A DNA stretch of 64,000 nt from Kappaphycus alvarezii (Eukaryota; Rhodophyta; Florideophyceae; Gigartinales; Solieriaceae): contig NADL03000035.1 of NCBI GenBank assembly GCA_002205965.3, forward strand, positions 496,001-560,000, written 5' to 3'. Shown in pieces: positions 1 to 64,000 of the stretch. The first letter of the stretch is position 1. Each line of letters opens with the position of its first letter. The notes beneath the pieces were generated by a model. The model was not told where the DNA came from and ran no database searches. It saw nothing but the letters and a program-made list of their open reading frames with translations. The translations under genes and the position numbers were made by a program.

Positions 1-262
1 GAAAAAAAGGTCTCTCACGGAGCGGTTCAAACCACGCTTTGCTGTCTTGGACGCTTTCACCCGAGGTAGCAGATCGCATATGACTGCCGCCTCCACGTGA
101 CCGATCCCGTAGTCGTGCCACAGAGTTACACTGTGCAGGCGGGTGAACCGTTGGAGTTCAGACACGAGGTCCTTGACCTGTGCTTGTAGCCCGTTGAGGT
201 CTTGTTTCGGTTCACGGAGCAGGGAACGGACGTCACTTTCTCGAGCGAAGTAAGTGAACCCA
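1..262 (-). CDS. Partial unidentified protein, runs off the left edge
   Basis: A minus-strand frame is open from the window edge to beyond position 262 with no stop. The codons are balanced and GC-rich, unlike the AT-rich DNA that follows. The peptide is charged and includes the stretches LNGLQAQVKDLVSELQRF, which could form a short coiled coil, and LHSVTLWHDYGIGHVEAAVI. No in-frame Met is visible. On the minus strand the frame is preceded by a T-rich stretch and CACAG near 263-267, so an intron acceptor is possible. I do not recognise the family; both a host exon and a retroelement fragment fit. Confidence 0.4.
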
Positions 263-299
263 CTGTGCTCCCCCAAAATTATTCTTAGCAAAAAATACA

Positions 300-3200
300 A
301 TTGTATTGCATCCGACCGCTGTTGCAATCACTGCTTCCTTGTAGCGACTCAAACGGAATACTGTTGGAAGAGCATGAGTTTATTGAAAAAATAATGTGCG
401 TTGCTTGCTTTTTTTGATGTATAGTCGAGTTTTCTTATAAGAAAAGGCTTTTTGTACCTCACAAGATCTACACTTGTATGATTTGGTCCTAATTAATTCT
501 AGTCGGGGAAAAAAGTTACAATGTTTGTACTTCGTTTGACAATTGCACTATGAAAACATTTTATTTGATGCCAAACTACATGAATAGAAATTAAAGTCAG
601 TTTTCAAAGAAAATGGCCCTTCTAATCAGTGAAATACTGGATTGACAGCATCTTACGATGGTAAAATTCCATATATTGCACATATTTATAAATGAAAATA
701 TACAAAGAGAATATTTTATACTTTTGGAAAGCTTTCTCAAATTACTCTCTCAAAAGCATATTAGCCAAAAAATAATTGGTTCATATTTCCTTCGAATACT
801 GAAAATCTTCAAAACTTTAAATGTTACACCTTTAATTCATTTGTAGACTGAGCGATGGTATAGAACTGTCTAGTATTATTATTGGTACTCCACTAATGAA
901 CCTTAAAAAAGGAATCCTCTAGAGCAAAGCTGCAAATATTTTTACCTTTCCCAGCAATCTGCGTCCTTCCGTGAGTCTTTTGCTCGGCATTTGCCCTAAC
1001 TTTAAAAAACCAGAGGAATTTTTTTCTAAACAATAATGCTTATTTAACAATGCTTCTTTTCACAGACGCAGAATCCCTCTATTTTCTCTGGAATGTGAAA
1101 CATTTAGAACAGCAAGTGAGTACCTGTAAATATCCGGAATTTGTTTCAATTGTTCCAAATTCAATCAATGATCCCTCTGACTTTAACAATTTCAAGGAAC
1201 TGCGGTAATCACTGCATGAGCTCAAAATTTAGAGATATATTGCTTTATATGGCAGCGCAGTGCATTTTTATAGTTTTAATAAGTTTAGGTACCAAAAATG
1301 GGTGACCTGTTGCATTTGGTGATCTATTCTAATTTGCAGTGATTTGCATTTTTTTGTGCCGCAATGCTGGCCGCGGAAGCTAGGATAAATTCAATTAATC
1401 TGGATTGTAGTAAGGGTGCGTCTCAATTGAGGAAGGAAGGTACCTCTGTATCTTTCTTGCCAGTGCAAATTGCCTCTAATGCATATTTAAAGAAAGTGAT
1501 GAACTGTCGTATATTAATGAGGCTTTCTCATATCTCATTACAGTCTTATACCTAATGTTTGGCTCGGGAGATCTTCATAAATCAAGTATATACAGTCTTA
1601 GAGATTCTTTATTGGCTTCCATTATCTTCCTGACAAATAGTCCTAAAAGTTTGATAAAAGCGCAATAGCTATCTGTTACTCCGCCATGCTTACTTAATGA
1701 TGTACGACAGGAAACTTAGCGAGCTGTTATCGAAATTCATCACACTCTACGTTATGGCGGTATCTATAGTTTTCAATATCGCTTAATTCAATAACGTAGG
1801 AAGCAACAGCTTTCTCCCGACATTATCATAGTCCGAAAGCAACTAAAAAGCTTATACGCTGTATATAGAAAGCGAAGGGAAACATAGATACCAAACAAAG
1901 TGCGCTCTTTGATTAAATGTTTGACAGTAATCTTTAAATATGTGTAATATACGCCCTTATTGAATTGAATAGTGTGAGAACACAATCCGACAACAATATT
2001 GCATATATCTTGTAAATGCTAATAAAAGACATATCCCGCTTTTATTCTAGTTTTTGAAGCAATTCCTAATGCTTTCCGCTTGTTTCCGCTACAAGAATTA
2101 TATAGTAATATTAAAATCCCAAAATGTTTCCATTCCAGCAGCGTAAAAATACACAAAGTCGGTCTTTCAGGAAAGATGAGTACCAGATGGCATAATCTTA
2201 TCATTTAAGCCACAGACTAAATCTCTTGTGTAATGGCTTCAGGCTCCCATAAAACACTATTACCAATAATTAGAAGGTGGAATTATTAGGAGGTCCGCGT
2301 TTTGTGAATATTTCTGCTCGACAAAATTTCCTGTTCCTTTCGAGTCACTCATTCAGTTCCCTCAGACGTGATATGCTGATCTTGTTGAATATCAATGCGA
2401 ATCTATTTTGAAAAACTGCTTTGAACATAAGATCTTATACTCCTTCCGTACTTGAAGTAGGCAGAAAACATATTCCGCATTTTCTAATGATATGAAAGCA
2501 TCAAGGCTGCTCCCTATAGAATATCTGTAATAATATACATCAGGTAAGAGGTCTCTGTAAAAATTTATCATAATATTGTGGGAAGTCCCTGCTAAAAGCA
2601 AGATTCTTATTTTTTAGCAGGAAAACGAAGACCGACCAGTTTGAATAGATTCTCAACCCATCTATGAGTAGATGTGCCTCATTACGCGCAAATTTTGTAA
2701 CTTCTTTGCATATAGTTTCGGCTCCATCTATTGAGGGTTTTGGAGTAAGTTACTGTTCCTTTTGTATGCTTTAATTTTAATATATATAGCCTTGAAAGTT
2801 TTCATTTTTACTTGGCTTCTATAAACAGCCTGAATTATACTTTATTGTCCTACTTGAATCTTAAAAAAGCCCACTCGATATTTTTTCTCTCTAAAAAACT
2901 CCCAAAAGCACTTTTTCAGCTCTGTGCGACTCGCAGATTTTCTCTGCTTCTTGGGTTAGAAACAGTAAACGAAAGAGGTTCATTATATAGAGTAAATGGT
3001 TCATACTCTAAATTATTTCGTTGTTCGGCGGATTTATTAGACTTAAATAGCCTTTGGATACTATATTTCAGCATAGAAAAAGTTTTACAATGTGTTTTCT
3101 CTTTAATTTTAATACCTGAGACAGATGGGGAATTTTGTGATATAAAATAGCCAAATATATTTAGCCCAAAAAGAGCCTGGATATATTAAGGACTCATAGT

Positions 3201-5140
3201 ACCCTAAAATATGAGACAACAAAAAATTCTGATATGATGAACTGCTCGTTTTAGGAAATATTTCTGAAATGGTCCAGAAAAGGCAAGGTAATTTTTTAGA
3301 ACAACTTCATTACTTAAAAATCCCTTTAAAACCGTGAAATTACATTATTATTCGTTAAAATCCTTTTGATCTACTCAAAACACTAACAATTTACTGCTAA
3401 ATGAACCCAGTATTTTTTTAATAGTAAGATTTCTAATCTCTCCAGATCAGAGCAAAGAGTGCAAAAGACTCTTTTGAGGCCATATTCAAAACTATTAATT
3501 TTTTATGGAGAAATATGCTCATCGGAAGTAAAGGTTAGAACATTTTTTGGGGGTTTTGAGAAACAATATTCATTATGACATAGTGGCATGCGGCATTGAT
3601 ATATTCCAATCATTTCAAGCTCCACCTTTGTGTTTTCATCCCCGATACAAAATTTCAATTTTTCTTTGGAATAATTCGGTGTGTTGAGATTGCAGAATTC
3701 CTTATGTATGTATTTTTCATCAATGCCGATGGTTCCAAATTTAAACAATCATTGTATTTCTTTGTCCTATCAAAAATATTTGTGTCAATACAAACTTCAA
3801 ACTAGCCCTATATATTTCTCGGCTTCGACAGACAGTATTATGCCATCATCAGTGATATGTAATGATTGGACCATCAAAAAAAATATACGAAGAGAAGAAA
3901 GAATTTATATTTTTCCAAGAATAAATTTATAAGCATTTAGAAAAGGTGTAGGTGTGTTAGAAATGGAAAAAAAAGTTTTTGAACTGGAACAGAAATTCAT
4001 TTCTTGATATTTCCTATTTATATATCATATCGCTGATTATTTTGAAACAGTTATATTATCTACGATTATAGGAAGAGCTGATCTTATGCATTTTATGTGC
4101 ATCAAAAAACGTATATTGGCAGCGAAATTTTTTCGAAAGGAGTTTAACAAGTCGTAAGAGTGCTTAAAAAATCTACGTTATTTCTAAACATCCTGATATA
4201 TGGGCTCCAAAGTGGAAGAAACAACTACAATAACTTTTCCTGGGTCAATTGTCTAACGAAGAAATCTAATAAAGCATTGGTCGATGTATAATTACTTTAA
4301 AGTATATGTAGCAAGAGATCATTCCTTGTATGAATTTATCACCCCTAATCTATGAACCAATTTATAGGTTTATTTTTAGAGGATCTAAAAGTCCAAAATA
4401 CCAAGTTTTGGCTAGATATCCCTTATTTGAAACTTATTTTACCATACCGGGGCTTAGCACCACCTAAATCTGTTTTAAAATTAATATAAGTGGTTGAATA
4501 AAATAAACTATTCTTAATGTTAAGACTGAAGTCATTCATTTTTTCGTTTAAAATATGTAAGGAACTATCTGAAGTACTGATTGAGTCGATACTATATGTT
4601 TGCAACCGTTGCGAAAACCTTTTATCACCGTTGAATGCAGAAATTTGAGATTCATAGAGCCATTCACTCAGAGCACCAAGTACCGCTCAATATTTAATTA
4701 AACTTTTTCGCTATTCATATAAATATCTTCAAAAATTATTTGAGTTGCTCTGATATGAATCTCCAAAGTATTTTCTTCTATAAATACTTTCTAAGAGAAG
4801 AGATCTTGTCAGATCTTTACTATGGGAATATCTAATAAAACAGAATACATGCGAAAAAAATTCTTAAATATATATCGATTTTCCATCTTATAGTAACATA
4901 ATTTTAAAGAAGAATAAAAAAGTAACATTTGAAAATTTGAAAGAATAATGTAGTTTGAAGAATTACCGGAAGTTTTCGTAGCAGTCTCTAGTTTCATGGA
5001 GAATATTGTCACCTTTTTCAACATTAAATAGATAATTTTTGATAATTGTACCCCGTTTCCTAGCATTATTGTAAGTAAAAAGGCTCAGATCTAAAATATT
5101 CTTGCTTTATATAAAAAAATCTCTTGATATTACTAAATAC
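300..5140. other. AT-rich region without a recognisable gene
   Basis: About 4.8 kb of AT-rich sequence holds only short frames (at most about 110 codons). Their peptides are rich in Ile, Phe, Leu, Lys and Asn, as expected from random AT-rich DNA. I see no retroelement motif, tandem repeat or RNA gene. Composition changes sharply at both ends. Confidence 0.6.
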
Positions 5141-5348
5141 AGGGTATGTTCACTTCTCATCTTGCATATTATGATGGACAGAACGAGAGAGCGGGAGCGA
5201 GGGAGCCAGACGGGAGTGAGGGAGAGAGCGGGAGAGCAGGAGAGAAAGAGGGAGAAAGGCAGTAAGAGTGAGGGACCGAGATGGAGAGATGAGAGAGGAG
5301 AAGGTGATGGGGAACTTTACTCAGGTAGAAGATGGAAAGAGACCGGGG

Positions 5349-5356
5349 CTTATATA
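5349..5356 (-). promoter_or_regulatory. TATA box of Copia-1 LTR
   Basis: The minus strand reads TATATAAG, a strong TATA box inside the LTR in the same orientation as the element's genes. Confidence 0.45.
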
Positions 5357-5447
5357 GACTTCAAGGCGAGTCGACCGATGCTGTCTGTTGATCGAAGGAA
5401 GTTTCCAAAAGACATATAGACGACGGTGAGTGTCTAGCCATAAACTT

Positions 5448-5480
5448 GCTTGAGCTGATCTAAAGTAGATCAGCTCAAGC
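5448..5480. other. Perfect 15-bp hairpin inside Copia-1 LTR
   Basis: GCTTGAGCTGATCTA at 5448-5462 and its exact reverse complement at 5466-5480 are separated by the three bases AAG. It could be a transcript hairpin (for example near the polyadenylation or packaging region) or a recombination relic. Confidence 0.7.
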
Positions 5481-5740
5481 TTACAGTACTGTACAGTGCA
5501 TAAACATAACGGTCAAGTTCTAGGTTGAACGGTAAAGACAGTAATAACTGTAAGCCTCTTTGCGGTTGTCAGCTGTCAGAAAAAGGCAAAGAAGTGAAAT
5601 TACACTAACACGCCCCCTCAAACTAGAACTGACCTCAGTAGCGCCCCTCGATCTGAAAACAATAAAATACTAACTTGAAATACCAGGAGGAAAAATCCCA
5701 ACTCACTTCGAAACTTCACAACTTGACTCACAAGGTTTCG

Positions 5741-6447
5741 TTAGAAGGTCAGAGACTTGGTCTTCGGTTCGACAGTGAGTAACATAGATCTGTTTGGACG
5801 ACACAGCTTCACGAACGAAATGATACCTAATATCAATGTGCTTGTTCCGTTCATTGATTGATTCGTTCTGGACGAGCTAATTGCGCCTGAGTTGTCAACT
5901 GATATCCTAATAGGAGTAGGGCGTTTCTCATTCATCAAACTGCAGAGAAGGTTTGACAACCAAATAGCTTCTATAGAGGCAGTGCACAGATATATGTACT
6001 CTGCTTCGCAGGACGACAGCGCGACACATCCTTGCTTCTTGGAGAGCCATGAGATAGGTCCACCAGACATCATGAACACGAAGCTTTCGGTAGACTTGCG
6101 AGTAGAGTGGCAGCCAGCCCAGTCAGAGTCACTGAATCCAGTGATGGTGTGAGATGAAGACGGACCGTAACGAATTCCAAGAGTTTTAGATCCGTTCAAG
6201 TAGCGATACACACGTTTGACAGCCCTCCAGTGAGTGACCATCGGCTTTCGCAGAACTGCGACAGCTTGCCTATAGCGAATCCAATGTCTGGACGAGTGCA
6301 GATCATCAAGTAGATGAGACTGCCTATTGCAGAGCGATATGGTACTGATGAAGGAAGTTCTTGATCATTAGTTCGGTCTTTGTTGGAATTTCTTTGGACC
6401 ATTGGAGCATCGACAGGTTTTGCGTCCGTCATTTGGAACCTTTCCAA
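5741..6447 (-). pseudogene. Copia-1 RNase H region
   Basis: Two overlapping frames (6447-6196 and 6241-5741) encode the Copia RT thumb and RNase H. Visible motifs include YRSAIGSLIYLMICTRPDIG, which joins RT to RNase H, GFSDSDWAGC with the first catalytic Asp, and CVALSSCEAEYIYLC with the catalytic Glu. The next Asp lies in ISVDNSGAI. The frame change near 6200-6240 and the loss of the usual end of pol show it is broken. Confidence 0.85.
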
Positions 6448-7090
6448 GATCTTTTCTGTTTATATCGATTGCGAAAGATCCAGCGTTCTCTCAGAGCGGT
6501 TTGGCTGCACTTGAATACCAAGGAATTCTGGACAGGACCTAAGACTTTCATCTTGAATCTCTTCTTCAGTTCTGCCTTGATATTGTTGAGCATATTTCGA
6601 CTGCTGCCTGAAATGATGAGATCATCAACATATAGTATTATCATGCAGAACATAGTCTCCTTCCGATAGACATAAAGACATGGCTCGTGCGGGTTGCTGA
6701 CAAAGTTGAGTTGCAAAGTCAGAAATGCATCTATTTTTCCATACCATTGGCGAGGAGCCTGCTTAAATCCATACAAGGCCTTCAGAAGTCGACAGTCGAG
6801 GTTGGGCTTGTTTGGATCTCGGAAACCAGCTGGAGTCTCTATGAATATTTCTTCTTCCAAGTCACCATTCAGAAACGCAGTTACTTCGCCATCTGATCGC
6901 ATTCCATATCTAACAGATTTGTCAAGCAGAGAACATTCGTACAACAGCAATAGAAACGACAGGTGCATACGTGTCTGTGTACTCTAGTCCGGGAACTTTT
7001 CTGAATCCTTTAGCGACGATACGAACCTTAGGACCGACGTCGGGTTTGATACGAAAAACGTAGCGACATGGAATCACGTGCATTCCTGGT
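6429..7090 (-). pseudogene. Copia-1 reverse transcriptase
   Basis: The N-terminal part is visible around 7090-6960 (VRIVAKGFRKVPGLEYTDTY), then a frameshift, then the core at 6968-6429. The core has the palm Asp region (FLNGDLEEEIFIETPAGF), LKALYGFKQAPRQWYGKID and the active site YVDD at 6621-6632 followed by LIISG. This would copy the element's RNA into cDNA in virus-like particles. The palm is preserved but the reading frame is interrupted. Confidence 0.9.
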
Positions 7091-7454
7091 TTTCTTGGAA
7101 CGAGATCGAAGTTCTATTCTCACGGATAGATTTTTCTTCCTTTGATCCCTGCATCCAAAATCAATGTTTTCTGCAGAAGTAGCTTCTTTATGTTGCAGGA
7201 ATACCTGTTGAGAGCAGTGCAGTTTCTGCGACAAGTGACACATTTGAAGAAGAGCTAGAAGGAACCAGCGGATGGGCTTCTTGAGATCCGAAGGAACGAC
7301 GAGGAGCTACTGAATGGGCTTCTTCAGATGAGAGTAAATTTTCCTCACCGGCAGTGGATCTTCAGAATCTTCGTTTTCGTCAGCGGAATTCTGTACTTCG
7401 AAAAACTCTCATAAGGAGATTTATCTCATCGTAGGAAATGTTTTGGCCGTGTTC

Positions 7455-8325
7455 TCATTTCGGTAGCTCACAGGTGACTTCAGGCTGTGTACAAGTTGCG
7501 GTTTTATTGAAAATTACATCTCTGGATATTACCATTCTTTCTGAGCCGCTACCCAGCTTATATCCCTTGCTCTGAGAGGAGTACCCCATCATAAGGGCTT
7601 CAGATCTGGGATCCACTTCTTGAGTTTGTTCTTTGGCACGATATACCAGCACTGTGCACCAAATATCGCATGTGAGATATGTCAGGGGCAATGCCGTTCC
7701 AGTGGTGGTAAGGAGTGGTGCTCTCTGGCAAAGAGCTTGAAGTAACGCGATTCAGAACATAGACAGCCGTGGAAAGTGCTTCAGCCCAGAAATGCTTTGG
7801 AAGACCCTTGTGGTGTAACATCGAACGGACCAGATTGAGAAGGGTTCGATTCATCCGTTCTGCAGTCCCGTTTTGCTGGGGTGTGAGCCACAGTGGCTGA
7901 TGTTGTATGCCGTTCTCCTTTAGGAAGTTCTTGAACTCGGTTGAGAGGTACTCTCCGCCATTGTCAGACCGTAAAGCCTTAATGAGAAGCTTATTCATCG
8001 AATGGAGTTTTCATTTCAGGAAACTCATGGACTTGGAGATTTTTCAGAGACTGGCTAGTGTGTTTCTCCGCAAAGGCTTTGTAGTTTTCAAAGCAATGTA
8101 TCACCTTTGACTTGTAGCTCATAGGATACAAACCGTCCACTTGTAGTAGTCGTCGATGATGATACAAAATACCTAGCCCCTCCTAGAGAAGGAGATTCAA
8201 CCGGTCCCAAGACATCAGAATGAACCAGTTCTGGAGGTTTTGCCGAAAGGCTTTGTTTTTTCTTCGGGATTGGGGCAGGGTGGGATTTACTTCTCCCCGC
8301 CACCGGCGAGCTGTGCTACTGCATC
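7455..8325 (-). pseudogene. Copia-1 integrase
   Basis: Three frames in series. 8303-8088 has the linker to integrase (PPELVHSDVLGPVESPSLGG, first catalytic Asp). 7998-7600 has the core with SDNGGEY (second Asp) and NGTAERMNRTL (catalytic Glu). 7691-7455 has the C-terminal segment (MMGYSSQSKGYK, ISRDVIFNK). The catalytic triad is still present across frames. The N-terminal zinc region ends abruptly near 8330, where Copia homology is lost. Confidence 0.9.
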
Positions 8326-8330
8326 ACAGG

Positions 8331-9053
8331 GTGCTTAAATAGAAAGGGGTAAAGCGAACACCCTGTGAGTCTTGGTGTAAATGCGTTGTGTTTTTGGTTG
8401 TCTGACGGTGTTCCGTTCTAAGACGAGAAGAACAGCGCACCGCGCATTGCACTTCAGTATGGGGTTCGTCCGTAGACCAACAAATAAAGTTACTTGTTGT
8501 GCTCGCCTAAAAGATAAACAGATTCGCCAAAATGGGGGAAGCCAGAAGGAGCACCAGAAAGGAAGTTGTTCCAATGAGTGGGCGTGGAGTTGATAGGACT
8601 ACAAGGGGGAGACCTTGTCGGGGACGCCTACTTGGAGACCGTTGAGTAGTAGACCAAGGGGTGCTTTCCTCTTTCACTTTTTCGCGCTCCATCTGCCCCC
8701 GGCTCTCCATATAAGGCTAGCTAAGTACCCTACTAGGACTACTGTAGCGTATCTCCTAAAGTACACGTGGCCTAACTACAGCCCTCAATGGTGTCCACCA
8801 ATTGGAGTGTCGCTAATGTCTACTGCGTCTCCTTGGTCCTCCCGTATCCCCTTGGCGCTCACCGGTCCTGCTCTTGGTCCACTAGGCCCCATTGGCCCGG
8901 CGCTCTCTTTCCTGCGACACTGTACCTAAGTGTACCGTAGTGTGATCCTTACAGTCGTGGCTCTCTATGCTGTACTCTGCTCCCTCAGGAGATCGCTACC
9001 CGTCTATAGTGATGGGCCGTTTCATTCCTGACGTCCTACTGTACGACAGCTGT
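8331..9053. other. GC-rich stretch with no recognised gene
   Basis: This lies between the truncated end of Copia-1 and the target duplication of Copia-2, so before that insertion it was joined to 19776 onward. The longest open stretches are Pro-, Gly- and Arg-rich and match nothing I know. A short basic plus-strand frame from ATG 8531 (37 codons, with TTRGRPCRGR, AT-hook-like) ends in two stops. It could be the start of a lost gag, but I cannot support that. Confidence 0.5.
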
Positions 9054-9058
9054 GTATT
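9054..9058. repeat. Target-site duplication of Copia-2, left copy
   Basis: GTATT directly abuts the LTR start TGTGGG. The identical GTATT follows the end of the other LTR at 19771-19775. Confidence 0.9.
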
Positions 9059-9387
9059 TGTGGGTAGAACGTATTTACGTCTGACACTTGTTGATTTTGT
9101 TGATTAGCTGAAGTTTGGTTGATGAGTTGATTGATGTTCTTAGAGATGATGGCTAGTCTACCAGAGATAGCTATCTTAAATACTAATTTGTACACAACTC
9201 TTCTACAAAAGCTTAGTCAAGCTATGACTACGGAATATGCAATCGGGTGTTGCGGCAAAATATGTGTAACCAGAGTTGGCCCATTATACGGTACTGCTGA
9301 TAGGTCCGAGTCATGGATTTGCCCTTCGGCGCAACAGTCGGGGCCGGTAGGATGGACAACGACTGTTGGTTATCAGCGGACGTGCAT
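9059..9387 (-). repeat. Copia-2 3' LTR, outer part (left of LINE)
   Basis: Aligns with 19085-19401 of the other LTR but with about twenty substitutions and indels, mostly in 9090-9310. It ends with GTGCAT (9382-9387), which is repeated after the LINE. Confidence 0.9.
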
Positions 9388-9471
9388 TGCAGAACCTTTG
9401 AATATGCGTAACAACACACCATCCCCACCCTCCACCCGGAGATCTTCGCCACTTCGTTCCTCAAACTGGCC

Positions 9472-10686
9472 ATGGGCTTCCGCTCCTGCATCAGCCCACT
9501 CGACCTCGACGACGACGCCGCCATCTCTCGTTTCGCGGCGTCCATGAAGAAAGACGCCGGCTTCCCGGCCGTCAAAACAATGATGAGACAAGAGTTCGCT
9601 CTTCTCACCAAGCTCTCGACTGCCTTCTTCCCGGACCTCGCCACCCCGCCGGCCCCCGTAGATAATGGCGACGCCCCTACGCTTGAGACTTCTGGAACCG
9701 CCCCCATCCCTACCTATGCCGCTGTCGCTGCACGCCCTGCACCTGCACGCCCCGCGCGCTCCCTGCCCGCTCTACGCCTTCAGGACCCTCCTCCAACCGA
9801 CACCCCCGAAGAACCCGACTGCCCGATGCCCTTGACTCGACGCGCCCGCTCTACGATCGCCTCCACTGCGCGCAGGCTCTGTGCTCCAGAACCCTGCCAA
9901 TTCGTGTACGTTCAGGCCGCCGAGCAAACCGGCCGCATCCGCAACCCCTCCCACATCCGTCATGCTCTCCGCGAGGGAGGACTGCGCGCACCAATCGCCG
10001 TACTCCAATCGAGCAGCCCCTCTGTCTTCTTCCTTGTTGCACCTGAGCGAGCCGTCCCCCTCATCCCTACGCCTATCGACGCTTTCGTCAACAGGCCACC
10101 GCCGAAGACCTCATCGTCCCGACACTCACATTCACGGCACTTCGCCACCCCCGTGACGCCTGCGCATCCGCTGCTGATATCGCTGCCCTTCATCAAATCA
10201 TCATGGCGGAAATCAACCGCCTCTTCGGAGGAATGCACATGGCGCCTGCGCCACGACTTCCTTGCCACGCTCCGCCCCATCGCAGACTCCCTCACCCGGA
10301 CCCAGCGCGAACCTGCTGCACATCTCAACTCCGACAACACTCCCCATCCCTCCGATCAGTCCCTCGCCGCCGTACCCCAGTGCAGCACATCACACCCCAG
10401 CCGCCTACATCCCCCGCGCCCCACGCCCCGCAGCGCCAGGATGCTTCCCTCCCCCCCCCTACCTCCCCACATCCCCCTCGACGACCTCGACGCCACCGGC
10501 AATATCCCACGAGCCCACTTCGCACACCTCCCCCTGTCGATGCTGACATGGCAACGACGCAATGAGTACAACCGGCATGAACCCCCAATCGTGCCCTCTA
10601 CCCGATATCATCTTCCCGATGCGGGTTCCAACGCTGAAATACCTACCCAACTGCCTCCGTGCCGACCTCCACCGTCTCTACCATGA
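9472..10686 (+). pseudogene. LINE ORF1-like Pro/Ala-rich protein
   Basis: This frame of 404 codons starts MGFRSCISPLDLDDDAAIS. The first ~250 residues look coding (LTKLSTAFFPDLATPP, TYAAVAARPAPARPARSLPA). The second half becomes a Pro/Ser/Arg/His-rich translation that may be the wrong frame after an indel. ORF1 proteins of LINEs bind the element RNA; here no zinc knuckle or RRM is visible, so the role is inferred from position. An upstream start within 9388-9471 is possible. Confidence 0.55.
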
Positions 10687-11164
10687 CCTGTTTGCCCGCT
10701 ACAACTCCGCCCGCACACAAGACACCAAGTCGGCCGCCCTCGCCCCCATACTCGCCACCCCCAAACTCGTTCTTCGTCGCAACGGCAAACACGAGACACG
10801 AACGCGCACGTCCCTAGCGTTTATCTCCTCCCTCCGACACCGTATCAACCTCGCGCGGCAAGGCCAATGGCACGACCTCTATACGCGCTGCCTCGATGCG
10901 TTCCCCCCCGTTCGGAGCACTCCTAACCGGCCCCAAGCTACTCCCGTCCAGCGTTGTCAGCGCTATTTCCGCGAAGGCAATGTTTCCAGGGCCACTGGTG
11001 CCCTCCTTGAGACTGCCCCTCCCGTCACTCCTTCCCCAACAACCCTCCCCACCTACAACGCCTACACCCTCCCCACTTACACCATCCACCCCTCTCCCCC
11101 GGTTGACTACCCCGACCTGCACCCCTCGCTGAATCCACATCCGCCGCGCTCTTCAAGGCCTTAA
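10562..11164 (+). pseudogene. LINE ORF2, N-terminal region
   Basis: A frame of 200 codons in the region that precedes the RT in algal and oomycete LINEs. It contains TPKLVLRRNGKHETRTRTSL and a segment RYFREGNVSRATGALLETAP typical of the pre-RT region of such elements. The N-terminal overlap with the previous frame implies a frameshift or programmed overlap. No AP-endonuclease motif is present. Confidence 0.6.
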
Positions 11165-11901
11165 TCGCCACTCCGCTCCTGGCCCTGATGGTCTACGTCC
11201 TTCTATTCTTCGCATCCTCGCCCACGCTCCGGCCGGCGCGGAACCGCTTGCCAGTGCTCTCTCCTCGTTTACCGGTTTTGTCAACAAGCTGGCCAACGGC
11301 GATATGCCGGCCTCCTTCCAGCCCTTCTTCTCCGGTGCATCGCTTATTGCACTCCCCAAGGACAGCCTAGACCCTCACCGCCTTCGGCCGATTGCTATCG
11401 GGGTGTTATACCGGCGATTTGTTGCACGTCTCCTCGCCGCTCGCCTGACACTGACCCGCTTTCTTGTCCCACCTCCGTCCTCTCCAATATGCAGTCGGCT
11501 CCAAGAACGGTATTGAAGCCATCATCCACGCCCTTCGCACATCGGTATCCGCACATCGCGGACAGGACCTACTCCTCCTGAAGATCGACCTCACCAACGC
11601 CTTTAACAGCGTCGAACGGCATTGCTTCCTTCAGCAAGTTTCCGTTCTCGCCCCGGACGCCGCCCGATTCGTGCACTTCACCTATGGTAGCCCATCCCAC
11701 CTGTACTTTGGCCCCTACACACTACTATCCAAGACAGGGACCCACCAAGGCGACCCTCTAGCCATGCACCTCTACTCGCTCGGCATCCACCCATTTCTCC
11801 AAAGGCTGCAGCGATCTTTTCCCAACACGGTCACCCACGCGTGGTACGCTGACGACGGGAATATTCTCTGTCACCCGACGCGCCTCGACTCCTCCAAATG
11901 A
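11152..11901 (+). pseudogene. LINE reverse transcriptase
   Basis: RT blocks occur in order but in two or three frames. RHSAPGPDGLRPSIL is near 11165-11215. GASLIALPKD and LRPIAIGVLYRR are at 11335-11420. LLLKIDLTNAFNSVER is at about 11575-11620, KTGTHQGDPLAMHLYSL at about 11732-11790, and the active site YADD at 11845-11856. The order and the GTHQGDPL box mark a non-LTR RT. The frame is lost after LCHPTRLDSSK. Confidence 0.88.
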
Positions 11902-12229
11902 TAGCAAATGAAGGACGACCATACGGCATCCACATCAACATGCAAAGACCGAAGCATGGTGGTTCGGCCAGAGCTCCTACCCAAACCTTCCTTGCAAGAT
12001 TGTCACGGCTCCCGCAATCAACACCCTCGGCTCACCCATTGGTACCGATCCGGGCTGCCTGTCCCTCGTCGAGGACCGCCTAACTACAGCTCGCGCTATC
12101 TGGACTGCTCTCCCTACCCTCCGTGACCCACAGACTGCCTTCCATCTCCTACGCCATTGCGCCAGCGCATGCCGCCTGATTTATACTCTTCGAACTACCC
12201 CACCGCACTTAACCCTTTCTACGTCAGCT

Positions 12230-13412
12230 ATGTTTGACCGTGAACTGCGAGGGGCCTTTCAAGAGATTCATCGAGAGATAACGGACGGCTCCTGGCTCTG
12301 TGCTACTTTGCCCTTTTCACTAGGTGGACTTGGGCTCACACTCACCTCACCCATCCGCTCCGCCACCTACCTCAGCTCTCTCCTAAGCACCTACCACCTC
12401 TCCCTCGACCTGTTGCCGCCCATCGACCACCATCTCCTACCCAACGAGATACGACGAACCCACCAATCTATCCCTCACAATGTCATTCCTTCCGATCTTC
12501 GGCTGCAACCTCTCCTTGCCCGCCTCCCCACGACTGGTCAAATCCAAGGAGTCCAGACTACCCTCACATCCGCCATCCATCATGAACGCCACAAAACATA
12601 TCTCTCTCTCTCCCTCGCAGTACGAAACTGCAACTCACAGACTCGCCCGAAACCTCAGCTGTCGAACAAGGTCCGCCAACTCACCCTTTCTCACCCTCCC
12701 GGACTCCCGCGACTCCACCCGCATCGAACCCCAAATCTGGACATACATGATCCTGCTTCGACTTGGTCAGCCCGTCTTCAACGGCCGGGACCACTGCCCC
12801 CGGTGCGCACTCTCCCAAGCTCGTCCCCCCCCTCCTCGACCCACTCGGGAGACATGCTATCCACTGCCCAGCAATGGAGGGATTCCTCCGACGCCACAAC
12901 CACCTTCGTGACAAACTGTATACCTCCTCCGACATCCTTCTGTAATGTTGCGCCCGAAGCTCGAATATACCTTCCCCTGCGAAGCCCACCTCCCGTACTC
13001 GGAACGCCGCCGAATGGACATCCTCATTGACGACATCGAATTCTCCTCACGTCCCTGCGCACTAGACGTCTTCATTGCAAGCCCCTACACCGCACGGGCC
13101 ATCTCCCACTCTCGCAAGACCTCCGGAGGGGCTACCGTGCCCATTGAAGCCTCGAAAACTGCGCATTACGCTGCTCTCTGTGGGACGATACAAGCCCAAT
13201 TCTATCCTCTTGGATTCGATACTCACGGAGCCATCGGCAAACCTGCCCGTGAGGCCCTAGCCAAAGTCGCCTCTTTTTTCGCTCTCCGCCGCGGGAAACC
13301 CCCATCTGATGAATACCACCGATTGGTCACCACCCTCGCTTCTCTCGTTCTACAGCTGACGGCTCATGCCGTATCTCGCCATGCTTTGTCTCTCACATCA
13401 CCTGATGCTTGA
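12230..13412 (+). pseudogene. LINE C-terminal zinc finger and restriction-like endonuclease
   Basis: Frame-split C-terminus of the LINE polyprotein. A Cys/His finger reads CPRC ... LGRHAIHC followed by RRHNHLRDKLY (about 12795-12925). The frame at 12945-13412 then carries RRRMDILIDD, CALDVFIASP and KTAHYAALCG, followed by FYPLGFDTHGAIG. This is the PD-(D/E)XK (restriction-like endonuclease) pattern seen after the RT in this LINE group. It would nick the target. It ends TSPDA at 13412, about 60 bp before the tail. Confidence 0.75.
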
Positions 13413-13475
13413 GTGACCCAGCTCGGTTTAGTGACCCTTTAATAAAGCGTATGTTTGTTTGTTTGTTTTGTGCAT

Positions 13476-13845
13476 CTATGTAGGTAGAGCTGGCCCAGTG
13501 TAGTATACACTAAATAGGTCCGAGCTGTGATTCGCCTTCGGAGCAACAGTCGGGGCCGGTAGGATAGGCAACGACTGTTGCCTATCGAGTGTCGTGTGTC
13601 TACGATAGGTAGGGCCGGCCCAGTGGTGCATGAACTGGGTAGGTCCGACTTTGTACTGCTTCAAAACAACAGTTGCGAGCCAGTGAATAGATACCGACGG
13701 TTGCTTGCGCCTTCTATATGTAATAGAGCAGGCTCAGTATAGGATACCATAGAAAGGAAAAGGTATGGTATCCGACTTCGAAGAAACAGCTGGAAGATGG
13801 TAAGAAATATAACGACTACTGGTTGGCACGAGTCGTTCCTCCACA
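13476..13845 (-). repeat. Copia-2 3' LTR, inner part (right of LINE)
   Basis: Aligns with 19402-19770 and differs by only two single-base indels over about 370 bp. It ends CCACA at 13845, next to the polypurine tract. It holds units 2-4 of the LTR's internal ~120-bp repeats. Confidence 0.92.
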
Positions 13846-13862
13846 GTCCCCCCTTCTCGAAG
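13846..13862 (-). promoter_or_regulatory. Polypurine tract of Copia-2
   Basis: The minus strand reads GAGAAGGGGGGAC directly before the 3' LTR TGTGGAGG. This is the expected plus-strand priming site. Confidence 0.75.
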
Positions 13863-13880
13863 GAATACTGGACTGCGATC

Positions 13881-14666
13881 TTAGCCGACGAAAGAGACTC
13901 CACGGCGAATAACCCATTGTTCTATAGGGTGCTTGCATATCCCTTCATCGATGATTCTATTGAGAACTGAGTTCTCCTTCACCTTTGTTAGAGAATCAGC
14001 AGGGTTGAACTCGCTTCGAATCCATGCCACATCACTGATTTTCATTTCTTCGTAGGCTTCTCGGACTGAGCTAATGTCCACCATCAACCGTTTCTCTGTA
14101 GTGATGGTATTTTTGATAATCACATCGAAGAGAGATTTTGAATCAGTAAACATACGGACGGGAACGTTCCGGTTGAGAATTTTGTCGATATCGCTTTTGA
14201 TTGCGAGAGTGTAATCCATTGCGTCTGCAAAAGCAAACGTTTCTCCACCTAGAACGGATCTGACCACCCTTCGAGACTTGTGTGTACTAAAGTGTAAGAT
14301 GTTGCACTGGTCGTGTTTGTCGCACAATAAAATAAGAAATCCAAGTTGAGTTGATAGGTCGGCGTTATCGGCAAAGCTGCCGTCGCTGTAGACTCGCAGA
14401 TAGAGGGAGGATTGATCCAATGGTCGTTGTAGAATTCCACGATAGGGATACTTGTATCCTTGCCGTACGATGCGGTTAATAAAGGTGATTGCCGGAGGAC
14501 CGAAGGAATTGTCGGTTACCTGAGAAGCCTTGTTTACAGCACAAGCGATGTCAGGTCGGGTGTGAGTGAGCCATTGGAGTCGTTGGCGTAGCGAGCGATA
14601 TTCCATCAGTGAAGCGTCTAGTGGTAGCGGCTTGATTCTGCGTAGATATTCGGTTTGAGACAGCAA
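13881..14666 (-). pseudogene. Copia-2 RNase H
   Basis: An open frame of 261 codons with THTRPDIACAVNKASQVTDN (RT/RNase H junction). It has LRVYSDGSFADNAD (catalytic Asp), VLGGETFAFADAMD (Glu), VRMFTDSKSLFDV (Asp) and VAWIRSEFNPADSLTK (final Asp). All four acidic sites are visible, and it ends at a natural stop about 20 bp before the polypurine tract. The domain is intact; only its connection to the RT is broken. Confidence 0.92.
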
Positions 14667-15969
14667 ATACCGCCGGAGGTAGTCGACACTTGCATTCCAG
14701 CAAATGTAAAATTATCCATCTCTCTTGGTTTAGACTCAAACCTTTCTTCCGTCTGCTTTGTGTGGATCAGAAAGTCTTCTGTACCCGCATGGAAGCTATC
14801 ATCGACGTAGTACCCGACAGGCCTGCTAGTTTGCCGTCTAGGAGCTTAAAAAACAAACGGATGTCGAGTGAACACTGATTCATCTGGAGTTCATTGCGAA
14901 GATGAGACGTAATTGTGGCGTCCCAGTAGTCTCCCGCATCAGTCAATCCATAGAGCGGCTTGAGAAGTTTCAGTAGGTGGTTTTTGTCGAGCTGCAGTTC
15001 TTCTGGTGGTTTGACATAAACATCCCGCAATAATTCGCCTGCAGACTGTAGGTACGCTTGTGTCACATCTTGCGACCAAATACGAAAGCCAAATATAGAT
15101 GCTAGGGCTATGATCAAACGAACAGAGCTGTGTCGAAGCATTGTCGCCGGATGAACCAGTTTGTGTAATTCCTTGTCCTTGAAACCTTGTACAACATAAC
15201 GTGCTTTGTATAGCTCGTCTTTTGTGCCCTTATGCTTGATGCTTAGCACAAACCGCCCGCCTAATATGTTGGCATCCTTCGGTAGCTCCTCGCGCAGTAC
15301 AACCTCGAATATGTTCCGGTCTAGGAGACCACGTATTTCTTTTGCCCTTGCTTCGGCAAAGCGGGGGTCAGACTTTCGAGGATCAGTTGGTTCAAGAACT
15401 TCCGTAAGATATACGCGGAGAGGAGGTGACGAATTGGCCAAGAAAGATGTTGAGTAGTTGATCTGGTGCAATAATGAGTTTCCATCTGCCTTGGAAGCTG
15501 GCATGATATTCGATATATTATATTTCGCCTCTCGATCCGGCCTCTGAACCCAGACTTGTTTGCTTTGCACCTTTGTTACCTCGTAAGGTCCCTTCCAAAT
15601 CCTTGAATTCTCTTGCCATACATATACATGATCTCCAGCGTGTACTATAAAGTCAGCGGCAGGTGGGACACGTTCTCGAAATGCCCGTTGGAGGCTGAGC
15701 TCTGCACTGATGTCCGCCATTTCAATTCTTGCTAGGTCCATAGCTCGCATGCGGTCAGCATGATTGAGTAAAGGTGTCGAGTGTGGATCAAACCTAGGAA
15801 TTGTTCCAAAAACCAATAGAGATGGAACTAGCCCATCAGGTCCGGTGGTATCATTCATGGCCTTGATACTCAGCTGGAGTGCAATTGCCGTGTCAACACC
15901 GGGGACATCTTCTGTGATCTTGTTGAAGATCCTTCGCAGGGGCTCATGGTAGCGCTCACCGTTTCCCAA
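14667..15969 (-). pseudogene. Copia-2 integrase C-terminus and reverse transcriptase
   Basis: The 400-codon frame begins GNGERYHEPLRRIF, carrying the integrase catalytic Glu, passes through the linker (HVYVWQENSRIWKGPYEVT) and enters the RT. There it has VVQGFKDKELHKLVHPATML, WSQDVTQAYLQSAGELLRDV and LLKPLYGLTDAGDYWDATI. The active site YYVDD is encoded at 14798-14812 but in another frame. One base is missing just upstream, between about 14813 and 14825, so translation runs out of frame exactly at the catalytic box. This one deletion would inactivate the RT. Confidence 0.92.
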
Positions 15970-16450
15970 CGCATTGTGAGAGTGGACGCAGAGATCTTCA
16001 ACTGAATACCAGCGGACTTCGCGAGTGTCTCGAATTCCTTGCCAGTAAAAATACTATCTTGATCACGCGCATTTTGTCCGGGTAACCCACGTATGTTGAA
16101 GCCCAGCAGACAATAAAAGCATTCCAGATGCTTGGGTAGTCTTATCGGGTAGGAATATAGCAGAAGAGAAATGGGTGTGGAGGTCAACGACGTGAAGTGC
16201 TGGGCGTCCCTGTAGCCAGACGAGGTCAAGAGCAATTTCATGATTGAATACACAATCAGATGGAGGAAAACTGACTCGGAAACGATGCGGCCCTTTGTTA
16301 TAGCGTTGGCAAGTTGGCAAGCCTTGCTGATCTGCTTTAAAACTGCGAGAGTTCGGGGGATGTGTCCACGGACGTATGCGCTTAAGGAGATTGTATAGTT
16401 TTGAAGCCGAGGGGTGCCAGTAATGCCTGTGTAATCGACTTAGTCCGCCC
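15870..16450 (-). pseudogene. Copia-2 GAG-pre-integrase and integrase core
   Basis: The region preceding integrase starts LHRHYWHPSASKLYNLLKRI (His pair, near 16440-16380). PTCQRYNKGPHRF supplies one zinc-finger cysteine, FNHEIALDLVWLQGRPALHV the first catalytic Asp and DQDSIFTGKEFETLAKSAGI the second. It is split over two frames (16320-16063 and 16253-15870) and joins the next frame that has the Glu. Confidence 0.85.
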
Positions 16451-16990
16451 GGTGAATAAAGTATCTTGATGTTCCAATCAACGTATAGATGGTTGATTTT
16501 CGGATTATTGGGAGTTTCCAGCCGTACTGTCGGCTATGCAACACATTTTCCACATTGTCAGCTACAAGCCGTTGTTTGTCCATGATGTCCAGTCCAAGTA
16601 AAAACGGGATGTCCGAATCGACAACATCAACGTCCAATTCAAGGAAGGAGCCGTCGGGAGTTGGTATACGTATATTGACAGTTCCGAGGCTAGCGTAGAT
16701 GCTGTCGCCGAACTTGAAGCTGTACTCGGACGAAGATAGCTTCATTTTCTTTTTCATCTGACGGTATAGCGCCTTAGCTTGTGCCAGTCCAATGCATGAG
16801 CGTTGTGCGCCGATATCAAGACACGCACCAATGAACGGTTTAGGTGTGTTAGAGAAATGGGTGTCGCAGTACTTGATATTAATGACATTTCGGCTATTAC
16901 TGGATTGAGATAAATGAGGATCGTGACAGGGGCGGTGATCGACATGATGAGGACGTAAAGTATTCCGTGTTCGATTTCCTTTTGCGGCAT
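16440..16990 (-). pseudogene. Copia-2 aspartic protease
   Basis: Retropepsin-like segment. The active-site strand reads CLDIGAQRSCIGLAQAKALY, with LDIGA at 16806-16820, followed by IRIPTPDGSFLELDVDVVDS and DIPFLLGLDIMDK, the family's flap and hydrophobic-hydrophobic-Gly region. The usual Ser/Thr after the catalytic Asp is Ile here. A frame change separates the two halves near 16755. Confidence 0.75.
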
Positions 16991-17539
16991 GCTCGGGTGA
17001 CGGCGATTGCGTTATATTCCTTATCCAAATAGACGGAGGTGAATAAGATGAATCATCGTTCGGTAATGCGTTAGCGACAGATGCAGATGAAATGAACCTT
17101 GGCGGTTATAGAAGAACTTGAGTGATTGATGTGTGATAAATTGAAGTGACGTGGAACGTTACTTGATGTATTCTTCATTAGTGACCGAATCATATTTCGT
17201 GAAGGTGGGTTCAAGTATCGGAGATTCAAATGCTGGAGTTGATTTCATCTTTAGAAAATGCAAGTGATGATGTGTGAGGCGACGTTTGCGAAGATGGTGT
17301 TTGGGAAGCTTGAGTGAACAGAATATACTGGGGATCTGGCACTTGTTCCGAATCCACAACGGAGTCCTCATCGTCAGTTTCTTGTAGTGACTCCTCAAGA
17401 TACGCATTTTCATCTGCCTTATTATCTGAGGGCTTAGTGAAACCATCAGGATCTTTCACGATATCAAAAATCATACTTGAAAGGAAATTAATGTGCTCAG
17501 ATTGTTCCGATAAAATCTTTTTCAAAATGATTACTTTTT

Positions 17540-19113
17540 GCTTAGTTGTTCTTGTTGCGCAGCATAAATGAAATTCGATTCTTGACGATGCGATCAGCGT
17601 CACGTGGTTGAGTACATCGACGTTCAACGTGGTCGTACTTCCGCAATTGAAGCATTTTGCGTCGGAGGAAGAGGTAATGTGCTTGCGGTGACGAGCATGT
17701 GGATCCCTTCCATAGCGCGCTTGAGATTGGAACCAGTTGCTGCTCCATTAGTTTGGCTGAGGCGATAGTATCCGTTTTCTGGGCTTAAGGAAGCAACTTC
17801 AACAGATTCTGGTTGAAAAGATTCTTTGGTGCTCTGTATTGGGAGTGTGGCATGAACAGTTGGGGTTGCGATGGTGACTTGAGATGCGGGTACTTGTCTA
17901 GATAGTTCCTGTGATCTGTGAGGAGTATTTGTGATAGACAAAGCGTTTGACGGTAGTGAAATGGGCTGGTTGTAGGTTGCACAGATACGGGCGTTGTGTT
18001 CCGCTCTGTCCAAAGCGTCGAGAAACGTTTTAAAATCGCTTCCTGGTTATTCATGCTGTTAATGGGGCAGCGGCCCATGGTTTCATCCGCACGAAAGATA
18101 GAGCACATGTTTTGGTATTCTTCCGAGTTACGACCAGGTGAGCACTGGGGAACAAGATCCTCAATTTTTCTTGCGAGTTTCTGGAGTGCTTCGCCTTCGT
18201 TAGCAGAATCTATCATGAAGTTATTGATGTTGAGCAGTGACACCTCGTCTTCTATGGACTGCATACGAGTTGTGCTGCAATAGCGTTGCTGCAATGCATG
18301 TATTTGATCCCAGCTTTGCATGTTACGCAAAGAGGAGTAGTAGAAACGCAATGCTTCATTTCGGAACATATTGTGGATGAGAGAGATACGTTGGCTCTGC
18401 TGGATGTTGTTGACGTTGCAGAGATGGTCAAATTGGGTCAAAGCCATAATGATGTTTTCCCTTGAAGTCCCACCAAACTTCGAGGAGTCTCGACTATAGA
18501 AAGCGTAAATTTTGCTGGCCCCGTTTCCATTCTCTTGGTCGAAATGTAGATGGCGATTTACCGGTTGGTGATTGCTACCTTCTCGGTGAGGGGTTTGCAG
18601 ATTCCTAGGAGGAGGAGTGTTGACTTCCAGTTGTAGCCTTCCTTGTTTTAAGTTGTGGTACCTGTGGTATGCCTCGCTTATGTCATTGTGAAATTCCCGT
18701 TCCGGCCATATCACACTGACGATGCGTATGCATAGAAGATTGGAATTCAAATGTTGGTTTGGGGGACGAAGGCCGCGGTCTTCCATAAACACTCTTATGC
18801 ACTTGTATATGTTACTGTTGGTAAGAATTTCCGCCCTGGTGAGATCCCATATAGAGAACTCTTCCTTGAGTAGCGTCCGAAGGTCTTCTCCACGAGCTTG
18901 AGGATTGAAATCATCGAATGTTCGGAAGAAGCGAACAATATTTTGTTGTAAGGTGTTGTCGGGTTCAACACGTTCCCAGTTGATAAACCGGGTTGGATTC
19001 GAAGGATCCTGGGTTGATCTGCCATTTGGGTAAGATCCGAATAACGAGCTTGAGGACGTTTTCACGTCTAGCCTTATTCGCGAATGTGGGTAGAACGTAT
19101 TTACGTCTGACAC
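17540..19113 (-). pseudogene. Copia-2 Gag
   Basis: A frame of 442 codons (19113-17785), with a continuation in other frames to about 17540. It has a Gag-like core: SKFGGTSRENIIMALTQFDH, IHNMFRNEALRFYYSSLRNM and LARKIEDLVPQCSPG. The first codon is GTG inside the 5' LTR and the first ATG lies about 110 codons later. Either the true start is lost or translation starts elsewhere. The region at 17158-17540 is Glu/Asp/Ser-rich linker before the protease. No clear zinc knuckle was found. Confidence 0.8.
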
Positions 19114-19770
19114 TTGTTGATTTGTTGATTGTAGTTTGGTTGATGAGTTGATTGATTTTTGAGAGAGGATGGCTAGTCTAGCAGAGATAGCTATCTTAAA
19201 TACTAATTTGTAAACAACCCTTTAAAAGCTTAGTCAAGCTATGACTACCGAATATGCAATCGGGTATTGCAGAAAAATATGTGTAACCAGAGTTGGCCCA
19301 GTAGCGGTAGTGCGGATAGGTCCGAGTCATGGATTTGCCCTTCGGCGCAACAGTCGGGGCCGGTAGGATGGACAACGACTGTTGGTTATCGGACGTGCAT
19401 CTATGTTAGGTAGAGCTGGCCCAGTGTAGTATACACTAAATAGGTCCGAGCTGTGATTCGCCTTCGGAGCAACAGTCGGGGCCGGTAGGATAGGCAACGA
19501 CTGTTGCCTATCGAGTGTCGTGTGTCTACGATAGGTAGGGCCGGCCCAGTGGTGCATGAACTGGGTAGGTCCGACTTTGTACTGCTTCAAAACAACAGTT
19601 GCGAGCCAGTGAATAGATACCGACGGTTGCTTGCGCCTTCTATATGTAATAGAGCAGGCTCAGTATAGGATACCATAGAAAGGAAAAGGTATGGTATCCG
19701 ACTTCGAAGAAACAGCTGGAAGATGGTAAGAAATATAACGACTACTGGTTGGCACGAGTCGTTCTCCACA
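19085..19770 (-). repeat. Copia-2 5' LTR (686 bp)
   Basis: A complete LTR with TGTGGG...CCACA ends. It contains four imperfect units starting near 19289, 19412, 19537 and 19651. Each begins with a variant of AGAGCTGGCCCAGT and continues to a TAGGTCCGA box and an AACGACTGTTG-like box. The unit length is 114-125 bp. Confidence 0.93.
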
Positions 19771-19775
19771 GTATT
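19771..19775. repeat. Target-site duplication of Copia-2, right copy
   Basis: GTATT, identical to 9054-9058. Confidence 0.9.
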
Positions 19776-20700
19776 GGTGGCACGAGCGAAGCACTGCAGG
19801 TCGCATCTGTCGGCGATTCTCCTGGGGTTCGAGTGGTGCGTTAAGGTTTCACCGCTGTTAAAGGTGTGGACGGGACCACTGTAAGTCCCTGAAGGAGTCG
19901 GCATAAGGCGTGACCCGCACTGGCAGGACTAGTCGGCGGCCCTGAGGCGGGTCGCATGCAATCCATTCTACGAAGATAGATCTTTGCTCGACAGGTTGAG
20001 TTACTCCCCACACGAGTGGATTCTGTATCTTCTTGGCTGTACAAGTCTCTACTACCGCCGTGGCAACCTTCGTCGCGCTCAAGCTACTGTCAGAGGAGGG
20101 AGTCGGACACCCTTAGTGTTTGTAGATCAGGTTGGCCGCTCTTGTTTGTTTAGTGGTCAGTCGTTGCATCAAAATTTACCGTAATGTTCGCCCTCACATC
20201 CTACCTTGAAAGGTTTTATTCTTCCTATATCGACCGTAGATATTTATAGGGATATGTCTTATATCAGATCTTTCTAGTCCACTAGTTCTATAGATATTTG
20301 CTGTCGTAGATATTTACAGATATTATAGAGAGATGTAGATCTCTGCGATTTTATTGTAGTAGACTCCAACTACAAAGCATGCTAGAACTTTAGAATGGTG
20401 CCAGAGTTGAGTATAAATAATGGACGGCCGCGCTCGGGTTGGTAAAAGGGAAGATCGAAGCAAACATTTTTATCAACACGCAACCAGACTTTCGAGGCAA
20501 AAGCCGTCATGTTTTTTCAGAGTCGCCCGCAATTGGTACTCTGCTTTTTATCTAGGTTGAAATTCACGACAAATGATCGGCAAAATGTATTCATAAGGGT
20601 CGTAGGCTACCCATACAAGTGGGCCATTCAGTGCGTAGAAGTTACCTTCGATCTCGAAAGATTACATTTACATCGGCTGCGAGAACCAGGGTGACGGTTA
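19776..20700. other. Unassigned flank with TATA-like promoter motif
   Basis: Formerly continuous with 8331-9053. Minus-strand frames at 20082-19841 look partly coding (EQRSIFVEWIACDPPQGR) but are short and unidentified. A TATAAATA motif lies near 20412 on the plus strand, downstream of an AT-rich stretch with TAGATATTTA repeats. A sequence starting TGTCAGAGGAGG near 20088 could be an LTR start, but I found no partner and no target duplication. Confidence 0.4.
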
Positions 20701-21430
20701 GAAAGTCACAATCCTGAGCTGACAACAAGCGGGGCTGGTCACCCCCCCCCTCCCAACTGCACTATACGAGCAGACCTAGTAGCCAGTTCAAATAACAATG
20801 CTAATGTTACTTCTGCAGGCCTCAAGAGGAAGACCCTGATGCTCCCTTAATGCCAGAATGTCCCATGCACCTCTGACCTTTCCAAATTTTTCATTCTTTT
20901 CGTATCCCTTACCATCTCAATTCGCTCAATCCGGGCACTGAAAGTCACGTTCTCCGATGAGCGCTTCCCTATGCAACCCAAAAATGCCAGCACCTGTGTA
21001 AACGTGCAACAGTACGTCTTAATCGATCCAACTCGGTGCAGCTGCTAAGATACGGTAAGCATGTTGAGTATTCTACTTTGCCATAATGCCTACTTCATGA
21101 GTCAAAATTAAGTAAATACGTGTACTATTGTTTCTCAATGTGGTCACTATTGTTACATAGCACTTACAAATCAACAAGCAGTTCCTGTTTAGCATCCAAG
21201 TACCAGTATTGTCAAGCGCTTGATTAACCAAAATCAAACTGCAGGTTCAAATATTTTGCGACTTGATCAGCGGTGAAAGCCCCGTACTTCCATTTTCAAC
21301 CCTTCATCCCCGCCTCCCCGCCCCGCACTCGTTAGGGCATACTTTAGACCCTACCTAGCCGATATAGAATCGTGAGGAGGCCATTCCGTCTCAATTTCCC
21401 GCTTCCCCTGCACCACCCCGACTATCAAAA
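20700..21430. other. Intergenic, nothing recognised
   Basis: Mixed composition with a nine-base C run near 20742-20750. No open frame of interest. It lies downstream of the minus-strand membrane gene that ends at 21438, so part of it may be that gene's 3' region. Confidence 0.5.
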
Positions 21431-21437
21431 TTTCTCC

Positions 21438-22992
21438 TCATTGCTGTAGTAGCTGATAATGTCTGATACCTTTTTGTCCCCTCCCACGCGTCTGCAGGAC
21501 CAAACTAAATGTGCTCCTCTCATCCCTTCCCATTAGTCCAACCGGTCTCCCAAACTCCGCACCGACCTGTTTACTCACAAATGCCCCCGCGATCTCCGCC
21601 GTCCCAACAGGCTTTAATAGACGCCTCAACAAAAGCAAAAACACAAGTGCTGCAGCCAGCAGAATCGTCATGGTCAACCAGTTCAGCCTTCGGCTTTCCT
21701 CCAGCCACATCCGTCGCTCCGATGCCCATGTACTAGACGAGCCGATGTCAAGATCGTTCAAATCTGGCCCCGCCACTGCGAGTCCACTTGCTCCCTTCAA
21801 GTATGCCACAGCAAATCTTAGCGCTGCATCTCCTCTAGGGATTACCCCCTTACCTTGGTAGTGATAAGGGACGAGGTTACTCTGCGAAATCGTTGCTGTC
21901 TATTAATCTGCGCCACGACAATATCATCCCCGTTCTCGAGGGTCATGTTGTACAACGGTCCCAATGCTGTTAATCGCTCTAAATCCATGCTTGTATCTTT
22001 CGTGCGTCGAACGTATTCATTGAACAGGTACGCGATAAACTGGCGGTGCATGAAATATGTCGCATGTTCATGGTTGACATAGTAGGACCTTTTATACATG
22101 ATTTTGCGCCTCCGATCATCCAGCGTGAAATAAATAATCATCTTGTAGCTCGCGGACAAATTTCCAATGGTGATTCGATGCTCCGCACCAAACAAATGGT
22201 TTTTCGTCTCAAACGTAAAATCTACATCATCGGACACAGTTTGGAAGCCAATCTCTGTGGAGATTGCCAGTTGCAGCCAAGCAAGGTGTAATGCGAGTGT
22301 TACCCTGCTCAAGATTACCAGTGCTTTTACTTTCAATGCTGAGTGAGACGCATGGTCGATTGGCGGCACTGCCAGCATTGTCACGGATTATATTCCAATC
22401 GGGTTGTAGAGTCTCCACATAAGTAAAGGCGGCCATGCGATTGGTAACCTCTGTAAAATCCGGAGTAGACAGCCAGAGCACGGCGACTTCTATCCCAAAG
22501 GTTAGGACCAAGGTAGCAGTGGCGATAAGCAATAGACGAAGGTTAATCTTGCGTGGGGCATGGTCGCGAGGGAGAGGTTTACCTCGGATAAGACGGCGGA
22601 ACTGAAAGTTGCGGGCGAGTTCGATGAATTGCTTGACGGAGAAGCCAAAATTTGAGACACTTCCATTGTAGGTGCGAAGGAGTATAGTGGTAAGGATGGC
22701 CTCGATGACGAGAAGTAGGAGAAGGGAAAGGATGGTAAGGATAAGGTCGTCACGGGAGGTGAGATCGACGGAGAAACGGGTGGATGAGCGCTGGCTCACG
22801 GTAATACTCTCAGAGAGAAAGGTTGCAAAATCGACCTCATTCGTAGCGTTGACAGGAATGGCGGGAGCATGTGGGATATCTTCTGCAATGTAGGAGAGAA
22901 AAGCGTTACCCTGGTTGTCGATGAAAGTGGTTGGCGTGAAAAAACTTTGAGCTGGTGTGTTGTCATAGGGTTTTGAAAGTGTAGGGCATCAT
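21438..22992 (-). pseudogene. Three-helix membrane protein, paralogue A (frameshifted)
   Basis: Homologous along its length to the plus-strand gene at 30070-31578. Segment 22799-22227 has helix 1 (LILTILSLLLLLVIEAIL), NFGFSVKQFIELARNFQFRR and helix 2 (LLLIATATLVLTFGIEVAV), then NRPCVS. Segment 22384-21842 has FETKNHLFGAEHRITIGN and LERLTALGPLYNMTLENGDD. Segment 21809-21438 has helix 3 (LNWLTMTILLAAALVFLLLL) and RRLLKPVGTAEIAGAFV. Frames change near 22270 and 21850 (a GGGGG run), and the N-terminus is out of frame with ATG 22992-22990. A recent pseudogene or assembly indels both fit. An extracellular domain with two conserved Cys is inferred. Confidence 0.8.
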
Positions 22993-23039
22993 GAGAGTAC
23001 CGAGTTGAGAAAGTAAGATGCAGGATAGCCACAGCCACC

Positions 23040-24230
23040 AGTTCGCAGCTAGCGGCTTGACGTGGTTCGGAATTTTGTGAGAATCATGGTAAGTAGATTG
23101 CACTGATGCTGACTCGGAAGGACCATTTGCACGGCGGGATACCCTCGCAAAAGTATACTCTGCTGAGGGTTTCCTTCCATTTGCAGGAAAGCCTCAGTTG
23201 TACTGTACAGTTCAGTACGGTAGATACTAGTATGACAACAAAAATTTGTAGTGGACAAATTTCATGAGAGGGGGAAACCTGGTACATATGATAGGTATTG
23301 CTGTTGCTGTATGAAACAAATGTCGATTTTTGCAAGACTTTTTTATCATACCACAACTACTGTACAAACTTACAGTACGGTACAGGAATCACATTCTTTT
23401 GGTTATCAATGGGTTTTAGCATATCTGAGTTGCCTCACATCTGCAGTATGTCTTGCAGATTATTTTATTGAGGGGACCAGGATGTGTGTTTATGTGCTGC
23501 CAGACTTTGGATGGCTCTTGAAAAGCGGGGGGGTTTGGAGGTAGGGATTTTATTGGAATACGTTTGACTTCACGTTTACGTTTGATATTGCAGCACATTT
23601 GTATCCTCCGAATAAACGTCTCTCCCCCTTCTGTTTTTTCCGGGAGACATCCCTTTGCCGGATGCGCCAACTTTTCTTTCGTCGACATCAAAATGATGAG
23701 GCTTCTTCACCAATGCCCGCAAAGTATTTATTTTACGAAATCGGTGCTGACACTAGAAAACATACCGGAGGATGCGTGTCAATATTACTCATTTTGTCTC
23801 TGAAATGTACACTGACTAACCGACTATTTCGCTAAATCTAACTGATACCTAACCCATGCTTTCAAATTTAAAAATACCCAAACACATTCCCTGCTGAATA
23901 CCGAAGCAGAAGCATATGGTAGGCACATAACAAGTTTTTGCGCCATACTGTTCCGTTTTCGGTAACATTCCAGGCAACTGCTTCCTGTTACCACCCTTTA
24001 CCACAACCCCATGCGCTCAAATTTAGCCATGGTGGATGAACCCTGTTTGCCCCCCTTTCGCCAAGTACGTAAGAACTGTATTGGGAATTCGGTTGCGTTG
24101 CTCCAAGTGGAGTATACGTTCGAGTCCAAAAATTAAAAAAGTTTGCGTAAAGGTATTGACTCTACCGCCATTCGAGCATTTTAACAACTAGAAAGTGGCT
24201 ACTAGCCCTGTCAGCAAACCAATGTCGTAG
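23040..24230. other. Intergenic, upstream of paralogue A
   Basis: Probably holds the paralogue A promoter. It is rich in GTAC palindromes (for example around 23194-23215 and 23355-23385). No convincing open frame. Confidence 0.45.
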
Positions 24231-24233
24231 GAA

Positions 24234-24527
24234 GTGGCCCGAGAAGCGTCTGCAGAGACTAATCAGTGCCATTACAAAAGCTGGTGGTTTCTAAATCCCA
24301 CCTCTGAACAACGCCCCAGCCTCAGTAATCATTTTCTTGCTGCAGTACTGCGGCCAAGTTTGGACAAACACATACTCGATCCATCTATGAGCAGCGAAAT
24401 TACATGGCGTACTCATCTCGGATACGATAAACAGCTGCAACGGTTGTTGATACCCATATGTGCGGTCATGCGCAGCCTCAACTTTAGCGACCTCAAACAA
24501 GGCACAAGCCTGATAAGCAACCCATGA
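24234..24527 (+). CDS. Unidentified fragment, possibly retroelement gag
   Basis: A 97-codon frame with a coherent stretch: HFLAAVLRPSLDKHILDPSM, EITWRTHLGYDKQLQRLLIP and MRSLNFSDLKQGTSLIS. It reads like part of a larger alpha-helical protein and may belong to a retroelement, since a Gypsy scrap lies 1.2 kb downstream. The first codon is not a convincing start. I cannot name the family. Confidence 0.3.
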   Translation: MAREASAETNQCHYKSWWFLNPTSEQRPSLSNHFLAAVLRPSLDKHILDPSMSSEITWRTHLGYDKQLQRLLIPICAVMRSLNFSDLKQGTSLISNP

Positions 24528-24529
24528 TC

Positions 24530-25720
24530 CTGTAGTAGGCTGTTTTTCTCAGTAAACCTGAAGAGACAGATGCCGTTCAAACTGTCCTGCTTACAGTACA
24601 ACACTCATGGAGGAGCTTCGAGCAAATCTTTCATTGGATTTACTACAACCATATGTCTGTCATTGGTGCAACTGTCGCTTGATGATATTAACCTAGTTGA
24701 TCGTCCTATCCCTTCTTTGCTGTGACAAACGTCTGGAATCGATGCATTTGTCGCTTGATGAGGGATACTGTTTGGTAGTTTATTGTTTGAAAGAGTGGCT
24801 GTTGTCTTTTGCCCGAAGAGTTGTCGTCTGCTCGGCGGTTTGCCAGTTGAGCTGCACTAGAAGAGTGGCCAAAAACTCAATATAATTCATGTAAGGTAGT
24901 CGCTAGTCTCACCTCGGCTTTTTTCTTTCATTTTACTCAAGACATGTTGCAAGTAGTTGCAGAGGTTTCTATTAGATGTTGTGTTTCGAGAATGTAGTGT
25001 ATCAAGCAACTATAGTTCAGAAATGGGGAAATTTTGGGTTGTTTTAAGGGGGAAAAGTTTTGGGTGTTTTACTCTTGGAAGATATATCCGGTCATATCCC
25101 ATGGTTTTCCAGACAACCGCAATCAACTCAAAAAGGGTATACCGATACAGTAATGGGGAAGGAACTACGCTCCCTAAAATGTTTATTTTAATGAATGGAA
25201 GATTGTTAGATTTGGTCGGTTCAGTAAATGATTATTAGGAATACTGACAAAGAGAGCCACTGCTCTTTTTCGAAACCGTGTGAAACGATAGCTCCAGACC
25301 ATATTGCGTCTCTAGATTACCATCCGTTCACACACTAGCTCGGTTACGGGCAACAGAAACCGAGTTTCATAATCAATTGCACACGTTTGGTGGCATGTCA
25401 AACCGTAGACGTTTTCTTTTTCAAAAAGGGGGAAAAGGAGGAGCTCATTTACTGCGATAAATGTATTGGCTGTAACCAAATCACTTTTAACAACTGAGTG
25501 TTACATTGGATGCATGTAGAGAGAAACCTTAGAAGGGAACCTCAGGGCCACTTAACAGACAGTCTGCATTGGACATCACTACTGTTGCAGCAGGTCTCTG
25601 AGTCAGCACAACCCGGACCTTTCCATAAGTTGCCATGGGCCTCACAGCAACGTTCCTCGAAATGTCGGTAAGCATGCATATGGGACCGGGTGCCACCTGC
25701 GAAGGGTAGATATTAGTACA
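24530..25720. other. No recognised feature
   Basis: Short frames only. 24957-25238 is open for 93 codons, but its peptide has no recognisable motif. Confidence 0.45.
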
Positions 25721-25724
25721 GGCA

Positions 25725-26079
25725 CAAGTCTACCTCTGGCAGAAGTTGCAAAAAGTCCCCAATTGAAACGGAAGACCAGTTGGGGTATAATCCAAAGACA
25801 CCTATTGATATGATTGCAGGATCGGAGGTACCGATTGAGAGTGTTGAAGACTTTAGGACAAGACTGAGAACCTCTCTGGAAGATGCGAATTTCTCATACA
25901 GAGTGTCTAAAGCGAGGCAGAGTGCGATCTCCTCTCAACAATATCAAGCTCCCGATTATCAAGTTGGATCAATAGTATGGTTAAATAAGTCTTCCGTTTC
26001 ACCAATGTTGTTATCCCCGTATATTAACTCTATAAAAATTATTTCTCAAGGACTCATTGCAGTATCTGCGCCTCTCTAA
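25725..26079 (+). pseudogene. Gypsy integrase C-terminal fragment
   Basis: LPLAEVA near 25730 matches the end of the Ty3/Gypsy integrase core (LPLAEFAYN in the family). A frameshift follows, then 25780-26079 reads GYNPKTPIDMIAGSEVPIES, DFRTRLRTSLEDANFSYRVS and QYQAPDYQVGSIVWLNKS, the start of the C-terminal SH3/chromo-type region. The rest of the element is absent, so this is a small relic. Confidence 0.75.
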
Positions 26080-27640
26080 CTTAATTTTAAGATGTTGTAG
26101 TAACTCTCACACTAACTCTAATAGCTTTCGAGGCATCGCGTTGCGCGATACGGGGCACTATTCGATGTTGCATCGATCGCGTCTACAATAACAATAATAA
26201 TAATAGTCGAGTGCAATAATACGCAATGGGGCGCGGGACCGAATTGCAATGCGCCTCATGCAATCCTCAAGAATTATTTGCATGTGATTTGGGATGGAAT
26301 CCAGCATATCGAACACTAAAGCCACGAAACGCCGCTGCACCTTAACCTTAATAACGTACTTGTATTCTCGGGCATTTTTTGGGCATATCGCTGTTTGATA
26401 CCGTGATACTATGCGCGTGTAGGGCCTCAGGTTGTCGCTACCAGTCGCTCCCTTGCCAGCTGCCAGTTGTGTCAAGCTCAGATCCTGTAGCAAATTCGAC
26501 CCCATATTATAACTCCCGAAAATAATGCTGGCGGCTCACCTCATGAAAGCGGGAATACGGGGATAAAGACAATCGAAATCGCTGGCTTGCAAATACGGTA
26601 TAGTAAAATCAGTAGGAAGTGGTGTCAATAATTTTTTTGACGTTGTCCAAACCTTTTTCGTCGTCCCCATTGATAGATTTATCGAGGTATCGCGTATGAC
26701 GAAAGGCGCTGAACGCGGAGGTCACGTTATCGGACTTGAACGGGACTAACGTTCTACATCAGTTATTCGAATTGCACCACGAGCGAAAACAAGCGAGTTG
26801 AATTCTATTGTCTTAAATCTATGCTCTATTGCTTGAAAACATGAACCGTATGCCAGATCCTCCTGTAGAACTCAAGAAATACAGGAGACAGAATCATCTA
26901 TTGCATTTTGACTCTTTCTTGCCACAGGAAAGGTGTACAGGAATCCTGTGCACTGACCTGGCGTATTACACCTTCCCAAACCCTGCTTTTCCTTAGTTCT
27001 GACCCAAGTATAGACCTGATGCACCATTTTTTAAGTAAAGTATGTGTGCTTTCTCTTGGTTTCGGAACTCAAGTCGCTGGTTTGCGGGAGTCTTGTATCG
27101 GAATAGCACGAGCAAAATAGAAGCCGCCATGTAGGAGAGTCCTTTAGACGGGTGTTTAGGTTTAGGACTACACTTTGGCTCAAATATCACTGGCATCACT
27201 GAAGGTAGCGATAGGGCTAGGCAAAATTGCTCTAGCGTGCGTTGTTTATCTCAAGCTTGTTCGGTAAGTTCCTCATAAACTTGGATAAGAAATTGATTTC
27301 TCATTCTGCTTTATCTTCCTTTAAGAACGGAAAGAACTTCCTAAGAATGATTTCATTGAGAGCTACTTCATGCTTTCTTCTACCAGTTTCTACTGACCTT
27401 AATCACCATCTTTCTCATCACTACTCCACTCATTCTCATTGAGAAACTGAGCCCCGCTATCGAAGTTTCTATCATCTTCCTGCGGAATAGTTCCTTCATC
27501 ACCCTCTGATTCCTCGCGCCCCCTCCTGCTACGCTTTTCCTGCACTCTCATGCGCCTTGCGTTCATGACATCCCTCATTATCTCCTTGAAGTTTCAGACT
27601 CCGGAGGCAAGAGCTTTAAAAGCTTTAAGTCAGCATTAGT
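26080..27640. other. Intergenic, one unidentified minus frame
   Basis: A 115-codon minus frame at 26505-26158 (with YKYVIKVKVQRRFVALVFDM) ends in an AAT microsatellite translated as poly-Tyr. It has no known domain. The rest is spacer. The start of the following Harbinger-type gene's 3' region may extend to about 27600. Confidence 0.4.
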
Positions 27641-27641
27641 G

Positions 27642-28715
27642 TCACGCTCCTCCTCTTTTCTCTGGACTGAACGAAGCAAGATTTTGTTCCCTTTTCCATT
27701 TTTTCTTGATATCAGCGAGAACAATGCCAAGTTTCTCTTTGCCTGGGCAGGACTTCTCCTCCATTCTCCTCCTCTTAGCGCCTACTGGACGGGTCTCATT
27801 CTCTGCCTGCACCACTTCGTTCACAGGACCCCCCGCGGCCATCGCTGCCGCGACATCTTTTTCATGAACAACAATGATGGACTGATTTAAAGACCCTTGA
27901 GCGACATCGTTACTACTGGCACAGGGAACTTGACCAGCAGAATTTCTCTCATTGGATCTGACAGGTGGCGATTTACAAGGTGACTTTGCCTGCCTCTTTG
28001 TGCAGTCGTCTGCAAACTTCTCCTGGTTGCAAAGAAAGTCGGCTGCAGCGACGAACTTGAAAGGCGGCGCTTATATAAGAACCCCATCAGAGCCTTTGAT
28101 ACCCGCCTTCTTCCTGTACTGCTCCTGAGCTAATTCCTCCAGATCGTCCTCATTTGCTCCAGAGATGTTCATTGACTGTACTTTCATTCGCGCTGCGATA
28201 AAATGCTGGCCTTCACATGCAATCCTCTGCCACGTGCTACGAAATGAGCTAGCAGTACGGTCTATGTTGTACTTTCTCTGGCAGATAGAAGCGATCCCGT
28301 TCCACAAGGTAGGCTCGTTCTGATTGCAGCCCTTTCCCGACTGCTCAATCCAAGCCTTTGGCATGCCTATTGCTTCTTCCTCCGTAAACGCCTTTCCACT
28401 TCCCCGCTTTTTTCCAGCAATCGTTTCCTCCGTTGCGCCACTGCCCATGCCACGGGATCCCTTCCCTCTGTCTCTCTTACCTCCCCTTCCTCTACTGTTC
28501 GCAGCTGGCGACCGAGACGGAAAACTCTCGGATTGGATCTGGGGTGCTCGACTCTTTGCGCTCTGAGCTAGATTGGCAGTAGCACCACTGACATCAAAGG
28601 AATTGCCAAGGCTCTCAGTTTCCAGGTCAAGCCCAGCCAAGGAGGAAGACTCGCCAGCAGCAGGCTGCATTGTTGCAGCGAGCGGTATTTGCCGCACTGT
28701 GTTTTGTTTAAACAA
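27642..28715 (-). pseudogene. Myb/SANT-like PIF-Harbinger accessory protein
   Basis: 358 codons in one frame, interrupted only by a TAA at 28071-28073. The N-terminus is Ser/Gly/Arg-rich with a basic nuclear-localisation-like stretch (RGRGGKRDRGKGSRGMGS). The trihelix/Myb-like domain follows: GKAFTEEEAIGMPKAWIEQS, EPTLWNGIASICQRKYNIDR and SFRSTWQRIACEGQHFIAAR. After the stop the frame resumes PPFKFVAAADFLCNQEKFAD and ends with RPVGAKRRRMEE and a basic helix. The family is known from PIF/Harbinger transposons and the plant NAM-like proteins derived from them, where it imports the transposase or binds DNA. No transposase is adjacent here; a transposase relic lies at 54 kb. Confidence 0.78.
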
Positions 28716-28929
28716 GTAGACGTCAGCCGAAGTTTGTACCTGGCTTTTGTATGCGAAAGAAGTATAGCTCTGTCAATCTGGGGGTTGCGACTGTGATGTG
28801 ATTCAAGACCTTTTTGTTGGTGCCTTGCTTGGTGCATGACCGTTTTAAACTGCGAGAACGATTGCAGGGGTTTATGTCTTCCGTATTGCCAGCTTCGAAA
28901 CAAAACGGGCAGACACTTCTCCTTTAAAA

Positions 28930-29310
28930 TCGAGATACGTTATGTACTGGCGATGCTTCACAGTATCAAAAAGGCGTCAGAGAAGTACAACGGTTGACAG
29001 AGGAACGGATGTTTCATTTGGCAGTCAAAAACGCGCGAACTACTCTGAGCGAGGCTTCCGGAACAAGAATGAAACGTTCACATATAGCGCTTGCGTTCTA
29101 ATTGGCCGAAAGGGAGATGAATTTCGGTTAATTCCGGCCAGCCGGTGCGCTATTTCCATATCTATATTGTTCTCAATAGAAATACATATAGCGCCAGATC
29201 CAAAATTTAGAGCCGAAATTAGCCGGATAGCGCACCGGTAGGTTTGCATTTGGACGACAAGAGCGCTAAAATTCTGCTCAGAAATTGAAATAGCGCACCG
29301 GTAGATTTGC
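28930..29310. repeat. Cluster of AGCGC-containing direct and inverted repeats
   Basis: ATAGCGCACCGGTAGRTTTGC occurs at 29227-29247 and 29290-29310 (one mismatch). An inverted CCGGTGCGCTATTTC at 29142-29156 matches GAAATAGCGCACCGG at 29287-29301 exactly. Further TAGCGC or GCGCT boxes lie near 29086, 29188 and 29263. It could be the end of a DNA transposon or a protein-binding array. Confidence 0.6.
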
Positions 29311-29926
29311 TCAAACAGTCAGGTGTAGAGTGAGCCCCTCAAATTTTTTTTACAAGAAAATTCTGCATAGAAATAGATTAAATGCTTTGCACACTTTGCG
29401 TATTTTATGTCGGTACTTGACCGTGTTGGAGACGTAGTCGATGGGTAGATATTTACTGATTACTTATTTTCAATGTACATTGACGGTAGTCAATAGTGGT
29501 GGATGACGGCTATTTCTTGCATGGGAATTCTTGTGCAAGATAGTGCAGTCAGCTCACCCTTCAAGTAAACCCCATCTACCACCACCTTTCTTATTCAAAG
29601 CTACAGTACAGATCAACAGTCTGGGATAAATCCTATGAGCCCTGTATTAATTAAATGTTATGATTACAATTTCGATCAAATCAACAATATTCAGGTCGAC
29701 AAGTTGTCGCAATATGTGCATATTACACTACTGTACTTGCCACCTGACAGCACTGTACATTTACAATATCAAAAAAGGAGTTGAACCATTCGCATGACCA
29801 GACTTTGCACTTGCCATTAATCTGTAAAGTACGGTACTGTACTGTACAATCTTTGTCCCGCGTTATATCAACGACATTCAAAGCTATCCGCTGTTCCGGC
29901 CCTCATCCTTCTGACCCGATGCTCTC
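29311..29926. other. Upstream region of paralogue B
   Basis: AT-rich spacer with several GTAC/TACTGTAC boxes (29604, 29730, 29830-29850) just before the first ATG. These are possible promoter elements of the membrane protein gene. Confidence 0.4.
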
Positions 29927-30073
29927 ATGACGCAGTATCCATTCCTGTCAACCGCCGACAAGTTCAAAGTCGCTTTCTTCACTCTCCCCCTCGACGACGC
30001 TCCAATCCGCAATGTCTCCGCCTTCAAAAAAGCTGGTATCATCGATATTGCATCCTTTCTCAACCCTTCATGA
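29927..30073 (+). CDS. N-terminal segment of paralogue B in a shifted frame
   Basis: 49 codons from ATG 29927 ending IDIASFLNPS and TGA at 30071. It overlaps the downstream ATG by the four bases ATGA. The nucleotide context CTCTCATGA is shared with the presumed start of paralogue A. IDIASFL aligns with VDFATFL, which lies in frame just before the paralogue A core. The segment therefore belongs to the same protein, separated by one base change in phase. Confidence 0.6.
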   Translation: MTQYPFLSTADKFKVAFFTLPLDDAPIRNVSAFKKAGIIDIASFLNPS

Positions 30074-31578
30074 ATGTCACCCTTCGTGCCACTGGACCAT
30101 TCCAATCAGACCTCACCGAACGTGATGACGTCCTTCTCGCCTTCCTCGCTCTCCTCCTTCTCCTCCTCATAGAATCCATCGCCACCGCCGTCTTCCTTCG
30201 CACACGTCAAGGCACAGTCTCCCACTTTGGATTTTGCGTCAAACTCTTCCTGGAACACGCTAGAAACTTTCAATTTCATCACATCGTTCCATTCTTCCCA
30301 ACCTCCTCAAAAAAATCCACAAAAACCCTTCTCAACTATCGTCTCCTAACCATCGCAGCTGCGTTTCTCCTCCTTACCCTTGGCCTGGAAGTCGCCATCA
30401 TCTTTCTAACCAACCCCTTCTCCCGCAACGTGCTAAACTCCACCGCAACCTTTCGTCTCTTGCAACCAGTCATCCCCGAGTGGCAGAACATCGCCTTCCA
30501 CTCCCGCGGCTCCATCAACCGCCCCTGCGAATCCATCATCATCCAAAACGTCAACCAATTCGCCACCCGCATCAGCGGCTGTGTCGCCACCGACATCGAC
30601 TTTGAAAACATCACCCTATTCTCCGTCAACCCAAACCCCGTTTCCATGCGCATCGTGTCCGACATCCACCAATACGGCGCTGAACATGCCGTCGTCATTG
30701 GCCCCGACGCCGCCACCTACACCGCCCGTACCTTCTTCACCCTCGGCGACCGCAAGTCTCGACTCATGGCCAGTTTCGAAACCGCGCCCCGCGAGTCAGA
30801 GCAAATGGAGCTGATACATGCGCAATTGGTCGCCTACTTGTTCTCGTCATACCGCAACGCATTGAGAGACCAAGATGCATCTATGAATCTCGCACGCCTA
30901 CAAAGCCTGAATTTCAGCTTTGACAACAGCAAGGACGGGGATGTTATCGACGTACTACGGTTGCCGGGACTGTCTCGCTCTGTTCCAACACGCAAGTATA
31001 TCACCGAAGTAAGCGGGGTGCTGCCTAATGGGATAGCGGCGCTGCGACTAGCGCACCAATTTTTCCGAGGCATGTCGGCCGTGGTGGTACGGCCAGGCAA
31101 CGATACGGACCTACTTTTGGAATCAGGCATGGCACGTGTGGAAGTGGTCTCCTGGCAGGAGGTTGTACGGCTGATCAACTGGCTTACCATGGTCATCGTG
31201 GTCGGTGCCACATTCCTCGTGCTAATTGTAGTGAGGCGCATACTCAAGCCCACTGGGACGGCGGATATCGCTGGGGCTTATGTACGAAACGCAGTGGGCG
31301 CCGATGAAGGCAGATCACCAGTTGAATTGGGGCCGGATGAGAGCATGTACTTTAGAGTTTCTGGGATGGGGAGGAGGAGGTATACCAGCTTGGGGCAGAG
31401 ACACGCGACAGTAGAGGGCGGGAGAGTGAAGAGTATGATAGGTAAGCAGGCTTCTGATTGGGCAGAGGCAGGGATTGGGAGTCGCGAGAGGGGTTCGTGT
31501 GCAGGCGTATGGCAAGCGTCACTGCAATATACTGTACTGTACTGTACGTGCATGTCTTTTGTCGTTGTTGACTCATAG
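30070..31578 (+). CDS. Three-helix membrane protein, paralogue B
   Basis: 502 codons, intronless and uniformly GC-rich. Predicted helices are at about residues 21-43 (LLAFLALLLLLLIESIATAV), 91-113 (LLTIAAAFLLLTLGLEVAII) and 369-391 (INWLTMVIVVGATFLVLIVV). A 255-residue loop between helices 2 and 3 has Cys153 and Cys171 (both conserved in paralogue A) and N-glycosylation sequons near 123, 180, 281 and 344. This suggests a surface-exposed, disulfide-bonded domain. The motif GFCVKLFLEHARNFQF after helix 1 and RRILKPTGTADIAGAYV after helix 3 are shared with paralogue A. The last ~20 residues derive from TACTGTAC repeats and may be a late extension. The real N-terminus probably includes the frame starting at 29927. 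Function unknown. Confidence 0.82.
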   Translation: MNVTLRATGPFQSDLTERDDVLLAFLALLLLLLIESIATAVFLRTRQGTVSHFGFCVKLFLEHARNFQFHHIVPFFPTSSKKSTKTLLNYRLLTIAAAFLLLTLGLEVAIIFLTNPFSRNVLNSTATFRLLQPVIPEWQNIAFHSRGSINRPCESIIIQNVNQFATRISGCVATDIDFENITLFSVNPNPVSMRIVSDIHQYGAEHAVVIGPDAATYTARTFFTLGDRKSRLMASFETAPRESEQMELIHAQLVAYLFSSYRNALRDQDASMNLARLQSLNFSFDNSKDGDVIDVLRLPGLSRSVPTRKYITEVSGVLPNGIAALRLAHQFFRGMSAVVVRPGNDTDLLLESGMARVEVVSWQEVVRLINWLTMVIVVGATFLVLIVVRRILKPTGTADIAGAYVRNAVGADEGRSPVELGPDESMYFRVSGMGRRRYTSLGQRHATVEGGRVKSMIGKQASDWAEAGIGSRERGSCAGVWQASLQYTVLYCTCMSFVVVDS

Positions 31579-31579
31579 T

Positions 31580-32200
31580 TTGCAGTACAGAACAGGGTAG
31601 GGATAATGACATTTGTCGGGTTAAGGAGAGAGCATTCTTGATTAGTAATGACTAGCGCATTGTTGAGCGTTATTGTTAAAAGGTGATGACTGCGTTTTGA
31701 GGGGTGGTGCCCAGGTACTGTATGATGTAGAGTATACAGGCGGACAGGATGACTAAACGAGTGATCGTTCCGGTTGAGAGGCGGCACGAGGTCGAGTTAC
31801 TGGTCAGTGCGCCAGTGCATGAAGACTTGTTGCACCGGGCTGAAAAAATACAATCTTGCTACGAACTTGTTTATTCGATGTAGGAATTTGAGGTATGTGC
31901 CCGCAGGTGACACAAAGTTGCCCGACGTCGTCGACCCGCGATACACCAGCAAACACGAGAACACTGACCTCGTACGCGGAGGTATCATTGGGTCTGGGAT
32001 ATGCAATAGTGGTACCAAGTTTCTTGAGCTGACGTGCAATGCAGTTCTGTTCAACAATGGGGGGGAATGATGGGGTAGTATGCTTTTTCGTCTGACACTT
32101 CTAGCGGGGGGAATCTAGACGGAGTTTGGAGAGAACGAAAGGTGAAAACAGAAAGGAGAGTGGGCCTCAGTGACCATGCGGCTACATCGACGGGTCCAGG
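31580..32200. other. No clear gene
   Basis: Downstream of paralogue B. Minus-strand frames may be the decayed 3' end (late RNase H region) of the Copia relic at 32.2-33.9 kb, but I see no diagnostic motif. Confidence 0.4.
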
Positions 32201-33228
32201 CAGGCGAGGAGGCATGCCGCATTAGGCAGTACAGCTTGCGCTGCGTGTCGATGCATGAGGACCATTTTGGCTCTCGAGAAGCTCACCATTGCCCTCGTGG
32301 CCACATTTGCTGTCAATTCCGCGATGAACGCGTATGCCTCCGGGTGTCAGGTTCAACATTATGATGCCCCTGTGTACATTGAGAGCATTTTGTTGCAGGT
32401 AGCAGGAGTAGAATGCACAGAGAGGAAATGCGGCAGCACCAATCAAGTCAATCGCGCTATTGGTAGATGCAAAGGCAGATTTGTCAATGGCATTGATAGG
32501 CTTGTCGTGTTTTCTCCAAATAAATCTTCCAAGAGTAAAAACACCCAAACCTTTCCCCTTTCCTTCCGTCTTTGGCGTGAGAAGGCGTATTCGCTTACGG
32601 CCTCTATTTTGTCATCGGAGTTTGTCTCGATGGAGAAATCTTCGTGTTGGGCAGTATTGATTCCGAAATATCGCATCTTACCCGTAACGCGGCTTCCTGC
32701 ACCGAATTAAAGATTCTTTTCAAAAGCTTCGAGAAAGGCCTTGGCATTGTCTTCGTGACCGGCAGCCTTAAGGTCGTTGATGATCTTTGCGACAAGCAGC
32801 ACTAGTCTACTGTCTTTTTTTTTGTAGAACAGCTGGGGAATGTACTTGGATTGGACAGAGACTTCTCTTTAGAGTTTGCATTCACTAATCCGAAAGCAGT
32901 GAGGAGTTGAAGGTGAGAGGACCACATGTGGCTTTCTCTTGGCGCCTTACGTATACATCGCGCTCAGCTGCACAGGTCTGGAGATACGGAGCCGTTACAT
33001 CTACCTTGCACATCGTCGAGACTGGGAGAGAAGCGATGGATTCAGTAACTCGAAGTCATGCTGGGTGAATGTTGTGCAATCTTTGTTCAGTATGTCTTTT
33101 GGATCAAATTTATTGCCATGCGGAGCAATTCGAGCTTTCAATTTTAGTGCACCGTTATTATTCTTTATCTTGGAGATTGTGCCGCTCTTAATGAAGTAAG
33201 CGCAATTGGGAACATGGCGATGATACAC
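32200..33228 (-). pseudogene. Copia RT/RNase H relic
   Basis: Read from 33228 downward. VYHRHVPNCAYFIKSGTISK and NNGALKLKARIAPHGNKFDP open the RT. The palm strand follows near 33000-32960 (VDVTAPYLQTCAAERDVYVR), then PQLFYKKK and LVLLVAKIINDLKAAG at the position of the YVDD box. GKMRYFGINTAQHEDFSIET comes next. INAIDKSAFASTNSAIDLIG and AAFPLCAFYSCYLQQNA begin the RNase H. At least four frame changes and several stops are present. The block belongs to a Copia branch different from Copia-1 and Copia-3. Confidence 0.78.
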
Positions 33229-33323
33229 TGTGCAAGCAGTCTTGAGGAATGTTTTCCGTCAACCGTATATGCGGTGACAAGTTGAATTTGGTCAAATGCT
33301 TGTGCACGATGCTTAAGGAAGGG

Positions 33324-33952
33324 CTAGTTTCCAGAGTGATCCAGCATCGAGGGCAGAATAATGTCTTCGGAGCTGGTAACTTGTAGTCCTTTGGAGATAT
33401 TTCCGCTATTACTAGCTAGTGGTGCAGAATAGTTCCATTGCACTGTTTTCATATCAGAGGTGACAATGTCGCTGTTGTTGTGGTGAATTTTCATGCGACC
33501 ATCATCTGATTCCCAGGTACTGTCCGCTCCTCTTTGCAGAGGGCGAGCACTCCTTGCGGGGAATGTTGTGAAAGGCATCTTCCTCCTTTTCAAGCGGTCT
33601 TCCAGGACTGTCTGGAACGCAACCAAACGGTCATTGAGCTTCTGCTCGAGATGTAACTCGACCAAGCGGAACTCGGGATTCAAAACGGAGTGAGGGATAT
33701 TCTCAATTTCGCGTGGGTCTGCAGTGTCACCCGCTGTAGTCACTGGGGCGATCCCAGGACAACTTTCCGGCAATGCAGGAACGGCTTGAGGTCCAGCAGT
33801 TGCTGGTACGTTTTCCAAGGGCTGGACAACTCTCGCTCTTGATCTTGGGTCAGGAATTCCTGACTATTTCGAATGAGCAACGAACGCGATCCCATTCCAT
33901 TATTGGAGTAGTTGACACTGGAACTCCTCGCTGTGGATAGTCCGAGGCACAA
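33324..33952 (-). pseudogene. Copia relic: linker between integrase and RT
   Basis: A frame of 164 codons: Pro/Ala-rich start, then EFRLVELHLEQKLNDRLVAF and a basic stretch LEDRLKRRKMPF. It sits directly upstream of the RT relic in the same orientation, where this Copia branch has its inter-domain linker. Its upstream continuation to 33952 is frame-shifted. Independent evidence for function is weak. Confidence 0.5.
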
Positions 33953-33959
33953 CTTCGGG

Positions 33960-34980
33960 TTGAAGCATCGGAAGCAAGCGGCATCTTGCTCGTTACGCAG
34001 TGCGTTCGCACTGTATGGTATTAAGAAAGGAAAAACTTTCTAGGTCGAGAGACCACTATAGTAATACGGACCCTTAAAGAGACCGAACACCAGGTGGTTG
34101 GGTTTTTAGAAGCAAAGCTTCTTCGGGAGACCAGTCTAAGAGTCCTAGACAGCTAAGTGGGTTAGCAGGGGAGGTGACTGTAGGTCGCGCTCGGAAGGTA
34201 GGAGGATGCCCTACGGTCCTCCGGGAATTTCTCCGGGGTTAAAAAGGAGGGGAAAGGAATAAAAGAAAGTAAAATAAAAGGAGAAATGAAAAAAGGTGGG
34301 TAAAGGAAGGGTAGTCAATCCTACTCCGTAACCGCTTGAAAGGGTAGCAGAAAGGGTAGCGCCGAATACTCCGGCTGTACGCTAGATAGATCTAGCTATA
34401 GTGAGCCCGTGCAGCGCTAGGCTTACCGGACACTAGATAAGAATCCTAGTTGGCTTCGAACTTCCGGATACTCCGGTCACAGAAGTAAAAAGGTAGAATT
34501 TGGATCGTAGGCTCGTTTTTGGTTTACTTGGGGCGGCCAAGGGCGGCGAACCTAAGTAGTAGAAGTGCAACCTACTGTGGCATTGTCAGCTAATTAGTCC
34601 TACAGTAGTTACTAAAATGAAGGGATAAGTAAAGGAAAAAGAAGTAATTGCCAGCGACCTTACACTTGGGCCTTAGACGTGGCAACTACACGAGGAACTG
34701 GACAGGACAGCCTGTCCATACTGTGGTAGATACAGTATGCTCGCGAAAAGTAAGTGCCAGGTTCCCACAGTGTGACAACTCAGCGTATCTCGCTAATACG
34801 GGTTTTCAGTTCAACTATGCCACTCCAATGCCAACCAGTGCTTCTATTTTCTCGAAATTTGAATACTGTGCGACATTCAAAGCAATTTATTTCTTCGCCG
34901 AGAATTTTTCGGTTACCAAAACATTCAAATCTTCTCTTCCAGGATCCAAACGTGAATATGAAAGTCACTGAATACCATTC
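33960..34980. other. Purine-rich non-coding insertion, no gene
   Basis: From about 34020 the plus strand becomes purine-rich with recurrent CTCCGG and GGTAG motifs and an A/G run near 34240-34310. No open frame with known motifs. It separates the RT relic from its likely integrase at 38.3-39 kb, so it is probably (part of) a later insertion. Confidence 0.45.
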
Positions 34981-34989
34981 TTTTCAATA

Positions 34990-36519
34990 TGTACCATCTT
35001 TACGATGTCTTTAGGCTGTATTTTGTAGAATACACAGGTGCTACCGAAGTTTCTGGTGGGGTAATCGATGGTGAACAGATTATTGAAAAATCGAGTTATT
35101 ATGCCCACCGACAAAATGTTGGCTCGAAAATATGGGGCATGGTACGCCTCGATGTGAAACCACCATCTGAAGGAATGAAAACTTTTCTTTTGCCAACAAT
35201 AAATGAACTTTCGGATGTAGCCTCCACATCAAAGAAATCGATTGCGTTATATTCAGTGAAACTTGAACGAGAGTGAAAAAAGTTGTGAGACACGGCTGAG
35301 TCGATAAGGGCATTGTCTGATTCTTCTTCGTACATTTTGCGATTGTGCTGATGAACTTGAGTTGAGCCATGAACCCATACCTCATTTGATCATTTTTTTA
35401 AGGAGCTAAGTGTCCAGGGAATCGCGGAGGACTATCTTGCATTTCAGCCGCTTTCCTATTGGTTTTTTCCAGAAATTTCATCATCATGGGATTGGGTCTA
35501 AACCAAGTTGACTGTTAGCTATTTAGTTGATAGTTTAGGCCGGCTTAGTAAGGAACATAACGATAATAATCTTAGTAACCTTGACCTGTACCACCTCCTC
35601 GGTAGAATCTACGTCCCCTTCCATTTCCTCTGAATAAATCGCCACGTTCTCCTCGAGTTCTAGTTGCAAATACACCTTGCTTGTCAATTTTGACTGCTCG
35701 GAAGCGGCAGCCTTTGAGAAATGGTTGTCTCTCCCACACACCCAACAAACATTCTGGCTACTACCACGAAATTATTCTTGCTAGCCCTACATCCTTAACT
35801 CTAAACTGTTTCCTTCCGGCCATAGTTACCTTGGTACTATTACATTTCCGTCATTCTTATTAGACTTCTTCATCTTCAGACGAAACAATTCCATCTCGAC
35901 AGCTTTCACCAATAGATCATAACTCATGTGATTGATACCATGGCCAAAAGCGCGAAACGGTCTGAAAAAGTTCGAATCAATTTTGAAACTTTCTCCGCAT
36001 CAGATATGGGCTTACCAAGTGAAGAAAGTATTCCCAATATTTTCGTTAAACTTGCTGAGATGATTTTTCCAATTACCATAATCTTTGAACTCCAAATATT
36101 CCAATTACTGCATTAATTTAATCTGTTTGTTCATTAGAAGAGTGAAAAACAACACAAGAGTACCCCATAAGTCCTTAGCATTCTTGTTTTCAACATCGAC
36201 TATCTCACTCGTTTGGGCCATAGGGACAGAATCGAGAGTGAAGAAAATTGAAGTTTTGGCACAAATCATAGCCTTTCTCCATGCGGTTCTTTGAGCACTT
36301 GCTGATGTGTCGGCTAAATCGTGAGACTAAGTAGTTCGAGGTCGTTGCGTTGAATGTAAGCTTTCGTTCAACGACGCTGCGGAATTGAGCTCTTGGCTCC
36401 GGAGGCTTGGTGATCTTAGAGACGAGGTCATTGCCACCAGGCATGCTAAGAGAAAAATAAGAGGCAATCAGAGAGTTGGTAAGTGTTGTGTGAATCGTCG
36501 AAGCGAGGCTACCATGCAA
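34990..36519 (-). pseudogene. Copia gag and protease relic
   Basis: 36519-36205 has a Copia Gag start (ERKLTFNATTSNYLVSRFSR, HISKCSKNRMEKGYDLCQNF). A degenerate zinc knuckle CWVCGRDNHFSKAA is near 35750-35700. The protease region follows at 35335-35099: ALIDSAVSHNFFHSRSSFTE, where the family has DSG followed by a hydrophobic flap, then IDFFDVEATSESSFIVGKRK. Frames change repeatedly. Pol is missing. The PR active-site Gly is replaced. Confidence 0.75.
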
Positions 36520-36589
36520 ACAAAAGATGAACTATGTACTGTCCTCTGTATTTTCATCCCTTCAATGACCCCGTGGGTCTGGTAATATT

Positions 36590-37730
36590 AAAGGTACAGT
36601 ACCCTTCGAAGAGCTCAGTCCTCACCACCGAGGTTCACAGGGTGTTTGAGATTAATGTCCCCATTCGGACCTAGATTGCCCCTTGTCGGGCATTTCTGGC
36701 GTTTCACACATTGCACACTAAAGTGTGAGCAATGAGTAAAGATCTTCCTTCACAAAGGATGTCGCTAACAATCTTATCACATTCTGCAATATTTCGAAGA
36801 ACATATCCTCCCGGATAATGGAATCCTTTCCAGTTTTAAAAGATTTGGATTGCTTTTTCAGCAGGGACAAATTACCCGTGTTGAGTCCGGAGGGTAATAA
36901 GACGTATGGACTCGATTTATGCTCCGTACATGTAGGCTGCTTAAAGACGGTATTTTCGAGAGATGTGGGCTGAGACGGGACTGAAAGTAGGTAAGTTTAC
37001 AATTTTCATTTCTTTTAAACTCACCATAAAAAAGTAGCCATTTTCGTATTATTAGGCATATTTCCTAATTTTTGGACCGCAGTTGTTGAGACACATGATA
37101 ATTTAGAGGCAAAGAGAGTAAAGATATATGAAACAGAGAGGGAGGCAGCCGGGCGCTGCTAAAGGAACACTAGAGACGATTTTAGTAGGTTTCAGAAAGA
37201 TGGGGGCAAAGGGTCAACGGAGTGTACCTGGATTCAAACAAGAATCCAGATGAGCCCCCTTTATAGACAGTACTGTAGATCTACTCTAGGAATTCTACGC
37301 TTTGCTAGATCAGTTGAACTTACTAGAAAGTAGAAGCGTAATTATAGAATTGTACTATCTAGAATATAACTAAGTAAATAAAACGATGACGTGGGGCTCC
37401 ACGTTAAATAAAAACATTGAAAGAAAATCAAGCTTCTAAATTCATACAAGATGATGCAGTTTCTCTGTTAAACCACTGTTTAATATAGAAATAACAAAAG
37501 CGAACCAGTCTCTATTACACAGTGGTGTAACAGAGACATTGTTACAAGAGGACAATGACCTTGTCACAGACGGCAGGAGAGTTTCAGTTATCAGCGGATA
37601 GGTCGCAGTCTACAGTATTGTTATTATCTGAGCCTGCAGGGTCTTCGAATGATACAGAGGTGTTGTCTGAGCCATCTAAATTTTTTTCGAGGTCGGGGTT
37701 AAGCTTCCTCTTCGAGCGGAGCAGTTGATC
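36590..37730. other. Possible 5' LTR/leader of the neighbouring Copia relic
   Basis: No gene. A minus-strand TATAAAG at 37259-37265 and a perfect 8-bp hairpin (37228-37249, loop AAACAA) lie upstream, on the minus strand, of the gag relic. This fits an LTR promoter. I could not find a second LTR copy. Confidence 0.35.
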
Positions 37731-38249
37731 ACATGAGCTTGTCGGTAAGTCCATGTCTTCATATCGTGGATATAATCTTCAATAAATTTCAGTCCGTCTT
37801 GGACGAAATTTGCGAAGCTTTTTTGAGACAAGTAGGGTCTTTTATCATCAAAGGTGGCAGTGATCTAGCACTCTATTCCCCGAGTTCTGTGATTGGGCGA
37901 GCAGCTGTTTACTTCTTGCAATTAAGGGACAGTGAATTCAAACTTGACCAAGATGTAGCTCGCTTGGAATTAACAGACAGTGAATTGAAAACTGACTATG
38001 AATAGCACTGCAAAGTGCTAATTCAACTCTAATGATAATGACAGTGAAAAGCACTGCAACCTCCTAATTCTACAGTCCAAAATAGTATAATAACCGCGCC
38101 ATTGCTGATCATGAATAAACTTGTAGGCAAGGACCTCCGACCTCTTACTTGAACAAGCTAGCCTGAGACTTGCTGCCACCGCGTAGCTACAGCTTGATGC
38201 CGCCGTGCAACGCAACGAAGGTTGGTCTAGCATTCTTCAGCTTATTAAC

Positions 38250-39060
38250 AGCAATATTTACAGAGGTGATCGGTTAGGAAATAACCATTTCACTCGCTTC
38301 TCGGGGTCCGTTTTCTAAAAAATCGCAAATATTTCGCTAATTGAAAGAGGAATTTCAGTTTAAGCCTTTCAAAGAAGAAGTAGGGCCAGTCACAGTCTAG
38401 TTTGGAGTTGATCCATGCTTTACGAACATTTGTAAGAATTTCTCTGTCATTTGGCTTGGAAGTGACTGGTTTAGTAAAGCATTTGGCTAGTTGAAATTAT
38501 GACATGATTTGTTTCCATAAAGATCGTTGGATATGGTCACGGCTTGATAGGGAGAAAGCTCAGGGTTGAAGTTAGTTCCAGAACCTGATTTACTGCGTAG
38601 TAATATAGATATAATACTGGTGTGCTTGGGATGGATCGAATTCTTATGATGTCGCTTTGGGTGCAAAAGCTTGATATGGATGCCAAGAGAGTCAGAATAT
38701 TCTTTGAATTCTACAGTGGAGAACGAGTTGTCACAAAGGAAAGAGTCGGGATACCAGAACAATGAGTTCAATGAGGCTTCTAATCCTGTCCCAGCTTCAG
38801 AGAGGGCAGTTGTACGAACGTCATTGCACGAAGAGTAGCGTGAGTGTAGGTAAATCCAATAGAGGAGACAAAGTTGTTCAGGAACATATGATCGATGTAA
38901 AGGACTTTGCTCAATCATTTAGAGAGAGCGCCAATAGATACATTTCGAGATCGTTGCGATATAGCCGTGGAGCGACAGGTGGTGCATGCATTAACAAATT
39001 CGGCCAAGTAGCGGGAGATGAAGTCATTCTATAGAGAGTTTCATTCCATCAAGAGCTTAG
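38250..39060 (-). pseudogene. Copia integrase relic
   Basis: The core at 38918-38487 reads SEAGTGLEASLNSLFWYPDS, FLCDNSFSTVEFKEYSDSLG (second catalytic Asp) and IHIKLLHPKRHHKNSIHPKH. In this branch the family's third acidic residue falls in HKN.IE.KH; here that position is His. LAKCFTKPVTSKPNDREIL follows in another frame. Upstream, NACTTCRST near 38970 may be the CxxC of the zinc finger. Same orientation as the RT relic at 32-33 kb. Confidence 0.72.
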
Positions 39061-39393
39061 AATCAGAGAAGAATACGAGACCGCCCACGTGTTTTTGTAA
39101 ATTTCCGATTATATTTTTCAGGTCAGACCACGGTGAAAAGGTAAGGGATACAACATACATATAGGACAGTGTAGAACATCTGTTAATATTGACATGTTTA
39201 CAGTAGCTGAGAAGGTTTCTAATAACTGCATAGATACAGTATTCGACACAATTGATAAAGAAGGCGAGCGTATTACTTCCAATAAGCTCGATGTTGGCTT
39301 TTCTTGTTGCATTGCGCCTGATTACCCACTGCAATGAATCTCTGGGAAAAAGTTTCGTAATACATACAGGATTTACAATATCCTAAGGGGCAG

Positions 39394-40590
39394 TTAGAAT
39401 GATCGATCCGAGTATATTTTTAGCGGTACTGGCATAATTTCCTGTACCGTGCTGCCAAGTGCTGCCAAGTACTGTATCAGCGAAAGAATGCGGGGAAAGG
39501 GGTCTAGTCGAGGATCTGATTGAAGACTCAGGTGATCTACGAGCATACTAAGCCGTCCAATTTCGATAACGGGGAAGGTAGATCCATTGCAAACCAGATT
39601 TCCAAGTGATGCGGATAAATTCGGAAATTTATCGAGCTTTGCCATGTTGAACTAGATTATCTTTTTCTTTCCTTCGTTGGATGAGGTGCCGCCGTCAAAG
39701 TTATCTCCACGGTTGACAAGACCCGTCAGAATCTGAGGACTGTTCAAGGATTTAATTCTAGCTGTAAGCGAGCCATCGTCTTTGTTGCTTCTGCAATGGC
39801 CGTAACCGCACATATCGCAGGGGTATTTCATCTGAGGTGAGATTTTCGGGCGGTTGCGATTAACGTTAATTCGTGAGTGGCGATTCATGTCACCATAGTA
39901 GACAGTCATGGTGCTGTTGGAGCTGTTAGTCGTTAGATGCGAAGTCTTTTCAAAGTGCTTGTTGAAAGAGGCGACTGACGTGTAAGTAACGGCAGAAAGG
40001 TATTCGTCATTTGTGGACCGGGAACTAACGTTAGAAGCTGACGGGGCAGCAGCAGACACCACAGATACACGCTGAGCACCGTCAATTGTAATTTTTGATA
40101 GGACGCATTCAGATAGCTTTGTGGCACCTGAGATGAAGGTGAACTTAGCCACTTGGGTGCTGAAGCGGAATCAAAGATTTTCTTGCTTTCCGAAGTGCAA
40201 AGATGGGTGTTGAGAAAGGTTGAATGACTTTTAGGCCTCACTCACGATCGAAAAGGCATCTTGTTTATAAATCTGACCAACATTAACTGCCACAGCACCG
40301 TCTCCAACCAATTGAGCATCGTTGATGCCAGAGCAGAGGTCCTTGGCACGGCTAAATAGCTGTGGCTTGAGACATATGGCTTGAAGGTCAGCAGGTATTT
40401 TGTCTAAATTGTTAGCGGGTAGGGTTTTAGGAACTTCCGTACATGCGAACGGCATCGCGACATTCTTCTTGTTCTCCTTTTCTGTCAGTCCAGGGATGGA
40501 ATTTTGCGATCTAAGAGAACTTGGGCCAGATGGAAGGTCTTTTGATTCGGGCGTTGGGCCACTTGGAAATGTGTGCCTTCTGAATTGTTC
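39394..40590 (-). pseudogene. Copia gag relic
   Basis: 40455-40231 has a Gag-like helix-rich start (LPANNLDKIPADLQAICLKP, LFSRAKDLCSGINDAQLVGD). 40152-39652 continues with AKFTFISGATKLSECVLSKI and a Cys/His cluster YPCDMCGYGHCRSNKDDG that looks like a zinc knuckle. 39645-39394 may be the protease region (SASLGNLVCNGSTFPVIEIG). The frames are broken. With 38.3-39.06 kb and 32.2-33.9 kb this reproduces gag-IN-RT order. Confidence 0.65.
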
Positions 40591-40865
40591 CTGATCGGTT
40601 GTTAAGGAATGAATTATATGTCAAGAGGCCTTGACGTAATCTTTGACAGGTACGGGGTACCCAGCGGACCTGGAATCTCAGTTATTTCGAGTGCTTAGGT
40701 GATCACTCACAGATCACTTCACAAGTGATTGCCGTCGATTCAACCTGTGGTGTTAGGTGGGGCCGGTTTGTATGGATGAGAGAGAAAGGCGACTCCTACT
40801 GCAGGTTCATGTGGACCAGGGGAGATAGGACTGGAAATCCGTTTGTTTCTGGTGACTGAGAGGAA

Positions 40866-42199
40866 GTGTTCAGCTCGGAGAGCTCAATTACAAGGTTAAT
40901 GGCACTCCGGTCCGCTTCACTTCAGTAGCTGCCGCCGTCGCCGTTAAAGAACTTCCGTCAGATCCGGACAGTGACTGGTAGTTGTGGCATCAGAGGTTGG
41001 GTCAGGTCAACATCCCGAATATTAAGCGCCTTTTCAAAGTGAAAGCTGTCACTGTGAATCGTCAACCACGGAAAGATCACCGTGAGCTGTGTGAAAATTG
41101 TGTCAAGGGAAAACAAGCGAGGCAAACGCCCCGCACGAACAAGTAACGCTCCATGGAACCAGGAGGTGTATTGCACTCAGATATTTTCGGGCCTATGTCA
41201 GTTGAATCGTTTTCTGGTCATCGCTATTTTATATCATTTATTGATGAATACTCGGGGTATGTGTCTATCGTCCCTATATCTCAGAAGAGCGATGCTTTTA
41301 TGCAGTTCAAGCTCCATGTTGCTTGAATGGAACGAAATTTTGACTGTAAGATGAAGCGACTCCAGTCCGACAGAGGGCGAGAGTATTTGCTCTTCAAAGA
41401 TTTTTTAGCCGAGAAAGAGATTGAGCACAGCATGACATCTCCCTACTGTAAGTATCAGAATGGAACTTCTGAAAGGGTCAACCGGACACTCATTGAGTTT
41501 GCGCGCACCATGCTAGAGCACGCTGGACTTTCCCGAGTGTTTTGGGCTGAGGCAGTAGTTCATGCCGCTAAGATTAGAAACCATTTCTTGGGCCTCAGGG
41601 ATTCAACTCGGACGTCTATTGAGATGATCTCAGGTGGGAAGCCCGGTGTATCATACTTCAGGGTGTTCGGATGTTTGGGATGGTATCATGTTCCAATGAA
41701 AGTGCTCCGCAAGCTGGACGCGAAGTGAAAGGTCGGCGTTTTGATTGGCTGTAATTTCAGTAGCCAATACAAGCTATGTATAGCTCCCAGGAAAACCACT
41801 TTTATGGCGAGGGATGTTGTCATTGAAGAAAGCTGTTTTACGTTTCGTGAGAGTTTGGTTAAGGTTCCAAACGAAGTCAGTGATGAACATGGTCCTCTAC
41901 CGGACGAAGACACTGAGGCAAGCTGGACTTCTGTACCGGAGAGATCGGAAAAAGTGATCTCTCAATTTGATATTGTGAATGAAGGCGATGCAGCAAATCT
42001 CAATGAAATGACCGATGAAATGATTGATCAGTTATTGGCTCACGTCCCGATTACCGAGGAAAGTACTGAGTATGAGGGTGAGAGGCAGAAAGGGGCATCT
42101 ACTATTAAAAAGTGTTATGCTATGATGTCCGATCCGGATCCACTGAGTTTTGAGGAAGCCCTTCCCAGAGCGATGCCACTGAGAGGCAAGCGGCAATAG
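40866..42199 (+). pseudogene. Copia-3 GAG-pre-integrase and integrase
   Basis: Plus strand. LWHQRLGQVNIPNIKRLFKV and CENCVKGKQARQTP form the zinc region. LHSDIFGPMSVESFSGHRYF holds the first catalytic Asp, QSDRGREYLL the second (SDxGxE) and QNGTSERVNRTLIEFARTML the Glu. FRVFGCLGWYHVP and TTFMARDVVIEESCF mark the C-terminus, followed by an acidic linker to 42199. Only about four stops or frame changes occur in 1.3 kb, and the catalytic triad is intact. Gag and protease are not visible upstream. Confidence 0.9.
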
Positions 42200-42479
42200 A
42201 ATCCTAACTAGCATCACTGAGGGAGTTCGGAACATAGGAAGTTGTCCCACGTCCTGCCGGGATAAGATCACTATCAACGAAGTTCGTCTTTAAACGGAAG
42301 TTGGATGGGAATGGCCAAGTGGTGCGCACAAAGCGCGCATGGTGTCGGGGGTTTCATGCAAGGTGAAGTGAACGGGACCTACGCTACAGTTGTAGACTTT
42401 ACTATATTCCGTGTATTTCTCACTGTAGCGGTGCAAAAAATTATCACATCCATCAAATTGATTTCCGCACCGCATTCCG

Positions 42480-43568
42480 CATGGCGAAATTGACGATGAT
42501 GTCTACATATCATTCCCTCCTGGTACCAAGCTTCACAAGAGGAATGAGATTTTGAAGCTGCAGCGGGCAATTTATAGATTGCAATAGGCCCCGAGGCAGT
42601 TCCATCAGAAGTGGATCTCTGTGATGGGATCCATGGGTTTTCAGAAGTTAAGGGCTGATGAATGTGTTTACCGCAGGAAGGGTGTGTGGTTGCTCATCTA
42701 TGTTGACGACATTATCCTCAAAGCGGAGAAACTCCCAGAGGTTGAGAGCGTGAAGAAAGAGCTTCCGCAGTACGTTTATGTGAAGGACATGGGTGTCCTT
42801 CGGTCATTTCTTGGTGTTAGTTTCAGGCGTGAGGCGGGTGGTGCATTGGTGTGACAAGGACACTATGTGAAGCAGGTTTTGAAGCGATTTGGGATGGACT
42901 CGTGTAAGGAAGCAGAAACCCCAATGTGCAAGGGTTCCCCCGCTTTTTGCAGAGGAAGAGAGTCCTCTAGCTAATGAAGCGACCTATATGGAGCTGCACG
43001 GGTTTTTACTGTTTTTGGCTACCCGAACAAGACGGGACATTGGTTCGCAGTCTCCCTTCTTTGTCGATACTCAGCTAAGCCACTGCAATATCATTTTGTT
43101 GCTCTGAAACGCATTTTGCGGTATCTAAAGGGAGCTGAGAGTATGGTCATATGGATTGATGCTCATAAGGACAAATCAGAGTTGGTCGGGTATTGTAATG
43201 CCGACTGAGCAGGCGCCCGTGTCAACAGGAAGTCCACTTCTGGTTTGTTGCTACAACTTTGTGGAAGCGCAATGGGATGGAGGAAAGTTCAGCAAATCAC
43301 TGTTATACTGTCCTCAACGGACGCTGAATTTGTCGCTTTGTCAGAGATGTGCAAGATGGTTCTATGGATTCAGTGCGTGATGGGCGAGATAGGCTGTGCC
43401 ACGGGAACGTCTGTTCGTGTCTTCGAAGGCGATCAGACTGCAGTCGAAAGGGGAAAGTCTGGAGTGCGACAAGGCTGCCCTTACAGACTGCCAAAAATGA
43501 TCATTTCTATCCGCCATTGGTGCAAGAGCCATGAATTTGCGCGAATTCCTCCCACTGCTTTGTATTGA
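42480..43568 (+). pseudogene. Copia-3 reverse transcriptase and RNase H
   Basis: RT: an Ala/Gln-rich AIYRLQ segment (42560-42590), ADECVYRRKGVWLLIYVDDI with YVDD at 42699-42710, then VYVKDMGVLRSFLGVSFRRE. RNase H: LKRILRYLKGAESMVIWIDA, a decayed NAD-stop-AGARVNRKSTSG in place of the catalytic Asp region, ILSSTDAEFVALSEMCKMV (Glu) and FEGDQTAV. The RT fingers region at 42200-42480 is degenerate. Ends at 43568 without a recognisable LTR. Confidence 0.88.
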
Positions 43569-44235
43569 AGCCGTCGACTACGGCCGTCAATTGGTTACGG
43601 GGATTTCAAAGTAGATAAACGTCTTTATACACTCTTATGCAGGTAAAAATGTACGCTAGTTTAGTTTTGAAATAAATAGTGACTGATACGGTGTCATAGT
43701 GTGCAGAGGCGGCTAATTGAAAGAAAGCCATGTAGGGCCCCCAAGTCACCCTCTCAAGACCAGAGTAAGACCCTAAAGAAGGGACAAAGCGTTTGACCAG
43801 CGTAAGCGCAGAAGCGGTACAGGTAGTTAGACAGTTGGGCGTCGCCGAGGTCTTGGAGATATGCAAAGATGCGATCAAAGTCAGATTGACGGGCTACGAA
43901 ATAATCGGTGACGTAGTTGTCGGAACCGATAGGATAGCAGAGGACTTTGAAAAATCATGAGCAGAAAACAGAAGGAAAAGAAAACGGTAGGAGAATTTCA
44001 GGAAACTCCAAGAACGCCGATTTCGGATAGTTTCTGTGTAAAAATTAAATGAAATGAGTAGATTCAAAACAAATAATTCCAAATAAATGAATGATAAAAT
44101 TTACATTAATAGGACTGAGAACACCAAAAAAATTTATTGATAGCTGATCGACAGGGATAGTTCGAAGGTCCGAGGCCTGCCAAATTTTTCTAACATCGAA
44201 GGTTCTGAAGAGCATACAGAAGATGAGTGGGGCAC
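43569..44235. other. Spacer with an unidentified minus frame
   Basis: A minus frame at 43878-43606 (with SGLERVTWGPYMAFFQLAAS) has no known match. AT-rich from 43950. No LTR found. Confidence 0.4.
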
Positions 44236-45365
44236 TTAGATTTTCGCTATCGCTTTGACGCGGGATTTGAATTCTTCATCATCAACAATGCCTTGGTCAC
44301 GTAAAATAATCAAGTGGTTAATCTGCCTATCTATCTCCTCAATTTGCAAAGTTTCCAAATGTTTAGTTTGCAGCTTTTGCACGCTTTCCATATCAGCTTG
44401 CTGTCATTTTGTTTTATTGTTCACAGCATAGCAAAGAGCATCCGATTTCTCGTCCACTACGGTTACCATAGATGGGATTGCGCACACCTTGTTCTCCAGA
44501 AGCTTCTTTCTTGTAACCGGCCCAGTGACGGATTTCAGCCCCTCGTGGTCTTGCGCTGTAAGTTTTACGGAACAATAATTCACGGAGGGATCCTCTGATA
44601 CTGCAAATTTCTCGCTTTTAACTCTGCTTTCCGATATCAGGGCCTCCCTGCAGGCGCCCATCTTCCTTTTATTGTAGTTATCCGACTCCTTGAGCTTTCT
44701 CATGAGGTGTTAATCTTGAAGAAAGACTTTCTGCAAGAATGCATCGGATATACCAGTTCCAATGTAGTGCAAAGCACTATGGAGGGTGTTTTGTAGAGTG
44801 CGCTAGTTGGGAATGTCAGCATCATCGGAGGTTGTGCCGTCATTATTGCAAACTGCTTTGCAATCATCTACAAAATGGTAATATAAAGCCCTCCACACTG
44901 CTGCAGGTACACGTCGCTGCACAGCTTGTTTGCGAATTTTGCAGTATGCAGAAAGTGCATACCGTAGCTTCTTGTGAGGGACGTCAAAGCATCCGTGCCG
45001 ATGACTGATGATTTTGAATCTTTCGACCCATATTGCCATCAGATACACGGCGTGTTCCGTGTTGTGCACGTAAACTGACATCTACTACTACTTTGTGCAA
45101 AATAACAGGATCACCAGTCGAAGGAGACAGTTTGGTGTCGTTTGGTGTTTGATTGTAGTGGGACTGGGCAGACTTATGCGATCCTGCGACGGACAGATCG
45201 GTATGCGCTCGTACTAAGTGTACGGTGTCGCTTTGGTAGAGGATATCTGTTGCATTCTTGGGCTCCACGCTACCTATCTTGTAATACAGGCGGCAGAAGT
45301 AGGCTGCGGAGCAGTGGTGAGATTCTGACTCCGGAAATTGGCGGTGGTGGTCACTCTTAAGTGTA
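44236..45365 (-). pseudogene. Decayed gene with SHOCT-like C-terminus, interrupted by Gypsy
   Basis: Three minus-strand segments: 45365-44984 (DILYQSDTVHLVRAHTDLSV), 45081-44803 (KLRYALSAYCKIRKQAVQRR, FVDDCKAVCNNDG) and 44703-44236. The last is one 156-codon frame with an internal TGA at 44404. Its end, RQINHLIILRDQGIVDDEEF followed by KSRVKAIAKI, matches the SHOCT short C-terminal helix-hairpin consensus (LxxLRDxGxIxxEEF). The frame is still open leftward to the Gypsy LTR. It can be followed across the insertion point to an ATG near 51420, so Gypsy landed close to the start codon. Identity unknown; a transposon accessory protein is one possibility. Confidence 0.5.
45361..45365. repeat. Gypsy target-site duplication, left copy
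   Basis: GTGTA before the LTR. The right copy at 51404-51408 is GTGTC, one mismatch. Confidence 0.65.
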
Positions 45366-45440
45366 TGTCGCGCGATTTTTGTGTCGCGCGACGGTAAGGG
45401 TCGCTAGTTGATTGGCCCGGTGTGCTCGTACAGTATACTG

Positions 45441-45493
45441 TACTACTGTACACTGTACGAGCGGGAAATGGGCTCGTACAGTGTACAGTAGTA
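45441..45493. other. 22-bp perfect inverted repeat in Gypsy LTR
   Basis: The arm at 45441-45462 is the exact reverse complement of 45472-45493 with a 9-base loop. It is repeated in the 3' LTR at 51196-51248. The arms consist of overlapping GTACA/TGTAC units. Confidence 0.85.
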
Positions 45494-45543
45494 GTGTACA
45501 CTGTACTTGCACGTTCATGAGTAGAAATCCCAGACCGGCCGCC

Positions 45544-45550
45544 CTATAAG
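45544..45550 (+). promoter_or_regulatory. TATA box of Gypsy LTR
   Basis: CTATAAG in a GC-rich context downstream of the palindromes. The copy in the 3' LTR is at 51299-51305. Confidence 0.55.
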
Positions 45551-45646
45551 ATGACGCGAGGGCCGGAGTCCGGGGGAATGAGAGGTAGGTTCCGCTTGGC
45601 CGCAAGAGAGAGAAGAGGACAGGGTAAACAAAAAACAAGCATTACA

Positions 45647-45664
45647 TGGTACCGCATCCAAGGT
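45647..45664 (+). promoter_or_regulatory. Primer-binding site of Gypsy
   Basis: TGGTACCGCATCCAAGG immediately follows the LTR. TGG is complementary to a tRNA CCA end, so the primer would be a tRNA ending GCGGTACCA. Which tRNA cannot be told here. Confidence 0.6.
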
Positions 45665-45669
45665 TGACT

Positions 45670-46900
45670 ATGGACATGAACGATTCCCTTAGACCCCACG
45701 TTTCCTTCGACGGTTCCCTTCTTCCGACGTCGCGCGCTTCCTTTTCGCGTACGAGAATGTAGTCATGCGCGGGAAAAACGACGAGGAAAAGGCGCTCCAG
45801 ATCCTTTGCCACCTCGAGGGCGCGGCGTTTGAGCGTTACTATGAGGCTTTCGCGAGAGAAGGAGCATTGGTGGAGGAGGCGAAGGACTATTCGATCGTTA
45901 AGGCCAAGCTCATCGAGGAGTTTGGGAGACCCCGAAGCCAGAAGAACTGCAGAAGGCTATAAACGCTAGGTTGGACCCGAAGGATGGGCTCCCTAGCGCA
46001 GTTGGACGCTCTATACGAGAGTTGGATTCAACGATACCGCCTCGTTCGGCCTGCTTCGGAAAGCAGTGGCAGAAGATCAAGATATGGCGCAGTTCGTAAT
46101 GTTTAGAGCCCCTTCGGACTATAAGGGGCTCAAGAAGGCAATCACGGACTTCGTAAGTGGAAAGAAGACGTTCTACGGAGAAGGAAGTCAAGGATCATCG
46201 TCGAGTGAAGCGCCGAAGAAGATCTCCAGAGGCCGGATGCTCGTAGTCTCAGCATCTGGAAAATAAGGTGGAGAAGTTGGCCGACCAATTCGCTGAACTA
46301 TCGTTGCTTGTGAAGAAGCAATTCGACGGAACGAAGCCGCCGGTGAAGACGATGCGGATTATTTTTGCAGCTATTGCAACCAAAAGGGCCACGGAGCGAG
46401 CCGTTGTCCGCATAATCCGCATCGAGATACGCGCTGTACATTTGTGGGAGAAGAGGACATTCGGAAGCAACATGCTGGTCCAAGAACCCCGTGGTGATGA
46501 CAGCGGAGGAGTTGCTAGGGCCCGGTCTGAGTCTGGAGAAGAATTGAAAATGAAGGAGCCGAAGGACGATGACAGGGTCGCCGTTCTTCAGGAATCTCGC
46601 AGAAAGGACGTGGTTGCCGCCGAAGAGAAGAGCGGACGGGCAGGCCCTCCCGAAACAGCGAGGGAAAACTTGATGGATCTGGATGCCATATTGAACAAGG
46701 CCCCTGCTAATCGTCCGATGATGGCTCCTGTCCCAAAGAAGAAGACTAAGAGAGGAAATCGCAAGTCGAAGAAGAAATCCGGTGGACTTCAGGATCATGT
46801 AGGGAAGTATAACGTGATCGCTGAACTGGCTTCCGCTGCCACAGGAATGAACTTCGGGCAACTATTGCGCGGGGATGCCGAGGAGGCCAGAAGGTTTTAA
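45670..46900 (+). pseudogene. Gypsy Gag
   Basis: Starts at ATG 45670 (MDMNDSLRPHVSFDGSLLPT). An indel follows before the core at 45765 (NDEEKALQILCHLEGAAFER, YYEAFAREGALVEEAKDYSI), then another near 45930. The CCHC zinc knuckle CSYCNQKGHGASRC is at 46366-46407, out of frame with the 46268-46900 frame. The latter ends in a Lys-rich nucleic-acid-binding tail (PKKKTKRGNRKSKKKSGGL). Gag would form the virus-like particle and package RNA. At least three indels disrupt it. Confidence 0.82.
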
Positions 46901-46929
46901 GGAGATTGTTATCCAAGAGGTTACCGGTT

Positions 46930-47401
46930 ACACAGGCGTCGATGGTTAACTCTTCAGGAGGTCCACGCCGACTCAGGTAGTAGCCGTGAAGTTGTATGGA
47001 ACGGAGACTCATGCCCTTTTGGACACGGGTGCAGTTCCTAACTAATCTCTTGGGACCTCTGCAAAAGGCTTGCCCTCACCCCGACGGAAACCGATCGTCA
47101 GGTGACAGTAGCAGACGGAACTGTCGCCGAGGTTCTTGGTTGTCTCAAAGGAGTGCCGGTGTCTTATGGGTCAATGGTTGTGCATCTTGAGTTCCTGGTT
47201 GTCAACAATGCCCCGTTTGACGTTATTGTTGGAAGCCCGACTTTGGAAGCCCTCCAGACGCGCATCGATTATGCACTCCAACACGTCACTTTGGTTATTG
47301 GAGATGAAGAGGTTGTGTTGCCATTCGTCAACGAGCCGTCCAGAATCAATGGGGCTCAGACGGATAGTGAACTTCACGTCCCCCAAAGGTTCAGACGATG
47401 A
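46930..47401 (+). pseudogene. Gypsy aspartic protease
   Basis: HALLDTGAVPN at about 47009-47035 carries the DTGA active site and is followed at once by a stop and frame change. The remainder at 47102-47401 has QVTVADGTVAEVLGCLKGVP, APFDVIVGSPTLEAL and DEEVVLPF, the flap and C-terminal half of a retropepsin. Confidence 0.85.
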
Positions 47402-47519
47402 GGAATCTCTCCACCTTTCTCGTCGTCTAGCGAAAGCGATGGTGGATCGGATACCGAACAAGACCTGGTCTTAGCCATCATTAACAAGGAACCATACGAG
47501 CCTGATCTACCTCGCTCGA

Positions 47520-48560
47520 CGAAGACTGAAGTTAAGAAGGAGGTAAAAGAGGAGGTGGACCGCTCGGCTCTATTGGCCTCGAAGCTGGACCACCTCGAAG
47601 AGAAGAATCAGAAGGAGCTGGCGAGAGCTCTCAAGGAAACGGATGTCATAGCTTGGGACATTCACGACCTGGAGCCTGCTAATGTGCCGGTACATTCTTT
47701 CGAGTTGACGGACGAGACACCGATACATTCGAAGGCCCGCCGAATGCCGCCGAGGCATAACGAGGTCGTAAAGAAAGAAGTGAAGGAATTATTGGAAGCT
47801 GGAATCATTACGCCGTCAAGGTCCGCCTGGTCCTTTCCGGTCGTGATAGCCGCGAAGAAAGACGGAAGGCCCCGGTTCTGCGTCGATTACCGTCAGTTGA
47901 ACAGGGTGATGAAGCCAGACCGCTGGCCGCTACCGAAAATAGAAGAAATCTTCGATGAACTCTCTGGCGCAGAGTTCTTCACAACATTGGACCTTTACAC
48001 AGGGTACTGGCAGGTTAGGATGTCCGAGTCTTGCAAGGAAAAAACGACCTTTGTCTCTCGATATGGAACGTACAAGTTCGAGGTAATGCCGTTCGGACTC
48101 ATGAATGCTCCAGCGACATTTCAAAGGATGATGGATGATGTCCTTCGCGGGTTGCCGTTCGCTATGGTTTATGTGGACGACGTTTCATCTTCTCGAAGAC
48201 ATTGGAGGAACACATAGCTCATTGCAAGGAAGGTTCAGGAGGATAAAGAATCGAAACTGAAGTTGAAGGTTACCAAGTGCAGCTTTGCTCAATCAGAAGT
48301 GAAGTTGCTTGGCACATCGTTAATTCAAGTGGTGTGAAGGTGGATCCCGACAAGATCAAAGATATTGTAGAAGCTCCGGTGCCGGAAAACGTGACCGAAC
48401 TCAGGAGTTTTCTGGGACTCGCGGGTACTACCGACGTTCATAAGGGGGTTTGCCGACAGCTCAGCAGTGTTGCACGCGGCGACGTCTGTTAAGAAGGCTT
48501 TCGAGTGGACTCCGGAGATGCAAGAGGCCTTCGAATACTTGAAGGGGAAACTGACTACCC
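47520..48560 (+). pseudogene. Gypsy reverse transcriptase
   Basis: A long frame from about 47555 to 48217 covers fingers and palm: EAGIITPSRSAWSFPVVIAA, KKDGRPRFCVDYRQLNRVMK, AEFFTTLDLYTGYWQVRMSE and VMPFGLMNAPATFQRMMDDV, with the active site YVDDV near 48171-48185. A deletion just after it throws the frame. Thumb motifs resume at 48240-48480 (KVTKCSFAQSEVKLLG, ELRSFLGLAG). The catalytic residues are intact in the first frame. Confidence 0.92.
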
Positions 48561-48564
48561 CTCC

Positions 48565-49010
48565 AGTATTGGCGTTCCGGATTTCAATTCTCCTTTTCTA
48601 GTGGAAACAGACGCCTCTTCGGCAGCCCTTGGGGTTGTTCTCTCGCAGAAGAAAGAAGACGGGAAAATACATCCATTCAGTTTGCTTCTCGAACGATGAC
48701 GGACCAGGAGCGCCGCTACTCCACGAGCGAACGAGAAGCACTCGCCGTGGTTTTCGCTCTTAAGAAGTTTCGAGTGTACCTCCTGTCTGAAAAACCCTTC
48801 GTTGTTTATACGGATCATCAAGCCCTTCAAACCGCATTCAAGAAAAAGATATTCACGGGCGATTGGCAAGGTGGATGGATTTGATGGCGGAATACGACTT
48901 CGAGATCAAGTATCGTCCGGGCTGGCAAATGGGGCGGCCGATTATCTATCGAGAAGACCTAACAAGAAGGAAGAAAGAAGAAACAGGAAAACATAACAGA
49001 AGATTGGTGG
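48565..49010 (+). pseudogene. Gypsy RNase H
   Basis: FNSPFLVETDASSAALGVVL (catalytic Asp), then a frame change near 48695. The next frame has DQERRYSTSEREALAVVFAL (Glu) and EKPFVVYTDHQAL (Asp), followed by DLMAEYDFEIKYRPGWQMG. A chimeric junction ADYLSRRPNK is in another frame. Typical Ty3/Gypsy RNase H order. Confidence 0.88.
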
Positions 49011-49099
49011 CGACAGTGGATTGGGCAGACCCAAAGTTGCATGGTTTGGAACCGCACTTGCTAGATGTAGCACGGTTCCTAGCCGGAGAAATGGTTCAA

Positions 49100-50249
49100 G
49101 AATCCGACCCGAAGAAGAAGGTCGCAGTCAGACGGAGCGCAAAAAGTTTCATGCTCTGGAACGATACCCTCTTTCGTCGTGAGAAGGACGGGCTCCGTGT
49201 AGTGCCCTCCGATCAATCAGCGCTCGGAGATTCTGGCCACCTTTCATGATGATATTGGCCACTGGGACGTCGGTTCGACAAGAAAGTTCGTGAGGGACCG
49301 ATTCTGGTGGCCTGGGGTGTACCGTGATGTCACCGAGTATGTGCAAGGCTGTGATGGGTGTCAGCATGCGAGAAGGTTGCCGACGTATCACTCGAGTTTG
49401 AGAGCTCCCGTTACTGGACTCTTTGAGACCTTCTCGATGGACTTTGCTGGACCCTTCAAGCCTTCGAAGAATGGGAAGAGATTTATTCTGATCGCTGTGG
49501 AACATATGACAGGGTGGCCCATAGCCTGGGCCACGACGGATTCTACGGCCGATACGGTGATGAGGTTCATCGAGGAAGAGATAATATCACCGTTCGGGCC
49601 GCCAAAGAGAATTGTCTCGGATAACGCGACTGCGTTTATGGCGGGAGCGGTACAAGAGTACATGAAAGAGAGGGGAGTCGAGTGGAAGGCGGTGCTTGCT
49701 TACGCGCCGATGGCAAACGGTCGCGGGACGAATGGTGGGAACATCAAGCACGCGCTCAAAAGGGCTATCGTCCGCAGTGGGGTAGACTGGGCAGAGGCCC
49801 TCCCCAAAGTCTTATACGGTTACCGCAGACGCGACCGAAGCGACGCCCCTTCCCCTTTTCGACTGATGTATGGAATTAATCCGAGGATGCTGTCCAGCGA
49901 TTCGGTAGCATTTCTCAGTGACGCTGGCCCCCATCATCGGCTTATAGAGACCTTAGCCGATTCGAGAACGCGGGCCGGCGTGGTGGAAAGACCAGCGAAC
50001 CCCGCAAGACGAAGGAAAAGTCAGAAGTTCGAAGTTGGAGATGAAGTGTTGGTAGCGCACGGTGCGGCCTTCAATAAGGGGCGCAACTGGCCGGCTTTCG
50101 ACTCCTATTACTATGGACCGTGCAGGGTGACGAAGGCGAACCACCCTCGCTACGAGTTACTTTCCTCCACCGGCCACGTTACGAGGAAGGCAATTCACGC
50201 GCGCCGGATTGTCCCGTATCAGAAGAGATCGATCCATTTATTCAATTAA
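49100..50249 (+). pseudogene. Gypsy integrase
   Basis: The zinc region GHWDVGSTRKFVRDRFWWPG ... CDGCQHARR leads into the 319-codon frame 49290-50249. The core has TFSMDFAGPFK (Asp) and KRIVSDNATAF (Asp). Where the catalytic Glu of N-G-x-A-E-R belongs, the sequence reads ANGRGTNGGNIK (49715-49750). Two compensating single-base losses would explain this. The C-terminus has VGDEVLVAHGAAF and TRKAIHARRIVPYQ. There is no chromodomain. Its stop TAA (47-49 of 502xx) overlaps the stop of the antisense frame in the palindrome TTAA at 50246-50249. Confidence 0.9.
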
Positions 50250-50587
50250 GGAAGAGCAAGAAATTCGAGGACATGAAGAGAAAAGGCAAGAATCGAGTAG
50301 ATTGCAGTGCGATGAAAGCGAAGAATGCATGATAGAAGGCTAAGTACCGAAGAGGCACACAGAGAAATCGTAAACATTGTGAGTGAAGTCTGGTTCCGCT
50401 CCTCCCCGCCGAGGAAAAGCACCTTCCTGATGTCGGAACGCTCCGACAATAACCGCATCAAATTCTCTCTAGCCTCCGGAGGAGGACCCTTTGCGCCGCG
50501 GGCGACTCGCGCCGCCTTAGTGGCGATATTCTTGCGAGGTGCACGGCCACCGGTGCTCAAACGAACAAGCTGCTTCGTTCGAGCCAT
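50246..50587 (-). CDS. Antisense ORF beginning with a histone H3 N-terminal tail
   Basis: 113 codons from ATG 50587. The first 28 residues follow the histone H3 tail: MARTKQ, then RxSTGG, then APRK, ATKAAR in correct spacing. In H3 numbering (without Met) K4, R8, S10, T11, R17, K18, T22, K23 and R26 are kept. T6, A7, K9, K14, K27 and S28 are replaced by Leu, Val, Leu, Arg, Val and Ala; Q19 and L20 change conservatively to Asn and Ile. Residues 29-65 are basic and not recognisably H3; the H3 globular domain is absent. The hydrophobic end (from about residue 68) may not be real if an intron or earlier end exists. It is tail-to-tail with integrase, in the place where some Gypsy lineages carry extra antisense genes. 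A role as chromatin mimic is inference; a decayed captured H3 gene is the alternative. Confidence 0.7.
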   Translation of the reverse strand: MARTKQLVRLSTGGRAPRKNIATKAARVARGAKGPPPEARENLMRLLSERSDIRKVLFLGGEERNQTSLTMFTISLCASSVLSLLSCILRFHRTAIYSILAFSLHVLEFLALP

Positions 50588-51110
50588 TGGGAAAAAAGGA
50601 AAGGGAAGGAAGGAGTTGTGAAGGGTTAGACGTTCAAGGCGGTGCAGAACGGGGATAAATTAATGAACGGGGAATTGCAGAGAAGAAAGATGGTTCAAGA
50701 TAAGTTCTGGACGGTTGCGAATTTCGAGGGCAGCGGGCGGAGCTCAACAGTGCCTTGGGTTGTCGAAGACGAGAGGTTGAGATGAGGGAACGGGTTGAGA
50801 GGGTCTGGAGGAATTGGGACCTCCGGGCGTATACTGGCCGCTTGGCGGCACCTCAGTCGTTCGCCCGGAGAATGGTTGCACGTCGGCGTATACTGGCCGC
50901 TTGGCGGCACCTCAGTCGTTCGCCCGACGGAAATTGAAGGGTTGAATAGGCTGACAAGTTGAGTAGGGTGAGTAGGGACTGAGTTCGGTGGGATGGAGGT
51001 GGTGGTGTGGGAGTCGGGCATGGGGTGGTGATGAGGGGGCCCCCTAGGTGAGAGAGAAGCTGAGCTAGAAGCCCGTTATTATCATTGCGGCGCCCGTGGC
51101 CCACAATCAA
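50588..51110. promoter_or_regulatory. 3' region of Gypsy, candidate antisense promoter with 42-bp repeats
   Basis: A 42-bp segment at 50826-50867 is repeated exactly at 50885-50926 (period 59). Each copy contains CCGCTTGGCGG, a short palindrome. The repeats lie 240-340 bp upstream of the antisense ATG. Other open stretches are Pro/Ser-rich and have no known match. Confidence 0.5.
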
Positions 51111-51120
51111 TGGGGGGGCG
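51111..51120 (+). promoter_or_regulatory. Polypurine tract of Gypsy
   Basis: TGGGGGGGCG directly before the 3' LTR. Confidence 0.75.
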
Positions 51121-51403
51121 TGTCGCGCGATTTTTGTGTCGCGCGACGGTTAGGGTCGCTAGTTGATTGGCCCGGTGTGCTCGTACAGTATACTGTACTA
51201 CTGTACACTGTACGAGCGGGAAGTGGGCTCGTACAGTGTACAGTAGTAGTATACACTGTACTTGCACGTTCATGAGTAGAAATCCCAGACCGGCCGCCCT
51301 ATAAGATGACGCGAGGGCGGCCGGAGTCCGGGGAATGAGAGGTAGGTTCCGCTTGGCCGCAAGAGAGAGAAGAGGACAGGTAAACAAAAAAACAAGCATT
51401 ACA
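51121..51403 (+). repeat. Gypsy 3' LTR (283 bp)
   Basis: Matches 45366-45646 with a few substitutions and small indels (for example GAAATGGG versus GAAGTGGG, and an extra GGCC near 51318). Confidence 0.95.
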
Positions 51404-51495
51404 GTGTCGGTGGCATTGCCATTGATTTGGGTAGAGTCCTCAGGGAGGTTCTTCAGTAAGAAATGGCGCTGTCATGCTGGTTCGAACTCTTCATG

Positions 51496-51533
51496 AACTT
51501 TCAAGGGCACCAGTTTGGGTGCCTTTGAAAGTT
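51496..51533. other. 16-bp hairpin next to Gypsy insertion
   Basis: AACTTTCAAGGGCACC and, after the loop AGTTTG, its reverse complement with one G.T-compatible mismatch. It lies upstream (minus strand) of the ATG near 51420 to which the interrupted gene at 44.2-45.4 kb can be joined. It could be a leader structure. Confidence 0.5.
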
Positions 51534-51539
51534 TCTCAA

Positions 51540-52455
51540 AACAAGACAGAAACAGGACGAGGCCGTTTCTAATAGATCATGTTAATTACGATTTTTTGGT
51601 ATTTTGCGTATGTTTACTACCAACTGTTATTAATAATACAAAAATACAGTTACTTCCAATGGTAAGTTACCAAAGTTATTCGCGCCAAAGGTAAAGCCCC
51701 ATATAAAGACTTTCAGTACGGATAATGCCTAGCGCTATGGTGCATACAGTACAGTCCCTATTAATAATTGAGAAAATGGTACTTCATACCTTGGATCCAT
51801 TTATTTTTTTACAGAGTCATATCTTTTAGTCCACGGCGAACATGGTAAAAGGAAGCTCTGATTGCTGTTACTGTCGCTGGAAGTTTAAAGAATCTGTTGA
51901 CTAATCGGTATGCTTATAACGAAAAATACTATTGTAAATGCAGTATTGTACTGTCCACCCGGTTAATTCGTCAATGCAATGTACGCACTGTACTGTTTGT
52001 TGGTACGTAAACGGTCCTTTCTGTAGGAGGGTGGCCCTCTCCACAAACTTCTGTCTTCTCCCTCCACATGATTCTTCAAAAAACTCTTCCCATCCATTTT
52101 CTTTTAGGAACAAAATCACGGAAGGAGTTTTTCCCATGAATCCAAATTCATTGTGCAACTCCATTTATATTTTTCTTTGAGCATTTTGGTCCTCCTTTTT
52201 CAGAATAGGAATCTTTCAACTCGTAATCCACTTCGTCCACCAATTTCAGTTCCGATATTTTATAAAGCAGATTTTTACTTATTGTCCTAATCGTATGCAA
52301 ATTCATAGCTGTGCGCGTTGCTTCACGTTTTTTAATTTTTCCAAGACCGTGAAACTTTTCGAAGACATCGCAGTATTTAAAGTTCGAAATAGACTTCGTT
52401 GAGGCAACCTTCCCGCTATTAACTACCCCATTGGCTCACCCTTTTTTTGGCCCTT
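51540..52455. other. AT-rich intergenic region
   Basis: No convincing gene. GTAC-type boxes recur near 51747, 51940-52010. Confidence 0.5.
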
Positions 52456-52457
52456 AA

Positions 52458-53035
52458 CATGACCAACCTCCGCCCTTCCCTCACCATTACCAAGTCATCC
52501 CGGGCCGTCGTCCACTCAACGCTCTGGCCCTGATGGCAAATGGTCCAACCGAATACGATGATTACTGCAGAAGGTTGGACCGGGAACGCGTTCGGGAGTG
52601 GGTTTGGCGTAACTGCTTCGAGCGGGCAGAATAGGCGGTGGAGGAGGAGGAAGAGGAGGAAGAGGAGGAAGAAGAGGAGGACTGGGTGGAACCTTGGGAG
52701 CCACTATTGCACAACGGTGGGGAGTTCCATGGATAACGAAGGGGAGACTGAGGGAGTAATTGTGATCTCTGTCTCTTCTGACGAAGATGAAGAAAAGGGT
52801 GAAGCGGAAGATGAGGACGATGAGGGGGAAGGAGACATGGAAAGTGCTGGAATAGTGGGAAAGGGGCCGGAAAATATGGACCAGGTGGTACCGACTCTGG
52901 AACCGGATGGGGCATCTTCAGTGGTCTAGATATTTCGCAGGAGGCAATGGAGAATTCTAAGCCGTTCGCGGATATTTGTGGGGACTGCTTTGGTGGAATG
53001 GATATTTTGGGGAACTGTTTGGCTCTGATCTAGAG
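52458..53035 (+). pseudogene. Acidic protein with SUMO-interaction-like motif, frameshifted
   Basis: Three consecutive plus-strand frames look like one protein. First: NGPTEYDDYCRRLDRERVRE plus WVWRNCFERAE and, after one TAG, a run of twelve Glu encoded by a GAG/GAA microsatellite (52640-52680), then DWVEPWEPLL. Second: VIVISVSSDEDEEKGEAEDE, where VIVIS followed by acidic residues is the SUMO-interacting motif pattern, down to the stop at 52929. Third: GLDISQEAMENSKPFADICG to about 53035. The start could be ATG 52458 or ATG 52532. A host gene broken by microsatellite slippage, or a repeated gene family, both fit. Function unknown. Confidence 0.5.
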
Positions 53036-53039
53036 GACT

Positions 53040-54170
53040 AAGATATTAAGGAAGGAATCTAGATATTTATCCTGATAGTATCTGCTGTTGGTCTATCTCG
53101 TTCACACGATTCCATTTGATGCATTTTATGGTTCCTAGTATGTTTCTTTGAGTCTTTATGGTAAGTCAAAAATTCTATATAAGCTGAGTAAACTGCTTCC
53201 TCTTGTGGGGATCAAGCAAGTTGGCAGAAAACTTCAAGTCAAATCCCGCGTAGTAGGAATTTGAGAGTCAACTTTATACCCAAGAAACATTTTTCCTACG
53301 CTGGTAACAGAGTACCAGTGGTAGACCCTGCTTCTTCTGTACTTGCTTGTAGCCCTCTCAACTTTCTTCCTTGTCAACTCCTTTTGTTCGTTCAACTATA
53401 CCTCGGTAGCATTTTTGTCGTTTTCAACACCTCCTTCTTTGGGTAGTTAGTTCTGAGTATCTCTTCTCCCGACAAATTGCCCCTATCACTGTTGTCACAT
53501 CATGAATAATGTATAATTTCACAGACCATAAATGTAAGGCGTCCTCTTTTTGCATTAACTTGTATTTGAAGAATCACCGATTGAATTTGTGAACAGATTG
53601 TCTTTCGGGTATGGAAAATGGCCCTATGCTAACAGCTACTGAATATATTGATAAAGATTGATTTAATAGAGGATTTACACCGTATCAATTTTCGTGCGAA
53701 CTTCGCGGCCACGTTGCAACCATTTTACCATAAAAAACATACCATAATTGAAAATTTCATTAATGCAGCACTAAATTTTACTATTACTGTGAGTATTACG
53801 CGTCAACCTTGTGGGCCTCCGTCACAACCGCAAGTTCTCACAGCCATGCAATGCTGAGGCAAGAGGACTAAAACATCGGCAAGGCAACAGACGAAGGCCG
53901 GCACAGACTGCGTACGCCTCGCATGGCCGCTCAAACTGATTCACGAGTTGAGTTCGTGACTCATACAGGAGACATCTGCGGGAAGCTCATAAGGATGTAT
54001 AAAATCTCAACATCCGCATGCAACATATTCGAAGTACACTTTGTAGTCGTAAAGTGTATTCATAAGATAAGTCTCTTCACTGATTTAGATTCCAAAAGAA
54101 CAATTTAGGCCCAATTTGCGAGGTTTTGGGTGGTTTAGTGGGATTAATACGCGTAAAAGATATCGCTTAG
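53040..54170. other. AT-rich intergenic region
   Basis: Small frames only. It may contain the 5' end of the Harbinger element, but no inverted terminal repeat could be fixed. Confidence 0.45.
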
Positions 54171-54179
54171 AGCTTTTTA

Positions 54180-54985
54180 CAGCATTTTGTATAGTTTTGC
54201 GGCGCTTGGCACCTTCCTGGACTTGGCATGATCTAGAAGTTTGCTTCGGCATTCGATAATCATATCGTAGTGAGATTTTCTCGGAAGTAATGGAGCACTA
54301 CTGGCAGAAAAGGTTCCTTTGGTTGCTTCTTTACAGCAAATTTTACTTCAGGAAAGAGCAGGCTTGTATACAAAAGAGATTAAGGAAGCAGGTGCTCCCC
54401 TTGATAGTTGTGTAGGTTTCATAGACTGCACGAAAATTAAGATATGCAGACCGGTGGGACTAGGACCAATCAGCGGGCCCGTTATTCTGTCTACAAGAGA
54501 ATGCAATGCCTGGTGTATCAAACAGTAACGACGACAGATGGCCTGATGTTCTCGCTGTTTGGCCCTGCAGTAGCACAAATGTATGATATGACCCTTTTCA
54601 GGAGCTCTGCAATTGAGCAACGGTTGTCCCAGGCGTTAAATACGGACGGACAGCAGTCCTAAATCTTCAGTGATGCAGCTCATGTGCTCAGACTGTATTT
54701 TCAAACTGTGTCTGATAGACGCACGGCGAACGAAGCACAGATGGTGTACAACACCGCCATGAGTAGGGTAAGAACTTCGGTTGAATGGAACTACAAAGAT
54801 CTATAACAAATGTGGTCCAGAAGCGACTACGCGCGCCTACAGAAGGTAGAAAGTTTTCAATAGGTTTACTTAAGGTTATGTACGCGTCACTTTTAAGCTT
54901 TGATACATGCATAGAGAAAGGCCGCCAGGTAGACTACTGTTTCGCCTGTGAAGCTCCTGACCTTGAACATTTCATTTAACCTTAG
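54180..54985 (+). pseudogene. PIF/Harbinger transposase (DDE superfamily 4)
   Basis: The plus strand reads PLDSCVGFIDCTKIKICRPV (the family's FGFIDGT...ICRP block with the first Asp). A frame change follows, then NQRARYSVYKRMQCLVYQTV and DGLMFSLFGPAVAQMYDMTL (the HDxxxL block, here YDMTL) and IFSDAAHVL (second Asp, near GDxAY). After ANEAQMVYNTAMSRVRTSVEWNYK, the VEW block carries the final Glu. The blocks are in family order with several stops and one or two frameshifts. It would cut and paste the element at TWA targets. Confidence 0.85.
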
Positions 54986-55139
54986 CTCCCAGTAAACCAA
55001 CCGATGATTGAGCTGCGCGCAGAGCGGGGAACGCAAAGTCCGCTGCGAATGGAGCTGTAGGTGACCGAAGAGGAGGAAGCGTGTCGAGCGCGCGAAGTGC
55101 GTCGCTCAATCATCGGATTACTCAGTTGAAAGGCGCTTA

Positions 55140-55842
55140 GCAAGCGCGCCCAACGCATCAACCATCTGCTTCCTCTCTTCCATGGCTAGCAGGCGTTTCT
55201 CTCTCTCCAACGCGAATCTTTCTCATCTAATTCCAGACGGCGATTGGTTGCACTCTGCATGGCTTCTAAACGTTCCGTTTCTTTCTCAGACCGATTCCGT
55301 TCAATTTTTATTACGCTCTTTCTCCAAGGCAAACCTCTTCTATTCCAGTCCACGTGGCTCTCTCATGTCTTCCATGAGTACAGTAGATACCTCATCGTCG
55401 AATTCACGGTCTCCGCCTTTCGTGCACGCTTCTTTTCTGAAACCGGGGCACCGCCAGAGCTTGGAACAATGCTTTTGTCCTCCTCCTCGCTGTGGTTTTC
55501 CGATCGATGCTTCAGTACTATTCCGCGGATCGATTCACCAGCTGCAACGAGACGCTTCTCATGTTATGTTTTCTCGTTCTTTTCGAAACGAGTAGCCTCC
55601 GCCTTGTTTTCTATTTCTCTGATAAAAACATCAATCACCTCTTCCTTGTTCGCGCGTTTTCCTGTTATCCCTGATGTAGTAGCGTTTCTTTTTTTCTTTT
55701 CTCGGCGCAGCTTGACCAAACACCTAAAAATATTGTTAATCGCCTTCACCGACGGCTTGTGTGTATGCTTAAAAACAACAGATGGCACGAGAAGCATGAA
55801 TGTCATGTGAACTTCTCGAGAAGCGTGTATGCCAGCCCCCAT
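55140..55842 (-). pseudogene. Harbinger accessory (Myb-like) protein, C-terminal part
   Basis: Minus strand, convergent with the transposase. 55842-55564 has LVKLRREKKKRNATTSGITG and EEVIDVFIREIENKAEATRF, a stop, then HEKRLVAAGESIRGIVLKHR. Charged coiled-coil-type segments follow in shifted frames (ERNRSEKETERLEAMQSATN), ending MEERKQMVDALGALAKRL near 55140. Autonomous Harbinger elements encode exactly this pair of genes. The DNA-binding half is not clearly preserved. Confidence 0.55.
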
Positions 55843-55859
55843 TCAGAAGTATGGTCGTT

Positions 55860-56506
55860 GGCATAGCGAAATTAAGTTGACGTATATGTACTGTAATGCC
55901 TCGGACCCCTAAAAGTAATGGATACCTTGACCCACAGAGTCGTTTTTCATATGGGCCATTTTACGGGTTTGAGAAACCGCGTTACAATCGTCGAGGGTGG
56001 TAATCACATTGGCGCAGCCATGAAGAATTTCAGAATGCATTTATTGTATTCTCGCTCGTTTGGGCTTGAATCTACTGATATATGGATGATCAAAGACACA
56101 TCCTGAGGGAGAGGAGATGTGAATGCACTTTCAGTCACAAATTGAGATCGAACATTAAATACTTTTCTATCTACTCGCAGGCAACAAGATTTTGCGCTAT
56201 GGAAGCTGTACTCCAGCGAGGGAAATGAGATAAACGGGGAGAGAACATACGAAGAAGTTCGGAGCAACGGTAATGAGTAAAATACTCTAGATGCACCCTG
56301 GGGAACCTTGCGCTCTGCATTTTAATAGTGTCTATTGGACAAGGCCAATGCCATCAATTGATTACATTTCTGTACTCAATTGATGACACATGCATTTGCA
56401 CACGTTTCTTAAAACTAATGCTGTAATTTATCTCTACGCATCTGTCAAACCTGGCTCTCGACTTTTCCAACATTCAGATAAGAAAAAGGTAAACTGCTCA
56501 ACCAGT
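55860..56506. other. Spacer up to Copia-4
   Basis: No gene recognised. Confidence 0.45.
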
Positions 56507-56952
56507 TGAACATATCAATTTTGTGAGACTCTGTCGTATATATTTGTTTTGATATTTATTCTGTGTTTTCATAATTATTTTATATTGTAATGCATATCAG
56601 TATTGATGGGTCTCAGCCTTTCTGATGGTATCCTTTGTCCAGGTGTGGAATCAGCAGGTTCGGACTGTGACGAGTTCTGGATGCAGACGGGTACTACGAC
56701 GCTGTTGACAGGATTTGCTGGAGAAGGAATGAGGTTGAATTCTGGAGAACTTCAATGACCAGAACCATCTCCTACCACGTTGGTGGTGGTTTAGGTTGAT
56801 TTTAAGTGGCTATGATTGGTTGTGATTCCTGCGCTATAATTATTTTGTTCTGCTCGACGACATGGTATTTGAATCTAGTCTGAGTCAAGTGTTGGGCACA
56901 ACTGGCAGACCTAATGAAGGAACGAAACAATTGACCTTTCCATTCTCAATCA
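56507..56952 (+). repeat. Copia-4 5' LTR
   Basis: TGAACATATCA...CAATCA, aligned over its full length with 61687-62134. The first bases are mutated relative to the other LTR's TGTTAATCATATCA. Confidence 0.9.
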
Positions 56953-57045
56953 CCGAAAATTTCATATCACTGATCAACCTAGCTCTGAACTTTCTCTATA
57001 TTTTTGCCTTCTAGCAATTCTTCCAGTCGGATTAACAACCGGTAG

Positions 57046-57900
57046 GTGAGTATCTTGAACGTCGCTGACTGTTTTCCAATCTTGTGTTCTCTGTCGGCAT
57101 CGTTTTCTAATGGAGCAAGAAAAGAAGATGTACAGATTCCACGGTCGCCTGGAGAGGACTTACAGCTGTGGTGTGCCGGAACTGAGGCAGAACTCGAGGC
57201 AAACACGGGTCTTCGCAAAATAGAGGTGGACATTATTATCCAGGAGGGAGGCCTAAATGGAGAGTATCGTAAGGCCTTCTTCACTGCTAGGGTAGTTTTG
57301 ATTCAAGGACGCGGTGATGGCCCACTGACGCTGTGCCTAGCAGTGAGAGGAATCCCGTACGCGATGTGGAAGAGGATTCAGGACAGGTATGCTTTGACTA
57401 ATACAGCCACCAAGGTATAGATTCAGACGAGATTTTCGGTGATGAAATACGGCGGGGAGTCTATGCAGCCTTTCGAGGGCGCTTTCGAACAGACCTTCAA
57501 CCGAATGGAGAAAATGGAGAGTAAGATCGATAAGACGTTCAAGTTGCCCTGCTACTAGTAGCTTTCGGAGACATGAAACCGTCCCCTGTTGGCCAGTCAT
57601 TGCATCGGTGCAGATAAGGCCAGGATCCCTAAATTGGGAGACAGTGACATCCACACTCTTGCAAGAGTATGAGGGCAATTGATGTGCGGAGGAGGAAGCT
57701 AGCTCCGCGCAGGGAACCATGGTCACCCCTCGAAGGCTAGTTTCAGGAGCAGAAGGGAGGTATTCAAGCAAAGCAAGGAGGCAAGGGAACGTAAAAGCGC
57801 AGATGTTTCGGCTGCAACAGGATTGGGCACCTCATAAGGAAATGCTCTAACAGGAGGGCAGGTGGTAAAAGCTCAATCACGTCGATTAGATCGACAAGAG
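57046..57900 (+). pseudogene. Copia-4 Gag
   Basis: 57046-57420 has IEVDIIIQEGGLNGEYRKAF and AMWKRIQDRYALTNTATKV, typical of Copia Gag. It then stops and continues in frame with MKYGGESMQPFEGAFEQTFN. A decayed basic region follows with no readable zinc knuckle. Confidence 0.7.
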
Positions 57901-58402
57901 GGGCAATTAAGTAGGGACTCCCAGCCCACCAGGCTTCTTACTGCACAAAGCGTGGACACCAGACCTGGATTTGAGTGCCGTAACGCTGGTGATACAGAAT
58001 TTGACAGGATAGTGGATGTATCCGACTGCAACAGCGAAATTGAATCAGTCTCCCTGGAAGCATGGAATGGTAGTACACATAAAAGTGATACTTACGAATT
58101 CTTGCTGAACTCCGGAACGTCCAATCATATGGCATCAGACGCGGACTGGTTAGAAGTAATAGAGAAAATAGAGAGGCGCGGCCGTAGTGCTCGGGGACGA
58201 AAAGGAACTGTTTTCTAAACATCAGGGTGATCTCAGGGTGAGGACGTACGTCAGTACAGAAGATGAATACAGGAGAACTCTTTTGATTCATGATGTGCTT
58301 CTGGTACTAGGCCTCCACAAGAACCTACTGTCATGTGCAGGTCTTCGTACGGAAGGGTTTCGAGTCAATTTAGGAAGGTACAATTTGAGTGAGACAAAGT
58401 AA
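57862..58402 (+). pseudogene. Copia-4 protease
   Basis: DTYEFLLNSGTSNHMASDAD at about 58087-58146 is the Copia protease active site, but the catalytic Asp codon is AAC (Asn) at 58108-58110. The C-terminal half is in the next frame (LLIHDVLLVLGLHKNLLSCA). Confidence 0.8.
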
Positions 58403-58582
58403 GCGTCATACAGTTTTTAGGTGAGGCTATCGGAGTGGCTTAACATGTCAAAGTGTATTCTTTGGCGAGGAGGGAACCAGTATACGCAGCATGGGCTTGA
58501 GAGATGCAGATAGCTGCTCAGACATGGACTATGGCATAGTCGGCCCGGCCATAAAACATGGACTCAATCAAAGAAGCTAAGA

Positions 58583-59280
58583 TTGGGGGGGATATTGAAA
58601 GTTTTTGACAGAAAAAATCAATCAGACGTTTGCTCAAACTGCGTGCGCAGCAAGCAGACCAGGCAGACTCTGCACAATAACATGTCAAGCAGAAGAAATC
58701 CGTTATTAATTCCGATGTTTGTGGGCCAATTTCAGTGGAATCATTCTCTAAGCCAATTTATTTTTGTCTTTTCGTCGATGATTTTTCTAGGTATGTGGTT
58801 ATAGTACCAATCGTGAGAAAAAGTCAATTGGTTGAGAAAATAAAGCTGTTTAAAGCCTAGTTGGAGAAGAAATTTGACTGCACCATCAAGCGTTTATAGA
58901 GTACAAGGGGGGAAGGAGTATGTTGCCATGAAGGAATATCTAGACGCAATGTAATCGACACTTCATGTCACCATAATATTCTCCGAACTTGAGCGGCTTA
59001 GCAGAGAAACAATCTGGTTATCTGTTGAAACGGCAATGTCCATGGTAGAGCGCTTCGCTCCCTCTAGTGTTTTGGGCGGAAGCAGTGGTCCACGCCGCTA
59101 TATGAGGAACCTGTTCCCGAGTTCGCTGGATAGGACGAAGTCTTCTCACGAAGCTATGTCTGGAGAAGAACCGGAGGCAGAATACCCGAGGGTTTTCGAA
59201 TGTCTCTGATGGTTCCACGTACCAAATAATCTTCGGAAAAAGTCGCACCCCAAGTCAGAGATTGGTATTGAGGTCGCTTG
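58583..59280 (+). pseudogene. Copia-4 integrase
   Basis: VCSNCVRSKQTRQT (zinc CxxC) and FVGQFQWNHSLSQFIFVFSS, where the first catalytic Asp is lost. KKFDCTIK and a degraded QGGKEYVAMKEYL for the SDxGxE block, then VFECL and FHVPNNLRKKSHPKSEIGIE at the C-terminus. Highly decayed. Confidence 0.75.
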
Positions 59281-59699
59281 TCATCAGAAGATTCAGTATG
59301 ATTTGTGGATGACCTTTTGAAATATGGCGGTACTGGCGTTGGACATTACTTTTTTTGAAAGGAATTCTCTGCACGAGATTGGAACAGAAAAGGAGGCTCC
59401 TACGATCTAGATGCCAAACAGGCAGTAAAACAAGCCCAACTACTGGCACCGACACTGACATTGAATGGTTGACAGATAGGAACGACTTAACAATCAGCAC
59501 TACTCCAGGTGAACAAGACGCCTATGCTGGAGGTAATGTGGAGGTTGACTTGACTACCGGCACGGTAGATGACTTGCTAAAGCACAGCCTTCTCGACGGA
59601 GATGACGCTCTGGAGGCCCGTTATCCACGGAGGGAACGAAACACTTCAAAGTACTACTCTCCTTCAGCTGGAATAACCGCAGTTTCAACTAATAATTCA

Positions 59700-60420
59700 T
59701 TCAATTCTCGAATTCAGAATCTACTACGATGAAGCGAGCGCTTAATGAGAATGGCGCTGAAAAGTGGCAGGAGGTTATCGACTCAGACCTTGCTTCACTA
59801 CGCTGTCACAGAACATGAGAGGTGGTGAGTCGGCCGAAAGGAGTACACAAAATGCCGCGAGATTCACCTTCTTGCGTCAGAGAGACGCTGCGGGCATATT
59901 CATGAGATATAGGGCTCGAATACTCGCGAAGGGGTATCTTCAGAGAGACACCCTTGACACTTTCGCCCTGTAGTTGATTTCTCTACTGTTAGAACATGCC
60001 TTGCAGTGGCAGTCAAGAGGGAATATGTCATTGAGCAAATGGACGTCTGGGCAGCTTTCTTTCGATGAGAATTGGAAGCAAACTCTATATCAAAGCACCT
60101 GAGGGACTAGTATATGCAGAGCGAATGAGAAGCAAAAACTCTGGCTGGAAATTTACGATCTCAAGCCGTCGCCGAGACTGTGGTACGAAAAGTGGAGAAC
60201 AGTGGTGAAGACTCTAAGATTCATTCAAACACGCTCAGATGACTGCTTATACCACAGGGTATCGGTGTGGTTCTTGCTATAGGTTGATTAAATTGTCTTT
60301 ATTGGCCAGAATTCAGAAGAGGTATCCCAGGTTAAGAGAGAAATTGGAGAGCACCTCGAAGTGAAGGAAAACGGCGCATTGGGAATGTTTCTAGTGTCTA
60401 TAGGACCATTGTTTCTCATA
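59700..60420 (+). pseudogene. Copia-4 reverse transcriptase
   Basis: MKRALNENGAEKWQEVIDSD opens the domain at 59728. IKAPEGLVYAERMR and IYDLKPSPRLWYEKWRTVVK follow at 60080-60210. SEEVSQVKREIGEHLEVKEN, which lies after the catalytic box in the family, is readable at 60310-60370. The YVDD box itself is destroyed. Confidence 0.75.
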
Positions 60421-60869
60421 TAATTGTTCTCATATGAGACACAGATTAGGGTAGTATTTTTAGGTACAAAAAGTCTTTTCATGTAGTCTTTTGCTAACTA
60501 TAGTTTCAACAGTAGTGAAGCTCGATCAAAACAAACTTTTCGGTAATTTCAGCGCTAGTCAGGGTACAACTACTTTATTCCACTTAATAACCTTTGATTT
60601 TAGTGCCATTTGCCACATTTTATCTTGTAGATAAAGAATTTAGCTGAAAGTGGTGTAGAGTTGAAGCCAGTGGGCACCTCTTTACAGAAATTCTATGTTT
60701 TAGAGTACTTTTAGTAAATTCTTACGGGGCTCCAAAAATGTTTTGCTTACTGTACATTTTTGTATGATAAAGAAGTTTGTCCTCATATGAGGACAGTTCT
60801 ATCGTAGATAGACACTACGAACTATGTTGAAGAGAGGCTCTACTGTTGCTTGCTATCGCAGGTGAACTA

Positions 60870-61620
60870 CGTGACGCAAGTACTCGAGCGTTTTGTCATT
60901 GCCTCGTGCAAAACGGTTTCAACTCGAATGAGTGAGAGTGCTATGCGAGAACTGGTGGCAGTTCAAAGAAGTAACATCGAAAAAGGGTAATATCAAGATC
61001 TGCTTGTCTTTTTGTTGCTTGTGTTCACTAGGAACCGCCCCGACATTTCAGCCTAATTTTGTATTATTTCTCAGTATTCTTCAGCACCATGTCAGGTTCA
61101 TTTGGTTAAGCTTAAAAAGATATTGCGGTACTTGCCATGTACTGCAGTATTCGCTCTCCGGTTGGAGAGGGAGAAAGAGCCGACTCTACGGGTATGCTGT
61201 AATTTAGACTGGGCAGGAAATCACGCTGATAAGAAATCGACGAGTGGGTCTGTGCTATTGCTAAGGAACACTTCCATCTTGTGGAAGACTGACAAGCAGG
61301 GATTAGTCGCCCTTTCTACCACTGAGGCTGAGTCCTGCACTCAGGGTGAATGCACGAAGTTTATCATATGGATTACACAACTTCTGATAGATATTGACAG
61401 TGAGCAGAAGAATGCCACTGAATTCCATGAAGACAATCAAGGAGCCGTTACTTGATCCAATGAAGGGGTTACACACGCCAAGAACGTTGCTATTAGGCAA
61501 ATTTCTTCATGGACAAGGTGAATGAAGGCTAAATTCTGGTAACGTACCGTATAACGGATGAGATGACTGCAGACATTCTCACGAAGTCTCTACCGGGATT
61601 GATATTCGAGAAGCACTGTG
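60870..61620 (+). pseudogene. Copia-4 RNase H
   Basis: VKLKKILRYLPCTAVFALRL, NLDWAGNHADKKSTSGSVLL (catalytic Asp), TDKQGLVALSTTEAESCTQG (Glu) and HEDNQGAV (Asp). This is the best kept block of Copia-4. The pol end (ADILTK-like, TAD...LTKSL near 61570) is in another frame. Confidence 0.85.
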
Positions 61621-61686
61621 ATGGACCCTAACTTCGTGATACCAATAATACTGATGCATAGATATCTGTCGAACCGCAAGAAAGAG

Positions 61687-62134
61687 TGTTAATCATATCA
61701 CTTTGTGCGACTCTCTCGTATATATTTTTTTTGATATTTATTCTGTGTTTGCATAGTTATTTTATATCGTAATGCATATCAGTATTGATGGGTCTCAGCC
61801 TTTCTGATGGTATCCTTTGTCCAGGTGTGTAATCAGCAGGTTAGGATTGTGACGAGTTCTGGATGCAGACGGGTACTACGACGCTGTTGACAGGATTTGC
61901 TGGAGAAGGAATGAGGTTGAATTCTGGAGAACTTCAATGACCAGAACCATCTCCTACCACGTTGGTGGTGGTTTAGGTTGATTTTAAGTGGCTATGGTTG
62001 GTTGTGATTCCTGCGCTATAATAATTTTGTTCTGCTCGACGACATGGTATTTGAATCTAGTCTGAGTCAAGTGTTGGGCACAACTGGCAGACATAATGAA
62101 GAAACGAAAAAATTAACCTGACTATTCCCAATCA
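61687..62134 (+). repeat. Copia-4 3' LTR
   Basis: TGTTAATCATATCA...CCAATCA, preceded by the purine tract. Confidence 0.92.
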
Positions 62135-62141
62135 GCAAAGG

Positions 62142-62405
62142 AATCAGTTCTTTGTAGGCAACGGGACTCTCGAGGGGACTACAGATGGCCTCCGCCGTGC
62201 CTTCAGCCTTCTGATCCGTGAAGACACGTCCATTGGTCTCTATATGATCATCGGAAGAACCAGAGTGTTCGGGCCCCGTTCAGCTCATCCTGGCCGAGCT
62301 ACTTTCCTCCCCTTCCAGCTGAGCGGCCACGGCATCATTTGCGCTTCAGCGACCCCCAAACGACCAGCGTTGTATATGGAACTCCTCTGCTTTGGAATAA
62401 TCTAG
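62142..62405 (+). CDS. Unidentified frame cut by Copia-4
   Basis: 87 sense codons starting 8 bp beyond the LTR with no start codon, ending TAG. The peptide is coherent and GC-balanced (FFVGNGTLEGTTDGLRRAFS, SIGLYMIIGRTRVFG, ICASATPKRPALYMELLCFG). It looks like the 3' exon or end of a gene whose 5' part was displaced. Family not recognised. Confidence 0.4.
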   Translation, partial: NQFFVGNGTLEGTTDGLRRAFSLLIREDTSIGLYMIIGRTRVFGPRSAHPGRATFLPFQLSGHGIICASATPKRPALYMELLCFGII

Positions 62406-62409
62406 ATCC

Positions 62410-63200
62410 CATTCTACGGGGACAATTCTCTCCTGCTGGCACAGGCCCGGTTGTTACTTGCATAAGTCCTGACCAATGTCTCACGCCAATGTCTCCAGCT
62501 CTGTCTCTGTCCCTCTGACTATTAACTCCTTCCTGCTTTAAATATCAAAGCAAGAAACCGGAGGAAACCTGTGTGGTTCATTTTCTGAAACAGATAAGTT
62601 AGATGATACTCAGTCAGCATTTATAGTAAATTGCTTGTACATGAAATATTGCGGCAGGCGCAGATATTGATTCACTCTACCAGCAATTGGAGGGGAGTCA
62701 AGTAAGAAAAAAATGCAGCGTTGGAGGTAACTGAGTATGCCAAGTGTCGTTGTAAAAGGAGAACTTGCACATTTTCAACCAGTTTCATCGCGCGAGTGGC
62801 GACAGTTCTGAAAAGTGGCATAACAACGACAAATGCCACGAGATACCAACCTCGAAGCGTTCAGATGAGGAAGGAACTAGCCTGCTTTTTATACACAATT
62901 CAGGAAGAAATTATTGGTATTTCCACTTCTTCTTCGCCTGAGCGGCGTTGAGGCTCGTGAGGTGTTTGAACGTCTTCGCTCTAGCACATCAGGCGTAAAC
63001 AAAGGTTGGACTGCAGTAGTCCATGCAACTGAAAGCTCCCATCGCCCTAAGGTACTGTATTATTAATAGGAAAACATGCTTAACAGTAAGTAGAAAGAAG
63101 TCAGAGCTAAGGTCAACCCGTACAAAGCTTCTTGGGCGGCCTACCATAACCCAGTGCATTACGGCACCCAAGCTATCTGGAGTCACTCGCGTCCTTTCCT
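62410..63200. other. Spacer, no gene recognised
   Basis: A 76-codon frame at 62721-62951 has no match. Nothing else stands out. Confidence 0.4.
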
Positions 63201-63201
63201 G

Positions 63202-63633
63202 TAGGCATACTCCTGCAGCCGCCTTCATCTGTTCCAAAAACTCCACAACCACAGCGGTCTCGAACATCCAGTGGGCAGTCATGCTCCGCCGGCTCCTGGG
63301 ACTTTTGGTTCTCTCCGATTCGTTACAGCTCCAGTGCCAACACTGAAATCACCAGATAAAAGACTTCGCCGACTAGGCTGTCTGTATTTGTCCATCTTAC
63401 TCAAGGTGAATACATCTCCACATCTACATAACGTCCTGGTATACCACGCCATCCGATCAGTACTAGACTGTCAGCTCGAGTTCCCACTCTTCGTCCAGGG
63501 TACAGAACTAACGACCGCGGTCATACTGGTTCCACCCTCCTGCCCTCCTACCGCTTACCCTACCAATTTCGATATCAATATGGTCTCGCTATTCAGGGCC
63601 AACGCCACTAAGACGGCCATCGAACATGGATGA
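63202..63633 (+). CDS. Unidentified hypothetical frame
   Basis: About 143 open codons after a TAG, ending TGA near 63631. Even codon use and a readable peptide (SPDKRLRRLGCLYLSILLKV, LHNVLVYHAIRSVLDCQLEF, LTTAVILVPPSCPPTAYPTN). No ATG near its start, so it would be an internal or last exon. It may belong with the frame at 62142. No domain recognised. Confidence 0.35.
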
Positions 63634-63639
63634 AAACAA

Positions 63640-64000
63640 TGACCACATGGTATTCGAGTGAGAAATTTTTAAAAAAATGATGCATGTTTTATCTGATTTT
63701 TTACTTTCAGCTATAATACTACAAATACATTCAGTTGCATCGGTTAAGCCACAAATTTTAAGGGAGTAAAATGGTTTCACGAGGCATTTAACGAGCGAAA
63801 GACCTGAAGGACTACCTTGGGGAGGAAGCAGAGACGTGGGGGAAAATGGAAAGGGAAAAATTGGGATAAATGAATATTGAAAATTTATTTTTTCGTTCTT
63901 ACAAAATCACATCAATTGCTTAAATTTGTCGAACAGAAACTACAGAGTTTACGAAACTAATCATGAGAATCTAATAAGAGTAAAATTTTTTAACGAGTTA
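63640..64000. other. AT-rich right edge
   Basis: No feature seen. Confidence 0.5.

Follow-up and report, generated by a model that had tools for sequence, protein, structure and literature searches.

A histone H3 tail-like antisense reading frame between the integrase and the 3′ LTR of a Gypsy retrotransposon in Kappaphycus alvarezii

A Gypsy LTR retrotransposon within a 64,000-nucleotide stretch of Kappaphycus alvarezii DNA (the window) carries, antisense to its gag-pol genes, an open reading frame (ORF) of 113 codons whose first 28 residues follow the N-terminal tail of histone H3. One relative was found for this ORF, P0001: it is P0002, which begins in the same way and has the same six replacements in the tail. 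Judged from sequence, P0001 may be a kept accessory gene. The explanation tentatively preferred here, to which we give somewhat less than an even chance, is that it is an antisense accessory gene of the retrotransposon, in the position known as aORF-3R, with an H3-derived start and acting as an H3-tail mimic. The features of the element are listed below, with coordinates in the window.

45366–51403, plus strand: the whole Gypsy LTR retrotransposon (LTRs, reverse transcriptase and integrase)
45366–45646, plus strand: 5′ LTR, TG...CA, direct repeat
46268–46900, plus strand: ORF of the gag or gag-pol linker region, placed by position, no Pfam match
47102–47401, plus strand: aspartic-protease-like stretch, E 0.039, under the Pfam cut-off
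47555–48217, plus strand: reverse transcriptase RVT_1, E 2.8e-19
49290–50249, plus strand: integrase, H2C2 and rve (Pfam)
50246–50587, minus strand: antisense ORF P0001, 113 aa, begins MARTKQLVRLSTGGRAPRKNIATKAARV
50504–50587, minus strand: codons 1–28, resembling the histone H3 tail and agreeing with human H3.1 at 21 of 28 residues (hand count), ungapped
50393–50587, minus strand: codons 1–65, common to P0001 and P0002, 47 of 65 identical
50246–50392, minus strand: codons 66–113 and stop, without an aligned counterpart in P0002
50589–50615, plus strand: 27-base purine tract (pyrimidine on the minus strand), beginning one base upstream of the P0001 ATG
50826–50867, no strand: 42-bp direct repeat, copy 1, upstream of the antisense ORF
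50885–50926, no strand: 42-bp direct repeat, copy 2, 100% identical to copy 1
51112–51118, plus strand: seven-G run, polypurine-tract-like, two bases 5′ of the 3′ LTR
51121–51403, plus strand: 3′ LTR, TG...CA, 276 of 285 columns identical to the 5′ LTR (BLAST)

The anatomy of the element, together with the H3 alignments described below, bears out the initial annotation, which had described a Gypsy element with an antisense H3-tail frame. Two TG...CA LTRs flank a reverse transcriptase followed by an integrase, the order of Ty3/Gypsy elements. The 5′ LTR is followed directly by TGG, which would suit a tRNA-CCA primer and, as read from the sequence, marks a candidate primer site. The candidate target-site duplications, GTGTA and GTGTC, agree at 4 of 5 bases. 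The LTR pair differs by 6 gap columns in the BLAST alignment, and by 13 substitutions and 1 gap event in a MAFFT global alignment. No chromodomain was matched in the integrase at E 1. P0001 lies antisense between the integrase and the 3′ LTR, sharing four bases with the end of the integrase ORF, and 533 bases lie between its ATG and the LTR. This ATG is the first Met of the frame; an in-frame stop is found 25 codons upstream, and the 24 codons between contain no Met.

Each LTR of the Gypsy element (45422–45512; 51177–51267) includes two mutually inverted 41-base stretches, matching at 85–88%, 9 bases apart and rich in GTAC palindromes. Other repeats are present in the window. A Copia-type element at 13470–19772 has RVT_2 at 14770–15969 on the minus strand, and its near-identical terminal repeats (13470–13847 and 19395–19772) align over 377 bases with 2 gap events and no substitution. 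Another terminal-repeat pair, 56505–56952 and 61688–62134, is 95% identical; the ORF fragments between the two look Copia-like by eye, and an H3 tail gave no significant match within 56505–62134 (best E 0.22). A stretch of about 320 bases is repeated with 92% identity at 9059–9387 and 19085–19400.

As the initial annotation had noted, the first 28 residues of P0001 follow the H3 tail without gap or stop. When an H3 tail was used as a tblastn query on the window, the antisense ORF scored 46.2 bits, while the best score in 200 dinucleotide-shuffled windows was 22.3. In a phmmer search of PDB chains, P0001 matched over residues 1–35 with a best E of 1.3e-6, and an hhalign comparison of residues 1–65 of P0001 and P0002 with three H3s gave 97% probability and E 1.2e-10 over residues 1–32. 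By these three results the match is not a chance one, and the sequence homology shows that the N-terminus of P0001 derives from the beginning of a histone H3 gene. In H3 numbering, the replacements in its tail are T6L, A7V, K9L, K14R, Q19N, L20I and K27V. Of these K9L, Q19N, L20I and K27V had been recognized before; K14R, T6L and A7V had been missed.

The resemblance to H3 stops near residue 32–35, and P0001 has the sequence of the N-terminal tail and lacks the histone fold. No Pfam histone fold was matched in P0001 (E up to 1) or in P0002 (E up to 10), and a search for the H3 globular domain found nothing significant within the 64-kb window (best E 1.4). By eye, residues 40–58 seemed to continue into the alpha-N region. 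This was rejected: in six comparisons each, local alignment gave P 0.18–0.75 and anchored alignment P 0.19–0.47, hhalign ended at 32, and residues 29–65 of P0001 aligned with H3 no better than shuffles. A gag linker on the plus strand (46601–46681) has GPPETARENLMDL, resembling GPPPEARENLMRL (residues 18–46) of P0001 with a tblastn E of 0.004. P0002 lacks most of the matching residues, and a gag-derived segment in P0001 was set aside as a probable chance likeness.

P0002, of 129 amino acids, was the sole relative of P0001 when about 5.8 billion database proteins were searched, the one hit at E 1e-3 among 23 candidates, in a search that covers candidates of similar length sharing exact words. 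It is represented by protein letters only, from a contig of 1075 bases. The two proteins are 72% identical over residues 1–65, and past residue 65 no local alignment was found, so that codons 66–113 of P0001 are probably outside the actual gene. No further relatives were found with the two-sequence alignment of residues 1–65 among 7 candidates at E 10, and P0002 as query returned itself only from 3 candidates at E 10. None was found in viral and prokaryotic contig collections, a result that says little since the collections are viral and prokaryotic. The C-terminus of P0002 was considered as an antisense integrase or a known domain; it had no match in the window at E <0.1 and none in Pfam.

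T6L, K9L, K14R, Q19N, L20I and K27V are common to P0001 and P0002. A7V is found only in P0001; T3I, A21G and T22K are found only in P0002. By parsimony on these two sequences, with H3 as the outgroup, the six common changes predate the split between them. Both proteins have lost K9, K14 and K27, and both have kept K4, K18, K23 and four tail arginines, R2, R8, R17 and R26, along with S10. The retention of K4, S10, K18 and K23 that had been described for P0001 thus extends to P0002.

The distribution of the differences between the two proteins was compared with a neutral simulation, in which the 195 bases from the window were evolved under a uniform mutation model. The runs retained were stop-free and differed at 18 amino acids; they numbered 1262 at kappa 1, 1484 at kappa 2 and 1661 at kappa 4. 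Four of the differences fall in the first 28 residues and 14 in the next 37. As few as four in the first 28 had P 0.029–0.042; five codons separated by two base changes or more, P 0.027–0.035; and a minimum of 24 base changes, P 0.008–0.013. At most four tail changes together with five multi-change codons occurred in fractions of 0.0008, 0 and 0 of the three sets of runs. The replacements themselves are no more conservative than under neutrality (summed BLOSUM62, P 0.33–0.42), and 42–51% of neutral runs with 18 differences were also free of stops. Taken from one pair of sequences, with P0002 available as protein only, this is moderate and mixed evidence that the tail may be under constraint at the protein level.

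The initial annotation had set the intact antisense ORF against sense genes full of indels. The contrast is real, but weak as an argument. When a codon-usage path, with a codon model trained on ORFs of the same Gypsy element, was traced across the sense coding region, it had 11–17 frame changes over 4550 bases, according to the penalty: 17 with 0 premature stops at the lowest penalty, and 11–12 with 3 premature stops at the two higher ones. By hand calculation, about 0.8–1.3 frame changes are expected in 342 bases and the Poisson chance of none without selection is about 0.28–0.44; for this reason the intact ORF is no evidence by itself. Single-base indel errors in the assembly possibly add to the frame changes: one repeat pair, that of the Copia-type element, has 0 substitutions and 2 gap events, but another has 22 substitutions and 1 gap event in 447 aligned bases.

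In a rival reading P0001 is a passenger, the 5′ end of a host H3 gene that was captured antisense by the element, is functionless and decays at its own pace. The end of the H3 likeness after about 32–35 residues is what a truncated capture would give, and P0002 is without a counterpart to residues 66–113. The non-conservative replacements, the frequency of stop-free frames under neutrality and the non-significance of ORF intactness at the local rate of frame change are all compatible with such decay. However, P0002 has kept the ATG and the frame, runs to the same length up to residue 65 and has the same six changes in the tail, and the tail is less changed than its flank. A passenger seems unlikely, although it is a serious possibility.

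The DNA upstream of the antisense ATG has a composition of its own. Only two uninterrupted purine or pyrimidine runs of at least 24 bases occur in the window, a GGA repeat at 52640 and the tract at 50589–50615. The latter could be a 5′ UTR or core-promoter-like sequence, or alternatively the element's second polypurine tract. The 100 bases before the ATG are 78% C+T, a value equalled by 0.13% of the 100-base stretches of the window, both strands included. The pair of 42-bp repeats lies about 240–340 bases upstream of the ORF. Two copies of the hexamer AACCCT, a fission-yeast histone promoter motif, occur in the 533 bases upstream. No TATA-type motif was found between the ATG and the 3′ LTR.

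It could also be that the DNA or an antisense RNA matters rather than a protein, if the element had captured a histone promoter and 5′ UTR and were regulated by antisense transcription linked to the cell cycle. The captured piece may include the pyrimidine-rich leader, and the two hexamers and the 42-bp duplication lie upstream. But two copies of AACCCT in 533 bases are only mildly unusual by a hand estimate, there is no TATA-type motif, and the shared amino-acid replacements and the clustering of change outside the tail are left unexplained; we consider this reading improbable.

The accessory-gene reading is favoured because the H3 homology is far above chance, the ORF is placed antisense, and P0002 shares its start and six replacements; because the tail has changed less than the flank, as weighed by the neutral simulation; and because of the upstream C+T content and the aORF-3R layout. 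It is weakened because three protein searches found a single relative, because the replacements are not conservative and stop-free frames are common under neutrality, and because this copy has sense genes that are either broken or mis-assembled.

According to this accessory-gene reading, the tail of an H3 would have been fused to about 35 non-H3 residues, and by parsimony T6L, K9L, K14R, Q19N, L20I and K27V would have been acquired before P0001 and P0002 separated. Antisense transcription is probably driven by the gene's own promoter, in the pyrimidine-rich DNA from the ORF to the 3′ LTR. The initiator Met is removed when the next residue is Ala, and its removal here would free an A1-R2 end. 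The processed peptide would have K4, R2, R8, R17, R26, K18 and K23 and be without K9, K14 and K27. It would most likely act as a small, soluble mimic of the H3 tail, which would serve as a signal for nuclear import and for docking of chromatin factors. Such a mimic would compete for binders of the K4 and arginine side, and would itself offer no lysine for methylation at positions 9 and 27 or for acetylation at position 14. A more specific proposal, which must be regarded as speculative and rather improbable, is that this Gypsy lineage expresses the free mimic with K9, K14 and K27 replaced, that it engages readers and writers of the K4 and arginine side or H3K9 methyltransferases, and that, never marked silent, it shields the element from silencing.

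It had been suggested that the K9L/K27V tail is an anti-silencing decoy, occupying and blocking the active sites of H3K9 and H3K27 methyltransferases in trans. P0001 and P0002 have hydrophobic residues at both lysines, as oncohistone H3K27M and K27I and K9M peptides have at a methylatable lysine. SET-domain enzymes are known in complex with K9M and K27M peptides (PMC6562757), and fungal and plant transposons with proposed anti-silencing genes are also known (PMC12730594). P0001 differs in having Leu9 and Val27 in a protein that is not a full histone. Dominant action at K27, seen as a global lowering of H3K27me3, is ascribed in the account of PMC6562757 only to Met and, to a lesser extent, Ile; Val27, among the substitutions reported there as inactive, is therefore not expected to act. 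Substitutions with Ile and norleucine are also covered in PMC6061380. Leu9 is not the documented Met type, and neither position has the Met or Ile of dominant methyltransferase trapping. K14R and T6L are also not accounted for. The suggestion is not supported by these comparisons, and a decoy of this kind appears very unlikely. A single-copy accident or assembly artefact, in which a fragment of a host H3 pseudogene landed in this one copy, might be entertained since the assembly may abound in single-base indels, but such a one-off capture, named in the initial annotation as a refuting case, is highly unlikely, as P0002 shares K9L, K14R and K27V, the other common tail changes and non-H3 residues up to 65.

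The term aORF-3R is used for antisense genes located between pol and the 3′ LTR, which have been described as gene23 of Grande in maize and in RIRE2 of rice, Retand of Silene, PvRetro13 of Phaseolus and Boty of Botrytis, where the gene is brtn (PMC7264820; PMC8365987). Their roles are given as undetermined in PMC7264820, a review of 2020, which reports that maize Grande aORF-3R has its own upstream promoter and a nuclear protein. The same source describes aORF-3R products as lacking clear similarity to other proteins, yet names PvRetro13 as having an SMC domain and Retand as having a transposase-28 domain. An antisense ORF that includes a TRP28 domain is present in 97% of the Retand element clusters, and further antisense ORFs of Retand have matches to Smc, mitotic checkpoint, topoisomerase 2 and Mis12 proteins (PMC11963269). 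P0001 resembles these genes in the type of LTR element, in its position between pol and the 3′ LTR, in its orientation antisense to gag-pol and in the upstream room for a promoter. It differs in that its N-terminus is plainly an H3 tail. In layout, it belongs with the aORF-3R genes; the H3 tail is the new part.

Other mobile elements have been connected with histones or chromatin. H3L of a hAT transposon in Pyrenophora tritici-repentis, for which there are ESTs, is also a case of a mobile element spreading H3 coding sequence, but that element is a DNA transposon and H3L was found by its H3 globular domains (PMC3538342). P0001 is the tail only, without a histone fold and antisense in a Gypsy element, and there is neither an H3 globular domain nor a hAT element with terminal inverted repeats here. 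Fungal TET/JBP dioxygenases, plant Vandal regulators and the SET genes of oomycete elements have likewise been proposed to counter or alter silencing, but these are enzymes or regulators and P0001 is a short tail mimic (PMC12730594). Among the matches listed from the open-licence literature, there was no report of a Gypsy or other LTR element with an antisense H3-tail ORF, and the passages of PMC5408684 on the extra ORFs of rotifer LTR elements make no mention of histones.

Genes in this antisense position have long been described without any role being known for them, and one whose product starts with a recognisable H3 tail would be a concrete, testable hint that they may act on chromatin. 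If P0001 is kept by selection, it would be the transposon counterpart of histone mimicry, and the shared losses of K9, K14 and K27 would show which marks the element avoids.
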